From the NCBI RefSeq assembly GCF_027111275.1, contig NZ_CP114286.1, positions 2,914,001-2,978,000 on the forward strand: a stretch of DNA of 64,000 nucleotides, in the 5' to 3' direction. Shown in pieces: positions 1-64,000 of this stretch (its first letter is position 1; each line of letters starts with the position of its first letter). This DNA comes from Flavobacterium luteolum. Its GTDB lineage: Bacteria; Bacteroidota; Bacteroidia; Flavobacteriales; Flavobacteriaceae. The notes below the pieces were generated by a model, which worked only from the letters and a program-made list of their open reading frames with translations, searched no databases and had not been told where the DNA came from. The position numbers were made by a program, and so were the translations under genes.

Positions 1-1294
1 AAAGACCAACATCAGCAGGATGTTTCTTAAATTCAATCATCCATTCGTGAGCGCCTTTTTCTTTATCATGCATAAAAATAGGAGCAACCGTATAATCGAT
101 AACTTCAGTTTGTGTTACTTGACAAGCTTTTGCAATCGCCTGATCGGTATTTTCTACCATTAATTCTTCGCCAAAAACATTGATATGATGTTTAGTTCGT
201 CCCGTTACTCTAATTCTGTATGGATTTAAAGAAGTAAAACGAACCGTGTCGCCAATTAAATAGCGCCACAAACCAGAATTTGTAGTAATAACAATAGCGT
301 AATTTTTATTCAATTCAACATCGGCCAAGCGAACTACTTTTTGGTTTGGAGATCCAAAAGTGTCCATCGGAATAAATTCGTAGAAAATTCCGTAATCCAG
401 CATCAATAATAAGTCACTTGAGTTATTCAAGTCTTGAATTGCAAAAAAGCCTTCAGAGGCATTGTATATTTCGTAATATCTAAAATCCTTGCTTGGTAAA
501 AGTTTTTTATACTGTTCTCTATAAGGAGAAAAACTTACACCTCCGTGAAAGTAAACTTCCAGATTTGGCCAAAGTTCCAGTAGACTCTGTTTTCCTGTAT
601 TCTCTAAAACTTTATTCATTAAAACTAGCATCCAAGAAGGAACTCCTGCAAAACTGGTTACGTTTTCGTTTTTAGTTTCATTGATAATAGCGGCAATTTT
701 CGTTTCCCATTCGCTCATTAGGGAGGTTTTGCTGCTTGGCGTACTGCTGAATTCAGCCCAAATAGGCATGTTTTCAATTAAAATAGCCGATAGATCACCG
801 AAGAAAGTATTGTTGTTTTCGTAAATCTGAGAGCTTCCTCCTAAACGGAGACTTTTTCCTAAAAACAATTCAGAATCTTCATTATTATTTAAATATAGAC
901 ACAAAAGATCTTTACTGCCTTTGTAATGGCAATCCTCCAAAGCCTCATTACTTACAGGAATAAATTTACTTTTTGCATTTGTAGTTCCGCTCGATTTGGC
1001 AAACCATTTAATAGGGCTTTCCCAAAAAACATTTTGTTCTCCCAAACGAGTACGTTCAATAAGTGGCTGTAATTCCTCGTAAGTTGCAATCGGAACTCTT
1101 TCAGCAAAGGTTTGATAGGAACTAATGGTAGAAAATTCATATTTTTTTCCAATAACTGTATTTTCAGATGCCGTCAATAAGTTATGCAATAATTCTTCCT
1201 GAACTTCATTTGGGTATTTTAAAAAAAGCTCTATTTGGTGAATCCTTTGTTTGAGGACCCAAGATGCAAACGAATTGATAATAGATAAAGGCAT
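1..1294 (-). CDS. GH3 auxin-responsive promoter family protein (partial, C-terminus outside window)
   Basis: The frame is open from an ATG at 1294 to the left edge of the window (about 431 residues), so the C-terminus is missing. GH3 proteins belong to the adenylate-forming superfamily and make acyl-amido conjugates in plants; the role of the bacterial members is not established. The translation shows the superfamily nucleotide-binding loop SSGTTNAKSK at residues 101-110 and later YNASEGFFAI, then RVTGRTKHHINVFGEELMVE, typical of GH3. It is divergent from the DUF2797 gene across a 241-base AT-rich spacer. Family call is firm; substrate is unknown. Confidence 0.88.
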   Translation of the reverse strand, partial: MPLSIINSFASWVLKQRIHQIELFLKYPNEVQEELLHNLLTASENTVIGKKYEFSTISSYQTFAERVPIATYEELQPLIERTRLGEQNVFWESPIKWFAKSSGTTNAKSKFIPVSNEALEDCHYKGSKDLLCLYLNNNEDSELFLGKSLRLGGSSQIYENNNTFFGDLSAILIENMPIWAEFSSTPSSKTSLMSEWETKIAAIINETKNENVTSFAGVPSWMLVLMNKVLENTGKQSLLELWPNLEVYFHGGVSFSPYREQYKKLLPSKDFRYYEIYNASEGFFAIQDLNNSSDLLLMLDYGIFYEFIPMDTFGSPNQKVVRLADVELNKNYAIVITTNSGLWRYLIGDTVRFTSLNPYRIRVTGRTKHHINVFGEELMVENTDQAIAKACQVTQTEVIDYTVAPIFMHDKEKGAHEWMIEFKKHPADVGL

Positions 1295-1535
1295 GAATCT
1301 GTTTTTTAGTTAACTAATTTTAGGTTTTAAATCTTACAATCTGTGCAAAACAAAAAACTTAAAATTTGAATATCGACAGACAAATAGTAACTTTGTCTTC
1401 ATATCAAAAATAATATTTTTTTGTAATAAACAATTCAATTTACGGTAAAGATTCTACCGAAAAAGTCGAATTTAACACAAAAAACTTTAAATCTTTTGAG
1501 AAGTCTAAATCAGCAATTATAAATAAAAAATACAA

Positions 1536-2330
1536 ATGCAATATCAAGGTGTACTGACAAAAATGCAAACTGAACTTGGGAGTCCAATTCAATATTATTT
1601 GGTTTTCGAGGATAGTTTCTTAAACATGAATCAATTATTAGATAAAGAAATTGAAATCAATTTTGTGGGTTGCCAATGTTTGAATTGCGGTAAAAAGAAA
1701 AAAATATACCGACAAGGTTTTTGTTATGAATGTTTTTATTCAAGTCCAGCAGTTGGAGATTGGATTATGAGGCCAGAATTGAGTACGGCACATTTGGGAA
1801 TTGCAGACAGGGATTTGGAATATGAATCTAAAGTTCAGCTACAACCGCACATTGTATATTTGGCTTCGGCATGCGAGATAAAAGTAGGTGTTACCCGTAA
1901 AACTCAAGTTCCTACCAGATGGATAGATCAAGGCGCTTCTCAAGCGATTGCCATTGTTGAGGTTCCAAACCGTTATTTGGCTGGAATTACAGAGGTGGCA
2001 TTAAAAGATCATTATACAGATAAAACCAATTGGAGAAAAATGCTTCAGAACTCTGTTGAGACTTTTGATCTGATTGCAGAAAAAGCCAAAATCGAAAGTT
2101 TAATTCCTGCAGAAGTCAAAGACTATTTTTACGCTCAAAAAAATGATGTTTACGAACTTCAATATCCAGTTTTAAGTTATCCTGCAAAAGTGAATAGTTT
2201 GAACTTGGATAAGACTCCTTCATTCACTGGAAAATTGACCGGAATTAAAGGTCAGTACCTATTATTTGAAAACGGAACAGTTTTTAATGTGCGTGGTTCC
2301 GAAGGTTATGTTGTCACAATAAACGTCTAG
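1536..2330 (+). CDS. DUF2797 domain-containing protein
   Basis: 264-residue protein of the DUF2797 family, of unknown function. A cysteine cluster near the N-terminus (C46, C48, C51, C63, C66, in CxxC pairs) suggests a zinc ribbon. The central part (ACEIKVGVTRKTQVPTRWID, about residue 113 on) is the most recognisable family block. No signal peptide or membrane segment is visible, so it is probably cytoplasmic. It stands alone, divergent from the GH3 gene and followed by a 255-base spacer. The start fits a Bacteroidota AT-rich leader without a Shine-Dalgarno sequence. Confidence 0.82.
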   Translation: MQYQGVLTKMQTELGSPIQYYLVFEDSFLNMNQLLDKEIEINFVGCQCLNCGKKKKIYRQGFCYECFYSSPAVGDWIMRPELSTAHLGIADRDLEYESKVQLQPHIVYLASACEIKVGVTRKTQVPTRWIDQGASQAIAIVEVPNRYLAGITEVALKDHYTDKTNWRKMLQNSVETFDLIAEKAKIESLIPAEVKDYFYAQKNDVYELQYPVLSYPAKVNSLNLDKTPSFTGKLTGIKGQYLLFENGTVFNVRGSEGYVVTINV

Positions 2331-2585
2331 GTTTATCGGGAAGTTGTCGATATTTTTCAGCTAACTGTCTATAAATTTGTTGATTACGTAATAATTTATT
2401 GTAAATTTATCTCGCTTCCAAAAGCAAAAAATGTGAATATTGATACATTTCGTTACAATTTTGTAACAAATGCTTATTGGAAGAATTTATTTTTAGAAGA
2501 TAAAAGAAATTAGATTTGAGACCTGCTCTTAATGCTAGTTTTCTAAAATTAAATTGAGATTTATAATCCGTAAATTATTCCATAA

Positions 2586-3668
2586 ATGAGTGTTTTAAAC
2601 AAAATAAACGTACACAGGCGCAGCATAATGCGGAACCTAACGAAGAATGTTGGAAAAGCAAATATGCAGGACGATTTTATTTTGGTCGATAAGAGCGAAA
2701 TCAAGAAAGTTTTAATCTGTAGGCCAAACGGAAGATTAGGGAATCTTTTATTGATTACCCCACTTGTACAAGAAGTGTCAGAAATGTTTCCAAATTGTAA
2801 AATTGATTTGTTTGTGAAAGGGACAGTAGCTCCTATTATTTTTGAAAATTACGATGTCGTTGATAAAATAATTCACTTGCCTAAAAAACCATTTAAAAGT
2901 TTAGTAGAATACTCAAAGGTTTGGATTTCATTAAAAAAAGCGCATTATGATTTAGCAATTAATGTGGACCAAAACTCTTCTTCCGGCCGACTGGCGGTTC
3001 AATTTTCAAATGCTAAATACAAGTTTTTCGGAGACTCAAATGAAGAACAAACAGAACAGAAGAAAGATTTTGACCACATTGCAAAGTATCCAGTATATAA
3101 TTTTCGAAATTATTTATCAAAACTGAGATTACCAACAAACAGTAATAAAATAGTTGCTCCAATAGACCTTAAATTATCGGCTTCTGAAATTGCAGAAGGA
3201 AGAAAGAAACTAAGAGAAGTAACAAACAACGATAAAAAAACGATTTGCATTTTTACCTACGCAACTGGAACAAAATGTCTTTCGGAAGAGTGGTGGGAAA
3301 AGTTTTATGCTCAACTTACTGCCGAATATAAAGACTACAATATTATTGAAATTCTGCCTGTAGAAAACGTTTCTCAAATCGGATTTAAAGCGCCATCATT
3401 TTATAGTAAAGATATACGAGAAATAGGATCTGTCATTGCAAATGCTGATTTGTTTATTGGTGCCGACAGCGGAATTATGCATTTATCAAGCGCTGTACAT
3501 ACACCAACAATTGGACTGTTTTCTGTTTCAAATTTGAAAAAATACGAGCCTTATGATAATTGTAGTATTGGTATAGACGTAAATCTCTACACGAAAAAGG
3601 AATATATAAAAACAATAAATTCTATTTTGAATAACGGTCGATTAAGTAGCTATTCAAAAGCAATATAA
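2586..3668 (+). CDS. Glycosyltransferase family 9 (heptosyltransferase-like)
   Basis: 360 residues. The N-terminal half begins VLICRPNGRLGNLLLITPLVQEV (about residue 41), the GT9 sugar-acceptor Rossmann strand and loop. The C-terminal half carries the nucleotide-sugar signature ADLFIGADSGIMHLSSAVHT followed by PTIGLFSVSN. GT9 enzymes add heptose or related sugars in lipopolysaccharide assembly at the inner face of the inner membrane; the donor here cannot be told. The first 25-30 residues precede the conserved core, so an internal ATG (residue 15 or 27) is possible as the true start. It is followed directly by a strong terminator, so it is probably monocistronic. Confidence 0.85.
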   Translation: MSVLNKINVHRRSIMRNLTKNVGKANMQDDFILVDKSEIKKVLICRPNGRLGNLLLITPLVQEVSEMFPNCKIDLFVKGTVAPIIFENYDVVDKIIHLPKKPFKSLVEYSKVWISLKKAHYDLAINVDQNSSSGRLAVQFSNAKYKFFGDSNEEQTEQKKDFDHIAKYPVYNFRNYLSKLRLPTNSNKIVAPIDLKLSASEIAEGRKKLREVTNNDKKTICIFTYATGTKCLSEEWWEKFYAQLTAEYKDYNIIEILPVENVSQIGFKAPSFYSKDIREIGSVIANADLFIGADSGIMHLSSAVHTPTIGLFSVSNLKKYEPYDNCSIGIDVNLYTKKEYIKTINSILNNGRLSSYSKAI

Positions 3669-3670
3669 AA

Positions 3671-3706
3671 ACAAAAAATCCTGTTCATTCGAACAGGATT
3701 TTTTGT
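3671..3706 (+). terminator. Rho-independent terminator after the GT9 gene
   Basis: Perfect 16-bp stem (3671-3686 with 3691-3706) around a 4-base loop, core ATCCTGTTC/GAACAGGAT, with T-rich 3' arm. It starts 2 bases past the stop codon and is A/T-flanked on both sides, so it can also work in the other orientation. Confidence 0.85.
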
Positions 3707-3713
3707 TTTTTAA

Positions 3714-3797
3714 GATGCTAAGGTTCTAAGGTGCTGAGGTTCTAAGTTTTTCTTTTTTAACTTTAGAAAAGCTCAGCACCTTAGCATCTCAGGACCT
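3714..3797. repeat. Dispersed inverted repeat, GGTTCTAAGGTGCTGAGG type
   Basis: Two inverted arms are seen: AAGATGCTAAGGTTCTAAGGTGCTGAG at the left and its imperfect complement CTCAGCACCTTAGCATCTC at about 3772-3790. It lies between convergent genes (GT9 and the AsmA-like gene). A looser relative is present around 28885-28960. It is most likely a non-coding, hairpin-forming repeat. Confidence 0.65.
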
Positions 3798-3799
3798 TT

Positions 3800-6403
3800 T
3801 TAAGGATTCTTTTTCTTAAACAATCCGTTCAATAAATCACTTGCTTTTTTAGTTACTTCTTGAGTTTTCTGCTCTTTTTCAGTTTTAGCAGCTTGAGTTG
3901 TATCTTTTGCTTTAGTGTTTTTATTTATCAAATCAGTAAGTGCTGAGGTTCCTTTTTGAGTCAGTTTTTCTTTCTGCTGATTTACCAATTGTGTTGTCAA
4001 ATTGCTCACAGCAGTTTTCATATCGGTACTGATTTTAGGATTTGAGAAATTACCTGTCAAAGAAGCATTGATTGGAATATTATCTAGTTTTGCAGCATCT
4101 GCAGGAGACATTTTTGCAATTAAGTTGTTAGCTTCGGTTCCCAAATATTTAGCAGGAACATCAAATTTTAGAGTATAATTCATAGTTTGATCGAAACCAT
4201 GAGTTCCTCCAACCGTTACTTTAATATCTTGATATTTAATATCAAAAGGTTTAACATTTACTTTTCCGTTATCAAAAGTTAAAGCAGCTTTAATATCATT
4301 CAGGTTCACTTTATTTAAATCAAGAAACTTAACATTAGAACTTAATGCAGTAAGTAAAGTAGAGTTACTCGAGTTTACTGTAGTAGACAGTAATTGGCCA
4401 ATTAAATCTCCTGAAATTGATTTAAGATCTGGAGTCAATTCTTTTGCATCCAAATTACCATTCAGTTTGATTGTTGAATTCAGTTTCCCGTTAATGATTC
4501 CAGCAATAGGCGCAATTTTTTTCATCATATCCAACTGCGTAAATGTCTGTGCAATATCAACTTGATTAAAACCTAAATTCATATCAAAAGTTGGCACTTT
4601 TTCTTTTGTAGAAACTGCTCCGTTAAGACCAATTGATCCTCCGAAAATATTTGTTTTAAAGTTTTCAAGAGTTGCTTTTTCATCTTTAATAAGCAGTCTT
4701 CCAGAAACATCTTTAAGTTTTAGATTATCATATAAAACCGTAGTCGCTTTTGCATTCAATGTACAATTCAAGAAAGCAGGAATCTTCATTGCATCGGCTG
4801 GTTTTGCAGGAGTTTTTGTTTCTTCTTTTGCAGGTTCGCCAGCAGTCATGAAATCGTCAACAGCCAATTGGTTTGAGCTCATATTGAAGTTTCCTTTCAG
4901 CTCTTGTTTCTTAAACATAAAGCCATAGAAATTCTCTAAAACTCCGTTAATGCTAATATCACTTTTTCCAGTCGTAGCATCAAATTGTTTTAAGTTAATT
5001 TTGCTCGGATTAAATTCAACCATCGCTGTGCTAATGTTCATCGATTTGTTGTTTTCGTCAGTATATTTAAATCCTGACAAGCTCATTGTACCAGCATTTT
5101 TGATATTTTGGTATTGGCTTTTTTCTACAGAAGCCATATCAAAATTGGTAGTAACATCAGCTTTTAAAATACCAGCCAAAGGTTTATCCATTTTGATTGG
5201 ATATGCTTTTGAAAGATTAGCCAAGTTGATCGTTCCTTTTAAAGCCGCATCGATAATAGGATTTACCGTTATGTCTTTAATATTCGCTTTAGCGTTAAAA
5301 ACATCCTGATCAATTCTAAAAGATAACTTATCTAGGTTGACATAAGTATCATTTAAAATTCCAGTTTCGTTAATGATTTTTGTATCAATTACAATATTTT
5401 GAACCGATTTTGGAAGGTTAGGATATTGGAAAGAGGCATTGTTAGATGCAATTTCAACATTAAATTTCGGAACTGTTGTATCTGTAAGTTCTCCTTTTGC
5501 AAAACCGTTTACTGTAAAATCTCCAGTAGTTTTTACTCCGTCTAAACCTGCAGCATAAGCCGAAGGAATTAAACCTAAGAAATTGGTAAAAGAAGAAGTT
5601 GGAGTTTTAAACTTTAAATCGTAAATCTGCGCTTTCTCTGCCATTTGAATGAATCCATCAAACTCTAAAGGCAATTGATTGATTAAAGCTTTATTCTCTT
5701 TAAAAGTATATTTGCTTTTCTCTAAATCAATTCCAAGAACAGCGTCAAGAGTTAGTTTCACATTTTTCATGTAATTTATTTTATCCATGTCTAATGAAAC
5801 TTTTGCAGTAGATTTTGTAGTTAAATCTAGCTTCGAATTGGTGAAATCTCCAGTTCCTTCGTGGTTTAAACTGTCAATTACCATTTTAATTTTAGAACCT
5901 TGATCGATGTATCTAAAAGTAAAATTTTCGATTTTATAGTTTTGAATTTTCAATGCAAGAGGTTTGCTTGCTTCGTCTTTCTTATCTTCTTTTTTGTCTT
6001 TTAAAGCAATATCGAAGTTTCCAACACCATCTTTATTAAAAATAATGTTTACTAATCCGTTGGTAGAACTAATTCCCTGAATGCTTAAAGGCTCTTCTTT
6101 TCCTTTGAAAAGTTCTTTAATACTCATTTTTAAATTCAATTCTCCAAGAGAAACCAAAGTGTCACCTTCAAAAGGAGCTTTGTTAATGATAACTAATTTC
6201 TCGATTCCAACTGTTGCGTTTGGAAAATTCTTAAATAAACTTAAATCGGCATCTGTAAAACTTACTTTGGCATCAACACTTTCGTTGATGGCTTCGACGA
6301 TTTTTGACTTGATCTGGTCTTTAAACAAAAATGGAATGGCAAATAATGCAGCAACAAATACCACAAGAACTATGGCACTTATTTTTAAAACTTTTTTTAG
6401 CAT
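3800..6403 (-). CDS. AsmA family protein
   Basis: 867-residue protein with one N-terminal membrane anchor (about residues 5-27) and a long beta-rich periplasmic body. The segment after the anchor (SVDAKVSFTDADLSLFKNFP, then LGELNLKMSIKELF) is the AsmA N-terminal pattern. The last third (FDNGKVNVKPFDIKYQDI) is the AsmA-like C-terminal region, followed by a Lys/Thr/Gln-rich tail. AsmA-like proteins are thought to form hydrophobic grooves that carry phospholipids towards the outer membrane; that role here is inferred from the family. A promoter element lies upstream at 6445-6452. Confidence 0.85.
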   Translation of the reverse strand: MLKKVLKISAIVLVVFVAALFAIPFLFKDQIKSKIVEAINESVDAKVSFTDADLSLFKNFPNATVGIEKLVIINKAPFEGDTLVSLGELNLKMSIKELFKGKEEPLSIQGISSTNGLVNIIFNKDGVGNFDIALKDKKEDKKDEASKPLALKIQNYKIENFTFRYIDQGSKIKMVIDSLNHEGTGDFTNSKLDLTTKSTAKVSLDMDKINYMKNVKLTLDAVLGIDLEKSKYTFKENKALINQLPLEFDGFIQMAEKAQIYDLKFKTPTSSFTNFLGLIPSAYAAGLDGVKTTGDFTVNGFAKGELTDTTVPKFNVEIASNNASFQYPNLPKSVQNIVIDTKIINETGILNDTYVNLDKLSFRIDQDVFNAKANIKDITVNPIIDAALKGTINLANLSKAYPIKMDKPLAGILKADVTTNFDMASVEKSQYQNIKNAGTMSLSGFKYTDENNKSMNISTAMVEFNPSKINLKQFDATTGKSDISINGVLENFYGFMFKKQELKGNFNMSSNQLAVDDFMTAGEPAKEETKTPAKPADAMKIPAFLNCTLNAKATTVLYDNLKLKDVSGRLLIKDEKATLENFKTNIFGGSIGLNGAVSTKEKVPTFDMNLGFNQVDIAQTFTQLDMMKKIAPIAGIINGKLNSTIKLNGNLDAKELTPDLKSISGDLIGQLLSTTVNSSNSTLLTALSSNVKFLDLNKVNLNDIKAALTFDNGKVNVKPFDIKYQDIKVTVGGTHGFDQTMNYTLKFDVPAKYLGTEANNLIAKMSPADAAKLDNIPINASLTGNFSNPKISTDMKTAVSNLTTQLVNQQKEKLTQKGTSALTDLINKNTKAKDTTQAAKTEKEQKTQEVTKKASDLLNGLFKKKNP

Positions 6404-6444
6404 ATAAATAGATTTGAGGGTTTACATCTTAAAATCGACTCCTG

Positions 6445-6452
6445 CAAAAATA
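6445..6452 (-). promoter_or_regulatory. Bacteroidota -7 element upstream of the AsmA-like gene
   Basis: On the minus strand the bases read TATTTTTG, matching TAnnTTTG, 42 bases before the ATG. No convincing -33 TTG is seen at the usual distance. Confidence 0.5.
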
Positions 6453-6521
6453 GCTTTTTTTACTAGAGTTTGAAGATAAAGTTTTCTTAATTATGTAAGA
6501 AAATTATTAAAATTGTTAAAT

Positions 6522-6562
6522 AAAAAAATCCGTTGAGAACTATTTTCAAAACGGATTTTTTA
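6522..6562 (-). terminator. Terminator of the sppA-hydrolase operon
   Basis: Stem AAAAAATCCGTT (6523-6534) with AACGGATTTTTT (6550-6561) downstream of the hydrolase stop on the minus strand; a run of T follows on that strand. Confidence 0.75.
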
Positions 6563-6576
6563 GGGTGTTTATTTTA

Positions 6577-7524
6577 TTATTTCTGAATAAATGAAACTAT
6601 TTTTTCAACTAGGACTTCAGAAATAGGAAGTGTTTCATTATTGTAACTGGCTAAATTATCTTCCTGATTGCCATCAATAATCTTCATAATATGATTCATC
6701 TTATCAATAATCTGCAAATCTGCATTTTTATTGGTTTGCTTTAAATTTTCGGCATCTTTTACAGCAATCTGAATGTCATTATTTCCTTGTACAATTAAAA
6801 TAGGAATTGTAAGTTTTTGTATTTCGGTCTGCGGATTGTATTTGAACCACGAAATCAGATAAGGCTGAACGCTTGGCCTGAAAAGAGAATTCAGCATTGG
6901 GTCGACTTTTTTCACCTCAAATCCGTTTTTTAAACTATCAATAATTGGAAAAGTCATATCATTAAGCTGTTTCATTGACTTTGCACCAATTTGTGTCTTT
7001 AAAATCTGATCTGCCGGTTCGCCTGCGCCTGCGATCGAAATAAATTTGTCTGCTTTTCCACTGGCAACCATTCCAATTAAAGAACCTTCACTATGGCCGA
7101 TTATAATTATTTTAGAAAAACGTTTGTCTTGTTTTAAATAATTAATCCAGCTTTTTGCATCTTGAATGTAGTTTTCAAATACCAGACTGCTTTCAGATCC
7201 ACCGGCAGCTTTACTTTCTCCGATTGCTCTTTTGTCGTATCGTAAAGATGCAATTCCGTTTTTTGCTAAAGCTTCTGCCAGCATTTTTAAAGAATTGTTT
7301 TTCATCATCGGATTATTCCCGTTTCGGTCAGTTGGGCCAGAACCGGCAATGATTAAAGCAACTGGAAATTTTTTGGTCAAATCTGGTGTTGTTAGCGTAC
7401 CAAAAATCTGATCATTATTTATCTTTAAGATCGCTGGTGTTTCCTTAAACGTGATTTCTTTTTTGGTTTGGGCGTTTAGGAAACTCCAAAACAAAACGGT
7501 TAGAAAAAGAATTACTTTGTTCAT
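6577..7524 (-). CDS. Alpha/beta hydrolase, exported
   Basis: 315 residues with a signal peptide (residues 1-18, ending LNAQ). It is a serine hydrolase: nucleophile Ser145 in the elbow GHSEG, oxyanion-side motif GSGPTDRNGNN at about 61-71, a D residue in QGNNDIQI and a C-terminal His in MNHIMK. This resembles the exported esterase/dipeptidyl-peptidase-like group seen widely in Bacteroidota. The substrate is unknown. It lies 12 bases after sppA on the same strand, so the two are likely cotranscribed and both act in the periplasm. Confidence 0.85.
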   Translation of the reverse strand: MNKVILFLTVLFWSFLNAQTKKEITFKETPAILKINNDQIFGTLTTPDLTKKFPVALIIAGSGPTDRNGNNPMMKNNSLKMLAEALAKNGIASLRYDKRAIGESKAAGGSESSLVFENYIQDAKSWINYLKQDKRFSKIIIIGHSEGSLIGMVASGKADKFISIAGAGEPADQILKTQIGAKSMKQLNDMTFPIIDSLKNGFEVKKVDPMLNSLFRPSVQPYLISWFKYNPQTEIQKLTIPILIVQGNNDIQIAVKDAENLKQTNKNADLQIIDKMNHIMKIIDGNQEDNLASYNNETLPISEVLVEKIVSFIQK

Positions 7525-7536
7525 CTGTTAATTCAA

Positions 7537-9294
7537 TTAATAAATGTTGATTCCGTAAGGTAATATCGCTTGCACTCCTTTTTGTTTTTGGAATTTCTTT
7601 ACCTGTTCAATAAGAAGATAGTTTTCTTCTCCGATTTCTTCTTTAATGAAAGCTTCTTTCGATTTTGCAAAAGGAAGATTGCCCAATAGATCGTTTAACG
7701 TTTTCTCGTATTCAGGATAATTCTGAGTACTGTATTTTTTTACTTTAGCGATTTTGGCAGCTTCAGCAATCGCATCATTTAGTCCTCCAATTTTATCCAC
7801 TAAGCCAATTTTTAAAGCTTCAGTTCCAGACCAAACCCTTCCTTGAGCAATAGAATCTACTTGTGCAAAAGTCATTTTACGGCCTTCAGCAACATGGGTT
7901 ACAAAAGTGTTATAGATTTTTTCAACGCCTTCTAAGGTAAAAGCCTTAAACTTTTCATCAACTGGTAAAAACGGACTGTAATTTGCAGAATTCTCGTGTG
8001 TTTTAACCTGCTCAGAATTGATTCCTAATTTATTAGCCAATGGACTAAAATTTGGCAGCATTCCGAAAACCCCAATAGATCCTGTAATCGTATTGTTTTC
8101 GGCAAATATTTTATTAGCGTTACAGGCAATATAATAACCGCCAGAAGCAGCATAATTACCCATAGAAACGACAACTGGTTTAACTTTTTTGGTGATTTCG
8201 ATTTCTCTCCAAATTAGATCCGAAGTCAAAGCGCTTCCGCCAGGACTGTCAATTCTAAGTACGATAGCTTTAACATCATCATTTTTTCTAGCTTCCTGAA
8301 GAGAACGTCTCATAGAACCTTCTCCAATAGTATTTACATCACCTTCGCCGCTTCCAATTTCGCCTTGAGCGTAAATAATAGCAATTTGATATGTTGCTGT
8401 ATTTGATAATGCTGTCGTTACGTGATTTTGAGTATAATCTGAGATCGAAATTTTATTGTAATCTTCGTCTTTGTCTACTTTCAGGGCTTTTCTAATAGCA
8501 TCATGATAAACATCTTCATAAGCAATAATATCAACCAAATGCTGTTGTTTCGCCATTTCTGGAGTTCTTGCCAAAAGTCCGTTTGCAATTTCGTTTAATT
8601 TAGGCAACGGAATATTTCTGCTTTTTGAAATATCAGCAGAAACGGTAGACCAAATAGAATTTAAAAGTGCAGTGATTTGTTCTCTATTGGCATCGCTCAT
8701 TTTATTTTCTAAGAAAGGTTCAACGGCACTTTTATATTTTCCGTGGCGAATGACTTCCATGTGAATTCCTGATTTATCCTGAAAATCTTTAAAAAACATA
8801 ATTTCAGAAGAAAGACCTTTAAAATCGAGATCTCCCGCTGGATTTATATAAATAGTGTTGGCAACAGAATTTAAATAATATTCTTTTTGCGAATAAGTAT
8901 TAGCATATGCCCAAACAAACTTCCCTGATTTTTTAAAACTTTCTAATGCATTTCTTAAGTCTTTGTATTGTGCAAGACCAAGAGAAGATTCATCGTTTAA
9001 AATCGAAATACCTTTAATATTGTCGTCTGTTTTTGCAGCTTCAATTGCATTGATAACATCGGTCAAGCCAATGCCTTTTTTGTCCGAAAAGACAGTTACC
9101 CAAGGATCTTTATATTTTCCTGCGTAATCGTTTTTAATTTCTTTTAGATTGAATTCAATAACAGAATCTGACTTGACAGAAACGGAGTCGTCTCCACCAA
9201 AAATGGCTCCAATAAAGATCACTCCAAAAAAGAAGAGCATAATAAATACAAAAATGCCAATAACTGTGGCAATTACATTTCCTAAAAACTTCAT
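7537..9294 (-). CDS. sppA: Signal peptide peptidase SppA, 67-kDa type
   Basis: 585-residue membrane-bound serine protease that degrades cleaved signal peptides. One N-terminal membrane segment (about residues 7-32) is followed by two tandem S49 domains. The Ser/Lys dyad is visible: Lys188 in GKYKSAVEPF (N-terminal domain) and Ser384 in NYAASGGYYIA (C-terminal domain), plus the DSPGGS loop at 349-354. Length and dyad arrangement match the long (E. coli-like) form. It is first in a two-gene operon with the exported hydrolase and divergent from the folK fusion. Confidence 0.95.
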   Translation of the reverse strand: MKFLGNVIATVIGIFVFIMLFFFGVIFIGAIFGGDDSVSVKSDSVIEFNLKEIKNDYAGKYKDPWVTVFSDKKGIGLTDVINAIEAAKTDDNIKGISILNDESSLGLAQYKDLRNALESFKKSGKFVWAYANTYSQKEYYLNSVANTIYINPAGDLDFKGLSSEIMFFKDFQDKSGIHMEVIRHGKYKSAVEPFLENKMSDANREQITALLNSIWSTVSADISKSRNIPLPKLNEIANGLLARTPEMAKQQHLVDIIAYEDVYHDAIRKALKVDKDEDYNKISISDYTQNHVTTALSNTATYQIAIIYAQGEIGSGEGDVNTIGEGSMRRSLQEARKNDDVKAIVLRIDSPGGSALTSDLIWREIEITKKVKPVVVSMGNYAASGGYYIACNANKIFAENNTITGSIGVFGMLPNFSPLANKLGINSEQVKTHENSANYSPFLPVDEKFKAFTLEGVEKIYNTFVTHVAEGRKMTFAQVDSIAQGRVWSGTEALKIGLVDKIGGLNDAIAEAAKIAKVKKYSTQNYPEYEKTLNDLLGNLPFAKSKEAFIKEEIGEENYLLIEQVKKFQKQKGVQAILPYGINIY

Positions 9295-9432
9295 ATGTAT
9301 ATTTTTTTAATAAGTAGCGAAAAAGAGTAAAATGTTACAAATTAGACTTCTAAATTATGAATAAGATTTGAGACGTCGTTTCACAAATATATTGGTTAAT
9401 TCTAAAATAGTTTTAGTTAATTTGCATTAATT

Positions 9433-10569
9433 ATGAAATTACAGCATCAAGTCGTTTTATCGATAGGCAGCAACCAAGGCAGCAGACTAGAAAACATTCA
9501 AAAATGTATTGATTTAATACACGAAAATGTAGGGACTGTTATTCAGGTTTCAAAACTTTATGAGACTCCTGCATGGGGTTTTGAGAGTGATGCTTTTTAT
9601 AATTGTGCGCTGTTGCTTCACACCAATTCATCAGCCCAAAAAATACTCAATCAAGTTTTAAAAGTTGAAAAAGAACTTGGAAGAATTCGGTTGAACCAAG
9701 AAGGTTACCAATCAAGAATTATAGATGTTGATTTAATCGCTTTTGATAATGAAATAATTAATACGGAAAAACTTCAGGTTCCGCATCCGTTAATGCAGAA
9801 TAGAAATTTCGTTTTGCTGCCAATGCAGGACTTAATGCTAAATTGGAAACACCCGATTTTGCAGAAAACAATTTCTGAACTGATCGCGGTTACCCCAGAT
9901 GAGAGTGTATGCGCGGTTGTTCAGGATTTGAAAAGTCCGATTAGTGAAATTCCAATCAATCAATTCAATTATGTTGCTTTTGAGGGAAATATTGGAGCAG
10001 GAAAAACGACTTTGGTGCACAAAATTGCAGAAGATTTTAACGGAAAAACAGTTTTAGAAAGATTTGCTGATAATCCGTTTTTGCCAAAGTTTTATAAAGA
10101 TCAGAATCGATATGCATTTCCTTTAGAAATGTCTTTTCTGGCTGATCGTTATCAGCAATTAGCAGATGATTTGGCACAGTTTGATTTGTTTAAAGATTTT
10201 ATAGTTGCAGATTATCATATTTTTAAATCATTGATTTTTGCGAAGATAACGCTTGCTGAAGATGAATATCGTTTGTATAGAAACTTATTCGATATCATTT
10301 ACAAAGAAATGCCAAAACCAGATTTGTATATTTATTTGTATCAAAACACGGATCGTCTTTTGCAAAACATCAAAAAACGCGGACGGGTTTATGAACAGAA
10401 TATTGAAGCTGCGTATTTAGAAAAAATCAATAACGGTTACTTGGAATATATAAAATCCCAAACTGATTTGAATGTTTTAATCATTGATGTTTCAGATCGT
10501 GATTTTGTGAAAAAACACGAAGACTACCTTTATATATTAAATGAAATAAAAAAGAAAACGGCTTCTTAA
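9433..10569 (+). CDS. folK: FolK-deoxynucleoside kinase fusion protein
   Basis: 378 residues with two enzymes in one chain. Residues 1-150 are 6-hydroxymethyl-7,8-dihydropterin pyrophosphokinase: SIGSNQGSRLENI at the start, RIIDVDLIAFD at 95-105, and PHPLMQNRNFVLLPM at 117-131. This is the step before dihydropteroate synthase in folate synthesis. Residues 178-378 are a deoxynucleoside kinase: P-loop GNIGAGKT at 185-192, ADYHIFKS, and KKRGRVYEQNI, which salvage deoxynucleosides. Both active sites look intact. The fusion joins folate and dNTP supply and, as far as I recall, is common in Flavobacteriia. Confidence 0.93.
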   Translation: MKLQHQVVLSIGSNQGSRLENIQKCIDLIHENVGTVIQVSKLYETPAWGFESDAFYNCALLLHTNSSAQKILNQVLKVEKELGRIRLNQEGYQSRIIDVDLIAFDNEIINTEKLQVPHPLMQNRNFVLLPMQDLMLNWKHPILQKTISELIAVTPDESVCAVVQDLKSPISEIPINQFNYVAFEGNIGAGKTTLVHKIAEDFNGKTVLERFADNPFLPKFYKDQNRYAFPLEMSFLADRYQQLADDLAQFDLFKDFIVADYHIFKSLIFAKITLAEDEYRLYRNLFDIIYKEMPKPDLYIYLYQNTDRLLQNIKKRGRVYEQNIEAAYLEKINNGYLEYIKSQTDLNVLIIDVSDRDFVKKHEDYLYILNEIKKKTAS

Positions 10570-10572
10570 ACT

Positions 10573-10923
10573 TTAGATTATTCCGAGCTGTTTTTTAAGT
10601 TTTGCTGATAGTTTTTCCTGAACAAGACGATAAGACTGCTGAATGTATGTTTCCCATTCTGATTTTTTCATTCGAGTAATATCATCAATTAAAACCCATT
10701 TGTATTTAGCCACATAGGGCGCTGGTTTAAATCCAGTCTTGTTGCTTATTTCTTCAAATTCTTCATCTGAAACTTTAAACGAAGCCGATGTGGGATTTTG
10801 GTCAAGTCCAACCACGCAATACATTTTAGTACCTACTGAAAATACAAGATCATGTTCCCACTTTATATCTTCAGTTGTGCCAGTTAGTTTTTGACAGATT
10901 TCTCGAATGGTTTCTATATTCAT
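10573..10923 (-). CDS. MmcQ/YjbR family protein
   Basis: 116 residues. The family fold (double-wing, CyaY-like) is indicated by the LTGTTEDIKWEHDLVFSVG block, then KMYCVVGLDQNPTSASFKV and the C-terminal KKSEWETYIQQSYRLVQEKL. Members are called DNA-binding but have no settled function. It starts 1 base after the stop of the lectin/T9SS gene, so it is cotranscribed with that gene and is convergent with the folK fusion, leaving only 3 bases between stops. Confidence 0.85.
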   Translation of the reverse strand: MNIETIREICQKLTGTTEDIKWEHDLVFSVGTKMYCVVGLDQNPTSASFKVSDEEFEEISNKTGFKPAPYVAKYKWVLIDDITRMKKSEWETYIQQSYRLVQEKLSAKLKKQLGII

Positions 10924-10924
10924 A

Positions 10925-13108
10925 TTATCTTTTTAATGTAAAATGTCCTCTTAAAACGGGCATTGAATCATCGACTTTTAGAGCATACCAATAATCAGAA
11001 GAAGGAAGCGGAACTTGATTTAAAGTGCCATCCCAACTCATTTTGAATCGGCTTAATTGTGCTACTAGTTTTCCGTAGCGATCAAAAATAGTAACTACAG
11101 CTTGCGGATAATTTTCCATTCCGGTTACTTCCCAAACATCGTTGTAAGTATCATTGTTAGGTGTAAAAAACGGAGGAAAAACAAGCACTACAAATTGTTT
11201 AATAGTTCCGCCACAACCGTTTTTTTCACGAGCATAAGCAGTTTGCAATCCGCCAGGGACATCGTAAAAAACAGTTGAATCTTGATAATTAACACCATCA
11301 ACGGAATACTCAAAATAATCTTCTTCTTTTACAGGGTAAATAATGACTCTTGTTCCTTCTACATCAACACGAGCAATTTGAGGAATCATATGTTCTTCAA
11401 CCACAATTGTTTTTGTGCTCGAACAGTTTTCAGGACTTGTAACTACGACGGTGTATTTGCCCCCTTTACTAATCGAAATTTGTTGAGAAGTTTCATTGTT
11501 ATTTGACCATAAATAACTCATTCCAGAAACTCCTGCATCTAATGTTATAGATTGAAACTGGCATAAAGTCAAAGTCTCATCTGTAACAACTGGAGGTGTA
11601 TATATTACAATGTTTACTGGAGTTCTAGTTGTATTTATGCATCCATTATTTGATGCTTCGGCATAATAAGTTGTATTGGATGAAATTGTTGGAGTTGTAA
11701 AAGTGGTTCCTTGAAAAACACTTGTTCCACCAGTTGGTGAAGTAAACCAGATTATAGTTCCAATATTTGAAGTGGCTTTAATCGTTACAGTTCCTGGTCC
11801 ACAATTAGTATAAGTGTCTTTTTCTGCTATTGGAGCTGCAGGAGTTGCATATACATTTGCTTTTACTGATTTGCGGTTGGATTCACAACCAGCATCAACG
11901 TAATAATTTGTAGTTACAGTTATTGTTGGAGTAGTATAAGTCGGACCTGTTGCCAATAAATTCCCTCCAACAAGAGCATCAAACCATCTAATTGTTGCTC
12001 CAGCAGTTGCAGTTGCATTAAAGGTAAAACTTCCAGAATCGCAAACAGGAGTTGGGTCGATGGCAGGAGTTGCCACAGGAATAGTTATTTTGGTGCTTGC
12101 TGCAATTTGTAAAGTAGGTTCTCCTGGCATTCCACCATATTCTACGACATATCCTTTTGGCTGATAGTTTCCAGAGGTGTCTCCTGTATTCGATAAGTCA
12201 TTCCAAGAGCCTCTTATTCCTACACCGGGTTGTGTGATGTGCGCATAGTCTTCATCGCCTTGCTGGTTGGGTTCGCCAGTATTCCAAAAAGCATAATTTG
12301 GAGTCGAACCGTTTGCATTTCCTCTCCAAAAAATAGTTCCTGTTTCTGGGCCCGTAACCCATTTCCAGACCCCCTCTGTTTCGGCATCACTTCCTCCAAT
12401 CCATCCAGTTCCAGAAGCTTGCTCGCCAATTAATTTAGCTTCATCAGCAGATAATATTGTCGCTAGGTAGCCTTGAAGGCCATAGTAGGTGCTTGAAGCA
12501 GCTAAATCTCGCGCTTTTGTCCAAGTCACTCCTATATTTGGAACGTATTCGTAATAATGCTGTGTAGAGGGTAAATAATTTGCTTTACCCATTGTTATAG
12601 AGAATGTCCTAATTCCAGAAGCTGCAGCAGACGAATTTGTAAAGACAACATCTTTGATTGCATTCACAAAATCTGAATATAAAACATCGGCTCCCGTTGG
12701 ACTAGATAATGTAAGTTTTCCTGCTGTTGCATCCCAACTAGTCGTAATAGTTGGGTGTAAGGTGGGATTTGAAAGTTCTAGTTTGTCAAGGCCACTCGAA
12801 TATCCTGAAGAAATCTGGATATAAAGTGCCTGTGTCCCGTTTTCGGCAATATCATGATCAATTCTAAAGTCGGTTACAATATTGATAGATGTCTGTGGAC
12901 AGTAATTTTGATTTCCTTCGGCAGTAAGTTTTGGAGGATCTATTACGAAACTGCTTTTCTTTTGTTTTTCTATTTTTAAATTTTTGCTGTGTATTGAGAA
13001 GTGTGTATTCTTTTTGTTAAAAGTTTTTATATTTTCGTTTGCATGTGAAAAATTAAAACTTAAAACGGAAAATAAAAATAAAAAGATTGCTAATTTGATA
13101 TTCTTCAT
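10925..13108 (-). CDS. Secreted C-type lectin/Ig-like protein with T9SS type B sorting domain
   Basis: 727 residues, signal peptide 1-23. In order: an N-terminal beta region, a C-type lectin-like domain at about 195-325 (GYLATILSADEAKLIGEQ, then EPN and SWND motifs typical of the carbohydrate/calcium site), two Ig-like repeats (about 345-420 and 425-500, each with IRWF or IIWF and TYY/NYY motifs), a further beta domain, and the C-terminal gliding-motility type domain FFTPNNDTYNDVWEV...IFDRYGKLV. That last domain directs export by the type IX secretion system to the cell surface or medium. The architecture suggests a surface adhesin or glycan binder; the ligand is unknown. Confidence 0.9.
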   Translation of the reverse strand: MKNIKLAIFLFLFSVLSFNFSHANENIKTFNKKNTHFSIHSKNLKIEKQKKSSFVIDPPKLTAEGNQNYCPQTSINIVTDFRIDHDIAENGTQALYIQISSGYSSGLDKLELSNPTLHPTITTSWDATAGKLTLSSPTGADVLYSDFVNAIKDVVFTNSSAAASGIRTFSITMGKANYLPSTQHYYEYVPNIGVTWTKARDLAASSTYYGLQGYLATILSADEAKLIGEQASGTGWIGGSDAETEGVWKWVTGPETGTIFWRGNANGSTPNYAFWNTGEPNQQGDEDYAHITQPGVGIRGSWNDLSNTGDTSGNYQPKGYVVEYGGMPGEPTLQIAASTKITIPVATPAIDPTPVCDSGSFTFNATATAGATIRWFDALVGGNLLATGPTYTTPTITVTTNYYVDAGCESNRKSVKANVYATPAAPIAEKDTYTNCGPGTVTIKATSNIGTIIWFTSPTGGTSVFQGTTFTTPTISSNTTYYAEASNNGCINTTRTPVNIVIYTPPVVTDETLTLCQFQSITLDAGVSGMSYLWSNNNETSQQISISKGGKYTVVVTSPENCSSTKTIVVEEHMIPQIARVDVEGTRVIIYPVKEEDYFEYSVDGVNYQDSTVFYDVPGGLQTAYAREKNGCGGTIKQFVVLVFPPFFTPNNDTYNDVWEVTGMENYPQAVVTIFDRYGKLVAQLSRFKMSWDGTLNQVPLPSSDYWYALKVDDSMPVLRGHFTLKR

Positions 13109-13150
13109 TTGTTAAAAATATCAATTAATTGAGAATAAAAAAATAAATTT

Positions 13151-13687
13151 TTATTCAGGCCAATTTATTTTTTGAAACAAATCCCAAACCACAATTCCGG
13201 CACTTACAGAAATATTAAGAGAGTGTTTTGTTCCCAGCTGAGGAATTTCAATACATCCGTCACAGATTGCAACAGCTTCTTGTGATACGCCATAAACCTC
13301 ATTACCAAAAACCAAAGCATATTTCTGATTTTTTTCAACTTTAAAATCCTGAAGAAAAATCGCACTTTCAACTTGTTCAATAGCCATAGTCAAAACATTT
13401 TCGTTCTTTAAGTTTTCAATAACTTCCAAAACATTTTCATGGTGTTCCCAAGCGACAGTTTCAGTTGCGCCAAGAGCGGTTTTATGAATTTCTTTATTTG
13501 GAGGAGTTGCAGTAATACCGCAAAGAATTATTTTTTCAATCAAAAACGCATCAGCAGTTCTAAAAACAGAACCAATATTATGCAGACTTCTAATATCGTC
13601 TAAAACTAATATTAAAGGTGTTTTCTCCGATTTTTTAAAATCTTCAATTGATTTACGTTCCAGTTCGCTGTTTTCGAGTTTTCTCAT
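13151..13687 (-). CDS. SPOUT (TrmH/SpoU) family RNA 2'-O-methyltransferase
   Basis: 178 residues with the three SPOUT knot motifs: VLDDIRSLHNIGSVFRTADA (motif 1, Asn/Arg), LVFGNEVYGVSQEA (motif 2), and IPQLGTKHSLNISVSAGIVV (motif 3). These methylate 2'-O of tRNA or rRNA using S-adenosylmethionine. There is no substrate-binding extension, so the target (tRNA G18-type or other) is not determined. It is 42 bases upstream of the lectin gene on the same strand and follows a terminator of the DUF1573 gene. Confidence 0.9.
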   Translation of the reverse strand: MRKLENSELERKSIEDFKKSEKTPLILVLDDIRSLHNIGSVFRTADAFLIEKIILCGITATPPNKEIHKTALGATETVAWEHHENVLEVIENLKNENVLTMAIEQVESAIFLQDFKVEKNQKYALVFGNEVYGVSQEAVAICDGCIEIPQLGTKHSLNISVSAGIVVWDLFQKINWPE

Positions 13688-13708
13688 TGGTTTTAAATTC
13701 TAGTCATA

Positions 13709-13740
13709 AAAAAAGCTTCCAAAGATAAGGAAGCTTTTTG
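13709..13740 (-). terminator. Terminator after the DUF1573 gene
   Basis: Stem AAAAAGCTTCC (13710-13720) with GGAAGCTTTTT (13729-13739), 8-base loop; it lies between DUF1573 and the methyltransferase gene and ends in T's on the minus strand. Confidence 0.8.
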
Positions 13741-13762
13741 ATTATTTTAAATGTTTCTCAGA

Positions 13763-14194
13763 TTAGCTTTTTACTGGATCTGGTAAAACAGTACCTTTAA
13801 TTGTAAGGATTTTTGTTGGTTGTCCTTCAGCGTTAGAAGTTACAGTTACAGTTTTTGTAAAAGCACCAACTCTGTCAGTAGCATATTTTACACCAATAAC
13901 ACCTTTAGCTCCTGGAGCGATTGGTTCTTTTGGAGTAGTTGGAACTGTACATCCGCAAGATCCTTGAGTGTTTGTAATGATTAATGGTTTTGTACCATTG
14001 TTAACAAAAACGAACTCACGTTTTCCATCTGCATTGTGAGCGATAGTTCCGTAATCGATAGTTTCAGTTTCGAAAAGCATTCCTGCTCCTTCAACTTTTG
14101 CAACTTTAGCAGCTTTAGCTTTTTTAGTTGTTTGTGCATTAGTAACTGTGATACCAGCAACAGCTAACATAGCGAATAAAATTATTTTTTTCAT
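13763..14194 (-). CDS. DUF1573 domain-containing exported protein
   Basis: 143 residues with a signal peptide (1-20, ending TNAQ). The body has the DUF1573 Ig-like (ASH/MSP-type) fold pattern: FETETIDYGTIAHNADGKREFVFVN, then NTQGSCGCTVPTTPKEPIAPG with the paired Cys of the family, and VGAFTKTVTVTSNAEGQ. Function is unknown; such proteins are abundant and periplasmic or surface located in Bacteroidota. It has a well-formed promoter and its own terminator, which suggests a highly expressed monocistronic gene. Confidence 0.9.
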   Translation of the reverse strand: MKKIILFAMLAVAGITVTNAQTTKKAKAAKVAKVEGAGMLFETETIDYGTIAHNADGKREFVFVNNGTKPLIITNTQGSCGCTVPTTPKEPIAPGAKGVIGVKYATDRVGAFTKTVTVTSNAEGQPTKILTIKGTVLPDPVKS

Positions 14195-14222
14195 CTTTAA
14201 GGGTCTTTTTTTAAATGATAAA

Positions 14223-14251
14223 CAAAGCTATATAAAAAACTTAAACCGCAA
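14223..14251 (-). promoter_or_regulatory. Bacteroidota promoter for the DUF1573 gene
   Basis: On the minus strand TTG (14251-14249), 18 bases, then TAGCTTTG (14230-14223), which fits TTG-N17-23-TAnnTTTG. The -7 element is 28 bases before the ATG. Confidence 0.7.
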
Positions 14252-14353
14252 CCTAAAAATGTCTTAAAAATATTTTAATTTTTGAAGCTTTCGATTTGCC
14301 GCCAAAAAATCATAAATTCGCTGTCTTAATTTTTTCATTTAAAATATAATAAT

Positions 14354-16960
14354 TTGGCAGCTAAAGAGAAAGTGGTGAAAGAAACACCTTTAATGAAACA
14401 GTACAAAGAAATCAAGGCTAAATATCCTGATGCATGTCTGCTTTTCAGAGTAGGAGATTTTTATGAAACCTTTGGAGAAGACGCCATTAGAGCTTCTAAA
14501 ATTTTAGGGATAACCTTAACTAAAAGAGGAGCAGGTTCTGATACTGAAACAGCATTAGCTGGGTTTCCGCATCATTCTGTAAATACTTATTTGCCAAAAT
14601 TGGTAAAAGCTGGGCTTCGTGTTGCAATCTGCGATCAGTTGGAAGATCCAAAAATGACAAAAACCATTGTGAAAAGAGGGGTGACAGAACTTGTAACTCC
14701 TGGAGTTTCTTTGAACGATGAGGTTTTGCAATCAAAATCGAATAACTTCTTAGCATCTGTTTATTTTGCGAATAAAAATATCGGAATTTCTTTTTTAGAT
14801 GTTTCAACAGGAGAGTTTTTAACAGCTCAAGGGAATGCTGAATATATTGATAAATTACTGCAGAATTTTAACCCAAGCGAGGTTTTAGTGCCAAAGAATA
14901 ATAAAGGCGATTTTAAAGCCGCTTTTGGAGAAGATTTTCATAGTTTCTATTTAGAAGATTGGATCTATAAAGAAGATTATGCATTAGAAACCTTAACAAA
15001 GCATTTTCAGACAAATTCCCTAAAAGGATTTGGAATTGAAGAATTGAAAGAAGGAATTATTGCTTCTGGTGCCATTTTGTATTATTTATCAGAAACGCAG
15101 CATAATCGTGTACAGCATATTACGGCAATTCAGCGTATTGCTGAAGATGCTTACGTTTGGATGGATCGCTTTACGATTCGAAACTTAGAATTATATCACA
15201 GCTATAATCCTAATGCAGTTACGCTTTTGGATGTTATTGATAAAACACTTTCTCCAATGGGAGGACGTTTGCTGAAACGTTGGCTGGCTTTACCATTGAA
15301 AGATGCTAATAAGGTAAAAGGGAGACATGAAGTTGTGGCTTATTTGAAATCTAATCCTGAAATCCTTCATAATATTCAATATCAAATCAAGCAGATTTCA
15401 GATTTGGAACGTTTAATTTCTAAAATTGCTGCAGGAAAAGTTTCTCCTCGTGAAATCGTGTATTTAAAGGAGTCTTTGGATGCCATTATTCCAATTAAAA
15501 CTCTTGCGTTGGAAAGTCCACAGGAAGCGGTGAAAGTTATTGGAGACAGTTTGCATGCTTGCGATTTACTCCGTGAAAAAATTAAGACTACACTAAATCA
15601 AGATGCTCCAGTTGCCATTTCAAAAGGAAATGCTATTGCGAGCGGAATAAATGAAGAGCTGGATGAACTTCGTGCGATTTCGACTTCGGGAAAAGAGTTT
15701 TTAGAAGGAATTGAAAAAAGAGAATCTGAAAGAACTGGAATTTCGTCATTGAAAATTTCTTTTAATAATGTTTTCGGATATTATATCGAAGTTAGAAACA
15801 CGCATAAAGATAAAGTGCCAGAAGAATGGATTCGTAAACAGACTTTGGTAAATGCGGAACGTTATATTACCGAAGAATTAAAAGAATACGAAACTAAGAT
15901 CTTAGGGGCTGAAGAAAAAATCTATAAAATCGAAAGCGAACTTTTTGAGCAATTGGTAGCTTGGATTTCTACTTATATCAAACCAGTTCAAATGAACGCG
16001 TATTTGGTTGCGCAATTGGATTGTTTGTGTTCGTTTACGCAAATGGCTGTCGAAAATCAATATGTGCAACCTGAAATCGATGATACATTCGAATTGGATA
16101 TCAAAAACGGAAGACACCCTGTAATTGAAAAACAATTGCCAGTTGGAACGCCTTATATTGCCAATGATGTTTTCTTAGACAGAGAAACACAGCAGATTAT
16201 TATGATTACCGGACCTAATATGTCGGGTAAGTCGGCGATTTTGAGACAAACGGCTTTGATTGTGCTTTTGGCTCAAATGGGAAGTTTTGTTCCTGCTGAT
16301 AGTGTTAGAATGGGAATCGTAGATAAGATTTTTACCAGAGTAGGAGCTTCAGATAATATTTCGATGGGAGAATCTACTTTTATGGTAGAAATGAACGAAA
16401 CAGCTTCTATTTTGAATAATCTATCAGATAGAAGTTTGGTATTGTTAGATGAGATTGGAAGAGGAACAAGTACTTATGACGGAATCTCGATTGCTTGGGC
16501 AATTGCCGAATTCTTGCACGAACATCCAGGAAGAGCTAAAACGCTTTTTGCAACGCATTATCATGAGCTGAATGAAATGACAGAATCGATGCCGAGAATC
16601 CAGAATTTCAATGTGGCCGTAAAAGAGCTTAAGGATACTGTTTTATTTGTTAGAAAGCTGGTAAAAGGAGGAAGCGCGCATAGTTTTGGAATTCATGTGG
16701 CTAAAATGGCCGGAATGCCTCAATTGGTTATTTCGAAAGCGCAAAAGCTTTTAAAGAAATTAGAAAAGAATCATTCAAGCGATGCTTTAAACGGAATAAA
16801 ATCGGCAAATGAAGAAATGCAGATGAGTTTCTTTAATCTAGATGATCCTTTGTTGGAAGAGATAAAAGAAGAAATTTTAAATCTCGATATTAATGCAATT
16901 ACACCAGTAGAAGCGTTAATGAAACTGAATGAGATTAAAAGAATGCTGGTTAAAAAATAA
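14354..16960 (+). CDS. mutS: DNA mismatch repair protein MutS
   Basis: 868 residues, full MutS1 length. It recognises mispairs and recruits MutL. Visible parts: mismatch-reading FYE at residues 36-38 in [13 protein letters not shown], connector and lever/clamp regions with the [17 protein letters not shown] block, Walker A GPNMSGKS at about 620, the Walker B region [22 protein letters not shown], and the C-terminal helix-turn-helix dimer part. The start is a TTG (14354); the product then begins [17 protein letters not shown], which aligns with the usual N-terminus, and no ATG fits better. Monocistronic. Confidence 0.96.
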
Positions 16961-17038
16961 AATTTAAAAATTTTTCAAATTTAAACTTTAGGTTATCAGA
17001 AAGTTATAAAATAAGTGGATTTTTTTTTGAAAAAACGC

Positions 17039-17068
17039 TTGTGTAATTGAATAAAAGTCCTAAATTTG
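17039..17068 (+). promoter_or_regulatory. Promoter of the tRNA-Gly/tRNA-Leu operon
   Basis: TTG at 17039-17041, 19-base spacer, TAAATTTG at 17061-17068: an almost ideal Bacteroidota promoter 54 bases before the first tRNA. Confidence 0.8.
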
Positions 17069-17121
17069 CACTCGCAATACGAAACAAAACAAGTGTTGCA
17101 GTTCTTAATAAATTTGAAAAT

Positions 17122-17194
17122 GCGAAAATAGCTCAGTTGGTAGAGCGCGACCTTGCCAAGGTCGAGGTCGCGGGTTCGAGCCCCGTTTTTCGCT
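17122..17194 (+). tRNA. tRNA-Gly (anticodon GCC)
   Basis: 73 bases. Acceptor arms GCGAAAA (17122-17128) and TTTTCGC (17187-17193) pair, discriminator T17194. D-arm GCTC..GAGC, anticodon GCC at 17155-17157 in loop of stem CGACC/GGTCG, and T-arm CGGGTTCGAGCCCCG. CCA is not encoded. It is transcribed with the tRNA-Leu 15 bases downstream. Confidence 0.96.
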
Positions 17195-17209
17195 CTAAAA
17201 CCATACAAT

Positions 17210-17295
17210 GCTCGGATGGTGAAATTGGTAGACACGCTGGACTTAAAATCCAGTGAACAGCAATGTTCGTGCGGGTTCAAGTCCCGCTCTGAGTA
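17210..17295 (+). tRNA. tRNA-Leu (anticodon TAA)
   Basis: 86 bases, class II with a long variable arm. Acceptor GCTCGGA (17210-17216) pairs with TCTGAGT (17288-17294) including a G-T end pair, discriminator A17295. Anticodon TAA at 17244-17246 within stem CTGGA/TCCAG; T-arm GCGGGTTCAAGTCCCGC. CCA is not encoded. Confidence 0.95.
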
Positions 17296-17300
17296 CTAAA

Positions 17301-17327
17301 GCCTCTTCTTTTGAAGAGGCTTTTTTT
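17301..17327 (+). terminator. Terminator of the tRNA operon
   Basis: Stem GCCTCTTC (17301-17308), loop TTTT, GAAGAGGC (17313-17320), followed by seven T's. Confidence 0.88.
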
Positions 17328-17370
17328 ATTTGCAGACTTGCAGAAAATAAATTTACGCAGTAAATTTATT

Positions 17371-17705
17371 AGAATCTCAGAATCTCAGAATCTCAGAATC
17401 TCAGAATCTCAGAATCTCAGAATCTCAGAATCTCAGAATCTCAGAATCTCAGAATCTCAGAATCTCAGAATCTCAGAATCTCAGAATCTCAGAATCTCAG
17501 AATCTCAGAATCTCAGAATCTCAGAATCTCAGAATCTCAGAATCTCAGAATCTCAGAATCTCAGAATCTCAGAATCTCAGAATCTCAGAATCTCAGAATC
17601 TCAGAATCTCAGAATCTCAGAATCTCAGAATCTCAGAATCTCAGAATCTCAGAATCTCAGAATCTCAGAATCTCAGAATCTCAGAATCTCAGAATCTCAG
17701 AATCT
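17371..17705. repeat. 8-bp tandem repeat AGAATCTC, about 42 uninterrupted copies
   Basis: The unit AGAATCTC is repeated perfectly from 17371 to 17705 (335 bases, 41.9 copies). Because 8 is not a multiple of 3, every plus frame reads the same eight-residue unit RISESQNL without a stop, while minus frames hit TGA. It lies between the tRNA terminator and the YegP-like gene, 38 bases before that gene's ATG. Perfect identity of all copies points to recent slippage expansion; I treat it as non-coding. Confidence 0.95.
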
Positions 17706-17743
17706 TAAAAAAAAATCAATAATCTAAAATCTAAAATTTATAA

Positions 17744-18127
17744 ATGGGTGCTTTTGTAATTAGCAAGCGATTTAATGATGAATATAAGTTTACGTTTACT
17801 TCTCGAAAAGGGAAGGTTATTTTTACGAGTTTGAGTTATGAGTTGAGGTTTGAATGTGAAGAGGATATTGAGAAGTTTAAGGCAAATGTAGAGCTTGCGA
17901 AATTCTTGAAGTTTAAAGGCTCTGGGGGGAAGTATTTTTTTAAATTGATGTTGGGCGAAGTTCATTTTGCTACAAGTCGAAAATACAGCACGGAATTGCT
18001 TTTGCAAAAAGGGATAAAAGAAATTGTAACATATTCTTCTAGGTCGGAAATTTTGGATTTCTCTTCGAGTGAGTCGATTTTTGGAGATGATGAGATTGAA
18101 GAAGAAATGGAAGAGGTGGTTGAATAA
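17744..18127 (+). CDS. YegP-like (DUF1508/UPF0339) protein
   Basis: 127 residues. The start GAFVISKRFNDEYKFTFTSRKGKVIFTS fits the DUF1508 (YegP) repeat, and a second, degenerate repeat follows (KYFFKLMLGEVHFATSRKYSTELLLQKGIKEI). The C-terminus is acidic (DDEIEEEMEEVVE). Function of the family is not known. Its upstream region is entirely the 8-bp tandem repeat plus a short AT stretch, so its promoter spacing or leader could vary with repeat number. It has a strong terminator just after the stop. Confidence 0.75.
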   Translation: MGAFVISKRFNDEYKFTFTSRKGKVIFTSLSYELRFECEEDIEKFKANVELAKFLKFKGSGGKYFFKLMLGEVHFATSRKYSTELLLQKGIKEIVTYSSRSEILDFSSSESIFGDDEIEEEMEEVVE

Positions 18128-18130
18128 ATA

Positions 18131-18168
18131 AAAAAAAAGCGTTCATAAATTATGAACGCTTTTTTTTA
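18131..18168 (+). terminator. Terminator after the YegP-like gene
   Basis: Long perfect stem with core GCGTTCATAA/TTATGAACGC flanked by A-run and T-run; 3 bases past the stop codon. Confidence 0.88.
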
Positions 18169-18202
18169 TTGCTTGTGGATTAATGGAAAAATTAATCACA
18201 AA

Positions 18203-18226
18203 AAAAACCATCTAAAAGATGGTTTT
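18203..18226 (-). terminator. Terminator after the small lipoprotein gene
   Basis: Stem AAACCATCT/AGATGGTTT with a 3-base loop; on the minus strand it is followed by a run of T's. It lies 26 bases after the lipoprotein stop. Confidence 0.8.
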
Positions 18227-18251
18227 AAAATCTTTAGAACTTAGGTTCTAA

Positions 18252-18467
18252 TTATTTTTTTACTTCTTCTACTTTAGCAGCAGCAGAATCAACTTTAGCA
18301 GCAGCAGAATCAACAGTTGCAGCAGCAGAATCAACAACAGCAGCAGCTGAATCAACAGCAACAGCAGTAGAATCTACAGCAGGAGCTTCAGCAGCAGCGT
18401 CAGCTTTTTTACAAGATACAACAGTTAATACAGCAACAACAGCTAAACTTAAAAATACTTTTTTCAT
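18252..18467 (-). CDS. Small Ala/Val-rich lipoprotein with heptad repeats (Lpp-like architecture)
   Basis: 71 residues. A lipoprotein signal (MKKVFLSLAVVAVLTVVSC) gives Cys19 as the lipidated residue and a 53-residue mature chain. Val occurs exactly every seven residues at 31, 38, 45, 52, 59 and 66 in units of the form VDSAAAK, so Val falls on one heptad position and Ala on the other core position, which predicts an Ala-rich coiled coil. The chain ends VKK. No acidic surface-export signal follows the Cys (CKKADAAAE), so a periplasm-facing location is likely. E. coli Lpp has the same plan (58 residues, Ala-rich heptads, C-terminal Lys), but homology is not shown. Entericidin-like small lipoprotein is an alternative. 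Confidence 0.8.
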   Translation of the reverse strand: MKKVFLSLAVVAVLTVVSCKKADAAAEAPAVDSTAVAVDSAAAVVDSAAATVDSAAAKVDSAAAKVEEVKK

Positions 18468-18503
18468 CTTACTTTATTATAAAAGGTTAATTATTAATTC
18501 GTG

Positions 18504-18511
18504 GCAAAGAT
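18504..18511 (-). promoter_or_regulatory. -7 element of the small lipoprotein gene
   Basis: Minus strand TATCTTTG, a perfect TAnnTTTG, 37 bases upstream of the ATG. Together with the nearby terminator it makes this a self-contained, probably strongly expressed unit. Confidence 0.65.
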
Positions 18512-18784
18512 ATAAATTTTTTAATATGTAAAATATTTTTTCACTTTTTTTTTAAAATATTTTCCTTACTCACGTTTATCTTATTTATCAAAGAATATGC
18601 CAAAATTATAAATTTTTCTTAAATTATCTAATTTCTAGTCTAAATTATTTTTTGTTGAATAATCTTTATGAAAATCAGCTATTTAGTTTCTCAGATTTAG
18701 GGTTTGTTTCGTTTTTTAAGAGTATTTAAGCAGAATCACTTTTGCTTATTTCTTCAAATTTAACACCTTTGTCAAATCAAAAGG
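18512..18784. other. AT-rich spacer without recognised gene
   Basis: Very AT-rich sequence between the lipoprotein promoter and the kdtA stop (both genes on the minus strand). I see no tRNA, no strong hairpin and no coding frame with convincing start or composition. Confidence 0.6.
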
Positions 18785-20014
18785 TTATGAGATGCGCTTC
18801 ATAATCGTTTCAGTGGCTCCTTTGTTGTCTTGAATAAACGATTTGCAGATTTTGCTTTTTTCTTCTAGAAAGTTTTTATCATTCAATAATTGGTTAAAAA
18901 CTGCTTTAAGTTCTACGTTGGTCGATATTGTTAAGCAGCCGCCAATTTCAACTAATGCGACAGCTTCTGAAAAATTCGAATAGTTTGGGCCAATTACAAT
19001 TGGAATTCCAAAAGTTGCAGGTTCTAATATATTATGTATTCCTGGGTTTCCAAATCCGCCTCCTACGTATGCGATTGTTCCATAGCTGTAAATCTTGGTC
19101 AAAATGCCAATTGTATCTATTATAAGAACATTATAATTAGATAAATCTTTATTTTCTTTTTCTGAGAATAAAATGGTTGATTTTGTGATCTTTGATAAAA
19201 GATCTGAAATTTGATCTGGCTTAATATTATGTGGAGCAATAATGAATTTTACATTTTCAGGAGCTTGATTGATATACTCAGCAATTAATACTTCGTCTTT
19301 TGGCCATGAGCTACCAACGACAATTGTTGGTTGATTGTTTTTAAAATTCTCTACAAAATCTAAGCGATTGTCTCTTTCTAAAATAGCATTTACACGATCA
19401 AAACGGGTGTCGCCAGAAACAATTACATTTTTAAAACCAAGTGATTCTATTTTTTGTTTAGAGCTTTCATTCTGAACAAAAAAATAGGTGAATGCATTTA
19501 ATGCTTTTCGATAAAAACCGCCATACCATTTAAAAAACATTTGATTGTCTCTGAAAATTCCTGAAATTAAATAAGTTGGTGTTTTGCTTTTTTCTAATTC
19601 CTGTAAATAGTTTAGCCAGAATTCGTATTTGATAAAAAAAGCAAATTCAGGATGAACTAGTTTTAAAAATCTTTTTGCATTGCTTTTAGTGTCAAGCGGT
19701 AAATAAATGGTCACATCGGCAACTGTGTTATTTTTACGCACTTCGTATCCAGATGGTGAAAAAAAGGTTACAATAATTTTATGAGAAGGGTATTTTTCTT
19801 TGATTTTTTCGATTACCGGAAGACCTTGTTCGTACTCGCCCAATGACGCAGAATGAAACCAGATGGTTTTGTCGTTTGCTTTTATTTTTTCTTCTAAAGT
19901 TGAAAATACATTTTTTCGGCCTTCAACAAAAAGCTTAATTTTCGGACTAAATAGCGCTACGATTTTTAAGAAAAATCCTGCTATGTAAATGGTTAGATTG
20001 TATAAAAAAAGCAT
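18785..20014 (-). CDS. kdtA: 3-deoxy-D-manno-octulosonic acid (Kdo) transferase
   Basis: 409 residues, normal WaaA length. It transfers Kdo from CMP-Kdo to lipid IVA at the inner membrane. N-terminal membrane anchor (residues 3-24), catalytic base Glu60 in HSASLGEYEQGLP, and donor-site motifs APHNIKPDQ and IAYVGGGFGNPGIHNILEPATFGIPIVIGP. These are the GT30 hallmarks. It is isolated from other lipid A genes here and is divergent from the sugar aminotransferase operon. Confidence 0.95.
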   Translation of the reverse strand: MLFLYNLTIYIAGFFLKIVALFSPKIKLFVEGRKNVFSTLEEKIKANDKTIWFHSASLGEYEQGLPVIEKIKEKYPSHKIIVTFFSPSGYEVRKNNTVADVTIYLPLDTKSNAKRFLKLVHPEFAFFIKYEFWLNYLQELEKSKTPTYLISGIFRDNQMFFKWYGGFYRKALNAFTYFFVQNESSKQKIESLGFKNVIVSGDTRFDRVNAILERDNRLDFVENFKNNQPTIVVGSSWPKDEVLIAEYINQAPENVKFIIAPHNIKPDQISDLLSKITKSTILFSEKENKDLSNYNVLIIDTIGILTKIYSYGTIAYVGGGFGNPGIHNILEPATFGIPIVIGPNYSNFSEAVALVEIGGCLTISTNVELKAVFNQLLNDKNFLEEKSKICKSFIQDNKGATETIMKRIS

Positions 20015-20152
20015 GTAATTTTTTTTGCAGCTAAATTACATTTCTTTCGACTATTTTCATTGGTTTGAAGCTATTAATAACTATTTTTGTTCTTCCTTTT
20101 AGAGATTTCTGTCCGAAAACAGTGTCTTTAATTTTTTTTAAATACATTCAAA

Positions 20153-21286
20153 ATGAAAAAAATACAAATGGTTGACTTAAAGAGTCAATACGAAAAAATA
20201 AAATCTACTGTAGATGCTTCAATTCAAGAAGTTTTAGATACAAATACTTATATCAACGGACCTTTAGTTCATCAATTTCAAAAGAATCTTGAAGATTATT
20301 TAGGGGCAAAACACGTTATTCCTTGTGCTAACGGTACAGATGCGTTGCAGATTGCAATGATGGGATTAGATCTGAAGCCAGGAGACGAAGTTATTACTGC
20401 CGATTTTACTTTTGCAGCAACTGTTGAGGTTATTGCATTGTTGCAATTAACTCCAGTTTTAGTTGATGTTGATTTGCATAATATGAACATCGATATCGAA
20501 GCAGTTAAAAAAGCAATTACACCAAAAACAAAAGCAATTGTTCCGGTTCATTTATTTGGACGTGCAGCTAATATGGATGCAATTATGGAAATTGCTAAAG
20601 AGCATAATTTATATGTAATTGAAGATAACGCTCAAGCAATTGGTGCAGATTATATTTCTAAATCTGGATCAAAAGTGAAAGTAGGAACAATTGGCCACGT
20701 TGCGGCAACTTCATTCTTTCCTTCTAAAAACCTTGGATGTTATGGAGATGGAGGAGCAATTTTTACAAATGATGATAAACTAGCACACATCATCCGCGGA
20801 ATTGTAAATCACGGAATGTATGAGCGTTACCACCACGATGTTGTGGGAGTGAATTCTCGTTTGGATAGTATTCAAGCTGGAGTTTTAAATGCTAAATTAC
20901 CGTTGTTAGATGAATATAATGCAGCGCGTCGTTTGGCGGCAACAAAATACAATGCGGCTTTTGCTGGAAATGCAAAAATTATTACTCCAGATTTTGATGC
21001 AAACCAGAATAATCACGTTTTTCATCAATACGTTTTAAGAATTTTAGACGCAGACAGAAATGCTTTAATGCAACATTTATTAGATAAAGGAATTCCATGT
21101 GCAATTTATTATCCAATTCCATTGCATTCTCAAAAAGCATATTTAGATCCTCGTTATAAAGAAGAACAATTTCCAGTTACAAATAAATTAGTGCAGGAAG
21201 TAATAGCTTTGCCAATGCACACAGAACTTGACGACGAACAAATTAAATTTATTACCGATTCTGTTTTAGAATTTTTGAATAAATAA
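20153..21286 (+). CDS. DegT/DnrJ/EryC1/StrS family aminotransferase
   Basis: 377-residue PLP enzyme of the sugar aminotransferase family. It shows GTDALQIAMMGLDLKPGDEVI (cofactor phosphate region, residue 61 on), PVHLFGRAANMD, IEDNAQAIGA, and the Schiff-base Lys192 in TSFFPSKNLGCYGDGGA. Such enzymes aminate nucleotide-linked keto-sugars for surface polysaccharide; the substrate is not determinable. It is first of a three-gene cluster with an NTF2-like protein (2-base gap) and galE, which supports a nucleotide-sugar role. Confidence 0.92.
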   Translation: MKKIQMVDLKSQYEKIKSTVDASIQEVLDTNTYINGPLVHQFQKNLEDYLGAKHVIPCANGTDALQIAMMGLDLKPGDEVITADFTFAATVEVIALLQLTPVLVDVDLHNMNIDIEAVKKAITPKTKAIVPVHLFGRAANMDAIMEIAKEHNLYVIEDNAQAIGADYISKSGSKVKVGTIGHVAATSFFPSKNLGCYGDGGAIFTNDDKLAHIIRGIVNHGMYERYHHDVVGVNSRLDSIQAGVLNAKLPLLDEYNAARRLAATKYNAAFAGNAKIITPDFDANQNNHVFHQYVLRILDADRNALMQHLLDKGIPCAIYYPIPLHSQKAYLDPRYKEEQFPVTNKLVQEVIALPMHTELDDEQIKFITDSVLEFLNK

Positions 21287-21288
21287 AG

Positions 21289-21729
21289 ATGAGAAAAGGT
21301 AGTCTTTTAATTTTAATGATTTTTCTTCAGTTTTCGGTTTTGGCTCAAAAAACGAATTCTAAAGAAGAGAATGCGGTTATCAGTCAAGTCGAAATTTTGC
21401 GTCAGGCAATGATTGATGCTAATGGAGCGAAATTGAAAGCGCTAACTTCGGACAAATTAAATTATGTCCACTCAAATGGTAATTTTCAAAACCAAGCTGA
21501 ATTTATAGAAGGAATCGTAAGTGGAAAATCTGATTTTGTTTCGATCGATTTTCAGAACCAAACTATAACTATTCAGAATGATGTTGCCATAGTTCGACAT
21601 GTTTTATCGGCTCATACCAAAGACGATGGAATAGATCGAGATATTAAAATAGGAATAATGCTCGTTTGGCAGAAACAAAAAGGCAAATGGGTTTTAATTG
21701 CTAGACAAGCTTATAAATTAACTACATAA
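21289..21729 (+). CDS. Exported nuclear transport factor 2-like (DUF4440-type) protein
   Basis: 146 residues with a signal peptide (1-19, ending VLAQ). The body, QVEILRQAMIDANGAKLKAL and then IVRHVLSAHTKD and MLVWQKQKGKWVLIARQAYKL, matches the SnoaL/DUF4440 cone fold. Usually such proteins bind small molecules or act as steroid-isomerase-like enzymes; the role here is unknown. It is cotranscribed between the aminotransferase (2-base gap) and galE (15-base gap). Confidence 0.8.
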   Translation: MRKGSLLILMIFLQFSVLAQKTNSKEENAVISQVEILRQAMIDANGAKLKALTSDKLNYVHSNGNFQNQAEFIEGIVSGKSDFVSIDFQNQTITIQNDVAIVRHVLSAHTKDDGIDRDIKIGIMLVWQKQKGKWVLIARQAYKLTT

Positions 21730-21744
21730 AACAACCACAAAAAA

Positions 21745-22761
21745 ATGAAAGTATTAGTAACAGGAGGATTAGGATTTATCGGTTCTCACACTGTAGTCGA
21801 ATTGCAAAATGAAGGCTTCGAAGTTGTGATCATTGATAATCTTTCTAATTCTTCAGAAGATGTTTTAAAAGGAATTACCGCGATTACAGGAAAAACGCCT
21901 TTATTCGAGAAAATTGATCTAAGAGAGAAAAGTACCGTTCGGGATTTTTTTAAAAAACATAATGATGTTACTGGTGTCATTCATTTTGCTGCTTCAAAAG
22001 CTGTTGGAGAAAGTGTTGAGCAGCCTTTACTGTATTATGAAAACAACATTAGTAGTTTAGTTTACCTTTTACAAGAATTACAGCAAAAACCTGAAGCAAG
22101 TTTTATTTTTAGTTCTTCTTGTACGGTTTACGGTCAAGCCGAAAAAATGCCAATTACAGAAGATGCTCCGGTTCAAGCAGCGATGTCTCCGTACGGAAAC
22201 ACAAAACAGATTGGAGAAGAAATTATTACAGATACAGCTAAAGTTACCAATATCAGCGCTATTTTATTGCGTTATTTTAATCCGGTTGGAGCACACGAAT
22301 CTGTTGAAATTGGAGAATTACCATTAGGAGTTCCGCAAAATTTAGTTCCGTTTATTACACAAACTGGAGTAGGATTGCGTCAGGAATTATCGGTTTTTGG
22401 AAATGATTATCCAACACCAGACGGAACTGCTGTTCGCGATTACATTCACGTCGTAGATTTAGCGAAAGCACACGTAATTGCTTTACAGCGCTTGTTAAAC
22501 AAAAAGAACTTGGCAAAAGTAGAAACTTTCAATTTAGGAACAGGAAAAGGAAGTTCTGTTCTTGAAGTCATTCATAGTTTTGAAAAAGTCAGCGGTAAAA
22601 AATTGCCTTACAAGATGATGCCTCGTCGTGAAGGTGATATTACTGAAGCTTATGCAAATACAGATATGGCAAATAATGTCTTAGGATGGAAGGCTGAACT
22701 AAGTTTAGACGAAGCAATGGCAAGTGCTTGGAAATGGGAACAAAAAGTGAGGAATAAATAG
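21745..22761 (+). CDS. galE: UDP-glucose 4-epimerase
   Basis: 338-residue extended short-chain dehydrogenase interconverting UDP-glucose and UDP-galactose. NAD motif GGLGFIGSH at 7-15, catalytic SSSCTVYG near 123-130 with Tyr150 and Lys154 in the MSPYGNTK motif, and PVGAHESVEIGE and GTAVRDYIHVVDLA further on. The family includes epimerases of other UDP-sugars, but length and motifs fit GalE. Last gene of the operon starting at the aminotransferase. Confidence 0.93.
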   Translation: MKVLVTGGLGFIGSHTVVELQNEGFEVVIIDNLSNSSEDVLKGITAITGKTPLFEKIDLREKSTVRDFFKKHNDVTGVIHFAASKAVGESVEQPLLYYENNISSLVYLLQELQQKPEASFIFSSSCTVYGQAEKMPITEDAPVQAAMSPYGNTKQIGEEIITDTAKVTNISAILLRYFNPVGAHESVEIGELPLGVPQNLVPFITQTGVGLRQELSVFGNDYPTPDGTAVRDYIHVVDLAKAHVIALQRLLNKKNLAKVETFNLGTGKGSSVLEVIHSFEKVSGKKLPYKMMPRREGDITEAYANTDMANNVLGWKAELSLDEAMASAWKWEQKVRNK

Positions 22762-22788
22762 TTTTTTAAATAAAATTATAAATTTTAA

Positions 22789-22828
22789 GATCCCAGATTA
22801 TAGCAATATAGTTTGGGATTTTTTTTTA
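22789..22828 (+). terminator. Terminator after galE
   Basis: Imperfect stem ATCCCAGATTATA (from 22790) with TATAGTTTGGGAT (to 22820) then nine T's. An in-frame upstream extension of the transporter gene would begin inside this hairpin, which is a reason to place that gene's start at 22843. Confidence 0.75.
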
Positions 22829-22842
22829 GCGTATTAATTATC

Positions 22843-23748
22843 ATGAAACAAAGCTTAGATTATAAATTGATATTTGCCTTAGGGGCTGTTGGAATTATTT
22901 GGGGAACTACCTTTTTGGGTATTAGAGTTGCGGTTGAAACTATTCCGCCATGGTTTGTAACCTCAATTCGTCAGGGATTGGCAGGAATAATCATGATGAT
23001 GATTTTATTGTTTAAAAAAGAATTGAAATGGATTGGGTGGGAAAATTTAAAACACCAGCTTGTTCCGTCTATTTTGATGATTGTAATTGCAAATGGCTTT
23101 ACAACTGTTGCGGAACAGACTGTACCAAGCGGACTGGCTTCGGTAATCAGTGCTATGGCTCCGATACTTATTTTTCTGGGCAGTATTTTATTTAAATTAC
23201 AAAAACCAAGTTTAAGAGGATTTATTGGAGTCATAATAGGATTTTCGGGAGTGGTTTTTATATTTAAAGACGGACTCGGGTCTTTTTTAGATGCCGATTA
23301 CAGAATTGGAATGATGTTTATGGGATTTGCGATTACTGCTTGGGCTGGTGGAACAATTTATACCAAAATTCATGGGAATAAATCTAAAAATATAGTTCTT
23401 AATTTATTTTACCAGTTTACAATGGCTTCATGCATTCAGGTTGTTTTGGCATTCATTTTTTCGCCCACTATTGATGTGAATTTATGGAGTTCTAAAAGTG
23501 TTTTTGCAGCATTATATTTGTCGATTTTCGGATCTGTAATTGCTTTTTTCAGCTATAATTATGCTCTGAAACATGTTACTCCGGTTCAGGTTTCTATTTT
23601 GGCGTATATCAACACCATAATTGCGGTGTTTTTTGGTTGGCTTATTTTGGATGAAAAAATTACCATAGATTTTATAATTGCAACAATCCTGATCATTTTG
23701 GGAGTTTTTATTATTAATTATAAAAAGAAGGAAAAGAAAACTTTGTAA
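22843..23748 (+). CDS. EamA/DMT family transporter
   Basis: 301 residues from ATG 22843. About ten hydrophobic segments in two EamA halves; the first begins LIFALGAVGIIWGTTFLGIRVAVETIPPWF, the second ends AYINTIIAVFFGWLILDEKIT. It is an inner-membrane drug/metabolite transporter, exporting small metabolites by family; the substrate is unknown. The reading frame runs back to 22813 but that start falls in the galE terminator. Basic residues KKKEKK end the protein. Confidence 0.9.
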   Translation: MKQSLDYKLIFALGAVGIIWGTTFLGIRVAVETIPPWFVTSIRQGLAGIIMMMILLFKKELKWIGWENLKHQLVPSILMIVIANGFTTVAEQTVPSGLASVISAMAPILIFLGSILFKLQKPSLRGFIGVIIGFSGVVFIFKDGLGSFLDADYRIGMMFMGFAITAWAGGTIYTKIHGNKSKNIVLNLFYQFTMASCIQVVLAFIFSPTIDVNLWSSKSVFAALYLSIFGSVIAFFSYNYALKHVTPVQVSILAYINTIIAVFFGWLILDEKITIDFIIATILIILGVFIINYKKKEKKTL

Positions 23749-23769
23749 ATTTTGATTTAGTTTATTTTG

Positions 23770-23777
23770 TAAATTTG
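23770..23777 (+). promoter_or_regulatory. -7 element before the toxin-antitoxin pair
   Basis: TAAATTTG fits TAnnTTTG, 21 bases upstream of the first ATG; TTTG motifs lie 15 and 24 bases before it, so the -33 element is uncertain. Confidence 0.55.
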
Positions 23778-23798
23778 TAAGATTAAAATGTAGGAATA

Positions 23799-23993
23799 AT
23801 GAGTTCGGATAAAGAAAGTAAAAAGAAAGATAAGGTAGAAGAATCAAGAGTAGAATACGAAATCCAAAAACCAAGGCGACAAGGTATAGATCTCGAAACT
23901 TTTGATTTTGATGCTGAGTTTGCAAAAGGGTTAACTCTGGAGGAAGCTAAAGCAGAATCTATTAGAAGAATTCGAGAATGGTGGGGGAAATAG
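23799..23993 (+). CDS. Small charged protein, probable antitoxin of the ParE-like toxin
   Basis: 64 residues, highly charged. N-terminus is Lys/Asp/Glu rich (SSDKESKKKDKVEES), the middle has PRRQGIDLETFDFDAEFAKG, and the end is an amphipathic helix LTLEEAKAESIRRIREWWGK. No ribbon-helix-helix or other DNA-binding motif is evident. It overlaps the downstream toxin gene by 16 bases, the usual coupling of antitoxin and toxin. The antitoxin role is inferred from position and size; I do not recognise the family. It may neutralise by direct binding only. Confidence 0.7.
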   Translation: MSSDKESKKKDKVEESRVEYEIQKPRRQGIDLETFDFDAEFAKGLTLEEAKAESIRRIREWWGK

Positions 23994-24304
23994 AAGTTAT
24001 ATTTACCCCAAAAGTATTAGAGTTTTTAGATGATTTAATACTTTTATTATATAAAAAAGAATATTTTGGATTTCTTAGATCTGCGGAAAATTATGTTTTA
24101 ACAATGTATGATGCAATTCCAGGTAGGTTAAAGAAAGCAAGGCATTGTCAAACTCCTAGTTCAATTAAATATTTAGGGGCAAATTATATTTTTTATAAAG
24201 TAAACAATAGAACAACTTGGTATATTTTCTTCGAAAAAAGAGAAGGAAATTATTTGGTAACAGCGATTATAAATAACAACTCTGTCGAAGTTGGATATCT
24301 TTAA
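23978..24304 (+). CDS. RelE/ParE family toxin
   Basis: 108 residues. The fold pattern is ParE/RelE-like: N-terminal helix IFTPKVLEFLDDLILLLYKK, central IPGRLKKARHCQTPS, and C-terminal strands YIFYKVNNRTTWYIFFEKREGNYLVTAIINNNS. RelE-type toxins cleave mRNA on the ribosome, ParE-type poison gyrase; which applies here cannot be read off. It is translationally coupled to the 64-residue partner (16-base overlap) and followed by a terminator. GTG at 23981 is an alternative start. Confidence 0.8.
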   Translation: MVGEIEVIFTPKVLEFLDDLILLLYKKEYFGFLRSAENYVLTMYDAIPGRLKKARHCQTPSSIKYLGANYIFYKVNNRTTWYIFFEKREGNYLVTAIINNNSVEVGYL

Positions 24305-24310
24305 AAACAA

Positions 24311-24347
24311 AACCCTCATAAACCGATTAAAGTCTATGAGGATTTTT
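24311..24347 (+). terminator. Terminator after the toxin gene
   Basis: Stem CCTCATA with TATGAGG separated by about 15 bases and followed by six T's, just downstream of the toxin stop. Confidence 0.7.
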
Positions 24348-24396
24348 TATGTGTATAGTTTTTTAACTGAAAACTGAGACCGCGACTGAAAACTAA

Positions 24397-25269
24397 TTAA
24401 GCATTAGCAACAGCAGCTTCTTTATCAATTTTATTAATCAATCCAGTTAATACTTTTCCTGGACCAACTTCAGTAAACAAAGTCGCACCGTCAGCAATCA
24501 TTTGTTGTACAGATTGTGTCCATCTTACTGGAGCAGTCAATTGAATGATTAAGTTCTTTTTAATTTCATTAGCATCAGAAACTGCGCTTGCAGTTACGTT
24601 TTGATACACTGGGCAAATAGGAGCAGAGAAAGTAGTTGCTTCAATTGCAGCAGCCAATTCTTCTCTCGCTGGTTCCATCATTGGAGAATGGAAAGCTCCT
24701 CCAACAGGTAAAATTAAAGCACGTTTTGCTCCGGCAGCTTTCATTGCTTCGCAAGCTTTTTCAACAGCAGTAGTTTCACCAGAAATTACCAATTGACCTG
24801 GGCAGTTATAGTTAGCAGCAACTACAACACCATCGATAGAAGCACATACTTCTTCTACAACATTATCAGCTAAACCTAAAACAGCAGCCATTGTAGAAGG
24901 AGTAATTTCGCAAGCTTTTTGCATTGCAAGAGCACGTTGAGAAACTAATTTTAAACCATCTTCAAAAGATAAAGTTCCGTTAGCAACCAAAGCTGAAAAT
25001 TCTCCTAATGAGTGTCCTGCAACCATTTCCGGTTTGAAATCTTCTAAAGTTTTCGCTAAAATAACAGAATGTAAAAATACTGCAGGCTGTGTAACTTTAG
25101 TTTCTTTTAGTTCTTCGGCAGTGCCTTCAAACATGATATCTGTAATTCTGAAACCTAATATTTCATTAGCTTTTTCGAATAATTCTTTGGCTAAAGCCGA
25201 ATTTTCATAAAGGTCTTTACCCATTCCTGTGAATTGTGCACCTTGACCCGGAAATACGTATGCTTTCAT
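24397..25269 (-). CDS. fabD: Malonyl-CoA:ACP transacylase
   Basis: 290 residues from the ATG at 25269, which gives the normal N-terminus MKAYVFPGQGAQFTGMG. The reading frame extends back to 25317 but that part (Lys/Asn rich) is not family-like. Loads malonyl groups onto ACP for fatty acid synthesis. Nucleophile Ser87 in VAGHSLGEFSAL and catalytic His in GGAFHSPMMEPAREE; also GQLVISGE. It stands alone rather than in a fab cluster. A -7 element TATTTTTG lies upstream (25333-25326). Confidence 0.95.
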   Translation of the reverse strand: MKAYVFPGQGAQFTGMGKDLYENSALAKELFEKANEILGFRITDIMFEGTAEELKETKVTQPAVFLHSVILAKTLEDFKPEMVAGHSLGEFSALVANGTLSFEDGLKLVSQRALAMQKACEITPSTMAAVLGLADNVVEEVCASIDGVVVAANYNCPGQLVISGETTAVEKACEAMKAAGAKRALILPVGGAFHSPMMEPAREELAAAIEATTFSAPICPVYQNVTASAVSDANEIKKNLIIQLTAPVRWTQSVQQMIADGATLFTEVGPGKVLTGLINKIDKEAAVANA

Positions 25270-25325
25270 TTGTCTAATTTGTTTTTTATTTTTTTTAGAA
25301 TTGAAAATTAGCTTCAATTGAAAGG

Positions 25326-25333
25326 CAAAAATA
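25326..25333 (-). promoter_or_regulatory. -7 element of fabD
   Basis: Minus strand TATTTTTG (TAnnTTTG), about 57 bases before the chosen fabD start, which leaves the rejected upstream extension partly inside the leader. Confidence 0.5.
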
Positions 25334-25341
25334 ATACTTTT

Positions 25342-25704
25342 TTATTTCGTATAATCCTTAAACATGTAAATCCATGCTAATCGTGAAAATCGTAGATTGA
25401 AAGAAGTGAGCAAAGTGATCACAACAGCAATAATAGGAATGATTCGTAAATCGAAATTTTTCTCAAAGAAAAACTGTGCAATACAATAAGTGGCAATTCC
25501 TTGAGCGACTGTTAAACCGTAGTTTACATACATGGCGCCAAAGAAATAACCAGGTTCTTTTTGGAATTTATAATTGCAATGACTGCAGTATTCATTCATT
25601 TTTGGAAGACCAAAAGTCAGAAAAATATTTTTGTCTGTAAAGACTTTTCCTTTATGACAAACAGGACATTCGTTGCTTAAAATATGAGTTAGTGCATTTG
25701 ACAT
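25342..25704 (-). CDS. DUF983 domain-containing membrane protein
   Basis: 120 residues from ATG 25704. Two CxxC pairs form a likely zinc ribbon: ECPVCHKGKVF (about 13-23) and YCSHCNYKFQKEPGYFFGAMYVNYG (about 39 on). Two membrane segments follow (about 65-80 and 92-108). This is the DUF983 layout; function is unknown. The frame stays open upstream to 25887 but that part overlaps the divergent AraC gene and its promoter region, and the -7 element TACCTTTG sits just upstream of 25704. Confidence 0.87.
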   Translation of the reverse strand: MSNALTHILSNECPVCHKGKVFTDKNIFLTFGLPKMNEYCSHCNYKFQKEPGYFFGAMYVNYGLTVAQGIATYCIAQFFFEKNFDLRIIPIIAVVITLLTSFNLRFSRLAWIYMFKDYTK

Positions 25705-25727
25705 GACTTTGATGTTTTTTATTTGCA

Positions 25728-25735
25728 CAAAGGTA
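25728..25735 (-). promoter_or_regulatory. -7 element of the DUF983 gene
   Basis: Minus strand TACCTTTG, 23 bases before the ATG at 25704; it supports that start over the longer open frame. Confidence 0.55.
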
Positions 25736-25800
25736 ATTCGGAGCAGAATAAAAGTCTTTTTAGTATCTTCGCTTATTATAGCACAATAAAGACATTTTTT

Positions 25801-26664
25801 ATGAAACGATATCCGATTTATAGTGTTCAGAATTTTAGCTGTAACGATATTCACCGTGATTTTTATGTCAATACTTTTACAGAACATTTAAAGAATCACA
25901 GTTTTGTCGAAGAACCGCATCGTCATGACTCGTATTTAATGGTTTTTTTTACAAAAGGTTCAGGATTGCATGAAGTTGATTTTGACCAGTTCGAAATCAA
26001 AAGAGGAAGCCTTTTTGTGCTACAGCCTGGACAAATGCATCATTGGAATTTATCTAAAGACGTTCAAGGTTTTGTAATTATCTTTTCACAGGAATTGTAC
26101 AATCTGTATTTCGGACAGAAAAAAATCAACGACTATAATTTTTATCATTCCATTCATAATCGACCGGAAATGGTTTTTGAAGAAAATGAAATCCCCAAAA
26201 TCCTTCCATATTTCGATTTGCTGATTCAGGAGAACAGTCAAAATGTTAAATATCAATTAGATAAATTACTGAACTTGTTAGATTGTATTCATATTGAAGT
26301 TGCTCGAAAATACAATGAAACTTATTCACATCAAGCGCATTCCTACAATATCAAAATCAATGCATTTGAATCCATTTTAGAAGAATACTTCAGAACCCAA
26401 AAGTTGCCATCGTTTTATGCAGATAAGCTAAATATAACGTTGAAACATTTAAACAGAATCTGCAATGAAATACTTCAAAAAACTGCTACAGACGTAATCA
26501 CTGACAGAGTAATTCTGGAAATAAAAAGAATGTTGATCGATAAACAATTAGCAGTAAATGAAGTTGCCTTTAAAGTAGGCTACGAAGATTATTCCTATTT
26601 CTCTCGTTTCTTCAAAAAACAAACTGGAATGTCTCCGACTGAATTTAGAAACACGGTGCGATGA
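25801..26664 (+). CDS. AraC family transcriptional regulator
   Basis: 287 residues from ATG 25801 (MKRYPIYSV); the open frame to 25723 has no family features. N-terminal cupin-like sensing domain (VEEPHRHDSYLMVFFTKGSG, then LFVLQPGQMHHW) and C-terminal AraC DNA-binding domain with two helix-turn-helix units (LPSFYADKLNITLKHLNRICNEILQKT and VNEVAFKVGYEDYSYFSRFFKKQTGMSPTEFR). The effector is unknown. It is divergent from DUF983 and convergent with yceI across a large hairpin repeat. Confidence 0.92.
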   Translation: MKRYPIYSVQNFSCNDIHRDFYVNTFTEHLKNHSFVEEPHRHDSYLMVFFTKGSGLHEVDFDQFEIKRGSLFVLQPGQMHHWNLSKDVQGFVIIFSQELYNLYFGQKKINDYNFYHSIHNRPEMVFEENEIPKILPYFDLLIQENSQNVKYQLDKLLNLLDCIHIEVARKYNETYSHQAHSYNIKINAFESILEEYFRTQKLPSFYADKLNITLKHLNRICNEILQKTATDVITDRVILEIKRMLIDKQLAVNEVAFKVGYEDYSYFSRFFKKQTGMSPTEFRNTVR

Positions 26665-26794
26665 TTTTTTTTAGCCACGAATTCACGAATTATTTTTTTC
26701 TTTTGCCACAGATTAAAGGATTTTCACAGATTTAATCCAAATAATCATTTTAATCTGTGGCAAATAAAATTCGTGAATTCGTGGCTAAAAAAAA
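26665..26794. repeat. Nested inverted repeat, GCCACGAATTCACGAATT type
   Basis: Perfect 27-bp outer stem (26665-26691 with 26768-26794) and a perfect 16-bp inner stem (26702-26717 with 26749-26764, GCCACAGATTAAA type). It fills the space between convergent araC-type and yceI genes. Related copies are at 27512-27680, 34694-34848 and 53290-53402. Confidence 0.9.
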
Positions 26795-26796
26795 CA

Positions 26797-26822
26797 AAAC
26801 CCTGCGTCATTACGCAGGGTTT
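26797..26822 (-). terminator. Terminator of yceI
   Basis: Stem AAACCCTGCGT (26797-26807) with ACGCAGGGTTT (26812-26822); followed by T's on the minus strand. It is independent of the larger repeat next to it. Confidence 0.85.
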
Positions 26823-26856
26823 CAATAACCAACCAATCAAATCCGAGAATGCTTAA

Positions 26857-27390
26857 TTAGGCTTGTTTTACAAATTGTAATTCAATGTTTAAACGTACTT
26901 CTTCGCCTACCAAAACACCACCTGTTTCAAGAGCTGAGTTCCAGTTTAAACCCCAATCTTTACGATTAATTTTTCCTTCTATGCTTAAACCTACTTTTGT
27001 ATTTCCCCAAGGATCAGTCATGATTCCGCTAAATTCAACTGGGAATTTTACTGTTTTAGAAACACCTTTAATATCTAAATCTCCAGTTAATTCGAATTCA
27101 CCATCATTAATTTTTTTGAAAGCAGAAGATTTGAAAGTTAATTTTGGATGATTTTCAGCATCAAAGAAATCACCGCTTCTTAAATGTCCATCACGATCTG
27201 CATTTGCAGTGTCTACTGAAGCAATATCAGCAGAAAAACTGAAATCTGCATTATCAAAACTTTCGCCTTCTGTGATTGCAGAAGCTTCATAAGTTCCAAA
27301 TTTTCCTGAAACATTTGTAAACATCATGTGTTTAACTTTAAAACCAATTTCTGAGTGAGTTGGGTCAATTGACCATTTTGTAGTTGCCAT
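26857..27390 (-). CDS. YceI family protein
   Basis: 177 residues from ATG 27390. It has the YceI lipocalin-like pattern: WSIDPTHSEIGFKVKHMMFTNVSGKFG at the N-terminus, then DFSFSADIASVDTANADRDGHLRSGDFFDAENHPKLTF, and KDWGLNWNSALETGGVLVGEEV at the end. Family members bind polyisoprenoid or amphiphilic ligands. No signal peptide is visible, so it is probably cytoplasmic here, unlike E. coli YceI. Upstream sequence to 27441 is in frame but holds the leader. It shares a palindromic operator with the pirin gene, pointing to joint control. Confidence 0.92.
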   Translation of the reverse strand: MATTKWSIDPTHSEIGFKVKHMMFTNVSGKFGTYEASAITEGESFDNADFSFSADIASVDTANADRDGHLRSGDFFDAENHPKLTFKSSAFKKINDGEFELTGDLDIKGVSKTVKFPVEFSGIMTDPWGNTKVGLSIEGKINRKDWGLNWNSALETGGVLVGEEVRLNIELQFVKQA

Positions 27391-27438
27391 AATTTTATTT
27401 TTTAAATATTTTAAATAATTAATTTCATTTTGATAGGA

Positions 27439-27484
27439 CAAAGTTACGGAGACAGTTGTCCTAGAGCACTTAATCTAGATTAAG
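27439..27484 (-). promoter_or_regulatory. yceI promoter with palindromic operator CTTAATCTAGATTAAG
   Basis: A perfect 16-bp palindrome at 27469-27484 (core of GCACTTAATCTAGATTAAG) lies exactly 22 bases upstream of the -7 element TAACTTTG (27446-27439, minus strand). No -33 TTG is visible, so the operator seems to replace it. The same arrangement precedes the pirin gene. Confidence 0.8.
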
Positions 27485-27511
27485 AAATAAAAAAGGTGAT
27501 GTGTTTTTGTC

Positions 27512-27680
27512 GCAGATTGCACGGAGTAAAAAAACGTGTTGCCACGAATTTCTCTAATTACCACGAAATAAATTGAATCAAAATTTGTGGAAATTCGAGC
27601 AATTGCTACGCCTATTCGCTATCGCTCGAGTCGTGGCGAAAAAATCAATTTAATCCTTCTAATCTGTGGCAAAAAAACTG
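27512..27680. repeat. Degenerate copy of the GCCACGAATT/GCCACAGATT repeat
   Basis: The segment has GCCACGAATTTCTCTAATTACCACGAA on the left, and TCGTGGCG then AATCTGTGGC on the right, with a GC-richer insert GCTACGCCTATTCGCTATCG (27606-27625) in the middle. It lies between the yceI operator and the Fe-S gene. Probably a decayed or composite member of the same family. Confidence 0.65.
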
Positions 27681-27690
27681 TGCGAAAAGC

Positions 27691-27921
27691 TTAACTTTTA
27701 TTATTCATGTAAAAGCTTAACGCTCCGGAAGGACACTTATTAACTGTCGAAATTATTTTCTCAGTTGTAGATTTTTCTGGAGTAATCCAAGGTTTTTCTT
27801 TTGGACGAAAGACATCCGGATTGTTTTTGACACAATTTGTCGAATGAATACATTTTCCAGATTGCCATACAATCGTAACTTCTCCGTTTGTATATTCTTT
27901 AATTAGGTTATTTGGATTCAT
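27691..27921 (-). CDS. (4Fe-4S) mono-cluster-type protein (YjdI/Fer4_19-like)
   Basis: 76 residues. The pattern SGKCIHSTNCVKNNPDVFRP...KPWITPEK...NKCPSGALSFY matches the divergent mono-cluster ferredoxin family represented by E. coli YjdI. Only three cysteines are present (C24, C30, C63); His26 is a candidate fourth ligand (inference). Small cytoplasmic redox or sensor protein of unknown partner. It lies between yceI and pirin on the same strand, each with its own control region, so the three genes are a neighbourhood rather than a proven operon. Confidence 0.85.
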   Translation of the reverse strand: MNPNNLIKEYTNGEVTIVWQSGKCIHSTNCVKNNPDVFRPKEKPWITPEKSTTEKIISTVNKCPSGALSFYMNNKS

Positions 27922-28015
27922 GGTTTAAAATTTTAAGGATGAATTTAATTTTAAAGTCAGACCAATTTTCTTATTTATAAAGTTAGTCTTTCTTTTTTAA
28001 AATTGAACAAAAAAA

Positions 28016-28055
28016 GAAACGATAATGGTCTGATTTACAGATTTGTTATCGTTTC
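28016..28055 (-). terminator. Terminator of the pirin gene
   Basis: Stem GAAACGATAA (28016-28025) with TTATCGTTTC (28046-28055), loop 20 bases, followed on the minus strand by a run of T's. It lies 32 bases after the pirin stop. Confidence 0.75.
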
Positions 28056-28086
28056 AAAGTACAGATATTAATTGTTTTTTTTTGAA

Positions 28087-28803
28087 TTAATAATTCATCG
28101 GAATGTCCATTAATAAAAATTCAGCGTCTGTATTGGCTTTAATATTCAACGTATCAGTTCCTGAAATTCCAACTGCATCGCGAGTATTTAATTCCTGACC
28201 GTTGATGGTTACATTTCCTTTCAAAACGAAAGCATAAACTCCGTTTCCTTCTTTTTTGATTTTATATTCGGTTGCAGTTCCTGCATCAAAATTCCCCATG
28301 TTGAACCAAGCGTCTTGGTGAATCCAAACTCCTTCATCATCAGCATTTGGAGATAAAACTTGTGCTAATTTATTATGTCTGTCAGCAACATTTAAAGTAA
28401 TTTGCTGGTAACGTGGAGTAACGTTTCTTTTGTTTGGAAACAACCAAATCTGCAATAATTTAGTCTGCTGATCTGCATTTGGGTTAAACTCACTATGCTG
28501 AATTCCAGTTCCAGCACTCATTACCTGAATGTCACCATTTTTGATTACTTCAGTATTTCCCATGCTGTCTTTGTGAGCCAAATCACCTTCTAGCGGAATT
28601 GTAATAATTTCCATATTATCATGAGGGTGAGTTCCAAATCCCATTCCAGCAGCAATCGTATCGTCATTCAAAACACGAAGTGCTCCAAACTGAATTCTAT
28701 CTGGATTGTACCAGCTCGCAAAACTAAAACTATGATAAGCGTTTAACCATCCGTGATTTGCATTTCCTCTTGTGTCTGCTTTGTGCAATACTATATTTTC
28801 CAT
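28087..28803 (-). CDS. Pirin family protein
   Basis: 238 residues from ATG 28803 (MENIVLHKADTRGNANHGW). Bicupin with the metal-binding N-terminal set GFGTHPHDNMEIITIPLEGDLAH and later IQHSEFN, as in pirin and YhaK/YhhW quercetinase-like proteins. Substrate is unknown; the family includes quercetin 2,3-dioxygenases and redox-sensitive regulators. The frame stays open to 28863 but the promoter lies inside that stretch. It shares the yceI palindrome and spacing, so both are likely induced by the same signal. Confidence 0.92.
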   Translation of the reverse strand: MENIVLHKADTRGNANHGWLNAYHSFSFASWYNPDRIQFGALRVLNDDTIAAGMGFGTHPHDNMEIITIPLEGDLAHKDSMGNTEVIKNGDIQVMSAGTGIQHSEFNPNADQQTKLLQIWLFPNKRNVTPRYQQITLNVADRHNKLAQVLSPNADDEGVWIHQDAWFNMGNFDAGTATEYKIKKEGNGVYAFVLKGNVTINGQELNTRDAVGISGTDTLNIKANTDAEFLLMDIPMNY

Positions 28804-28832
28804 GATTTTGTCTTTTATTGATTTTGATAGTA

Positions 28833-28878
28833 CAAAGATACAGCCGATGTAAAGGAAAAGCACTTAACCTAGATTAAG
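28833..28878 (-). promoter_or_regulatory. Pirin promoter with palindromic operator CTTAACCTAGATTAAG
   Basis: The palindrome (28863-28878, one mismatch to perfect symmetry) is exactly 22 bases upstream of TATCTTTG (28840-28833, minus strand). The flank GCACTTAA is also shared with the yceI site. See the yceI operator. Confidence 0.8.
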
Positions 28879-28976
28879 TTCTTTGAGGTGCTAAGTTTTG
28901 GAGGTTCTGAGGAACTAAGATTTTAGGAACAAAGGTGTAGAGGTTCAAAGGTTTTGCCTTAAAGTAACCACACGGT

Positions 28977-29027
28977 TTGTCATTTCGACGAAGGAGAAAT
29001 CTTCGCAAGTAACTCTACAAAGATTTG
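28977..29027. repeat. Dispersed repeat, GTCATTTCGACGAAGGAGAAATCT type
   Basis: The segment TTTGTCATTTCGACGAAGGAGAAATCTTCGCAAG resembles 29468-29516 (opposite orientation) and both arms of 37101-37202. No gene is seen within it. Confidence 0.75.
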
Positions 29028-29034
29028 GTATAGA

Positions 29035-29445
29035 TTATTCTTGTAAATTTCCATCAGCATATTTATAAAACTCTAAATCCAAGAGTTCTAATTTGGCATT
29101 TATTTTTTCATTGTTAAGTTCTTCAACTTCCTGATTTCGTAGTTTTTTAACCAAATCTTCATTAGATAATTTTTTCGGATTAATTAAATTAATTGCCGAG
29201 TCAAGAATTTTCGCGGTTTTAAACTTTTTGTTTTTCTTCAATGCTTTTAATGTCTCGAAACAATTTTGTCCGCTAGAATTGAAAAAGTATTGATTAAATC
29301 CTCCGTTATTTATTTCCATTTCTAATTCTTCAATATTCGCTACAGGCTTTGAAATATTGGTTTTCTCTTTATCTGATGCAACTTGGCTTAAACAACTTGA
29401 AAATGTCATTAGTAATAAGGATAAAAAGAAGTTGAATAATTTCAT
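29035..29445 (-). CDS. DMP19/DUF4375-like lipoprotein
   Basis: 136 residues. A lipoprotein signal ends MTFSSC (Cys18). The segment EMEINNGGFNQYFFNSSGQNCFETLKALK matches the DUF4375 (DMP19-like) family signature, in which one known member mimics DNA; whether that applies to an exported protein is doubtful. Function is unknown. It lies downstream of the 119-residue gene on the same strand, separated by a 127-base stretch with a dispersed repeat. Confidence 0.7.
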   Translation of the reverse strand: MKLFNFFLSLLLMTFSSCLSQVASDKEKTNISKPVANIEELEMEINNGGFNQYFFNSSGQNCFETLKALKKNKKFKTAKILDSAINLINPKKLSNEDLVKKLRNQEVEELNNEKINAKLELLDLEFYKYADGNLQE

Positions 29446-29467
29446 TGTTTTTCGTTGTAAATTTTAC

Positions 29468-29516
29468 TTTGTTGAGATGCTCGCGGAGATCTCTCCTTCG
29501 TCGAGATGACAAGATT
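29468..29516. repeat. Dispersed repeat, reverse copy of the GTCATTTCGACGAAGGAG type
   Basis: GAGATCTCTCCTTCGTCGAGATGACAAGATT is the reverse complement type of the 28977-29027 copy. It is followed by CTTTGCGCCTTCGCGTCTTCGCGAGATT (29532-29559), a member of the CGCAAAG repeat family. Confidence 0.7.
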
Positions 29517-29572
29517 GTGTTAAAAAATAATCTTTGCGCCTTCGCGTCTTCGCGAGATTATTAAAAGCTTTA

Positions 29573-29932
29573 TTACTTAATCCGAACCAATTTTCCTTTC
29601 CCAATCACTTCATCAAGATAATTAGCGGAAGAACTTTTCTTGTCATGCATAAAAAAAGGAATAGTATCTTTTTCGATTTGATCTTTTGAAATACTTATAA
29701 CTAAATCCGTATTAATGAAATTATCCAATACTATTTTGTTGCCATAAGAAACTTTTCCTTTTGGCAGATATTTGTTATCGAAGGCAAAAATGCTGTCCTT
29801 AAAAGTAATTTTATCTTTTTGGATATAAGTATTGTCCTCTTCAATCAAGTAATTGTAACGGCCAATAAGTTTGTCTGTTTTCTGAGTAAAACTAATTAAA
29901 AACAGTGTCGTTATTAAGGCAAAATATTTCAT
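29573..29932 (-). CDS. Exported hypothetical protein, 119 residues
   Basis: Signal peptide at residues 1-17. The mature chain is rich in short beta-like stretches (KLIGRYNYLIEEDNTYIQ, KIVLDNFINTDLVISISKDQI) and resembles small periplasmic or lipid-binding hypothetical proteins, but I do not recognise a family. It begins 6 bases after the stop of the ScfR-type regulator and is therefore probably cotranscribed with it. Confidence 0.6.
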   Translation of the reverse strand: MKYFALITTLFLISFTQKTDKLIGRYNYLIEEDNTYIQKDKITFKDSIFAFDNKYLPKGKVSYGNKIVLDNFINTDLVISISKDQIEKDTIPFFMHDKKSSSANYLDEVIGKGKLVRIK

Positions 29933-29938
29933 GGCATT

Positions 29939-31420
29939 CTAACTATATTGATTCATAAATTGCTGTACAACAGCATCGGTATTCTCATGGCGTTTTTTTC
30001 TTTCTAAAACAATTGGCGGAGCTGCTCTTTCTAGACAATCCTGAACAGCACAGGTTTCGCAAGTTACACCAACAATTCGTTTCACCAAAGGTTTTCCGTC
30101 AATGACCTTGAATTTCTTTTTCATTGTTGGATTAATCAAAATTCCAACAGAAATACTTCGAATAAAATTCTCGGCAAAAGGATCTTTTGTAGCCGAAGAA
30201 AAAACCAAATATTCATTTCCACTATTCGCATAGCTCGAAATCTGGGCATCAAAAAAATGAGATTTATTTTGTTTGATTGCTTCATCAATCGTTTTTACCG
30301 AAACCCATCTTCTGCAATAATGTTCGTTGGTTTCGTTGGCGTGCGGTTCTTGCTGATGTGTAATATGTAATTCTTTATTTATCTGATAAAAGTCGGAGCC
30401 TATTTTGTGTGATAATCTTAAGAAGAAAAGGTTTTTCAACTGAAAATCTTTCGGTAATAAATTCGTTAATCGCTGATAAAATGATTCTGGCGAGACTTCA
30501 AAACTTTCTATTAAAGAAACAAATTCTTCTGGTTTCGGATTTTCATTTTCCAAAAAAGAATTGATTTTATCTACAACTAATTTTCTTGGCAATAATAAAG
30601 CGCCAGCAAAGTAAGAAGCGTAAAAATTATTTAAAACCTGGTCGAAATTTTCAAACTTAATCCAGCTGAATGTTAGCAAACGGTCAGAAATCTTCATGTA
30701 ATTATAGGCAATTTCTTTAGCTAAAATAAACGCTTTCTGCGGAGCATCAAGTTCTGTTGAAAGCAATAAAGTTTTGCTTTTCGGAACATAAATCGAACGC
30801 AAATCGTCTAAAGCTTCCTGATCTGCGAATGCAATTTCCTTTATGTTGTATTCGTATTCTTCTTTCAGAATCGCTTCTGATTCTTCAACAGTAATTTTAG
30901 AATCCAGATTAATCTGAAACGACTTCGAAAACGCAATTACCTTCTCTTCTAAATCTTCAAAATAATTGCTGTGCGCTTCCTGATATGAACGTAAAGCTGC
31001 TAAAAAGAAACTTTCACGGCTTAAATTATAATGCTGTGCAATTTCGATAATCGTACTAATAAAAGCATTGACTTTTGCCGGAGCATTGGCAATAATATCA
31101 ATTAAATCGGCTTCTTGAATGCCAAAAAGCTCTAATGGAATCTCTTTTAAAATTCCAGATTTTAAAATTTCGCCAATAGGAGCGAGGTTATTATCGAGTT
31201 TTAAAGACACCATTTGGTCATAAGTCACGTCCAAATGTTCGCAGAGCAATAAAATTTTATCTGTTTTTGGATATTTTTTTCCCTTTTCAATCTCGTTTAA
31301 ATACGATTTTGAAAGATTTGTCAATTTAGCCAAGCCAAAAAGAGACAGATTTTTTTGCGTTCTGACTTGCTTCAATTTTAATCCGAAGATCAGTTTTATA
31401 TAGTCTTTTTCGATATCCAT
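29939..31420 (-). CDS. ScfR/RamB-type transcriptional regulator (XRE HTH plus degenerate IrrE-like domain)
   Basis: 493 residues. N-terminal XRE helix-turn-helix (residues 12-66: GLKLKQVRTQKNLSLFGLAK). The middle has an ImmA/IrrE-like segment without an intact HExxH (FILAKEIAYNYM). The C-terminal DUF2083-type domain has a Cys cluster VTCETCAVQDCLERAAPP. In Corynebacterium, RamB of this family controls aceA and aceB in response to acetate-derived metabolites. Here it is divergent from aceB, with a palindrome between them, so control of the glyoxylate shunt is a strong inference. Start is 5 bases from its -7 element. Confidence 0.85.
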   Translation of the reverse strand: MDIEKDYIKLIFGLKLKQVRTQKNLSLFGLAKLTNLSKSYLNEIEKGKKYPKTDKILLLCEHLDVTYDQMVSLKLDNNLAPIGEILKSGILKEIPLELFGIQEADLIDIIANAPAKVNAFISTIIEIAQHYNLSRESFFLAALRSYQEAHSNYFEDLEEKVIAFSKSFQINLDSKITVEESEAILKEEYEYNIKEIAFADQEALDDLRSIYVPKSKTLLLSTELDAPQKAFILAKEIAYNYMKISDRLLTFSWIKFENFDQVLNNFYASYFAGALLLPRKLVVDKINSFLENENPKPEEFVSLIESFEVSPESFYQRLTNLLPKDFQLKNLFFLRLSHKIGSDFYQINKELHITHQQEPHANETNEHYCRRWVSVKTIDEAIKQNKSHFFDAQISSYANSGNEYLVFSSATKDPFAENFIRSISVGILINPTMKKKFKVIDGKPLVKRIVGVTCETCAVQDCLERAAPPIVLERKKRHENTDAVVQQFMNQYS

Positions 31421-31424
31421 GAAC

Positions 31425-31455
31425 CAAATATAGGTATTCTAAAAATAAACGCCAA
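31425..31455 (-). promoter_or_regulatory. Promoter of the ScfR-type regulator (near-leaderless)
   Basis: Minus strand TTG (31455-31453), 20-base spacer, TATATTTG (31432-31425). Only 4 bases separate the -7 element from the ATG (31420), so the transcript would have almost no 5' leader. Confidence 0.7.
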
Positions 31456-31474
31456 AAAATTATTTTTCATTTTT

Positions 31475-31488
31475 AGCGAACGTTCGCT
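31475..31488. promoter_or_regulatory. Palindromic operator AGCGAACGTTCGCT between scfR and aceB
   Basis: Perfect 14-bp palindrome. Its 3' end touches the aceB -33 TTG (31488-31490), and it lies about 20 bases upstream of the scfR -33. It is GC-richer than its surroundings. It is the obvious binding site for the adjacent regulator. Confidence 0.75.
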
Positions 31489-31518
31489 TGTTTTGTAAAA
31501 AACTTTTTTCTAATATTG
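31488..31518 (+). promoter_or_regulatory. Promoter of aceB
   Basis: TTG (31488-31490), 20-base spacer, TAATATTG (31511-31518), one mismatch to TAnnTTTG. The operator overlaps the -33 by one base. Confidence 0.6.
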
Positions 31519-31616
31519 TGGTGTAGAAAATATTAATTATCAGTTTGTTATGTATTTGTGTTTTGAAAAACATATAAACGATTCAATTGCTGGTAATGAA
31601 ATTAAAAACCACAGCT

Positions 31617-33218
31617 ATGAAAAACCAATTAGAAATTACCGAAACGGCAATGGAATTTTTAGCCGAAAAGAAGCTTCGTTATCCAAAGATCTGGACAGAA
31701 GAAGCAATTGTTTTTATAACTGAATTGCATAGAAAATTCGAATCACAGCGAAAACTATTGCTTTTACAGCGTGAACAGAAACAAGTCACTTTTGATCAGG
31801 GGATTATGCCGGTTTTTATTCCGGAAACCAAAAGCATCAGAGAAGGTAATTGGAAAGCTGGAGAAATTCCGAAAGATTTACTGGATCGAAGAGTAGAAAT
31901 TACTGGACCAGTTGATCGCAAAATGATCATCAATGCTTTGAATTCAGGAGCGAAAACATTTATGGCCGATTTTGAAGATAGCACTTCGCCAACTTGGCAA
32001 AACCTGATGGACGGTCAAGTAAATTTAATCGATGCGGTAAACAAAACAATTACGTATACTGATTTGGTGAAACAGAAATCATATCATTTAAATGAAAAAA
32101 TCGCAACGCTAATTGTACGTCCGAGAGGTTTGCATTTGCCAGAAAAACATGTTTTAGTTGAAGGAAATGAAGTTTCGGGGTCTTTGATAGATTTTGGATT
32201 GTATGTTTTTCATAATCATAAACGACTTTTAGAAAACAATTCTGGGCCGTATTTCTACATTCCGAAATTGGAACATTATCTCGAAGCGCGTTGGTGGAAT
32301 AACGCAATCGATTTTACGGAGGATTATTTGAAACTGAACAAAGGAACAATAAAAGTGACAGTTTTAATTGAAACCATAACGGCAAGTTTTCAGCTAGATG
32401 AAATTATTTACGAATTGAAAGAGCATATCGTTGGTTTGAATTGCGGACGCTGGGATTATATTTTCTCATACATTAAAAAGTTTAGAAAAAATCCAAAATT
32501 CATTGTTCCAGATCGTGATCAGGTAACTATGACTTCGCCTTTTATGAATGCCTATTCAAATCTGGTAATTCAAAGATGTCATAAAAGAGGGATTCATGCG
32601 ATTGGCGGAATGGCAGCACAGATTCCGATTCGAAATAATGAAGAAGCCAATGCTGTCGCTTTCGCGAAAGTAAAAACGGATAAAGAACGTGAAGTTCGAA
32701 ATGGTCATGATGGAACTTGGGTTGCGCATCCAGATTTAGTTTCGCTGGCTAAAGAAATTTTTGATAAAGGAATGCCAACTCCAAATCAGATTCACATTAA
32801 AAGGGAACATCGAAAAATTACAGAAGCTGATTTGATTGAACCGCCAATTGGACTGATAACCGAAAACGGTGTTCGAAAAAATATCAATGTTGGAGTTCTA
32901 TATCTGGCTTCATGGCTAAATGGACAAGGCGCAGCTGCATTGCATAATTTGATGGAAGATGCTGCAACGGCAGAAATTTCGAGATCACAATTGTGGCAAT
33001 GGCTTCAGAATAAAGTGATTTTGGATAATGGACGAAAATTAGATTTGGCTTATTATCATGAATTGGCTTTAGATGAATTCAGAAAAATCAAGGAAGAACT
33101 AGGAGAAGAAAATTATGAAAAACAACAATTTCCATTAGCAGAAAAAATGCTGGAAAGATTAGTAGTAAACCTGCACTTTGTGGATTTCTTGACGATACCG
33201 TGTTACAAATATCTATAA
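31617..33218 (+). CDS. aceB: Malate synthase A
   Basis: 533 residues from ATG 31617, the same length as E. coli AceB; an in-frame ATG at 31596 would add seven residues. Condenses glyoxylate with acetyl-CoA to malate. Signatures: EITGPVDRKMIINALNSGAKTFMADFED, then the catalytic block KVTVLIETITASFQLDEIIY and GLNCGRWDYIFSYIKKF, and a C-terminal NVGVLYLASWLNGQGAAALHN. It is followed by aceA after a 157-base hairpin-containing gap, making the glyoxylate shunt pair. Confidence 0.96.
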   Translation: MKNQLEITETAMEFLAEKKLRYPKIWTEEAIVFITELHRKFESQRKLLLLQREQKQVTFDQGIMPVFIPETKSIREGNWKAGEIPKDLLDRRVEITGPVDRKMIINALNSGAKTFMADFEDSTSPTWQNLMDGQVNLIDAVNKTITYTDLVKQKSYHLNEKIATLIVRPRGLHLPEKHVLVEGNEVSGSLIDFGLYVFHNHKRLLENNSGPYFYIPKLEHYLEARWWNNAIDFTEDYLKLNKGTIKVTVLIETITASFQLDEIIYELKEHIVGLNCGRWDYIFSYIKKFRKNPKFIVPDRDQVTMTSPFMNAYSNLVIQRCHKRGIHAIGGMAAQIPIRNNEEANAVAFAKVKTDKEREVRNGHDGTWVAHPDLVSLAKEIFDKGMPTPNQIHIKREHRKITEADLIEPPIGLITENGVRKNINVGVLYLASWLNGQGAAALHNLMEDAATAEISRSQLWQWLQNKVILDNGRKLDLAYYHELALDEFRKIKEELGEENYEKQQFPLAEKMLERLVVNLHFVDFLTIPCYKYL

Positions 33219-33225
33219 ACTTTTA

Positions 33226-33286
33226 AAATCTGCTCAATCTGCCAGATCTGCGAGCGAATAAGTTTTTCTCGCAGATTTAGCAGATA
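33226..33286. repeat. Hairpin in the aceB-aceA gap, AATCTGC type
   Basis: Stem ATCTGCGAG (33246-33254) with CTCGCAGAT (33268-33276), extended by ATCTGCT (33228-33234) with AGCAGAT (33279-33285). No T-run follows, so it is unlikely to be a strong terminator; it may stabilise or divide the aceBA message, or be another dispersed repeat. Confidence 0.7.
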
Positions 33287-33375
33287 AAATGAGAGAAAAG
33301 ATCAGTCTGGTTAAACTGAACACTTAAAACTGTGACTGAACACTAAAAAACGAACCACTTTAACTAAACTATATT

Positions 33376-34656
33376 ATGAAAACAACAGAAGACAGAATTC
33401 AGGAATTGATTAACGATTGGATTACGAACCCGAGATGGAAAGGAGTTGAGCGTCCTTATACTGCGAGTGAAGTAGTAACACTTCAGGGGTCTTATAAAAT
33501 TGAGCATTCTATTGCCAAAATGGGTGCAGAGAAATTATGGAGAAAGTTAAAAAGTCAGGATTATGTTGCGGGTTTGGGAGCGTTAACTGGAAATCAGGCG
33601 ATTCAGGAAGTTGATGCGGGTTTAGAAGCAATTTACTTAAGCGGATGGCAGGTTGCTGCTGATGCAAACCTGGCGGGAGAAATGTATCCTGACCAATCGC
33701 TTTATCCAGTAAACAGCGTTCCGATGGTGGTAAAAAAGATCAATAACGCTTTATTGCGAGCTGATCAGATTCAGACTGTAAATAATATTGAAGATAGAAA
33801 AGATTATTTAGTTCCAATTGTGGCTGATGCAGAAGCTGGTTTTGGTGGAAACCTAAATGCTTTCGAATTAATGAAATCCATGATTGAAGCCGGAGCTTCT
33901 GGAGTGCATTTTGAAGACCAATTGAGTTCTGCTAAAAAGTGCGGACATCTGGGCGGAAAAGTTCTGGTGCCAACTCAGGAAGCTATTAACAAGCTAATTG
34001 CAGCACGTCTGGCTTCAGATGTTATGGGCGTTTCAACTTTGATTGTTGCGAGAACAGATGCAGAAGCAGCAAATTTATTAACGAGCGACGCAGACCCAAG
34101 AGACAGGAAATTTTTAACCGGAGAAAAAACGGCAGAAGGTTTCTTCTATGTAAAAAACGGAATCGAGCAAGGAATTGCAAGAGGCTTGAGCTACGCACCT
34201 TACGCCGATTTAATCTGGATGGAAACCAGTAATCCGGATTTGGAATTTGCGAGAAAGTTTGCAACAGCAATGAAAAAAGAATTTCCAGACAAAATGCTGG
34301 CTTACAATTGTTCGCCTTCTTTTAACTGGGCAGCAAAATTAACGGTTGCTGAAATGGAAACATTTAGAGAAGATTTGGCTGCAATGGGTTATAAATTCCA
34401 GTTTATTACTTTGGCAGGATTCCATGCTTTGAACACTAGTATGTTTGAATTGTCAAGAGCGTATAAAGAACGCGGAATGGCTGGATATTCTGAACTTCAG
34501 GAACGTGAATTCGCATTACAAAAAAACGGATTCAGAGCTGTAAAACATCAAGCTTTTGTAGGGACTTCTTATTTTGATGCCGTTCAAAATACGGTAATGT
34601 TAGGAAAATCAGCAATAACCGCAATGGAACATTCTACAGAGGTTGAGCAATTTTAA
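33376..34656 (+). CDS. aceA: Isocitrate lyase
   Basis: 426 residues, bacterial short form. Cleaves isocitrate to succinate and glyoxylate for growth on acetate or fatty acids. Catalytic Cys189 in the [12 protein letters not shown] signature, upstream [10 protein letters not shown] (150-158), and [12 protein letters not shown] later. It is downstream of aceB and both are probably controlled by the divergent ScfR-type regulator. A terminator follows 9 bases after the stop. Confidence 0.97.
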
Positions 34657-34665
34657 TTCAAAAGA

Positions 34666-34692
34666 AAAGCCAGTTCAATGAACTGGCTTTTT
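34666..34692 (+). terminator. Terminator after aceA
   Basis: Stem AAAAGCCAGTT (34666-34676) with AACTGGCTTTT (34681-34691) and further T's. It abuts the inverted repeat downstream. Confidence 0.85.
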
Positions 34693-34693
34693 T

Positions 34694-34848
34694 ATAGCCA
34701 CAGATTGCACAGATTAAAGGGATTTTTTTTCGCCACGAATTACACAAATTTTCACGAATTTCATTTCAATTTAATTTGTGAAAATTTGTGTAATTCGTGG
34801 CAACATTTTTTTAATCCTTTTAATCTGTGAAATCTGTGGCTAAACCTT
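34694..34848. repeat. Nested inverted repeat, GCCACAGATT/GCCACGAATT type
   Basis: Outer arms TAGCCACAGATT (34695-34706) with AATCTGTGGCTA (34831-34842); inner perfect 24-bp stem (34732-34755 with 34778-34801) of the GCCACGAATTACAC type. It fills the gap between convergent aceA and the Crp-like gene. Same family as 26665-26794, with the order of inner and outer motifs swapped. Confidence 0.9.
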
Positions 34849-35424
34849 TTATTTCTTCAAAAGCCTAGCTTTCATTTTGCTGAAGAATTCGGGTGTTACA
34901 CCAATGAAAGAAGCGATTTGTTTTTGAGGAACTTTGTGAACCAATGTTCCATATTTCTTAGTGAATTTGTCGAAACGTTCTTCTGCAGGTAAACTCAAAT
35001 TATCCATTAATCGCTGTTGATTCGCAACTAAAGAGTTTTCAATTAAAATCCTGAAAAAGCGTTCCAGTTTTGGAATTTCAAGATACAATTGTTCCTGATT
35101 TTCTTTAGATAAAGAAACAACTTCAGCTTCTTCTAAAACTTCTATGAAAAGCTGTCCGGGTTTCTGCGAAAAATAACTGTACATGTCACTCATCCACCAG
35201 CCTTCGCAGGCAAAAGAAAGTACGTGTTCTACAATATTATCGTTGATGTTGAAACTTCTTAAAATACCTGAATTTACGAAATAGGAATGTTTGCAGACTT
35301 CGCCAGCATTTAATAAAACAGTTTTGGCTTTATAAGTTTTGGTTTCTAGTTTGGATAAAAAAAGTGCCTGTTCTTCTGGTGTCAGAGAAACGTGTTTGGC
35401 AATATTTTCGAGAATTAATGCCAT
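34849..35424 (-). CDS. Crp/Fnr family transcriptional regulator
   Basis: 191 residues. N-terminal cyclic-nucleotide-like domain (KTVLLNAGEVCKHSYFVNSGILRSF) and a C-terminal winged helix-turn-helix (VPQKQIASFIGVTPEFFSKMKARLLKK). This short type, common in Bacteroidota, lacks the usual phosphate-binding RxAS motif, so cAMP is not the obvious effector. It overlaps the upstream DUF6370 gene by one base, and with purT forms an apparent operon. Confidence 0.9.
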   Translation of the reverse strand: MALILENIAKHVSLTPEEQALFLSKLETKTYKAKTVLLNAGEVCKHSYFVNSGILRSFNINDNIVEHVLSFACEGWWMSDMYSYFSQKPGQLFIEVLEEAEVVSLSKENQEQLYLEIPKLERFFRILIENSLVANQQRLMDNLSLPAEERFDKFTKKYGTLVHKVPQKQIASFIGVTPEFFSKMKARLLKK

Positions 35425-35744
35425 TATTTTTTATCGTCGATTAAAGTAAATGAAGTCGCTTTGAATCTGTCTCCTTTAATTTCTCCTGTAACTAAAGCTT
35501 TGCTTATTGCATTACAAAACCCTTTTTCAGCGTGAGCGTCTCCATGATCATGAATTGTCGTTCCGTCAACGAAATAAGATTTTCCATCAATACGAACTGC
35601 TAAATCACAGCTTTTGCCTTTCATTCCGAATTGACATTCTCCGCATGAAGCCTCAACAACTGTTGGTTTGTTAAATTTCTTCTTGTCCTGTGCCTGCATT
35701 ACGATTCCAATAAAAAGGAAAGTCGCTAATAATATATTTTTCAT
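35424..35744 (-). CDS. DUF6370 family exported protein
   Basis: 106 residues with a signal peptide (1-18, ending MQAQ). Conserved core EASCGECQFGMKGKSCDLAVRIDGKSYFVDG followed by HDHGDAHAEKGFCNAI: four Cys and several His could bind metal. Family role is unknown. It starts 2 bases after purT and overlaps the crp-like gene by one base, so it is translated from the same message. Confidence 0.8.
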   Translation of the reverse strand: MKNILLATFLFIGIVMQAQDKKKFNKPTVVEASCGECQFGMKGKSCDLAVRIDGKSYFVDGTTIHDHGDAHAEKGFCNAISKALVTGEIKGDRFKATSFTLIDDKK

Positions 35745-35746
35745 AG

Positions 35747-36907
35747 TTAAGAATTTACAGTTATTAATTTCGCTGTTTCTTTTGCGCGTTCAGTTACTTC
35801 GTTAATTGGAGTTGAAAGTGAATCGTGGCTTAAAACAACTCCCATTCTTCGGTAAGGTCTAGAAGTTGGTTTTCCGAAAATTCTGAAATCGGTTTTAGGT
35901 AAAGCGGCTACTTTTTCAATTCCGGTAAAAGTTGGATTCGTTGAATCTTCTGATGCTAAAATTACAGCGCTTGCTCCAGCTTTTTCTAAAGTAATTTCGA
36001 AAATAGGAAGACTTAAAATCGCTCTTAAATGCAATTCAAATTCATTAAAATTCTGAGTTCCGGCCAAAGTTACCATTCCTGTATCATGCGGACGCGGAGA
36101 AAGTTCAGAGAAATAAACGCCTTCTTTGGTTAAGAAAAATTCAACGCCAAAAAGTCCGGCACCGCCAAGCGCTTCCGTAATTTTTTCAGCCATATCCTGA
36201 GCTTCATACAAATCTTTTTCTGAAACTAAAGCGGGTTGCCAGCTTTCCTGATAATCACCTCTTTCTTGTCTATGACCAATTGGAGCGCAGAATAAAGTCG
36301 GGTTATTATTTTGAGTAATCGTTAAAAGCGTAATTTCTGAATCAAAATTTACAAAAGCCTCTACAATAACTTCAATAACATCGCCACGCGAACCTGCAAC
36401 AGCATATTGCCAAGCTTTTTCGATATCGCTTTCTGTTTTAATAGTCGATTGCCCTTTTCCAGACGAAGACATTAAAGGTTTTACAACACAAGGAATTCCA
36501 ACTTCCTGAACGGCTTTTTGTAGTTCTTCCGCTGAAGTTGCGTATTCATATTTCGCTGTTCTCAAACCAAGTTCTTTTGCTGCTAAATCACGAATGGCTT
36601 TACGATTCATGGTAAAGTTTGCCGCTTTCGCTGAAGGAACAACTGTGATTCCTTGCTTTTCGTAATCGTAAAAACGTTCGGTACGAATGGCTTCTATTTC
36701 AGGAACTATAAAATCGGGTTGGTGTTTGGCTACGATTCGGTCAAGGGCCTCGCCGTCAAGCATGTTGATGACTTCAAATCCGTGCGCAACCTGCATGGCT
36801 GGTGCGTTTTCGTAACTGTCAACTGCAATTATGGTTTGTCCAATTCGTTGTGCTGCAATGACAAATTCTTTGCCTAATTCGCCTGAACCTAGGAGTAGTA
36901 TTTTCAT
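35747..36907 (-). CDS. purT: Formate-dependent phosphoribosylglycinamide formyltransferase
   Basis: 386 residues, ATP-grasp enzyme that formylates GAR using formate in purine synthesis. N-terminal domain [43 protein letters not shown]-grasp [20 protein letters not shown], metal-site [25 protein letters not shown], and the C-terminal [13 protein letters not shown]. It is first in the purT-DUF6370-crp operon. Confidence 0.95.
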
Positions 36908-36957
36908 TTTGGAGTAGTGTATTGTTTGAGTAGTAAAAGTAGGGAAAAAGCTTTTTT

Positions 36958-37050
36958 TAACCGCAAAGTTCGCAAAGAATTACGCAAAGAGTGCTACGTT
37001 TTTGTTTTTAAGTTAAAAAAAGCTCGCAAAGAATTTCTCACGCAGATTTT
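36958..37050. repeat. CGCAAAGAATT family repeat, direct copies
   Basis: Contains ACCGCAAAGTTCGCAAAGAATTACGCAAAGAG and GCTCGCAAAGAATTTCTCACGCAGATT. No coding frame is seen. Member of the same family as 37227-37354 and 54840-54903. Confidence 0.7.
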
Positions 37051-37100
37051 GGAGATTCAGCAGATTTTAATTTAATTATTGGATTAGGTAGCCATATAGT

Positions 37101-37202
37101 TTGTCATTTCGATGAACGAGAAATCTCCACGAGAAGCTCTACAAAGATTGGCTTATTGGAACGGAGTTACTTGCGAAGATTTCTCGTTCCTCGAAATGAC
37201 AA
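37101..37202. repeat. Inverted repeat, GTCATTTCGATGAACGAGAAATCT type
   Basis: Left arm at about 37101-37126 and right arm AGATTTCTCGTTCCTCGAAATGACAA to 37202 are almost perfect complements. Spacer contains a further complement pair (CTCTACAAAG). Same family as 28977-29027 and 29468-29516. Confidence 0.85.
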
Positions 37203-37226
37203 GATTTTGGAAATAATATATTATTT

Positions 37227-37354
37227 AACCGCAAAGTTCACAAGGAATTACTCAAAGAACGCAAGGTTGTATTTTTATATAAAAGAAAAAGGTTCGCAAA
37301 GATTGTTTTAAAATCTTTGCGAACCTTGCGTATTCCTTTGCGTTCTTTGCGGTT
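37227..37354. repeat. Nested inverted repeat, AACCGCAAAG/GGTTCGCAAAGATT type
   Basis: Outer arms AACCGCAAAG (37227-37236) with CTTTGCGGTT (37345-37354); inner perfect 16-bp stem AAGGTTCGCAAAGATT (37289-37304) with AATCTTTGCGAACCTT (37312-37327). It occupies the space between purT promoter side and the U32 gene terminus. With the neighbouring blocks it makes a 470-base gene-free repeat region. Confidence 0.88.
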
Positions 37355-37378
37355 AAAAAACGTTGCGGTTAAACTTTT

Positions 37379-39247
37379 TTAATGAAAATGATCTTCTTCA
37401 ATCTCAAATTCAGCATCTTTTTCCCAGATTTCCATTTCGCAGGGTTTGCAGTTGAATTTTAGTTTGTATTCCAATTCTCCCTGTTTTAAAACCAATGGTT
37501 CTTTTACTTTAACACCTACAATGTCTTTTTGGTGTATCGGACATTTTTTCAATTCGTATTTGATGCAATATTTGGTTGTCATTACACGAGATTTTCCTGG
37601 ATCCCATTGTAATTCGAATGCTTTTTCGATTTCGGTAACACCGTGACGTTCGTAGAATTTACGAGCTGTTTTGTTCGAAACGTTGTACATAAAATCCAAT
37701 TTGGTTTCAGGATACGGATGTGAAGTTTTAACCAATTGGTGTTCTTCGCGAACGTAATTTGCCAAACGAATTTCTGATAACTGATCGAAAACATTTCTTC
37801 TCATTTCATTGATTTTTGAAATAGGAAGGAACCAGTTTTCGGTGAACATTACATTGATTTCATCGGCGCTGTAAGGTGTAAAACCTGTTTTAGCCAATTG
37901 AACTTTGATGTTTTCTTCGATTGATTCGCCAGTTTTCGTTTGTTCTTTTGGATGATCTAATTTTACTGTACTTACGTTTCCGTCTTCATCGGTTGCGATT
38001 AATTCAAAACCGTTTTCGTTTTCGGTAAGTAATAAAGTAGTTCCGATTTTACGGATTGCACTGTCTTCTCTTTCAACAATTTTAATGAAAGCCGCATCGT
38101 TGTTTCTATAAATGAAAGTACCGTCTTTGATTTCTTTTAAAACGTTTGGATATACTTTTCCATTTTCGGCTTTGTTTACGTAGATTCCGTCAGCTTCATT
38201 ATTTTCGTTGATGAAACAAAGTCCGTCACCGTTGTTTAATAATTCCCCGTTTTCAATTTCGTAAGCGTTTCCAACAGTTCTAATTAATTTACCAATATAT
38301 TGTCCTTTTGATTTTGGACTTTCCCAAGAACCAATTGAGCTGTGTCTTTCGTTTACGAAATAATCGGTATAGCCACGGTTGAAAGTTCTGCTCAATGTAG
38401 AATCAAAAGTATACGTACATTTTCCAGAAGAAGCTTTGATGTATTTGTCACTTCCTTCAAGATAACTGTCTAATTTTTGACGCAAATAAGATACGTTGTT
38501 TTTAACATAAGCAACGTCTTTTAATCTTCCTTCAATTTTGAAAGAAACAATTCCAGCTTCAATTAAATTCGGAATCTGATCTGAAACATCTAAATCTTTT
38601 ATCGAAAGCAAGTGACTGTTTCTAATCAAAGTATCTCCGTTTCCGTCGATTAAGTTGTAAGGTAAACGACAGTTTTGAGCGCAAGAACCACGGTTTGCAC
38701 TTCTTTCTCCGTTAGCCACACTCATATAGCAGTTTCCACTAAAAGAAACACATAAAGCTCCAGTTACGAAAAACTCTAGTTCAACATCAGCGTGGTCGTA
38801 TATTGTTTTAATTTGATGCAGGTTTAATTCACGTGCTAAAACAACACGTTTGATTCCTGCATCTTTAAGAAATTTAATTTTATCTGCATCACGATTATTG
38901 GCTTGTGTGCTGGCGTGAAGTACGATAGGAGGCAAGTCCATTTCCATAATCGCCATATCTTGAATAATCAAGGCATCAACACCAATATCGTATAATTCCC
39001 AAATCATGGCACGACACGTTTCTAATTCGTTGTCGTACAAAATGGTATTCATTACCACAAAAACCTGTGCGTTAAATAAGTGGGCGTATTTGACTAGTTC
39101 AGCAACATCTTCAATAGAGTTGTTGGCGTTAGAACGTGCACCAAATTGCGGCGCACCAATATATACAGCATCGGCACCACTATTTATGGCTGCGATTCCT
39201 CCAATTAAATCTCTAGCAGGAGCTAATATTTCGATTTTCTTCTTCAT
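37379..39247 (-). CDS. Peptidase U32 family protein (RlhA/TrhP-like RNA hydroxylation)
   Basis: 622 residues. Starts KIEILAPARDLIGGIAAINSGADAVYIGAP, typical of U32 proteins. The U32 signature with clustered Cys (FFVTGALCVSFSGNCYMSVA, then GSCAQNCRLPYN) lies near residue 160-195, and two further Cys sets are near the C-terminus (KYCIKYELKKCP, FNCKPCEMEIW), suggesting an Fe-S cluster. In E. coli, RlhA hydroxylates 23S rRNA and TrhP tRNA; the length here is closer to RlhA. Protease activity is not expected. Target in this organism is not shown. Confidence 0.88.
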   Translation of the reverse strand: MKKKIEILAPARDLIGGIAAINSGADAVYIGAPQFGARSNANNSIEDVAELVKYAHLFNAQVFVVMNTILYDNELETCRAMIWELYDIGVDALIIQDMAIMEMDLPPIVLHASTQANNRDADKIKFLKDAGIKRVVLARELNLHQIKTIYDHADVELEFFVTGALCVSFSGNCYMSVANGERSANRGSCAQNCRLPYNLIDGNGDTLIRNSHLLSIKDLDVSDQIPNLIEAGIVSFKIEGRLKDVAYVKNNVSYLRQKLDSYLEGSDKYIKASSGKCTYTFDSTLSRTFNRGYTDYFVNERHSSIGSWESPKSKGQYIGKLIRTVGNAYEIENGELLNNGDGLCFINENNEADGIYVNKAENGKVYPNVLKEIKDGTFIYRNNDAAFIKIVEREDSAIRKIGTTLLLTENENGFELIATDEDGNVSTVKLDHPKEQTKTGESIEENIKVQLAKTGFTPYSADEINVMFTENWFLPISKINEMRRNVFDQLSEIRLANYVREEHQLVKTSHPYPETKLDFMYNVSNKTARKFYERHGVTEIEKAFELQWDPGKSRVMTTKYCIKYELKKCPIHQKDIVGVKVKEPLVLKQGELEYKLKFNCKPCEMEIWEKDAEFEIEEDHFH

Positions 39248-39388
39248 TTCTAAAACTTTAGACTTTTGTGGTATTCCCGAAAAAAAGTGTGCAAAGGTCT
39301 AATAAATTATTCGAGTTTGCTAGTGATGAAGCGATTTTTTTGAAATTGTTAACTTAATATGGAATGCTTAAAGAAAAGTTCGTTGTTT

Positions 39389-39856
39389 TTATTCAATAAC
39401 AAATTCATATTCAGATTTAGGAAAAAGTGTTGAGAATTTCAACATTTCATTAAAAGATTCTTTAAATACTGAACCTCTCATTCCTCTATTAATTATTTTT
39501 TCATATGAACTTTCAGAGGTAATTCCTCCCAAATTTATTGAAATATTCAATTTTGACATTCCAGTTAAAATTATTAAGCTGTCTTTAATCACAAAATTTA
39601 AGTAATAAATAGCATTTAGTTTTTCTAAGTTTTTTGGAGATGTTTGTATTGATAAAAAGTCATTGTCTTTTTTCTCAATTTGAAAATCATTTTCCAAGAT
39701 TGTTCTTCCAACCAATGTAAAATTTTCCTCTGCAGATTTATCATTTTTAATTAATATTTTCCAAGTTTTCTTAGGAGGGTTATCAATAGAATTATTTTGA
39801 CTAAAAGAGATTTGAGTTATAAATAAAAATACAATTGCTAAATTTTTTACAGTCAT
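39389..39856 (-). CDS. Exported hypothetical protein, 155 residues
   Basis: Signal peptide 1-19 (ending ISFSQ). The mature chain has KTWKILIKNDKSAEENFTLVGRTILENDFQIEKKDNDFLSIQTSP, alternating beta-like stretches, and a C-terminal region MRGSVFKESFNEMLKFSTLFPKSEYEF. It recalls small Bacteroidota lipocalin- or DUF4468-like proteins, but I cannot assign a family. Separated from neighbours by 130-150 bases each side, so probably alone. Confidence 0.6.
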   Translation of the reverse strand: MTVKNLAIVFLFITQISFSQNNSIDNPPKKTWKILIKNDKSAEENFTLVGRTILENDFQIEKKDNDFLSIQTSPKNLEKLNAIYYLNFVIKDSLIILTGMSKLNISINLGGITSESSYEKIINRGMRGSVFKESFNEMLKFSTLFPKSEYEFVIE

Positions 39857-39951
39857 TAAGATTTGTTTTTCTTTAAATTAAAAGAAATAAGATTTTTAAG
39901 TTAGGGATTGATTGTAACGCTAATGTAAGATTTGTTTTCTATTTATATAAA

Positions 39952-39992
39952 AAAAAACCGCCCAATCCGAAGACTGAGCAGTTTTCAAAAAA
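39952..39992 (-). terminator. Terminator after the PA2169-like gene
   Basis: Imperfect stem: AAAACTGCTCAG on the minus strand pairs with TGGGCGGTTTT; T-run follows on that strand. Confidence 0.65.
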
Positions 39993-40005
39993 AAGCATGA
40001 ATCGT

Positions 40006-40461
40006 TTAGCTTGCTTTCATTTTAATTTGCGATAAAGTATTTTGAATGCTATTTAATTGTTTAGAAACAATGTAAATCTGATCGTGTTCTAAATTATTTT
40101 CTTCGAGTGCTTTTTTGTATTTTTCAATTGCAGCTTCTTCACCTGTAATACAAGCATTTATAATGGCTTCGGTGCCACCTCCTGTAAATGCAGATTTAAT
40201 ATCGATCCATACGCGGTGTAAAGCTCCAAGTGGGCCTCCACCTGAATTGTGTGTTGATTTTCCCAGTTTATTGATTTGGTCCTGTAGTTCTACAATAAAT
40301 AAGGCTCTTTCGCGGGCATATTCCAAGAAATCAGTTTTCATTGCTGGATTTTCTACATGTTCTGCAGCATCTGTATATCCTAGTTTTCCATCCTCAAGAA
40401 TTGAAATTAATCCTTCTAAAGTTTTAACGGTTTCCTGTGTAGTTTCATCTGTATGTATCAT
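40006..40461 (-). CDS. PA2169 family four-helix-bundle (DUF2383) protein
   Basis: 151 residues, no signal peptide. Long amphipathic helices, e.g. TQETVKTLEGLISILEDGKLGYTDAAEHV and FLEYARERALFIVELQDQINKLG, with Glu residues placed as in ferritin-like helices (FTGGGTEAIINACITGEEAAIEKYKKAL). Family members are stress-related and of unclear function; ferritin-type metal binding is only suggested by Glu spacing. Probably cytoplasmic. Confidence 0.82.
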   Translation of the reverse strand: MIHTDETTQETVKTLEGLISILEDGKLGYTDAAEHVENPAMKTDFLEYARERALFIVELQDQINKLGKSTHNSGGGPLGALHRVWIDIKSAFTGGGTEAIINACITGEEAAIEKYKKALEENNLEHDQIYIVSKQLNSIQNTLSQIKMKAS

Positions 40462-40654
40462 GATTATAGCTTTTAAATTAATACATTACAAAGTTGACGA
40501 TTTATAAAGAGTTATGTTTTACAGGATTACATTTGAGGTTTTATAATATTGTAGAATGGGAATTTTGAAACTGTTTTTTTGTTCGCCACGAATTTCACCA
40601 ATTTTAAATGCTCAAAAATTTAGTTTTGAAAATGATATTTCTTGTATGCTGTTT

Positions 40655-40742
40655 GCGTGAGGGATAGAAGTGGAAAGCCCGCAGCCTGACGAAGGAAGTG
40701 CGAGGACTTGTAACGGATAGCCCGACCCGAAGGGACACGCCC
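40655..40742. repeat. GC-rich structured element (GCGTG...CACGC)
   Basis: An 88-base block of about 60% GC in a genome near one third GC: GTGAGGGATAGAAGTGG, AAAGCCCGCAGCCTGACG, GACTTGTAACGGATAGCCCG and ACCCGAAGGGACACGCCC. The ends GCGTG/CACGC pair. The motif is familiar as a recurrent intergenic element in Flavobacterium genomes; I have no copy number here. It could be a repeat or a structured RNA; strand is not assigned. The rest of 40462-40831 is AT-rich with a short GCCACGAATT fragment near 40583 and no gene. Confidence 0.6.
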
Positions 40743-40831
40743 AAAAAAAACTCATAAAAAAAACAGCTTAAAGTATAAAAGTGATGAAACTTTTGAACCT
40801 TAAGCCGTTTTTAATAAAACTTAGAATATTG

Positions 40832-42022
40832 TTATGCAGTCAAAGCTTCTTTGATTCTGCGTAATGCTTCTTTTAAAATATCGTTGCTCGTTGCATAAGA
40901 GAAACGAATACAGTTTGGATTTCCGAACGCGTCTCCAGTTACTGTTGCAACGTTTGCCTCAGCTAAAAGATACATCGAAACATCGTTTGCGTCTTTAATT
41001 TCGTGTCCTTTTAATGTTTTTCCGAAGAAAGAAGAAACGTCTGGGAACACATAAAATGCACCTTCTGGAACGTTAATTTTTACTCCTGGAATTTCTTTTA
41101 ATAATCCAACTACTAAATCTCTGCGACCGTGGAAAGCTTCAACCATGTGGTTTAAAACGCTTGGATCAGCATCTACTGCAGTGATTGTAGCGCGTTGAGC
41201 TACAGAATTTGCACCAGAAGTTACTTGTCCTTGAATTTTTGTACACGCTTTTGCGATGAATTCAGGTGCTCCAATATAACCAATTCTGTATCCTGTCATT
41301 GCAAATGCTTTTGCAACTCCGTTTACAGTGATTGTTCTATCTAACATTCCAGGGATAGATCCGATGCTACAGAAAGTTCCTGAGAAATTGATGTGCTCAT
41401 AAATTTCGTCTGAAACTACATAGATATTTGGGTGTTTTTCTAAAACTTTTGCCAATGCTGTTAATTCTTCTCTGCTATAAACAGAACCTGAAGGATTACA
41501 AGGAGAAGAGAACCACATCATTTTTGTTTTTGGTGTAATTGCTGCTTCTAATTGCTCTGGAGTCATTTTGAAATCGGTTTCAACAGAAGTTGGAACTTCA
41601 ACAGGAACTCCGCCAGAAAGTTTTACGATTTCGAAGTAAGAAACCCAGTAAGGTGCTGGTAAAATAACTTCGTCACCATCGTTTAACATTACTTGTGCAA
41701 TGTTGTATAAAGATTGTTTTGCACCTGTAGAAACTACAATTTGAGTTGGTTTATAATCTAATCCGTTGTCTCTTTTGAATTTTCTGCAAATTGCTTCTCT
41801 CAATTCAAGGTAACCTTCTACTGGAGAATAAGTGCTATAATTTTCGTTTACTGCTTTTATTACTGCTTCTTTAATAAAGTCTGGTGTGTTGAAATCTGGT
41901 TCACCTAAACTTAAGCTGATAATGTCTTTTCCTTGTGCTTTTAATTCTCTTGCCAAAGCGGCCATTGCTAATGTCTGCGAAGTCGCAAGATTGTTGATTC
42001 TGTCCGAAAGAATATGATTCAT
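40832..42022 (-). CDS. aspC: Pyridoxal-phosphate aminotransferase, aspartate aminotransferase type
   Basis: 396 residues, class I aminotransferase of the Ib (AspAT from Thermus/Bacillus) type. Starts with ISLSLGEPDFNTPDFIKEAV, the cofactor binding WFSSPCNPSGSVYSREEL (170-187), and Schiff-base Lys238 in NGVAKAFAMTGYRIGYIG, plus the C-terminal IRFSYATSNDILKEA. It interconverts aspartate and oxaloacetate, linking amino acids to the TCA cycle. Related enzymes use prephenate or other substrates. Lies 79 bases downstream of the desaturase on the same strand. Confidence 0.92.
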   Translation of the reverse strand: MNHILSDRINNLATSQTLAMAALARELKAQGKDIISLSLGEPDFNTPDFIKEAVIKAVNENYSTYSPVEGYLELREAICRKFKRDNGLDYKPTQIVVSTGAKQSLYNIAQVMLNDGDEVILPAPYWVSYFEIVKLSGGVPVEVPTSVETDFKMTPEQLEAAITPKTKMMWFSSPCNPSGSVYSREELTALAKVLEKHPNIYVVSDEIYEHINFSGTFCSIGSIPGMLDRTITVNGVAKAFAMTGYRIGYIGAPEFIAKACTKIQGQVTSGANSVAQRATITAVDADPSVLNHMVEAFHGRRDLVVGLLKEIPGVKINVPEGAFYVFPDVSSFFGKTLKGHEIKDANDVSMYLLAEANVATVTGDAFGNPNCIRFSYATSNDILKEALRRIKEALTA

Positions 42023-42101
42023 TATAAAATTTTTGAATGTCCTTAATTTGCTGCGCCTGTTAAGGAAGGTTAATTATTAATAGATTTTTTTTTTTTAGTT
42101 A

Positions 42102-43199
42102 TTAGACTGATAATTCTGGTTTCATTCCCAATTCGCGTAAATGCTTAAAGTGAGCAACAACAGCACTTCGCATTGTCTTATACTCGTAATAAGGCAAGTT
42201 GCACTCTTTTGCTGTTTCTTTTACGATTTTTGCAATTTTACCATAGTGAATATGGCTGATATTTGGGAAAATATGATGTTCGATCTGATGGTTTAATCCG
42301 CCAGTGTACCAGTTTACGATTGCATTTTTTGGTGCAAAATTAGTTGTAGTATACAATTGGTGAATTGCCCAAGTATTATCCATTTCTCCTAAATCGTTTG
42401 GAGTTGGGTTTGTGGTATGATCAACTACGTGAGCTAATTGAAATACAATGCTTAAGATTAATCCAGCTGTATAGTGCATTGCGAAAAAGCCAAGAAGAAC
42501 TTTCCACCAAGTAATTCCAATTACAATTGGTAAAACAATCCAGATAGACACATAAATCATTTTAGTGATAATAAGCGTTGTCCACAAAATTTTCGGGCTT
42601 TTTGGTTCACCATAAGATAGTTTTCTTTTCAGGTAATTTCTCATTTGCTTAAAATCAGTTGTTAATGCCCAATTGAAAGTTAATAAACCGTATAAGAAAA
42701 CAGAATAATAATGCTGAAAACGGTGGAAACGATGCCATTCTGCATGTTCTGTAAAACGAATAATTCTTCCGGCATCTAAATCTTCATCATGTCCCGGAAT
42801 ATTAGTATAAGTGTGGTGCAATACATTGTGCTGTACTTGCCAGTTGTAAACATTTCCAGCTAAAACATAAATTGTTCCGCCCATAAATTTGTTGATCCAG
42901 CTTTTATTTGAATAAGAACCATGATTTCCGTCATGCATAACGTTCATTCCAACACCAGCCATTCCTACACCCATTACAATAGAAAGTAATAGCATTAACC
43001 AAAAAGGCATATCGAGAGTAAGAATTAAAAAATAGGGTGTTAGAAAAACAGCAAATAGAATAACAGCTTTTAAGTGTAGCTTCCAGTTTCCAGTTTTCTG
43101 GATGTTGTTCTCCTTGAAGTAATTGTTTACCCGAGAGTTAAGTGTTCTGAAAAACTTCAGATTGTCTTGCCTTGCAAAAGTAGGAGCCGTGTTATTCAT
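42102..43199 (-). CDS. Fatty acid desaturase, acyl-CoA/acyl-lipid type
   Basis: 365 residues with four or so membrane segments and the three His boxes: HDGNH (89-93), HNVLHH (124-129) and HQIEHH near 309. The di-iron site inserts a double bond in fatty acyl chains in the inner membrane and lowers membrane melting temperature. The HQIEHH form is typical of front-end/linoleoyl-CoA desaturase-like proteins of Bacteroidota; regiospecificity is not determinable. Promoter -7 TACCTTTG lies at 43219-43226 (minus). Confidence 0.9.
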   Translation of the reverse strand: MNNTAPTFARQDNLKFFRTLNSRVNNYFKENNIQKTGNWKLHLKAVILFAVFLTPYFLILTLDMPFWLMLLLSIVMGVGMAGVGMNVMHDGNHGSYSNKSWINKFMGGTIYVLAGNVYNWQVQHNVLHHTYTNIPGHDEDLDAGRIIRFTEHAEWHRFHRFQHYYSVFLYGLLTFNWALTTDFKQMRNYLKRKLSYGEPKSPKILWTTLIITKMIYVSIWIVLPIVIGITWWKVLLGFFAMHYTAGLILSIVFQLAHVVDHTTNPTPNDLGEMDNTWAIHQLYTTTNFAPKNAIVNWYTGGLNHQIEHHIFPNISHIHYGKIAKIVKETAKECNLPYYEYKTMRSAVVAHFKHLRELGMKPELSV

Positions 43200-43218
43200 A
43201 ATTGTTTTAAATAGGTTT

Positions 43219-43226
43219 CAAAGGTA
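43219..43226 (-). promoter_or_regulatory. -7 element of the desaturase gene
   Basis: Minus strand TACCTTTG (TAnnTTTG), 19 bases before the ATG at 43199. Confidence 0.55.
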
Positions 43227-43282
43227 ATTATTATAAATTCTCAATTTGCAAAATTGAGTTAAATATTTCAATCGTAAAGTAG

Positions 43283-43290
43283 TACTTTTG
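43283..43290 (+). promoter_or_regulatory. -7 element of rsmG
   Basis: TACTTTTG, 16 bases before the rsmG ATG; a TTG lies at 43254-43256. The two divergent promoters share this 108-base spacer. Confidence 0.55.
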
Positions 43291-43306
43291 TTAAAAATTT
43301 ACAGCA

Positions 43307-43936
43307 ATGGATGAGATATTGAAATATTTTCCCAATTTGACCGATCTTCAAATCGAGCAATTTCAAAAATTAGACTTTTTATACCACGATTGGAACGAAA
43401 AAATTAATGTTATTTCGCGCAAAGACATTGATTCATTATATACAAAACACATTTTACATTCCTTAGGAATTGCTAAAATCATGAAATTTGAACCCGGAGC
43501 AACTGTTCTGGATGTTGGAACGGGAGGAGGTTTTCCTGGAATTCCGTTAGCGATTCTTTTTCCTGAAACTCGTTTTTATTTGATTGATGTTATCGCTAAA
43601 AAAATAAAAGTAGTTCAGGGTGTTGTAGATGCATTAGAATTGAAGAACGTAAAAGCAGAACAAAAACGTGCTGAATTAGTAAAAGGTGACTTCGATTTTA
43701 TTGTGAGCCGCGCCGTAACCAATATGCCTGATTTTGTCTCTTGGATAAAAGATAAGATTAAAAAGCAGCATAAACACAAATTAAAGAATGGTATTCTGTA
43801 TTTAAAAGGCGGTGATTTAGCTGAAGAACTAAAAGATTTTCCAAATGCTACTTTGTATGACTTGGCTGAAATTTTTGATGATGAATTTTTTGAAACTAAA
43901 AAAGTGGTTCATCTTCCTTTAAAGTTTAAACCTTAA
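43307..43936 (+). CDS. rsmG: 16S rRNA (guanine527-N7)-methyltransferase
   Basis: 209 residues. N-terminal helix NLTDLQIEQFQKLDFLYHDWNEKINVISRKD, S-adenosylmethionine loop TVLDVGTGGGFPGIPLAILFPE at about 66-87, and FIVSRAVTNMPDFVSWI. Methylates G527 of 16S rRNA; loss gives low-level streptomycin resistance in other bacteria. Followed by a strong terminator, so monocistronic here. Confidence 0.96.
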   Translation: MDEILKYFPNLTDLQIEQFQKLDFLYHDWNEKINVISRKDIDSLYTKHILHSLGIAKIMKFEPGATVLDVGTGGGFPGIPLAILFPETRFYLIDVIAKKIKVVQGVVDALELKNVKAEQKRAELVKGDFDFIVSRAVTNMPDFVSWIKDKIKKQHKHKLKNGILYLKGGDLAEELKDFPNATLYDLAEIFDDEFFETKKVVHLPLKFKP

Positions 43937-43942
43937 ATAAAG

Positions 43943-43980
43943 AAACAAACCCGATTAGCGTTTTCTAATCGGGTTTGTTT
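43943..43980 (+). terminator. Terminator after rsmG (bidirectional)
   Basis: Perfect 16-bp stem (43943-43958 with 43965-43980) around CGTTTT. A- and T-rich ends on both sides allow it to serve the convergent 243-residue gene too. Confidence 0.88.
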
Positions 43981-43992
43981 TTTGAATTAATA

Positions 43993-44724
43993 TTAAGAGG
44001 CTTTCTTTGAAAAATTAAGAAAAGTATTTGCTTTAAGATCTAAATTGTCGATAAAATTGTGAATTGCATTTTCTGATGCTTCGATAGTATATTTAAATTC
44101 TGGATCAAAGAAAAATTCTCGAGAAATTAAAGGTTCATTAGAAGAATCATAAACAGCTTCATCACTTTCATCCAATGCATCTGTTTTATAGGTGTTAGGA
44201 TGAGAATTTGTCAAATTGTTAATAGTTTGGCTAAACCAGTTGTCAAAATTTTTCTTTTTTGGCGTAATATGTCGTACTAAGAGAGCCAATCCAACAAGGT
44301 CATTTTGTAAAAAATAAGAGCCTTTTCTATATCGGGCATCTATCATTCTAACATTCATTAAAGCAATCCAAAGCACGCCGTCAACTGGGCCATTTGCAGG
44401 TATTTCAAAATCGGTATCAAATAATAATGGATTTGTCTGTTCACGATTATTGATAGAGCACCAAAGTGCTTCGATACGTTTTTTTGTATCGTGAGTGGCT
44501 TGACTATATCCAGTAAAGCGCCAGTAAATCCATTCTAGTAAGGCTGCTGTAAGTCCAATAGAGCCTTTATGGTTAATCTGCATTAACGTATTTTCAAGTT
44601 CCATATTTCCTTCTACGCAATCCAAAAGCTTGTTTATTCTCTTTTTTGTCCACTTATAATTAATAGGATGTCCTATACTTTTTGATTCCATAATAACTTG
44701 TGGAACATTGCTTAAGTTTCTCAT
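43993..44724 (-). CDS. Hypothetical protein, 243 residues
   Basis: No signal peptide and no recognised family. The middle LEWIYWRFTGYSQATHDTKKRIEALWCSINN and VDGVLWIALMNVRMIDARYRKGSYFLQNDLVGLALLVRHI looks helical, and the end is acidic (DALDESDEAVYDSSNEP). The composition is normal for this genome. It is probably cytoplasmic. A -7 element lies upstream. I cannot give a function; a solenoid of helical repeats is a possibility. Confidence 0.65.
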   Translation of the reverse strand: MRNLSNVPQVIMESKSIGHPINYKWTKKRINKLLDCVEGNMELENTLMQINHKGSIGLTAALLEWIYWRFTGYSQATHDTKKRIEALWCSINNREQTNPLLFDTDFEIPANGPVDGVLWIALMNVRMIDARYRKGSYFLQNDLVGLALLVRHITPKKKNFDNWFSQTINNLTNSHPNTYKTDALDESDEAVYDSSNEPLISREFFFDPEFKYTIEASENAIHNFIDNLDLKANTFLNFSKKAS

Positions 44725-44773
44725 TCTTTACTATTTATTTTGTTATATCTTTTAATGTTATCTAATATTGAAA

Positions 44774-44781
44774 CAAATTTA
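44774..44781 (-). promoter_or_regulatory. -7 element of the 243-residue gene
   Basis: Minus strand TAAATTTG (TAnnTTTG), 49 bases before the ATG. The rest of 44725-44980 is AT-rich without a gene. Confidence 0.5.
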
Positions 44782-44980
44782 AGAGGATGGTTTTTTTTTG
44801 AGCGACACAAAAAGTTTTTAAAATACCAAAATAAGGTATTTAAGTTTTTTAAAGTGCTGATTTTTAAATAAATAAGAAAAGTATTACAAAAGAATGTTCT
44901 TGCAAATAAGAAATGTAGGGTGAAAATCTAGACGTTTTGGAGAAGTTACTATTTTCCAAAATTTTAATCATGTAAAAAGC

Positions 44981-45014
44981 AAAAGCAGGAATTTCAATTG
45001 AAATTCCTGCTTTT
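44981..45014 (-). terminator. Terminator after pruA
   Basis: Perfect 17-bp inverted repeat with no loop (AAAAGCAGGAATTTCAA, TTGAAATTCCTGCTTTT), 25 bases after the pruA stop; A-run becomes T-run on the minus strand. Confidence 0.85.
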
Positions 45015-45039
45015 TATAATTTAACTCTTTAAAATCAGA

Positions 45040-46665
45040 TTATCCTAAGAAAGGGTATCTGTAATCTTCTGGAGTTACAAAAGTTTCTTTAATAGTTCTT
45101 GGAGAAGCCCAACGTAATAGGTTTAATGCAGAACCTGCTTTATCATTAGTTCCAGATGCTCTTGCTCCACCAAAAGGTTGCATTCCTACAACAGCTCCAG
45201 TTGGTTTGTCGTTAATATAGAAGTTACCAGCAGCGTTTTGTAATTTAGTTGTAGCTACTTCAATAGCATAACGATCTTGGCTGAAAACTGCTCCAGTTAA
45301 AGCATACTCAGAAGTAGTATCTACTAGTTCTAAAGTTTCTTCCCATTTAGCATCTTCATAAACATAAATCGTGATAACTGGTCCAAAAAGTTCAGTTTCC
45401 ATTGTAGTATATTTTGGATTTGTAGTTACAATAACCGTTGGCTCAATAAAGTATCCAACAGATTTATCGTAATTTCCTCCAACGATGATTTCTGCATCAG
45501 CATCTTTTTTAGCTTGGTCAATATAACTAGCTAATTTGTCAAAAGAACCTTCGTGGATTACTGCTGTAATGAAGTTTCCGAAGTCTTCTGGAGAACCCAT
45601 TTTCATAGATTTTACATCAGCAACTAATTGCTCTTTTACAGCAGGCCATAAACTTTGAGGAATATAAGCTCTAGAAGCTGCAGAACATTTTTGCCCTTGG
45701 AATTCGAAAGCTCCACGAGTAATTCCTGTAACTACTTGTTTTACATTTGCACTTGGGTGAGCAATGATAAAATCTTTACCTCCAGTTTCACCAACAATTC
45801 TTGGGTATGTTTTGTAATTGTGAATGTTTGCTCCAATTTTAGCCCAAATATCTTTAAATACATGAGTTGATCCTGTAAAGTGAATACCAGCAAAATCACG
45901 GCTCGCTAAAACAGTATCTGTGATCATTAAAGCGTCTCCAAAAACTACGTTGATAACGCCATCTGGAACTCCAGCTTCTTTGAAAACTTCTAAAATGATT
46001 TTTGTAGAAAATACTTGGCTATCACTTGGTTTCCAAACCACAACGTTACCCATCATTGCAGCACTTGCAGGAAGGTTTGCAGCGATTGCAGTAAAGTTGA
46101 AAGGAGTAATAGCGTAAACAAAACCTTCTAATGGTCTGTACTCTACACGATTCCAAACAGAAGAATCAGATTTTGGCTGATCGTTGTAGATTTGAGTCAT
46201 AAACTCAACATTGTAACGTAAGAAGTCGATTAATTCGCAAGAAGCATCAATTTCTGCTTGGTGAATATTTTTAGACTGACCAATCATTGTAGCAGCGTTG
46301 ATACGAGCTCTGTATGGTCCTGCGATAAGTTCAGCAGCTTTTAAGAAAATAGCAGCACGCTGTTCCCATGCTAAATTTGCCCATGCTTTTCTTGATTCAA
46401 GCGCATTTGCAATGGCTTTTTCGATATGTTGTTTTTCAGCTAAATGATATTTTCCAACAACGTGTTTGTGATCATGAGGTGCTGTAATGTTTCTTGTATT
46501 TCCAGTTCTAATTTCTTCGTTTCCAATATACAAAGGAACGTCAATTTGAGAATTCCACATTGTGGTATAAGCAGCCTGAACAGCCGCTTTTTCTGGTGAA
46601 TTTGGTGCGTAGCTTTTTACAGGCTCGTTTACCGCTTTTGGTACATGAAAAAATCCTTTAAGCAT
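45040..46665 (-). CDS. pruA: L-glutamate gamma-semialdehyde dehydrogenase (1-pyrroline-5-carboxylate dehydrogenase)
   Basis: 541 residues, standalone P5CDH size. Oxidises glutamate semialdehyde to glutamate, the second step of proline degradation. Aldehyde-dehydrogenase sites: WKPSDSQ (cofactor, 211-217), FTGSTHVF, catalytic Glu293 in VGETGGKD, nucleophile Cys327 in FEFQGQKCSAASRAYIP, and the ELFGPVITIYVYED region. No putA partner is adjacent; proline dehydrogenase must be elsewhere. Own promoter and terminator. Confidence 0.95.
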   Translation of the reverse strand: MLKGFFHVPKAVNEPVKSYAPNSPEKAAVQAAYTTMWNSQIDVPLYIGNEEIRTGNTRNITAPHDHKHVVGKYHLAEKQHIEKAIANALESRKAWANLAWEQRAAIFLKAAELIAGPYRARINAATMIGQSKNIHQAEIDASCELIDFLRYNVEFMTQIYNDQPKSDSSVWNRVEYRPLEGFVYAITPFNFTAIAANLPASAAMMGNVVVWKPSDSQVFSTKIILEVFKEAGVPDGVINVVFGDALMITDTVLASRDFAGIHFTGSTHVFKDIWAKIGANIHNYKTYPRIVGETGGKDFIIAHPSANVKQVVTGITRGAFEFQGQKCSAASRAYIPQSLWPAVKEQLVADVKSMKMGSPEDFGNFITAVIHEGSFDKLASYIDQAKKDADAEIIVGGNYDKSVGYFIEPTVIVTTNPKYTTMETELFGPVITIYVYEDAKWEETLELVDTTSEYALTGAVFSQDRYAIEVATTKLQNAAGNFYINDKPTGAVVGMQPFGGARASGTNDKAGSALNLLRWASPRTIKETFVTPEDYRYPFLG

Positions 46666-46739
46666 GTTATTTAAAATTTTGTGAATTAGACAATTTAAAG
46701 TTAGACGATTTGTTTTGTTACGAATAATCTAACGCTGCA

Positions 46740-46747
46740 CAAAAGTA
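46740..46747 (-). promoter_or_regulatory. -7 element of pruA
   Basis: Minus strand TACTTTTG, 74 bases before the ATG, leaving a long leader; a TTG lies 23 bases further upstream (46773-46771). Confidence 0.5.
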
Positions 46748-46819
46748 CAAAGGATAAATTAATAAATTGACAATTTTATGATTAAGATAACGATAAAAGC
46801 TATAGATGTAGACTATATC

Positions 46820-47206
46820 TTAATTTAATGCAAAAGGAGCACACATTCTAAAAGTAGGAACAATTACTTTGAATGTTTTTGTAGTAGTAAAATTGATCAT
46901 GTTAAAATGACCTTTCATTGCGCCATAAGGAGACGATAATAAACAGCCAGAACTGTAAGTGTGGTTTTCACCAGGTTTTAAAACTGGTTTTTTACCGATA
47001 ACGCCTTCGCCATCTACAACTTCTAGATCATTTAAAGAATCAAAAATTTCCCAGTGGCGAGAAGTTAATTGAACAGAATCTTTACTATGATTTTCGATGG
47101 TAACTACGTAGCTAAAAGCAAAATGAATCTTGTAGTTTTTGAAATATGTACCTTCAAAACTAGTCAAAACAGATATTTTTATGCCTCGTGTAATTTGAGA
47201 AACCAT
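46820..47206 (-). CDS. apaG: ApaG family protein
   Basis: 128 residues. ApaG-type fibronectin-like fold: VSQITRGIKISVLTSFE, IHFAFSYVVTIENHSKDSVQLTSRHWEIFDS, VDGEGVIGKKPVLKPGENHTYSSGCLL, and SPYGAMKGHFNMI. The protein is associated with magnesium/cobalt phenotypes and Ap4A levels; its molecular role is unclear. Upstream -7 element TAGCTTTG at 47240-47247 (minus). Confidence 0.93.
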   Translation of the reverse strand: MVSQITRGIKISVLTSFEGTYFKNYKIHFAFSYVVTIENHSKDSVQLTSRHWEIFDSLNDLEVVDGEGVIGKKPVLKPGENHTYSSGCLLSSPYGAMKGHFNMINFTTTKTFKVIVPTFRMCAPFALN

Positions 47207-47239
47207 ACTAACGCCGTATATATGTGAGTGTTATAAAGG

Positions 47240-47247
47240 CAAAGCTA
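47240..47247 (-). promoter_or_regulatory. -7 element of apaG
   Basis: Minus strand TAGCTTTG, a match to TAnnTTTG, 33 bases before the ATG. Confidence 0.5.
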
Positions 47248-47285
47248 CGAAAAAAAATCATTTAATCTAAAACCTTAACATTGTT

Positions 47286-48539
47286 TTAATTGACTATATT
47301 GATAGAGTTTGCATTTCCTTTCCCAATAACGCGCTGATAACGATCTGTTGCTTCTTTATAATAGACTAAGATGGTGTACTCGTTTTCAGTCTGATAAAAG
47401 TTTCCGTCAATAGCATTTTCAAAATCGATTACTCCTTTTTTGTCTGCAACAGTATATTGAAAATTAGTAAAACCTTGTTTGATCATAATGGCTTTTTCAA
47501 AAACTCCTTTGTCTGTATTATAATCCATTTTGTATTCTGGCGAAAGACTGTAGTTGTTAAACATTCCAGTAATATAGATGTCTTTGTTCATTCTAAAAGC
47601 AGGAGCAGAAAGAGTAAAATAAACCCAAGCATAATCAGCTTCAATGTCATTATTAGAACCGTTGATATTCTTAACTACAAAATTTCCATTTACGTCTTCA
47701 TAATTGGTGTAAATCTGATTTCCTCTTGCTGCATTGGTATATAAAAATGCATTGTAAATATCATTGTTTGAACCTATTTTGGCAACATTATTACTGGCAG
47801 CTCGAATGTCTTTGTTTTCAAAATATAAAAACTCATTTCCGCCCCAAAATTGGGTTTCTTTGTCATATTTATAAACCAGCTGATTGCCTATTGTGTATTG
47901 GGGAACAATATTTTTTATTTCGGTATGAAAGTTTCCGTTTTGCAGTAAAAGAACTTTTACATTTTGCAATGGGGTTTGAAAAACAATATCATTAGATAAG
48001 ATGGCAAAATCAAGATTCTGTTTGTAATCAATATTACTCAGGTTACGGGTTCTTTTTACTTGAACACCAACTGTACAATGATTTTCATGCAAAATAAATT
48101 TTCTTGAGAAAACGACTTCTCTGTCTTCATTAAAAATTCGCAGCATGTAATTGCCAGAAAGTTTTAATAATTGCGTAAACTGATTTGGAAAAGAAAGTCT
48201 ATAATGTGTATACACCTGAAGTGTGTTGAACGAATTCGAAAAATCGGTAATTCTCTGATTGTCCATGCCAAGAATATAATCTGTTTTTGGAATGTCTGTC
48301 GGAAACCAGTTGTAGTCGCAATGAATAACTTCAAAATAATAATTAGCTTCATTACCAAATAAATCATCAAATTGAAAGGTAAATGGAGAACCTAATTCGA
48401 AAATTGGCGGAACATTACTGCCATTCTGGATAAAAGAGACAGTTTTAATATTATAAGGAGGATCGATTTCTTTTTCTTGAGCTTTCGCTAAAGTAATAAT
48501 GAAAAGAAAAATAAAGCTTGTATATAAAAATTTTGGCAT
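47286..48539 (-). CDS. DUF5103 domain-containing exported protein
   Basis: 417 residues from ATG 48539; the frame extends to 48596 but residues before MPKFLYTSF do not form a signal peptide. Signal peptide 1-20 (ending TLAKA). N-terminal part includes YYFEVIHCDYNWFPTDIPKTDYILGMDNQRITDF and a central beta-rich domain, ending ITGMFNNYSLSPEYKMDYNTDKGVFEKAI, which recalls an E-set/carbohydrate-binding-like module. DUF5103 is widespread in Bacteroidota; function unknown, envelope location expected. Confidence 0.85.
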   Translation of the reverse strand: MPKFLYTSFIFLFIITLAKAQEKEIDPPYNIKTVSFIQNGSNVPPIFELGSPFTFQFDDLFGNEANYYFEVIHCDYNWFPTDIPKTDYILGMDNQRITDFSNSFNTLQVYTHYRLSFPNQFTQLLKLSGNYMLRIFNEDREVVFSRKFILHENHCTVGVQVKRTRNLSNIDYKQNLDFAILSNDIVFQTPLQNVKVLLLQNGNFHTEIKNIVPQYTIGNQLVYKYDKETQFWGGNEFLYFENKDIRAASNNVAKIGSNNDIYNAFLYTNAARGNQIYTNYEDVNGNFVVKNINGSNNDIEADYAWVYFTLSAPAFRMNKDIYITGMFNNYSLSPEYKMDYNTDKGVFEKAIMIKQGFTNFQYTVADKKGVIDFENAIDGNFYQTENEYTILVYYKEATDRYQRVIGKGNANSINIVN

Positions 48540-48613
48540 CTTAAAACATTGTAAGATTGTAAATATAACAATTTTATATAACGAAAAAGATGCCATTCTA
48601 TTGGATTTAACGA

Positions 48614-51520
48614 TTATGAACCCAAAATATATTCTAAGTTACCTTCAATTTCATCATTAATATAACTTTCTTCTAAAAGAGAATCTGACAATAATTTTTT
48701 GTTTTCCTGCAATTTGATGATTTTCTCTTCAACTGTATTTTTCGAGATAAAACGAATCACGTTTACTTTATTCAATTGACCAATTCGATGTGCTCGGCCA
48801 ATACCTTGTTTTTCCGCAAAAGGATTCCACCAAGGATCTAAGAATAAAACGTAAGAAGCTTTTGTGATATTCAAACCAACACCTCCCGCTTTAAGCGAAA
48901 TAAAAAACAGTAATGAATTTTCCTTTTCCTGAAACATTTTAACCTGCTGTTCTCTTTTGTCTGATGGAGTTTCGCCTGTAATTTCACAGAAAGCTATTTT
49001 GTTTTCTTTACACCAATCAGTATAAAAATTTAAATTGGTAACAAACGAACTGAAAATGATTACTTTCTGTTTTGCTTTTACTAAATTTTCTAAATAATTG
49101 GTTACGGCTATATATTTTCCCGAATCAACTTCAGATTCCTGATCGACCATTTTTGGGTGATTACTCAGCTGTCGTAACTTCATCAAAGTATTGATGATGT
49201 TTATTTTATCTGGACTCGATCCGTCGGTTTTAAGCAAGAAATTACGGGCTTTAGATTTTTCTTTTTCGTATAATTTTTCCTGTTCAGGATCCATGTCGCA
49301 ATAATAAATCTGCTCTGTCAATTCAGGAAGATCTTTTAAAACCTGTTCTTTTGTTCTTCTTAGGATATAAGGCTGGATAAGATTTTTTAATTCAGCGAGA
49401 ACTTCTTCATTTTGTTTTTTTTCAATCGGATTTTTGAAATTCTCCATAAAGAAAGCATAACTGCCTAAAATATCTGGATTGATAAATTGCATTTGCGACC
49501 ATAAATCGTCAAGCGAATTTTCGATCGGCGTTCCGCTCAAAGCAATTTTATGTCCAGTACTTATTTTATTTATGGCTTTAAAAATCTTAGAATTTTTGTT
49601 TTTGATGTACTGACTTTCATCTAAAATTAAATAACGGAAATCGTATTTTTCTAAAATAGAAATATCTCGATGAACGATGCTGTAGCTTGTGAAAATCAAA
49701 TCGGTTGAATTGATGCCGCTTGCTAACATTTTTCGATCATTTCCGACATATTGCATTTTAGAAAAGTGAGGTGTAAACTTTCCAGCTTCGTTAAACCAGT
49801 TAAAAACCAATGAGGAAGGCAGAACGATTAAAGCCTTAAGCGGTTCTCTTTCAATTGTGGTTTCGTTAGCAAACAAATCAAAATTGGTGGTTTTAGTGGT
49901 AAAACCTAATTGTTCCTGCACAGAAACCAAAACGGATAACGTTTGCAAGGTTTTTCCAAGTCCCATATCATCGGCCAGACATGCGCCCATATTGGAATTG
50001 AAATGACCTAAAAGCCATTTTACGCCATCAACTTGATAAGGTCTTAAAGTTGCTTTTATTAACTCTGAAGCTGTAAATTCGGCTTGATGAATCTGATCCA
50101 AATCATTGTCGATTTCCGAAATTCCGTCAAGAGCAGTAAAGTTGCTTTTACGTAAAAGCAAAACGCCGTTTTCTGTTTTGGCTAATTTCGCTAAAGAACC
50201 ATATTTGCTAAACCATTCCAACGGAATCAAAAAGTAGTTTCCGTCGGGCAATGCAAAAAGTCTTTCTTTGCTTTTTATATTCGGAATTATTTCACTGAAA
50301 TTGATTTTATAATTTCCAACCGTAATGATTATCTTAATGTCAAACCAATCGCCTGTAGTTTCTTTTGAAGCAGAAATAGTATGGTTTTCTGTAATGATTT
50401 CTTTGCTTTCCAGTTTTAGATTTTCGATGGTAAAACCTAAACTTTTTAGCTCTTCTTTATGGTCAATAATCAACTGAATATTGATAAAAGGATCTGTATT
50501 TTCCGCTTCTGAATTTAGTCCAAATAATTCGTTTTTGATTTTAGATAAACCAATTTCATTTAATTTATCAGTATATAAATTCTCGACTGGATTTCTTTTA
50601 AATTGAATTATTTTAGGTTCATTAGCAACACTAAAATCTACAAAAGAATGTGTTTTTTTAGTTTTGCTTGCATCAAATGAATATCCGTTATAATCAAAAT
50701 AAAGATTAAGATAATAACAGTTTTTGAAGAAATCGTGAATAGGCTGAATCGTACAGGAAATGATTTTGTCTCGAAGCTCAATCTCAAAACCAGTAGCTTC
50801 AATATCTATTTTTTTTGCTATTTGCGGAATAAAGCTTTTAAAGTAATCATCAACTAATTTTGATGGTATTTCAATTGACTTTTTCTTTAAAAAGGGCATT
50901 AGTTTTTTCGAGTTTAACTCCTTTAATTGTCCTAATTTTTTATTGATAATCAGCCAGCCTGGTTCGTCCAAAAGAATTTCTGCTTTGCTGTCCATTGGAG
51001 AAAAAGTGGTTTCATTTTCTTTTAAAGAAAGGGTGTAAGTAATTCCTTCGGCATGTTTGTCAAATTGAATTTGAGGTTCAAAATCAAGTGGATCAATGCT
51101 AACTCTCGAACGATAAAAATCTTTTTCAGGTCCGAGGTTTAAAGACAAAGGAAATTGTTCTTTTACAATTAAATCGTAAAACGAACTTAAATTGAATTTT
51201 AAATGCTGACGAATCGCAAATTCAATTTTTGAATCTTTCTGCAAATCAGCAATTGTTTTGGCTGATTTAATTTTAGCACCAAATTTTTTAAAAATAAATT
51301 CAGGTTTTAAAGAATCGCAAACAGTTAGTATTCTTTTCGAGTTAGAATCTAAATTGTCAAAAGTGATTCCGAAACTTTCAAGTACATCGGGACTTGCTTT
51401 TTTGTCTAAATATTTGATTTCGCTAATATTCTCGACAATGTATGCAGTTGGAATATAGGTATTCAGATTTTTATCCAAACTGATGTCAAAACAGAACTGA
51501 AATGATTTTGTAGGTTCCAA
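48614..51520 (-). CDS. SNF2-family DEAD/DEAH-box helicase
   Basis: 968 residues. The first 480 residues are a family-specific N-terminal region; then the Snf2 core: Walker A DDMGLGKT near residue 515, LILDESQYIKN (motif II with DESQ), LSGTPIENSLDDLWSQ (motif III), and C-terminal GGVGLNITKASYVLFLDPWWNP with QGIGRAHRIGQ (motifs V, VI). Such proteins move along DNA or remodel nucleoprotein complexes and are not strand-separating helicases. Function in this organism is not known. No defence genes sit beside it. Confidence 0.93.
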   Translation of the reverse strand: MEPTKSFQFCFDISLDKNLNTYIPTAYIVENISEIKYLDKKASPDVLESFGITFDNLDSNSKRILTVCDSLKPEFIFKKFGAKIKSAKTIADLQKDSKIEFAIRQHLKFNLSSFYDLIVKEQFPLSLNLGPEKDFYRSRVSIDPLDFEPQIQFDKHAEGITYTLSLKENETTFSPMDSKAEILLDEPGWLIINKKLGQLKELNSKKLMPFLKKKSIEIPSKLVDDYFKSFIPQIAKKIDIEATGFEIELRDKIISCTIQPIHDFFKNCYYLNLYFDYNGYSFDASKTKKTHSFVDFSVANEPKIIQFKRNPVENLYTDKLNEIGLSKIKNELFGLNSEAENTDPFINIQLIIDHKEELKSLGFTIENLKLESKEIITENHTISASKETTGDWFDIKIIITVGNYKINFSEIIPNIKSKERLFALPDGNYFLIPLEWFSKYGSLAKLAKTENGVLLLRKSNFTALDGISEIDNDLDQIHQAEFTASELIKATLRPYQVDGVKWLLGHFNSNMGACLADDMGLGKTLQTLSVLVSVQEQLGFTTKTTNFDLFANETTIEREPLKALIVLPSSLVFNWFNEAGKFTPHFSKMQYVGNDRKMLASGINSTDLIFTSYSIVHRDISILEKYDFRYLILDESQYIKNKNSKIFKAINKISTGHKIALSGTPIENSLDDLWSQMQFINPDILGSYAFFMENFKNPIEKKQNEEVLAELKNLIQPYILRRTKEQVLKDLPELTEQIYYCDMDPEQEKLYEKEKSKARNFLLKTDGSSPDKINIINTLMKLRQLSNHPKMVDQESEVDSGKYIAVTNYLENLVKAKQKVIIFSSFVTNLNFYTDWCKENKIAFCEITGETPSDKREQQVKMFQEKENSLLFFISLKAGGVGLNITKASYVLFLDPWWNPFAEKQGIGRAHRIGQLNKVNVIRFISKNTVEEKIIKLQENKKLLSDSLLEESYINDEIEGNLEYILGS

Positions 51521-51631
51521 GGTTTAGGGATTTGGTTAGGCTTATATTTTGGGAATTAGGCAAAAAAATAAAGAGTTTTCAAATCTGATATTTTGAAAAC
51601 TCTTTATTAAATGAACTTATATGGTGAAAAA

Positions 51632-52405
51632 TTAGTTTTCCTGTTTAAAGCAAAGCGGAATAATCTCGCCTTTTGCTAAACAGTATTTTTCAACCAATTC
51701 TGGTGCAATTTTGTTAGTGTAGTCTTCTTCGATAACAATAAATCCAATACTTCTTAATTTATCGAAATAATCGCGTCCGTAAACACGAACGTGATCGTAT
51801 TGGCCGAAGATTTTAGCGCGTTCCTTTTGGTCTGTAATCGAATCATCGGCAAAAGTAACTTCGCGAGATAAATCCTGAGGAATCTGCAAAATTGCCATTC
51901 CGCCTGGTTTTAAAACTCTGAATAATTCCTGCATTGCTTTTGTGTCGTCAGGAATATGCTCTAAAACGTGATTACATAAAATAACGTCATATTCATTGTC
52001 TTTGAAGGGTAAATTACAGATATCTGCTTTTACATCGGCCAATGGCGAAAGTAAGTCAGTTGTTGTGTAATCTAAATTTTTCTGCTTGCGAAATCTTTTA
52101 TAAAAAGCTTGTTCTGGAGCAAAATGCAATACTTTTTTCGGTGCTGTAAAAAAATCAGTTTGATCGTTTAAATACAACCAAAGCAAACGGTGTCTCTCTA
52201 AAGAAAGTGTACTTGGTGAAAGCACATTATTACGCTGTTTTCCGTATCCGTAAGGCAAAAACGATTTAAAGCTTTTTCCGTCAATTGGATCTGTAAATTT
52301 ATCTCCTTTTAAAGAGAAAGCTAAAATTGGACGCGCCACATAACTCAAACGAATTAATATTGGACGCGGGATTGTATTTAAAACTAATTTGAAAAGTTTT
52401 TTCAC
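51632..52405 (-). CDS. Class I SAM-dependent methyltransferase
   Basis: 257 residues. The N-terminal 80 residues are a lineage-specific part (RPILIRLSYVARPILAFSLKGD, then GKQRNNVLSPSTLSLERHRLLWLYL); the core is a Methyltransf_11-type domain with VLHFAPEQAF, DYTTTDLLSPLADVKADI, and ILCNHVLEHIPDDTKAMQELFRVLKPGGMAILQIP. Substrate unknown; may be a lipid or sugar. It lies 19 bases downstream of map, likely cotranscribed. Confidence 0.88.
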   Translation of the reverse strand: MKKLFKLVLNTIPRPILIRLSYVARPILAFSLKGDKFTDPIDGKSFKSFLPYGYGKQRNNVLSPSTLSLERHRLLWLYLNDQTDFFTAPKKVLHFAPEQAFYKRFRKQKNLDYTTTDLLSPLADVKADICNLPFKDNEYDVILCNHVLEHIPDDTKAMQELFRVLKPGGMAILQIPQDLSREVTFADDSITDQKERAKIFGQYDHVRVYGRDYFDKLRSIGFIVIEEDYTNKIAPELVEKYCLAKGEIIPLCFKQEN

Positions 52406-52424
52406 AGGGCTGATTCGGGTTGTA

Positions 52425-53243
52425 TTATAGTACTAATGGAACTTGTCTAAATTCGTCTTCTTCGTTGCTTTCGATTCCTAAAGCTTTGTAGATATATTGG
52501 AAAGTCGATAATAATTCAGGTTTTCCATCAATTAAAGCTACGTCGTGCTCGAAATGCGCGCTAGGTTTTCCGTCAGCAGTCAAGATTGTCCAGCCGTCTT
52601 TAAGTTGTTTGATGTTTCTAGTTCCCATGTTGATCATTGGTTCGATTGCTACAACCATTCCTTCAACAAAAAGTTTTCCTCGACCACGTTTTCCGTAATT
52701 TGGCATTTCTGGTTCTTCGTGCATTTTTTGCCCAACACCATGTCCAACCAATTCACGAACAACTCCGTAACCGTGAGCTTCAGTATATTTTTGAATCGCA
52801 TTTCCAACATCTTCAACGCGATTTCCAGCTTTAAATTCTCTAATTCCAACGTAAAGAGATTCTTTAGTTACGCGTAAAAGTTTTTTAACTTCAGGTGCAA
52901 CTTCTCCAATTTCAAAGCTGTAAGCGTGGTCTCCGTGAAAACCATTTTTAAAAGCTCCGCAGTCAACCGAAATTACATCACCGCTTTTTAGAGGTGTATT
53001 ATTAGGAATACCATGAACAACCTGAGCATTTGGACTCATGCAAAGTGAATTTGGGAAATCATACAATCCAAGGAAACTTGGAACTGCTCCGTGATCACGA
53101 ATAAATTCTTCGGCTAATTTGTCAAGATATAATGTAGTAACTCCTTCTTTAATTTCAGAAGCAATCATTCCTAATGTTTTTGATACGATTAAAGCACTTT
53201 CGCGCATTAATTCGATTTCCTCTCTAGTTTTTTGGATAATCAT
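52425..53243 (-). CDS. map: Type I methionine aminopeptidase
   Basis: 272 residues from ATG 53243 (MIIQKTREEIELMRESA); the open frame to 53267 is not conserved. Removes the initiator Met. Metal ligands appear in order: Asp in VDCGAFKNGFHGDHAYSF, His in LVGHGVGQKMHEEPEMPNYG, Glu in VVAIEPMINMG, and Glu in SAHFEHDVAL. Upstream -7 element TATTTTTG at 53265-53272 (minus). First gene of a likely two-gene unit with the methyltransferase. Confidence 0.95.
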   Translation of the reverse strand: MIIQKTREEIELMRESALIVSKTLGMIASEIKEGVTTLYLDKLAEEFIRDHGAVPSFLGLYDFPNSLCMSPNAQVVHGIPNNTPLKSGDVISVDCGAFKNGFHGDHAYSFEIGEVAPEVKKLLRVTKESLYVGIREFKAGNRVEDVGNAIQKYTEAHGYGVVRELVGHGVGQKMHEEPEMPNYGKRGRGKLFVEGMVVAIEPMINMGTRNIKQLKDGWTILTADGKPSAHFEHDVALIDGKPELLSTFQYIYKALGIESNEEDEFRQVPLVL

Positions 53244-53264
53244 ATTTTTTCCATTTTCAGTTGG

Positions 53265-53272
53265 CAAAAATA
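53265..53272 (-). promoter_or_regulatory. -7 element of map
   Basis: Minus strand TATTTTTG, 21 bases before the chosen ATG; it supports that start over the longer frame, which would overlap it. Confidence 0.5.
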
Positions 53273-53289
53273 CAACTTTTAATTAAAAT

Positions 53290-53402
53290 TTTTCGCCACG
53301 AATTCACGAATTATCTCAAAACAAAATTTTTAAAAATGTATTGCACTAATGAATTGGTTAATTTTAAAAGAATATATATGAATTTGTGGCTATCAAAATG
53401 AT
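53290..53402. repeat. Degenerate GCCACGAATTCACGAATT repeat
   Basis: Left arm TTCGCCACGAATTCACGAATTATCTC; right arm ATGAATTTGTGGCTATCAAAA is a decayed complement. Between divergent map and DUF445. Weaker relative of the 26665-26794 element. Confidence 0.6.
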
Positions 53403-53462
53403 CAATAGAGTTAAACCCTTTCAGAAAAAAGCCATAAATTAGTAGTACAAATGTTTATAATT

Positions 53463-54713
53463 ATGGAAACTATTATAGATCGAGATATTGCCAAAGTAAA
53501 AGCTCTCAAGAAAATGAAGCAAAATGCTTTGGGGCTTTTAGGAGTTGCTGTGCTGCTGTTTGTAATTGCAATTTATTTCAAAATTCCAATACTTCAAGCT
53601 TTTAGCGAGGCGGCTATGGTTGGAGGAATCGCCGATTGGTTTGCTGTTGTGGCGCTTTTTCGTCACCCTATGGGAATTCCGATTTGGCATACAGCGATTA
53701 TTCCGACCAAGAAAAATGAAATAGGAGAGAACCTTGGAAATTTTGTTTCTGAGGAGTTTTTAGACCGAGAAAAATTGGAAATAAAACTTGACGAATTCAA
53801 TTTTGCCACCAAAGCTTCAGATTGGCTTTCTAAGCAAGAAAACGCCAATAAAATTGCCAATGCAGTTGCGATAAATATTATTCCTGGAATTTTAAGAACT
53901 ATAAAAGATGAAGATGTCAGAAGATTTATTCAGGTTCAGTTTAAGGAAAAAATAGAAGGAATTAATTTTGGCGATTGGGTAGCGTTGGCATTAGAACCTT
54001 TGCAAAAAGGAAATTTAAAAAATCAGATGCTGACAAATCTTTTGGAAGTAATGAGTGCTGAATTGACTAACAACAAGGATTTAATTAGGCAAAAAGTTAA
54101 AGCTTCAACCCCGCTTTTAAGTTTCGGATTGGCTGATAAAAGCATTACAGAGGGTGTTTTTAATGGTTTGCAGGATTTTCTAAATGAAGCTAAAAAACCT
54201 GAAAGCGCAGTACGCGTAAAAATAGACGAATACATTTTTAATTTCTTAGAAAAAGTAAAAAACTCAGAAGAAATGAGAGCCAAAATCAACGATATGATTT
54301 TGGGTTTTGTTGGGAAAAAAGAGGTTCAAGATTATATTAATAGCATTTGGGATGAAATTAAATTGTCCATTACAAGCGATTTAAATAAAGGTGATAATTC
54401 TTCAATAAAAAATAGCATTTCAAATTTAATCCAGACTTTCGGAAACGGAATTAAAGAAGATCCTGTTATGATCAACAAGATAAACGGTTTCATTAAAAAT
54501 GATTTGCTTTCAATGCTTTTGAATAACAAAAAAGTAATAGGGGATTTGATTTCGTCAACTGTAAAAAGTTGGGATGGAAAAGAGGTTTCCGAAAAATTAG
54601 AATTAGAAATTGGAAAAGATCTTCAATATATTCGAATTAACGGAACTTTGGTTGGAGGTGTTATTGGTCTTGTAATTTATGGAGTTGAGCAATTGTATCA
54701 TTTTGTTTTTTAA
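53463..54713 (+). CDS. DUF445 family membrane protein
   Basis: 416 residues from ATG 53463 (METIIDRDIAKV); an ATG 12 bases upstream is in frame. Membrane segments at about 21-40 and at the C-terminus (VGGVIGLVIYGVEQLYHFVF); between them is a long helical domain, KNEIGENLGNFVSEEFLDREKLEIKLDEF and several amphipathic stretches. DUF445 (YjiN-like) has no known function. The FRHPMGIPIWHTAIIPTKKNEIG block is the family signature. Confidence 0.88.
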   Translation: METIIDRDIAKVKALKKMKQNALGLLGVAVLLFVIAIYFKIPILQAFSEAAMVGGIADWFAVVALFRHPMGIPIWHTAIIPTKKNEIGENLGNFVSEEFLDREKLEIKLDEFNFATKASDWLSKQENANKIANAVAINIIPGILRTIKDEDVRRFIQVQFKEKIEGINFGDWVALALEPLQKGNLKNQMLTNLLEVMSAELTNNKDLIRQKVKASTPLLSFGLADKSITEGVFNGLQDFLNEAKKPESAVRVKIDEYIFNFLEKVKNSEEMRAKINDMILGFVGKKEVQDYINSIWDEIKLSITSDLNKGDNSSIKNSISNLIQTFGNGIKEDPVMINKINGFIKNDLLSMLLNNKKVIGDLISSTVKSWDGKEVSEKLELEIGKDLQYIRINGTLVGGVIGLVIYGVEQLYHFVF

Positions 54714-54946
54714 ACCATATAAGTTATATAGGTAAATATAAATTGAGGCTGTTTTCTTTCTGGAAATAGAAATCATATAAGGAATATAAGTTAGTTCAAA
54801 CATTTTTTTTTGAAGCTTTACATTCTAGTGTAAAATAGTTCTCGCAAAGTCGCAGAGACGCAAAGTTTTATAAATTTCTTTGCGTCTCTGCGTCTTTGCG
54901 AGATTTTTTTTAGTTCGGTTTAATGAACTTATATAACTTATATGGT
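54714..54946. repeat. Nested inverted repeats between DUF445 and gpmI
   Basis: Outer perfect 17-bp arms ACCATATAAGTTATATA (54714-54730) and its complement (54930-54946) enclose an independent 26-bp hairpin (54840-54865 with 54878-54903, one mismatch) of the CGCAAAG family. The outer type also flanks 60152-60237. It fills the gap between convergent genes, so may act as a bidirectional terminator. Confidence 0.88.
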
Positions 54947-54951
54947 GAAAA

Positions 54952-56469
54952 TTACAAAAGCGAATGACAAGTCATTGCATTTGGTTGCTGAATTCCCATT
55001 AATTCTAAAATAGTAGGAGCAATATCGCCTAAAACACCATTTTGAATGTTTTTCAATTCTTTGTCAACCAAAATAATCGGCACCGGGTTTGTAGTGTGAG
55101 CCGTATTTGGAGATCCATCAGGATTAATCATAGTTTCGCAGTTTCCGTGATCGGCAATTACGATTGTCGTATAATCATTTGCAAGAGCGGCTTCGATTAC
55201 TTTTTTCGCGCAAGCGTCAACAGCTTCACAAGCTTTAATTGCAGCTTCCATAATTCCAGTGTGCCCAACCATATCTCCGTTTGCGAAGTTCAAGCAAACA
55301 AAATCAACTTCACCTTTGTTCAATTCAGGAACAAGAGCATCTGCCAACTCGTAAGCGCTCATTTCTGGTTTTAAATCGTAAGTAGCCACTTTTGGGGAGT
55401 TTCTTAAGATTCTCTCTTCACCTTCAAAAGGAGTTTCTCTTCCGCCAGAGAAGAAGAAAGTTACGTGAGGATATTTCTCAGTCTCCGCAATTCTGATTTG
55501 TTTTTTGCCAGCTTTTTCTAAAACCTCACCAAGAGTTTCAGTAATATTGTCTTTATTGTAAACTACCTTTACGTTTTGGTACGTTTCATCGTAGTTTGTC
55601 AATGTTACATAATATAGGTTTAGTTTGTGCATATTTTGCTCATGAAAATCTTGCTGAGAAAGCGCTTCAGTAAGCTCACGTCCTCTGTCCGTTCTAAAGT
55701 TAAAGAAGATTACAACATCACCTTCAACAATTGTAGCAAGAGGTTTTGCGTTATCATCAACAATAACAACAGGCTCGATAAATTCGTCTGTTACGTCTTT
55801 TTCATAGCTTGCAAGAACACTTGCAACAGCATTTGTTGATGGAGTTCCAACACCGTTAACAAGAAGATCGTAAGCCAATTTTACACGCTCCCAACGTTTG
55901 TCACGATCCATTGCATAGTAGCGGCCAACAATCGAAGCAATTTTTACAGGAGTATCTTTAATATAATCTTCAAGATCATGAATGTATTTTGCACCAGATT
56001 TTGGGTCAACGTCACGTCCGTCTGTAAAAGCGTGAACATATACCTGATCTAAACCATATTCTTGAGACGCATCGATTAATCCGCGAAGGTGTGAAGTATG
56101 TGAGTGAACACCACCATCTGAAACTAATCCTAAAAAGTGTACTTTTTTATTATTGTCTTTAGCATAATTAAAAGCATCAATTAAAACTTGCTCTTTTGCT
56201 AAAGTTTTGTGCTCTACAGCTAAATTTATTTTGGCTAAATCTTGGTATACAATTCTTCCTGCACCTAGATTCATGTGTCCAACCTCACTATTTCCCATTT
56301 GTCCTTCTGGAAGACCAACATTTAACCCGTCAGTTCTAAGCTGTGCACTTGGGTAATTTTTGTATAGACTGTTTATAAAAGGAACATTTGCATTGTCTAT
56401 TGCAGATACTTTAGGGTCAGGAGATTTTCCCCAACCATCTAAAATCATAAGGATAACTTTTTTGTTCAT
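54952..56469 (-). CDS. gpmI: 2,3-bisphosphoglycerate-independent phosphoglycerate mutase
   Basis: 505 residues, standard iPGM length. Interconverts 3- and 2-phosphoglycerate in glycolysis, needing Mn2+. Catalytic Ser61 in QMGNSEVGHMNLGAGR and metal Asp11 in ILDGWGKS; DGGVHSHTSHLRGL, AFTDGRDVDPKSG, and IVIADHGNCETMINPDG later. No cofactor-dependent version seen here. -7 element TATATTTG at 56487-56494 (minus). Confidence 0.96.
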   Translation of the reverse strand: MNKKVILMILDGWGKSPDPKVSAIDNANVPFINSLYKNYPSAQLRTDGLNVGLPEGQMGNSEVGHMNLGAGRIVYQDLAKINLAVEHKTLAKEQVLIDAFNYAKDNNKKVHFLGLVSDGGVHSHTSHLRGLIDASQEYGLDQVYVHAFTDGRDVDPKSGAKYIHDLEDYIKDTPVKIASIVGRYYAMDRDKRWERVKLAYDLLVNGVGTPSTNAVASVLASYEKDVTDEFIEPVVIVDDNAKPLATIVEGDVVIFFNFRTDRGRELTEALSQQDFHEQNMHKLNLYYVTLTNYDETYQNVKVVYNKDNITETLGEVLEKAGKKQIRIAETEKYPHVTFFFSGGRETPFEGEERILRNSPKVATYDLKPEMSAYELADALVPELNKGEVDFVCLNFANGDMVGHTGIMEAAIKACEAVDACAKKVIEAALANDYTTIVIADHGNCETMINPDGSPNTAHTTNPVPIILVDKELKNIQNGVLGDIAPTILELMGIQQPNAMTCHSLL

Positions 56470-56486
56470 TGCATTTTTGTTTTCTA

Positions 56487-56494
56487 CAAATATA
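56487..56494 (-). promoter_or_regulatory. -7 element of gpmI
   Basis: Minus strand TATATTTG, 17 bases before the ATG. Confidence 0.55.
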
Positions 56495-56926
56495 AGGCAT
56501 TTCTAAAGTTTGAAACCTGATGAATGTTACATTTATGTTTAATAAAATGAACAATAAAAAAAAATATTGATTTAATTGAAGAAGCCTTTATTTTTTAAAA
56601 TTAATTCACGCTAAGCTCTTTTTATGACTTTATTTTTGACAGCATTATAGTCAATAAAGTATTTTGATGCTGGTAGAAAAGGCTTGTTTTAAAGCATCAT
56701 TGTTTAATAATCTGAAACATTATGCCTGAAATTATATTAATAACTTCTTTAAAATTAGCTGCATTGTATGTTTTGAATTCAAGATTTTCATTTTTGTTTC
56801 ATTTTTTTTAAGAAACGGATAAAAATGTTATGATTTTTTCTGTAAGATTTTATCTTAAAGAAAAAACGTTTTTATGTTAATAATGTTAAAGTTTAAGCAA
56901 AAAAGCCTTGAAAATCAGGCTTGTAT
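56495..56926. other. AT-rich spacer without recognised gene
   Basis: About 430 bases of very AT-rich sequence between divergent gpmI and the L,D-transpeptidase gene. One short hairpin AAGCCT/AGGCTT near 56903-56922 is seen. No coding frame with a credible start, no tRNA and no dispersed repeat. Confidence 0.55.
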
Positions 56927-56956
56927 TTTGCACGGTATGATTTTTTTATATTTTTG
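56927..56956 (+). promoter_or_regulatory. Promoter of the first L,D-transpeptidase gene
   Basis: TTTG (56927-56930), 18 bases, TATTTTTG (56949-56956), 36 bases before the ATG. Confidence 0.6.
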
Positions 56957-56992
56957 CGATACCCAAATTTTTGTTTAACCTAAAGAAATTCA

Positions 56993-57718
56993 ATGATTTA
57001 CAAAATTTATCCGTTATTTGTGTTTTTGCTATTGTCTTTTGGAAAAGATTCAAAAAACACACCCGACCTTAAGAAAAATGCCACTGTAAAAGCGATTGCC
57101 AAAGTCGAAAAAGTCACAGTAGATTCTAAAATCGAGAGCGTTTATAATTCATTAAATTCTAACAACTTTAAAATGCCTGAGCTTAAAACTTTCTCGGAAG
57201 CTTTAAAAGGATTTTATTTGTTGAAAGAAAGAGGAGTAATTAAGAAAGATATCTTAACACTGATTGATTTCAGTTTGTCATCGAACACAAAACGTTTGTG
57301 GGTGATTGATTTGGCTAGCAATACCATTTTGTTTAATTCGCTTGTTGCTCACGGAAGAAATACTGGAGAAGAATTTGCTTCAACATTTTCAAATCTTAAT
57401 TCGTCATTTAAAAGCAGTTTAGGGTTTTATTCAACAGGCGAAATATACCAAGGAAAACATGGCGCTTCTTTGCGTTTAGATGGTTTAGAAGATGGTGTCA
57501 ATGACAATGCTCGCGAAAGAGGCGTTGTAATGCATGGTGCAGATTATGTATCTGAATCTTTCATCAGAAACCATAAAAGATTAGGCAGAAGCCAAGGCTG
57601 TCCAGCGGTTCCAGTTGAATTGACAAACGAAATTATTCAATTAATAAAAGATAAATCGTGTTTATATATTTATCACCCGTCGAGAAGTTTCGCGATGGAG
57701 GAGAGGCTAATTTCTTAA
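56993..57718 (+). CDS. Murein L,D-transpeptidase catalytic domain family protein (YkuD-like)
   Basis: 241 residues. N-terminal hydrophobic segment (5-16) then a Lys-rich linker, catalytic domain from about 85. The catalytic Cys203 is in LGRSQGCPAVPVELT and a His in MHGADYV (181); this is the SxGCPAVP version typical of a distinct YkuD-like branch. It should act on peptidoglycan peptides in the periplasm (crosslinking or tethering). Convergent with, and overlapping by 12 bases, a second L,D-transpeptidase gene. Its terminator lies inside that opposite gene. Confidence 0.85.
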   Translation: MIYKIYPLFVFLLLSFGKDSKNTPDLKKNATVKAIAKVEKVTVDSKIESVYNSLNSNNFKMPELKTFSEALKGFYLLKERGVIKKDILTLIDFSLSSNTKRLWVIDLASNTILFNSLVAHGRNTGEEFASTFSNLNSSFKSSLGFYSTGEIYQGKHGASLRLDGLEDGVNDNARERGVVMHGADYVSESFIRNHKRLGRSQGCPAVPVELTNEIIQLIKDKSCLYIYHPSRSFAMEERLIS

Positions 57719-59290
57719 TTGCGCATATAAATCCGAATCTAAATCATAAATATCAGCTCTAAAAAGGAGCTGATTTTTTTTGCTCCATGCTGTCCAATAC
57801 CATTGGTAAAGAGCGTATTTTTTAGCGATTTTGAAGCTCATGGTTTTTTTGCTGGCAATAATGGTGTCAATTCTGTCTTGAGGCCAGTTTCCGTCAACAT
57901 CCAAAATGTGTTGTGCAAGTTCTATCGGATTTTCAACGCGTACGCATCCAGAACTCATAGAGCGGTTGTTTCGTCCAAAAATATTACGATGATTCGTGTC
58001 GTGCAGATAAACGCTATGGTGATTTGGAAATAAAATTTTCATCAATCCTAATGAATTATCATAGCCAGGACTTTGTACATAACGATAATTGTTTGGCTTG
58101 TTTTCATTCCATGACATCGGATTTACTACATTTCCAGAAGTGTCATAAATTGTTATATTTTTATTAGCGAGATAATTTCTGTTTCTTTTCATTGCTGGAA
58201 CTACATCTTCTTTCAAGATTGTTGGAGGAACGGTCCAAGTCGGATTAAAAACAACCGTTTTTAAAAACGAAGTAATAATAGGTGTTCTTCTTTTACTGGT
58301 TCCAACAACAACATTTCTAACTAAAGTTGTGTCTTGATTTTCGACAACATTCAAACTGTAATCTGGAATATTGATAATAAAATAGTTTTCGGCCAATTCT
58401 GACGGATACCATCTCCAACGCTCCAAATTAGCAATTATCTGTTTTTTTCTGCTTTCTTTTGAATAGTTTAAGGCACGAATGGTTCCTACTCCAATGACTC
58501 CATCCGAAGCCAAACCGTGTCTTTCCTGAAATCTTTTAACGGCTTCAAAAGTTTTCTGATTGTAAATCTGTGTCAGACTATCTTTTCCAGACATATCATT
58601 CCAATACAAAAGTCTTTTTTTAATATTTATTAAAGCAGGATTAGTATCATTTAAAACAATTTTATCGACAGACTCAATAGTTTTTACATTATCATCTGGA
58701 AAAGTATTGATGATTTCCAGTGCTTTTAATAGCTCTTTGTATGTTTGTGTTTTAGGCTGAATGTTTTCTACAATGCTATCTAATTTATTTTTATTGAAGC
58801 CTTTAATTAAAACAGAATTTACGTCAAATTCCTTTGCGTCTAAATCCCAATTAGTATACAGTTTTTTAGGGTCTAACTTTCCTTTGTATATATGATTAAT
58901 ATATTTTCCGAAATTATAAGTCAGTAAAATATCATACGTAGCCAAGTCTTTATCGCTAAGCGAAGCGACTTTGCTTTCGAATTTTTTTAGCTGAGATATC
59001 TTGTAATCTTCGGGTTCTAAACCTAATTCTTCTGATTTTTCTAATTGCGTTAAAACAAAAGTTCTTTTTTTAAGATTCCCCCATATAGTTTGATTTTCAG
59101 ATGCAATGTAAAATTGCTTTAAGGTTTCGCTTTTAAAAGTTCCTATTAATGCGGTGTCTATTTCGACAGTTCTCTCGTCAGTAAGTATAATTGCCGGCGC
59201 CTTTTTTTTGATAATAGGTGCGGGTTCTGGGCTTTCTTTTTTGCAGCCCACTAAAAGGCAGATTACTACTAAAGAGTAAAATATTTTCAT
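57707..59290 (-). CDS. L,D-transpeptidase, lipoprotein with peptidoglycan-binding domain (YcbB-like)
   Basis: 527 residues. Lipoprotein signal ending LLVGC (Cys16). A peptidoglycan-binding domain QKTFEAVKRFQERHGLASDGVIGVGTIRALN sits at about 235-275 and a YkuD catalytic domain follows. The catalytic motif is HDTNHRNIFGRNNRSMSSGCVRV with Cys near residue 447. Layout matches the LdtD/YcbB type that makes 3-3 crosslinks. It overlaps the convergent YkuD-like gene by 12 bases and starts 1 base after the GNAT stop. Confidence 0.92.
   Translation of the reverse strand: MKIFYSLVVICLLVGCKKESPEPAPIIKKKAPAIILTDERTVEIDTALIGTFKSETLKQFYIASENQTIWGNLKKRTFVLTQLEKSEELGLEPEDYKISQLKKFESKVASLSDKDLATYDILLTYNFGKYINHIYKGKLDPKKLYTNWDLDAKEFDVNSVLIKGFNKNKLDSIVENIQPKTQTYKELLKALEIINTFPDDNVKTIESVDKIVLNDTNPALINIKKRLLYWNDMSGKDSLTQIYNQKTFEAVKRFQERHGLASDGVIGVGTIRALNYSKESRKKQIIANLERWRWYPSELAENYFIINIPDYSLNVVENQDTTLVRNVVVGTSKRRTPIITSFLKTVVFNPTWTVPPTILKEDVVPAMKRNRNYLANKNITIYDTSGNVVNPMSWNENKPNNYRYVQSPGYDNSLGLMKILFPNHHSVYLHDTNHRNIFGRNNRSMSSGCVRVENPIELAQHILDVDGNWPQDRIDTIIASKKTMSFKIAKKYALYQWYWTAWSKKNQLLFRADIYDLDSDLYAQLRN
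57752..57785 (+). terminator. Rho-independent terminator embedded in the opposite gene
   Basis: Stem ATCAGCTC (57752-57759) with GAGCTGAT (57767-57774) followed by eight T's, 33 bases downstream of the YkuD-like stop on the plus strand, inside the coding sequence of the convergent transpeptidase (where it encodes KKNQLLFRADI). Confidence 0.75.
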
Positions 59291-59291
59291 T

Positions 59292-59729
59292 TTATAATTT
59301 TTTAAACATCAAATAATGTTCGCCAACATCTTTTATCTCAAATGCTTCGCCTAGTGGTTGATAGCTCATTTTTTGATAAAATCCGACAGCGGCAGTTCTG
59401 GCATTGAACCAAATTAATTCTATTTGGTTTTCAGTACAATAAGCTTCACAATGCCTTACCAAAGCCTCTCCAAGTCCTTTTTTCTGATGTGTTTCTAAAA
59501 CAGCCATCCCTCGAATCTGAGCTTGATTTTGAGCGGCAAATATAGGATTGATTTTTTCAAATAACGAAATAATTCCTGTTAAATTTTTATCTTCAAATAG
59601 ACCAAAATGATGTGTTGATTCTAAATCATCGCCTTCAAAGACGCAACTTTCTATGGGTTTTCCTTTTCTTAAAACAGGTTGACGAACGACATAAGTTTCA
59701 TTTGATGGAATTTCTTTAATTGTAATCAT
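59292..59729 (-). CDS. GNAT family N-acetyltransferase
   Basis: 145 residues. Acetyl-CoA loop is in IRGMAVLETHQKKGLGEALVRHCEAYC (motif A with QKKGLG), followed by IELIWFNARTAAVGFYQKMSYQPLGEAFEI (motif B). Substrate is unknown. Its stop lies 1 base before the transpeptidase start, so it is cotranscribed upstream of it. Confidence 0.9.
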   Translation of the reverse strand: MITIKEIPSNETYVVRQPVLRKGKPIESCVFEGDDLESTHHFGLFEDKNLTGIISLFEKINPIFAAQNQAQIRGMAVLETHQKKGLGEALVRHCEAYCTENQIELIWFNARTAAVGFYQKMSYQPLGEAFEIKDVGEHYLMFKKL

Positions 59730-59824
59730 GATTTTTTGAAAAAATATTGCTTTTATAACTTTTTAATTTTAAATAAGTTATAAAAAAATGTTGATTTTTA
59801 TTGATTTTTTTTGCCTAAAAGCTT

Positions 59825-59854
59825 GTTTTGAACTGAACTTTCTTTCTATATTTG
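59825..59854 (+). promoter_or_regulatory. Promoter of the first tRNA-Gly(TCC)
   Basis: TTG/TTTTG (59823-59830), spacer, TATATTTG (59847-59854), 10 bases before the tRNA. Confidence 0.7.
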
Positions 59855-59864
59855 CACAACCAAT

Positions 59865-59937
<73 letters not shown>

Positions 59938-59988
59938 CTAAAAGTAAACACGTTTTACTTATGTAAAAATAAATTTTTTGATTTTTAT

Positions 59989-60019
59989 TTTGTTTTAAAA
60001 ATTAAATTTTTTAAGTTTG
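59989..60019 (+). promoter_or_regulatory. Promoter of the second tRNA-Gly(TCC)
   Basis: TTTG (59989-59992), 19 bases, TAAGTTTG (60012-60019), 12 bases before the tRNA; so copy 2 has its own promoter. Confidence 0.72.
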
Positions 60020-60031
60020 CACCCGGTTAAT

Positions 60032-60104
<73 letters not shown>

Positions 60105-60108
60105 CTTC

Positions 60109-60140
60109 AAAAGCCTCAAACAATGTTTGAGGCTTTTTTG
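60109..60140 (+). terminator. Terminator after the tRNA-Gly pair
   Basis: Stem AAAAGCCTCAAAC (60109-60121) with GTTTGAGGCTTTT, loop AAT, then T's. Confidence 0.88.
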
Positions 60141-60151
60141 TTTTCTATTCT

Positions 60152-60237
60152 TTTTAAAACCGTATAAGTGATTTAAGTTGAGGTAAGTTTTTGAGCTTAG
60201 GTTTTAATAAACTTATATGACTTATATGGTTTTAAAA
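60152..60237. repeat. Inverted repeat, ACTTATATGACTTATATGGTTTT type
   Basis: Left arm at 60152-60179 and right arm AACTTATATGACTTATATGGTTTTAAAA (60210-60237) pair with few mismatches. Same family as the outer arms at 54714-54946 and a fragment at 51612-51628. Between the tRNA terminator and convergent peptidase E. Confidence 0.85.
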
Positions 60238-60945
60238 TTATTTTAGATTGCTTAAGTCGCTTTCTGTTTCTAATTCCGTTGGAATCTCATTTTGTTTGAA
60301 CAAACGGGCAGACAAATCTCCTTTTAAAGTGATTTTTTCACCTTTTACTTCTAGCCAGCTTCCTTCTCTTAAACCTAAAACAGGAATCGAATTAAATGCA
60401 TGAAATTCTTTAATTCTTGTTTCGCGGGTCTCTCCCATGTGTTTAGATTGTAAATCGGCATCCAGATAATGCGGATTTAAGTTGAAAGGGATTAATCCCA
60501 ATGTCTGAAAACTTGGGGGGTAAATAATAGGCATATCATTAGTGGTCTGCATTGATAAGCCGCAGATATTGCTTCCTGCGCTGGAACCTAGATAAGGAGT
60601 GCCTCTTTTTACAGTTTCAGATAGGAGCTGCATAATGTTGTTTTTATAAAGTTGAGTAACTAATAAAAAAGTGTTTCCTCCGCCTGTGAAGATTCCTTCC
60701 GCATTTTTTACAGCGTCTTGTGGATTTTCAAATTCATGAATTCCTTTAACATTGATATTGATTGTATTAAAAGCTTCTGCTGCTTTTTTTGTATACTCGT
60801 CATGCGAAATACCGCCAGGACGCGCATAGGGAATAAATAAGATTGTTTTACAATTTTTAAAATGTGTTTTTAAAGTAGGTAAAATATATCCTAAGTAGTT
60901 GCCTCCGTGTAAAGTAGAAGTGCTTGCAATGATAATGCTTTTCAT
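60238..60945 (-). CDS. pepE: Peptidase E (alpha-aspartyl dipeptidase, S51)
   Basis: 235 residues from ATG 60945 (MKSIIIASTSTLHGGNYLGY). Serine peptidase releasing N-terminal Asp from Asp-X dipeptides. Nucleophile Ser122 in YLGSSAGSNICG and GIFTGGGNTFLLVTQLYKN (84 on) as in PepE. The in-frame ATG 15 bases upstream is weaker. Cytoplasmic. Stop lies 1 base from the inverted repeat. Confidence 0.92.
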   Translation of the reverse strand: MKSIIIASTSTLHGGNYLGYILPTLKTHFKNCKTILFIPYARPGGISHDEYTKKAAEAFNTININVKGIHEFENPQDAVKNAEGIFTGGGNTFLLVTQLYKNNIMQLLSETVKRGTPYLGSSAGSNICGLSMQTTNDMPIIYPPSFQTLGLIPFNLNPHYLDADLQSKHMGETRETRIKEFHAFNSIPVLGLREGSWLEVKGEKITLKGDLSARLFKQNEIPTELETESDLSNLK

Positions 60946-61087
60946 GATTTTTAGAGTCAAAATTTGTTTGTTAAAGATATTAAAATCTCTGTTTTTGTGT
61001 GAATTATTAATGTTTTAATTAACAAATTTTTACCAAGTCATTAATATTAAATTTGGAATGACTTAGGATATTTTTACCGTTTTAAGA

Positions 61088-61894
61088 ATGTTTTTAAATT
61101 ATTTTATTTTGTTTCGGAAAATTACTTGTTTTTTAATTATTGTAGTAGGGCAGGCTTGCTGGTCACAAAGTCAGGATCGCTCTATTTTTAACGGTAAAGT
61201 GGTTTCAAATACTTCAGATTTAGAAGGGATTCATGTAATTAATGCGCAAACAGAAGAAACTGTGACAACAAATGCTTTGGGGTCTTTTTCGATTTCTGCA
61301 AAACCAGATGATGTTCTGGTTTTTTCTTCGATAAGTTTTAAAGAAAAAAGAGTTTTACTGAAACAAGAGGATTTTTCAAATCTGAATTTTTCTGTCAATC
61401 TTAGTATGATTATGTATCAATTGCAAGAAGTTGTGATTAAACGATATGATAATATTAATGCTGAAAATTTAGGTATAATTCCTTCTGGACAAAAGAAATA
61501 TACTGCAGCAGAGCGTAAATTGCAGACCGCAACTGCATTAAATCCGACGGCAAATAGCGGGTCAACGGCCGAAGGTTCTCTTATGGCTGGAGGTTCTATT
61601 TCTGCAGATCCTTTGTTGAATTTTTTCTCGGGAAGAACAGCTATGCTTAAAAAGGAAGTTGCAGTAGAGAAAAAGGAGTTTTTTATGAGGCTTTTGGAGA
61701 ATATGTTTAGTTTGGAGCACTTTGTTGACCGATTAAAGATTCCAGCAGATTATGTCAAAGGGTTTGAATATTATGCTATCGAAAATGAGAAGTTTACGGT
61801 TATTTTAAATTCTAAAAATAAAACTTCGACGGAATTCCTTTTAGGAGAATTAGCTGTGAAATATAAAGAAATGATTGCTAGTGAAAATAAATAA
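61088..61894 (+). CDS. Carboxypeptidase-D regulatory-like exported protein, paralog 1
   Basis: 268 residues with a signal peptide (to about 27, QACWSQ). Followed by a CarboxypepD_reg-like beta-sandwich (FNGKVVSNTSDLEGIHVINAQTEETVTTNALGSF; KPDDVLVFSSISFKEKRVLL). The second half shares ENLGIIPSGQKKYTAAERKL and LNFFSGRTAMLKKEVAVEKKEFF with paralog 2. Function unknown; the domain is common in surface and periplasmic proteins of Bacteroidota. First gene in an overlapping operon. Confidence 0.85.
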   Translation: MFLNYFILFRKITCFLIIVVGQACWSQSQDRSIFNGKVVSNTSDLEGIHVINAQTEETVTTNALGSFSISAKPDDVLVFSSISFKEKRVLLKQEDFSNLNFSVNLSMIMYQLQEVVIKRYDNINAENLGIIPSGQKKYTAAERKLQTATALNPTANSGSTAEGSLMAGGSISADPLLNFFSGRTAMLKKEVAVEKKEFFMRLLENMFSLEHFVDRLKIPADYVKGFEYYAIENEKFTVILNSKNKTSTEFLLGELAVKYKEMIASENK

Positions 61895-62609
61895 AATCAT
61901 ATTAATAAATATTCTTTTGCTTTTTGTTCAATTTACGTTTGGACAAAAAAATGATCTCAGACAATTGGTTGGAAAAGTGGTAGAGCACTCTACTCCGATT
62001 GAAGGGGTTAATATTATAAATAATACAACTCAAGCGGCAACAGTTTCTGATTCTGAAGGTAATTTTTTACTGATGGCTAAAGAAGGTGATGTTTTAGTTT
62101 TTTCTGCAGTAAATCTAGAACCGCAAAAGCGTAGAATTACAGCAGAAGATTTATATCCGAATACATTAGTCGTAAAAATGGAAGTCAAAGAGGTTGAGTT
62201 GAAAGAGGTTGTTGTAAATGAAAATGCGAATATAACTGCCGAAAATTTAGGAATTATTCCATACGGACAAAAAAAATACACACCAGCAGAACGAAAGGTT
62301 TATACAGCAACTTCAACATCAGTAGATAAGCTTTTAAATGCAATTTCGGGACGAACTGCAATGCTGAAAAAAGAAGTGAAAGTAGAGAAAAAAGAAATGC
62401 TTTTTAGAAAGCTTGAGTATCTTTTTGAAGAGAATTATTATACAGATAGATTGAAAATTCCTGTAGATTATATAAAAGGATTTCAATTATTTTGTGTAGA
62501 TGATGCCGATTTTGCTGTATCTTTGAATACTAAAAACAAAACAATGAGTATGTTTTTAATTACAGAACTAGCAAGAAAATATCTAACAATTCTCGAAAAT
62601 GAAAAATAA
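61881..62609 (+). CDS. Carboxypeptidase-D regulatory-like exported protein, paralog 2
   Basis: 242 residues from GTG 61881 (first residues MKINKIILINILLLFVQ); overlaps paralog 1 by 14 bases. Signal peptide ends FTFGQ. Regulatory-like domain LVGKVVEHSTPIEGVNIINNTTQAATVSDSEGNF. Second half ENLGIIPYGQKKYTPAERKVYT, LNAISGRTAMLKKEVKVEKKEMLFRKLE. Clear duplicate of paralog 1. An in-frame TTG at 61875 is a less likely start. Confidence 0.83.
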   Translation: MKINKIILINILLLFVQFTFGQKNDLRQLVGKVVEHSTPIEGVNIINNTTQAATVSDSEGNFLLMAKEGDVLVFSAVNLEPQKRRITAEDLYPNTLVVKMEVKEVELKEVVVNENANITAENLGIIPYGQKKYTPAERKVYTATSTSVDKLLNAISGRTAMLKKEVKVEKKEMLFRKLEYLFEENYYTDRLKIPVDYIKGFQLFCVDDADFAVSLNTKNKTMSMFLITELARKYLTILENEK

Positions 62610-63354
62610 ATTAGGAGTACTCGTTGTCTGCTTATTTTGTCAATTTGTAGTAGGACAAAACGGTTTTAGGAAACCATTACACGGTCAGGTTATCAATGAT
62701 TTTTTAGCCATAGAAAGTGGTTATGTAATGAATATTAATGCTAATACTAGGACATTTATTGGTTCTGGTGGTTTGTTTGATATTGTTGCGCAGCCAAAAG
62801 ATACTTTACTATTCTCTGGCTTGACATTTCAATCAAAAAAAGTTGTTTTAACAGAAAAAGATTGTGATGAGGTTCTTTTAAAGGTAAAGCTGGATTTGGT
62901 TAATAATCAGCTTAAAGAAGTTGTGGTTCATAAAGAATTAAAGGTAAAAGCGCTACAGGGCGGTTCTCAGAAATATGTGGACATGCAGTTTGAAGACGAC
63001 AATCAGTCTGTTGCGAAAAATAATGCCATGCTTTCTGATCAGACCATAAAATATGGAACCGATTTTGTTCGAATCTTTAAAGACGTCAAAAAACTTTTAA
63101 GTAAAAAAGACGAAGTAAGAGAAGAAGAAATTACTGATATTGCTTTTGTAGAATATGCTAAAGATAATTTTACAAAAGATTTTTATTCTAAAACACTTAA
63201 TCTTAAAGATGACGAAGTGGAGCTTTTCTTGATGTATTGCTCAAACGATCCACATTCTAAAGAAATGGTAGATCCAGATCAGAAGTTTCAGTTAATGGAT
63301 TTTATGATTAATAAGAATAAAGAGTTTAAGAAAGCCGAGGCTAATCAAAAATGA
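62599..63354 (+). CDS. Carboxypeptidase-D regulatory-like exported protein, paralog 3 (diverged)
   Basis: 251 residues, ATG 62599 overlapping paralog 2 by 11 bases. Signal peptide (to QFVVGQ). The N-terminal domain follows the same plan (HGQVINDFLAIESGYVMNINANTRTFIGSGGLFDIVAQPKDTLLFSGL), but the second half differs and lacks the GRTAMLKKE motif; it is more acidic and Lys-rich with NKNKEFKKAEANQK at the end. Probable diverged duplicate. Confidence 0.8.
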   Translation: MKNKLGVLVVCLFCQFVVGQNGFRKPLHGQVINDFLAIESGYVMNINANTRTFIGSGGLFDIVAQPKDTLLFSGLTFQSKKVVLTEKDCDEVLLKVKLDLVNNQLKEVVVHKELKVKALQGGSQKYVDMQFEDDNQSVAKNNAMLSDQTIKYGTDFVRIFKDVKKLLSKKDEVREEEITDIAFVEYAKDNFTKDFYSKTLNLKDDEVELFLMYCSNDPHSKEMVDPDQKFQLMDFMINKNKEFKKAEANQK

Positions 63355-63857
63355 AAAAAAAATTAGTTTTCCCTTTGCTGGGAGTTTTATTTGTATTGTC
63401 TTCAGCATTTGCTTTTCATAAATTTTATGTTGGTGTTTTTCAGGTAAATTATGCGGCAGAAAAGAAAATGCTGCAAATTACTTCCCGCATTTTTATTGAT
63501 GATTTGAATAATGCAATGGAAAAAAAGTATCACAAAAAGACATTTGTTGGTACGAGCAAAGAAACTCCGGCAGATGTTGAATTATTGAAAAAATATTTAT
63601 CAGAACACTTTCTGATTAAAGTAAATGGGCAATCAAAAGTGATAACTTTTTTATCTAAAGAAGTTGAAGCAGATGATGTTTTGGTTTGTTATTCCAGAAT
63701 TAAGGATATAGATAAATTTAAAACGCTTGAGATTTCAAATACTATTTTAGTCGATTGGAATTCAGAGCAGCAAAACATTACACATATTTCAGCATTTGAC
63801 ACTAAAAGGAGTGTTCTTTTTACAGAATCTTCAAGGAAAGAATTGTTAAAATATTAA
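63351..63857 (+). CDS. DUF6702 family protein
   Basis: 168 residues with a signal peptide or anchor (about 1-21, AFAF). The core HKFYVGVFQVNYAAEKKMLQITSRIFIDDLNNAME and FLIKVNGQSKVITFLSKEVEADDVLVCYSRI is the DUF6702 pattern. ATGA overlaps the previous stop by 4 bases, a strong sign of translational coupling. Function unknown; periplasmic location expected. Confidence 0.85.
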   Translation: MKKKLVFPLLGVLFVLSSAFAFHKFYVGVFQVNYAAEKKMLQITSRIFIDDLNNAMEKKYHKKTFVGTSKETPADVELLKKYLSEHFLIKVNGQSKVITFLSKEVEADDVLVCYSRIKDIDKFKTLEISNTILVDWNSEQQNITHISAFDTKRSVLFTESSRKELLKY

Positions 63858-63923
63858 TGTATTGGCAAAATTAATGTTTTAATTACTATTTTCACAGCCT
63901 AAAGAAATTACCATTAAAATTTT

Positions 63924-64000
63924 ATGAAAAAACTTTCATTATTATTACTTTTTCCTGCAATATTAGTAGCACAGGACAAAGCAACAACCACACCTACTAA
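63924..64000 (+). CDS. Exported protein, partial at window end (possible M1 metallopeptidase)
   Basis: Starts ATG 63924 with a signal peptide MKKLSLLLLFPAILVAQDKA and continues TTTPT to the right edge. In Flavobacterium a DUF6702 gene is often followed by an exported M1-family aminopeptidase, which would fit, but only 25 residues are visible, so the family is an inference from context. Confidence 0.5.
   Translation, partial: MKKLSLLLLFPAILVAQDKATTTPT

Follow-up and report, generated by a model that had tools for sequence, protein, structure and literature searches.

A candidate Crp/Fnr-type regulator and its putative operator-promoter element at the pirin and yceI genes of Flavobacterium

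Introduction

In the stretch of Flavobacterium DNA analyzed here (the window; 64,000 nucleotides, C1:2914001-2978000 of a 5.36-Mb single-contig genome), two genes read from the minus strand, one for a YceI protein and one for a pirin, are each preceded by a 16-bp palindrome, which raises the question of which protein binds there and whether it turns these genes on or off. To our knowledge, few cNMP-binding proteins of Bacteroidetes have an assigned operator, and we found no prior description of a Crp/Fnr-type regulon of pirin and YceI in the open-licence literature. We consider it likely that both palindromes are operators of one small regulon, and that the Crp/Fnr-type protein encoded at 34849-35424 binds them as a dimer, most likely acting as a class II activator. 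The case supplies a candidate regulator, its operator, the position of that operator relative to the Bacteroidetes sigma-A promoter, targets across much of the genus and one candidate specificity residue; in addition, a switch shared by pirin and YceI makes the roles of these two proteins testable.

Results

The operator-promoter element in the window and the genome

The putative target yceI (26857-27390, minus strand; PF04264, 177 aa) is preceded by GCACTTAATCTAGATTAAG, which holds a perfect 16-bp dyad, CTTAATCTAGATTAAG, at 27469-27484 (minus strand), while the putative target pirin (28087-28803, minus strand; PF02678 and PF17954, 238 aa) is preceded by GCACTTAACCTAGATTAAG, with the dyad at 28863-28878 (minus strand) reading CTTAATCTAGGTTAAG on the gene strand and matching in 7 of 8 dyad pairs. 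In the direction of the genes, each dyad is followed after exactly 22 nt by a promoter -7 element of the form TAnnTTTG, namely TAACTTTG for yceI (27439-27446, minus strand) and TATCTTTG for pirin (28833-28840, minus strand). A preliminary description of this DNA had reported the 22-base gap and leaders that are otherwise unalike, and both observations hold, the 22-nt spacers of the two promoters being different; its claim of an identical palindrome stands insofar as both sites are present, but a single base distinguishes them and perfect symmetry is confined to the yceI copy. A gene for a Fer4_19 4Fe-4S mono-cluster protein (76 aa; 27691-27921, minus strand) lies 3' of pirin, with which it probably shares a transcript, and recurs in 12 of 21 neighbourhoods compared (20 fetched because they hold sites, plus the window). 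Elsewhere in the window, positions 17371-17705 consist of 41.9 tandem copies of the 8-base unit AGAATCTC (100% matches), and this array lies within an open frame of ISESQNLR repeats.

Scanning the window for the dyad with up to three mismatches gave an unremarkable 5 matches vs. a shuffled mean of 2.04, with 9 of 100 shuffles reaching 5. In the whole genome, there were 6 dyads with at most one mismatch vs. 0.38 expected from the dinucleotide make-up of the window (P of at least 6 = 3e-6), and all 6 had TAnnTTTG at 22 nt on one strand, the probability of this element at one given spacing on either side being 0.0017 per site. The genes that follow these 6 elements encode YceI (PF04264), the pirin described above (PF02678/PF17954), a further pirin (PF02678/PF05726), a member of the glyoxalase superfamily, an alpha/beta hydrolase and a protein of 104 aa that matched no Pfam family. 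With two mismatches allowed, the dyad alone showed no enrichment in the genome (11 places vs. 27 for a reversed control pattern), and the 5 extra places were not counted as sites because none had TAnnTTTG at 21-22 nt; at this level, then, the signal resides in the composite element and not in the dyad on its own. The same lack of enrichment speaks for the matching sites being a chance or mobile repeat devoid of any regulatory role, a reading to which we give practically no credence and which we ruled out on the fixed 22-nt spacing, the conservation over much of the genus, the loss of the element together with the regulator and the 6 dyads found vs. 0.38. The motif, built from sites chosen by their likeness to the dyad, is TTT-CTTAATCTA-(G/C)(G/A)-TTAAG-TGC and is asymmetric towards the promoter, with dyad positions 7-9 (CTA) nearly fixed and the proximal half mostly carrying GG, GA or CA. 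At another locus (L008), positions 1501-1516 hold a dyad with two mismatches that lacks TAnnTTTG at 22 nt; it lies between the gene of a Crp/Fnr paralog (39% identity) and a divergently oriented gene for 146 aa.

Conservation across the genus and the family

A scan of this genome and of relatives had been proposed in the preliminary description, and it bore out the expectation of a dyad-TAnnTTTG unit enriched before genes at a fixed spacing, as found in 6 of 6 genomic sites and, according to a complete per-genome table, in 263 of 398 Flavobacterium genomes (at most two mismatches, 22 nt fixed); a reversed control pattern matched about 40 of the 398, one match each as counted by eye. When the dyad had to be exact and the spacer could vary between 8 and 36 nt, matches appeared in 40 of 150 relatives, all of them within the genus, and among the matches listed all but three were at 22 nt, those three being at 21, 21 and 9 nt; the 59 genomes of other genera in this search had no element. 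In a family scan at up to one mismatch, comprising 199 genomes from 198 genera, the element occurred only in the two Flavobacterium genomes, with none in the 197 other genera represented by one genome each. Around the regulator gene, 80 named loci held 145 dyads at 22 nt vs. one each at 18, 21, 34 and 38 nt, and every one of the 80 had at least one dyad. The gene after the dyad was pirin for 76 of these 145 dyads, yceI for 62 and unassigned for 7 (for 6 of the 7, no ORF was called within 400 nt), with further targets in relatives encoding hydrolase, glyoxalase and second-pirin proteins. Pirin and yceI appear to form the regulon core in relatives, and the small regulon containing both genes that had been suggested earlier is supported by the gene set of this genome as well as by the genes downstream in relatives.

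Link between the regulator and the operator

Two proteins encoded in the window had been put forward as candidate binders, an AraC-type protein (25801-26664) and a Crp/Fnr-type protein of 191 aa (34849-35424, minus strand), the gene of the latter being abutted by one for a 106-aa DUF6370 protein (35424-35744, minus strand; in 12 of 21 neighbourhoods). A Crp/Fnr ortholog is present in 19 of the 21 neighbourhoods, and in 15 of them it immediately precedes the pirin operator in the same orientation, whereas the AraC-type gene is present in only 4 of 21; this strongly favours the Crp/Fnr-type protein and led us to rule out the AraC-type one. The AraC-type gene does adjoin yceI in the window, but AraC proteins usually bind direct repeats, and we deem its role as the regulator highly improbable. 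The operator binder is very probably the Crp/Fnr-type protein. In the window, five genes separate the pirin operator from the regulator gene (two for short unknown proteins, one XRE-type, one malate synthase-like and one isocitrate lyase-like, the last two labels resting on resemblance), with a gap of about 6 kb (28879-34848). Among 78 genomes tallied by hand, the distance between regulator and pirin is at most 0.4 kb in 39 and at most 13 kb in 35, the two genes being on different contigs in 4.

In 121 genomes of the genus, the element (at most two mismatches, at 22 nt) was found in 71 of 78 with a regulator ortholog (at least 54% identity) and in 0 of 43 without one (p = 8e-26 from hand-typed counts, descent not corrected for). 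Seven regulator-positive genomes did not have the strict element (G022, G027, G034, G046, G056, G072 and G166); all but G046 carry a degenerate or 21-nt version before pirin, and G046, with pirin on another contig, falls outside judgement. A pirin match (E <= 1e-60) was obtained in 116 of the 121 genomes, and the 5 without one are all regulator-less, so that 38 of the 43 regulator-less genomes keep pirin, some with only about 50% identity. We also compared the pirin promoters of 44 chosen genomes, calling an operator from the best 16-mer in 250 nt with at least 13 of 16 bases matching and a gap of 21 or 22 nt to a following TAnnTTTG or TAnnTTTA: all 33 regulator-positive genomes had the operator, vs. 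none of 11 regulator-negative genomes, these being the ones with the most similar pirins (69-76% identity) among the 43. On the pirin tree of the 44 genomes, regulator presence needs at least 6 changes, and well-supported branches force 4 of these; the 4 independent pairs with good support agree throughout, with p at 0.125, these being too few for a sign test to fall below 0.05.

The genome holds 23 cNMP-binding proteins, and one of the 22 others might be the true binder, with the gene at 34849 tied to pirin by descent only. Genomes G190, G388 and G435 lend this some substance: no ortholog of the window regulator was found in them, and its position, directly before a similar operator, CTTAATCTAGGTCAAT, and a pirin-yceI pair, is taken by a regulator with no more than 34-36% identity. 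Since these three genomes keep the element without the ortholog, ortholog and operator are not strictly tied, and their regulator looks like one that was displaced or that strongly diverged while the position of the operator was kept. We nevertheless regard another binder as quite unlikely, for operator and ortholog are lost together while pirin is kept, and the covariation of residue 183 (see below) points to the 34849 protein. In the loci of these three genomes (L275, L277 and L276, respectively), a 98-aa protein encoded upstream resembles, by eye, the 104-aa target of the window genome, with which it shares HxGGGSGLL.

Crp relatives with 41-46% identity in other families (7 loci, L236-L242) had no pirin or operator within about 3.5 kb, and the same was true of L243, a Crp relative within the genus; one of these eight loci gave a weak YceI match. 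The best named records for the regulator protein are from Flavobacterium species, the top one at 99% identity, with records of this genome itself maybe excluded. Among regulator-less genomes, the pirin promoters of L198, L199 and L201 (and nearly that of L197) share CATTTTGTAnTTG just before TAAATTTG, possibly a replacement form of the promoter.

Fold of the regulator and its candidate recognition residue

The regulator carries an N-terminal domain of the cyclic-nucleotide-binding type (PF00027, beta roll; 33.5 bits vs. a cut-off of 27.5), and its AlphaFold2 model (mean pLDDT 91.5) displays a long dimer helix at 119-144, with further helices within 147-190 that would form the C-terminal helix-turn-helix; none of the Pfam Crp HTH models reached E 1e-3 against this protein. 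The top Foldseek match is 3dn7 from Cytophaga hutchinsonii, whose title (cyclic nucleotide binding regulatory protein) gives no operator or function and which is also the nearest protein of solved structure in sequence terms (E 3.8e-45, profile positions 3-188), followed by FNR and Crp-type proteins, with TMq of 0.86-0.87 to full-length A. fischeri FNR and M. tuberculosis CRP. At the place of the cAMP site, inspection by eye found D80 where Glu is expected, and the Arg-Ser pair replaced by G90 followed mostly by Q or N at position 91; as for a cysteine cluster of the FNR kind, the 191-aa protein has only C44 and C73. C73 is retained by 116 of the 125 distinct orthologs, but none of the 10 related paralogs has it.

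To relate the protein to its presumed operator, we assembled 121 distinct combinations of regulator and pirin operator from all loci at hand, a set heavy in close relatives and different from the 121 genomes above. Every combination has an operator, with a spacer of 22 nt in 115 and of 21 nt in 6. Residue 183 in the recognition helix, which aligns with R213 of FNR and R185 of CRP, is lysine in 115 combinations, all with the proximal half-site TTAA, and arginine in 4, all with TCAA; two combinations could not be read at this residue, and both have TTAA. Three of the R183 cases arose in fetches made for purposes other than TCAA, while in G304 R183 was predicted from the TCAA operator and then found; because the operator of G304 equals that of G059, these two genomes may be close kin. 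The covariation spans at most about three lineages of change. A search for TCAA sites matched 35 of 398 genomes, with most matches resembling, by eye, coding-sequence repeats, and the genomes used from it were G034, G059, G294, G304, G181, G190, G388 and G435. Exceptions came from this set: 1) an ortholog with K183 in G181, where CTTAATCTAGGTCAAG (a TCAA site) precedes a GNAT/FMN-reductase-like operon; 2) G190, G388 and G435, in which the regulator of 34-36% identity has K at this residue alongside the CTTAATCTAGGTCAAT operator before pirin and yceI. In addition, E179, aligned with a Glu of FNR that reads the G of TTGAT, is retained although the operator has A at that place, which counts against the proposed reading. 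On balance, residue 183 appears to tune operator specificity.

Discussion

Activator or repressor

A study of F. psychrophilum places the sigma-A box TAnnTTTG at -12 to -5 (PMC9723704). With the box at this position, the dyad would extend from -50 to -35 and be centred at -42.5 (-41.5 with the 21-nt spacer), in agreement with the centre near -43 given in the preliminary description. As in class II promoters, the dyad overlaps the upstream box of the promoter and its spacing is fixed, and TTG-N17-23-TAnnTTTG is found in only 1 of 63 non-redundant operator promoters vs. 26 of 107 other putative promoters; this scarcity is weak evidence because TTG also occurs at a shifted place in 15 of the 107 controls and because the fixed dyad itself excludes some TTG. 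Taken together, the fixed spacer, the absence of a TTG -33 box and a protein of the Crp/Fnr type favour class II activation, and the sequence data suggest this mode at these promoters.

The question leans towards an activator, with its sign derived from a position where a repressor could also sit. If the same Crp/Fnr-type protein bound the dyad and repressed, it would block polymerase at -33 until a signal releases it, and the overlap of the dyad with the -33 region is compatible with such exclusion. A repressor would tolerate other positions, yet the spacer is confined to 22 or 21 nt in the 121 combinations; the near absence of the TTG box also argues, if weakly, against repression, as does the situation in regulator-less genomes, which do not have the operator and of which 5 of 11 keep a TAnnTTTG box near pirin. 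We therefore view repression as unlikely. In our preferred reading of activation, a dimer of the 34849-35424 protein would bind TTAAT-CTAG-(A/G)TTAA via its C-terminal helix-turn-helix, the dyad at about -50 to -35 would take the place of the TTG -33 box, and, at the TAnnTTTG promoter, the bound dimer would most likely make contact with sigma-A RNA polymerase in the manner of a class II activator. The predicted regulon in this genome would comprise yceI, both pirins, the glyoxalase-fold protein, the alpha/beta hydrolase and the 104-aa protein.

Relation to known regulators

An operator with the shape of Crp/Fnr-type sites (5-bp half-sites and a short centre), found here together with linkage and covariation, is consistent with putative binding by this protein, but we did not file it as CRP, FNR or CprK because it departs from a defining feature of each. 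The operator of CRP is TGTGA-N6-TCACA, and cAMP is bound by the Arg-Ser pair R82/S83. The regulator resembles E. coli CRP at class II promoters in its PF00027 match, its fold and a dyad near -41.5, but its operator is not TGTGA-N6-TCACA and it has no counterpart of the Arg-Ser pair near G90-Q91. The FNR box is TTGAT-N4-ATCAA, and likeness to FNR extends to the dyad geometry, the full-length fold (TMq 0.86) and the four R183 orthologs with a TCAA proximal half; in contrast to FNR, the window protein has no N-terminal cysteine cluster, and the half-site usual for it carries A where FNR sites carry G.

The dehalobox of CprK/RdhK in Desulfitobacterium is TTAAT-N4-ATTAA, with the dyad at -41.5 (PMC3638464, PMC7062800). 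CprK/RdhK is an activator of the Crp/Fnr type, and TTAATCTAGATTAA at yceI matches the dehalobox exactly, with one change in the pirin site; the dyad is at -41.5 there vs. about -42.5 here (-41.5 with the 21-nt spacer), our value being derived from the box. In contrast, the promoter here is TAnnTTTG, CTA is nearly fixed, and GG, GA or CA prevails in the proximal half. CprK/RdhK controls reductive dehalogenase genes in response to organohalides, whereas the targets identified here are pirin, yceI, glyoxalase-fold, hydrolase and Pfam-less proteins, with no dehalogenase among them.

The putative signal

Iron was considered as the signal and set aside, as iron-limitation tables from other genera gave one pirin and one YceI entry (PMC10434189, PMC5429918), too thin to use. 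In relatives, the neighbours of the pirin operon include genes for OsmC (9 of 21 neighbourhoods), FMN-reductase (10 of 21) and GNAT (13 of 21) proteins, and these neighbours, along with C73, suggest a redox or electrophile signal. We speculate, with considerable doubt, that the regulator is a thiol-based redox or electrophile (quinone) sensor with a Crp/Fnr fold. In this view, Cys73, next to the former nucleotide pocket, would serve to turn on a detoxification programme comprising pirin, YceI and glyoxalase-fold enzymes, accompanied by OsmC and FMN-reductase neighbours in relatives, and the dehalobox-like operator would have arisen independently of that of CprK.
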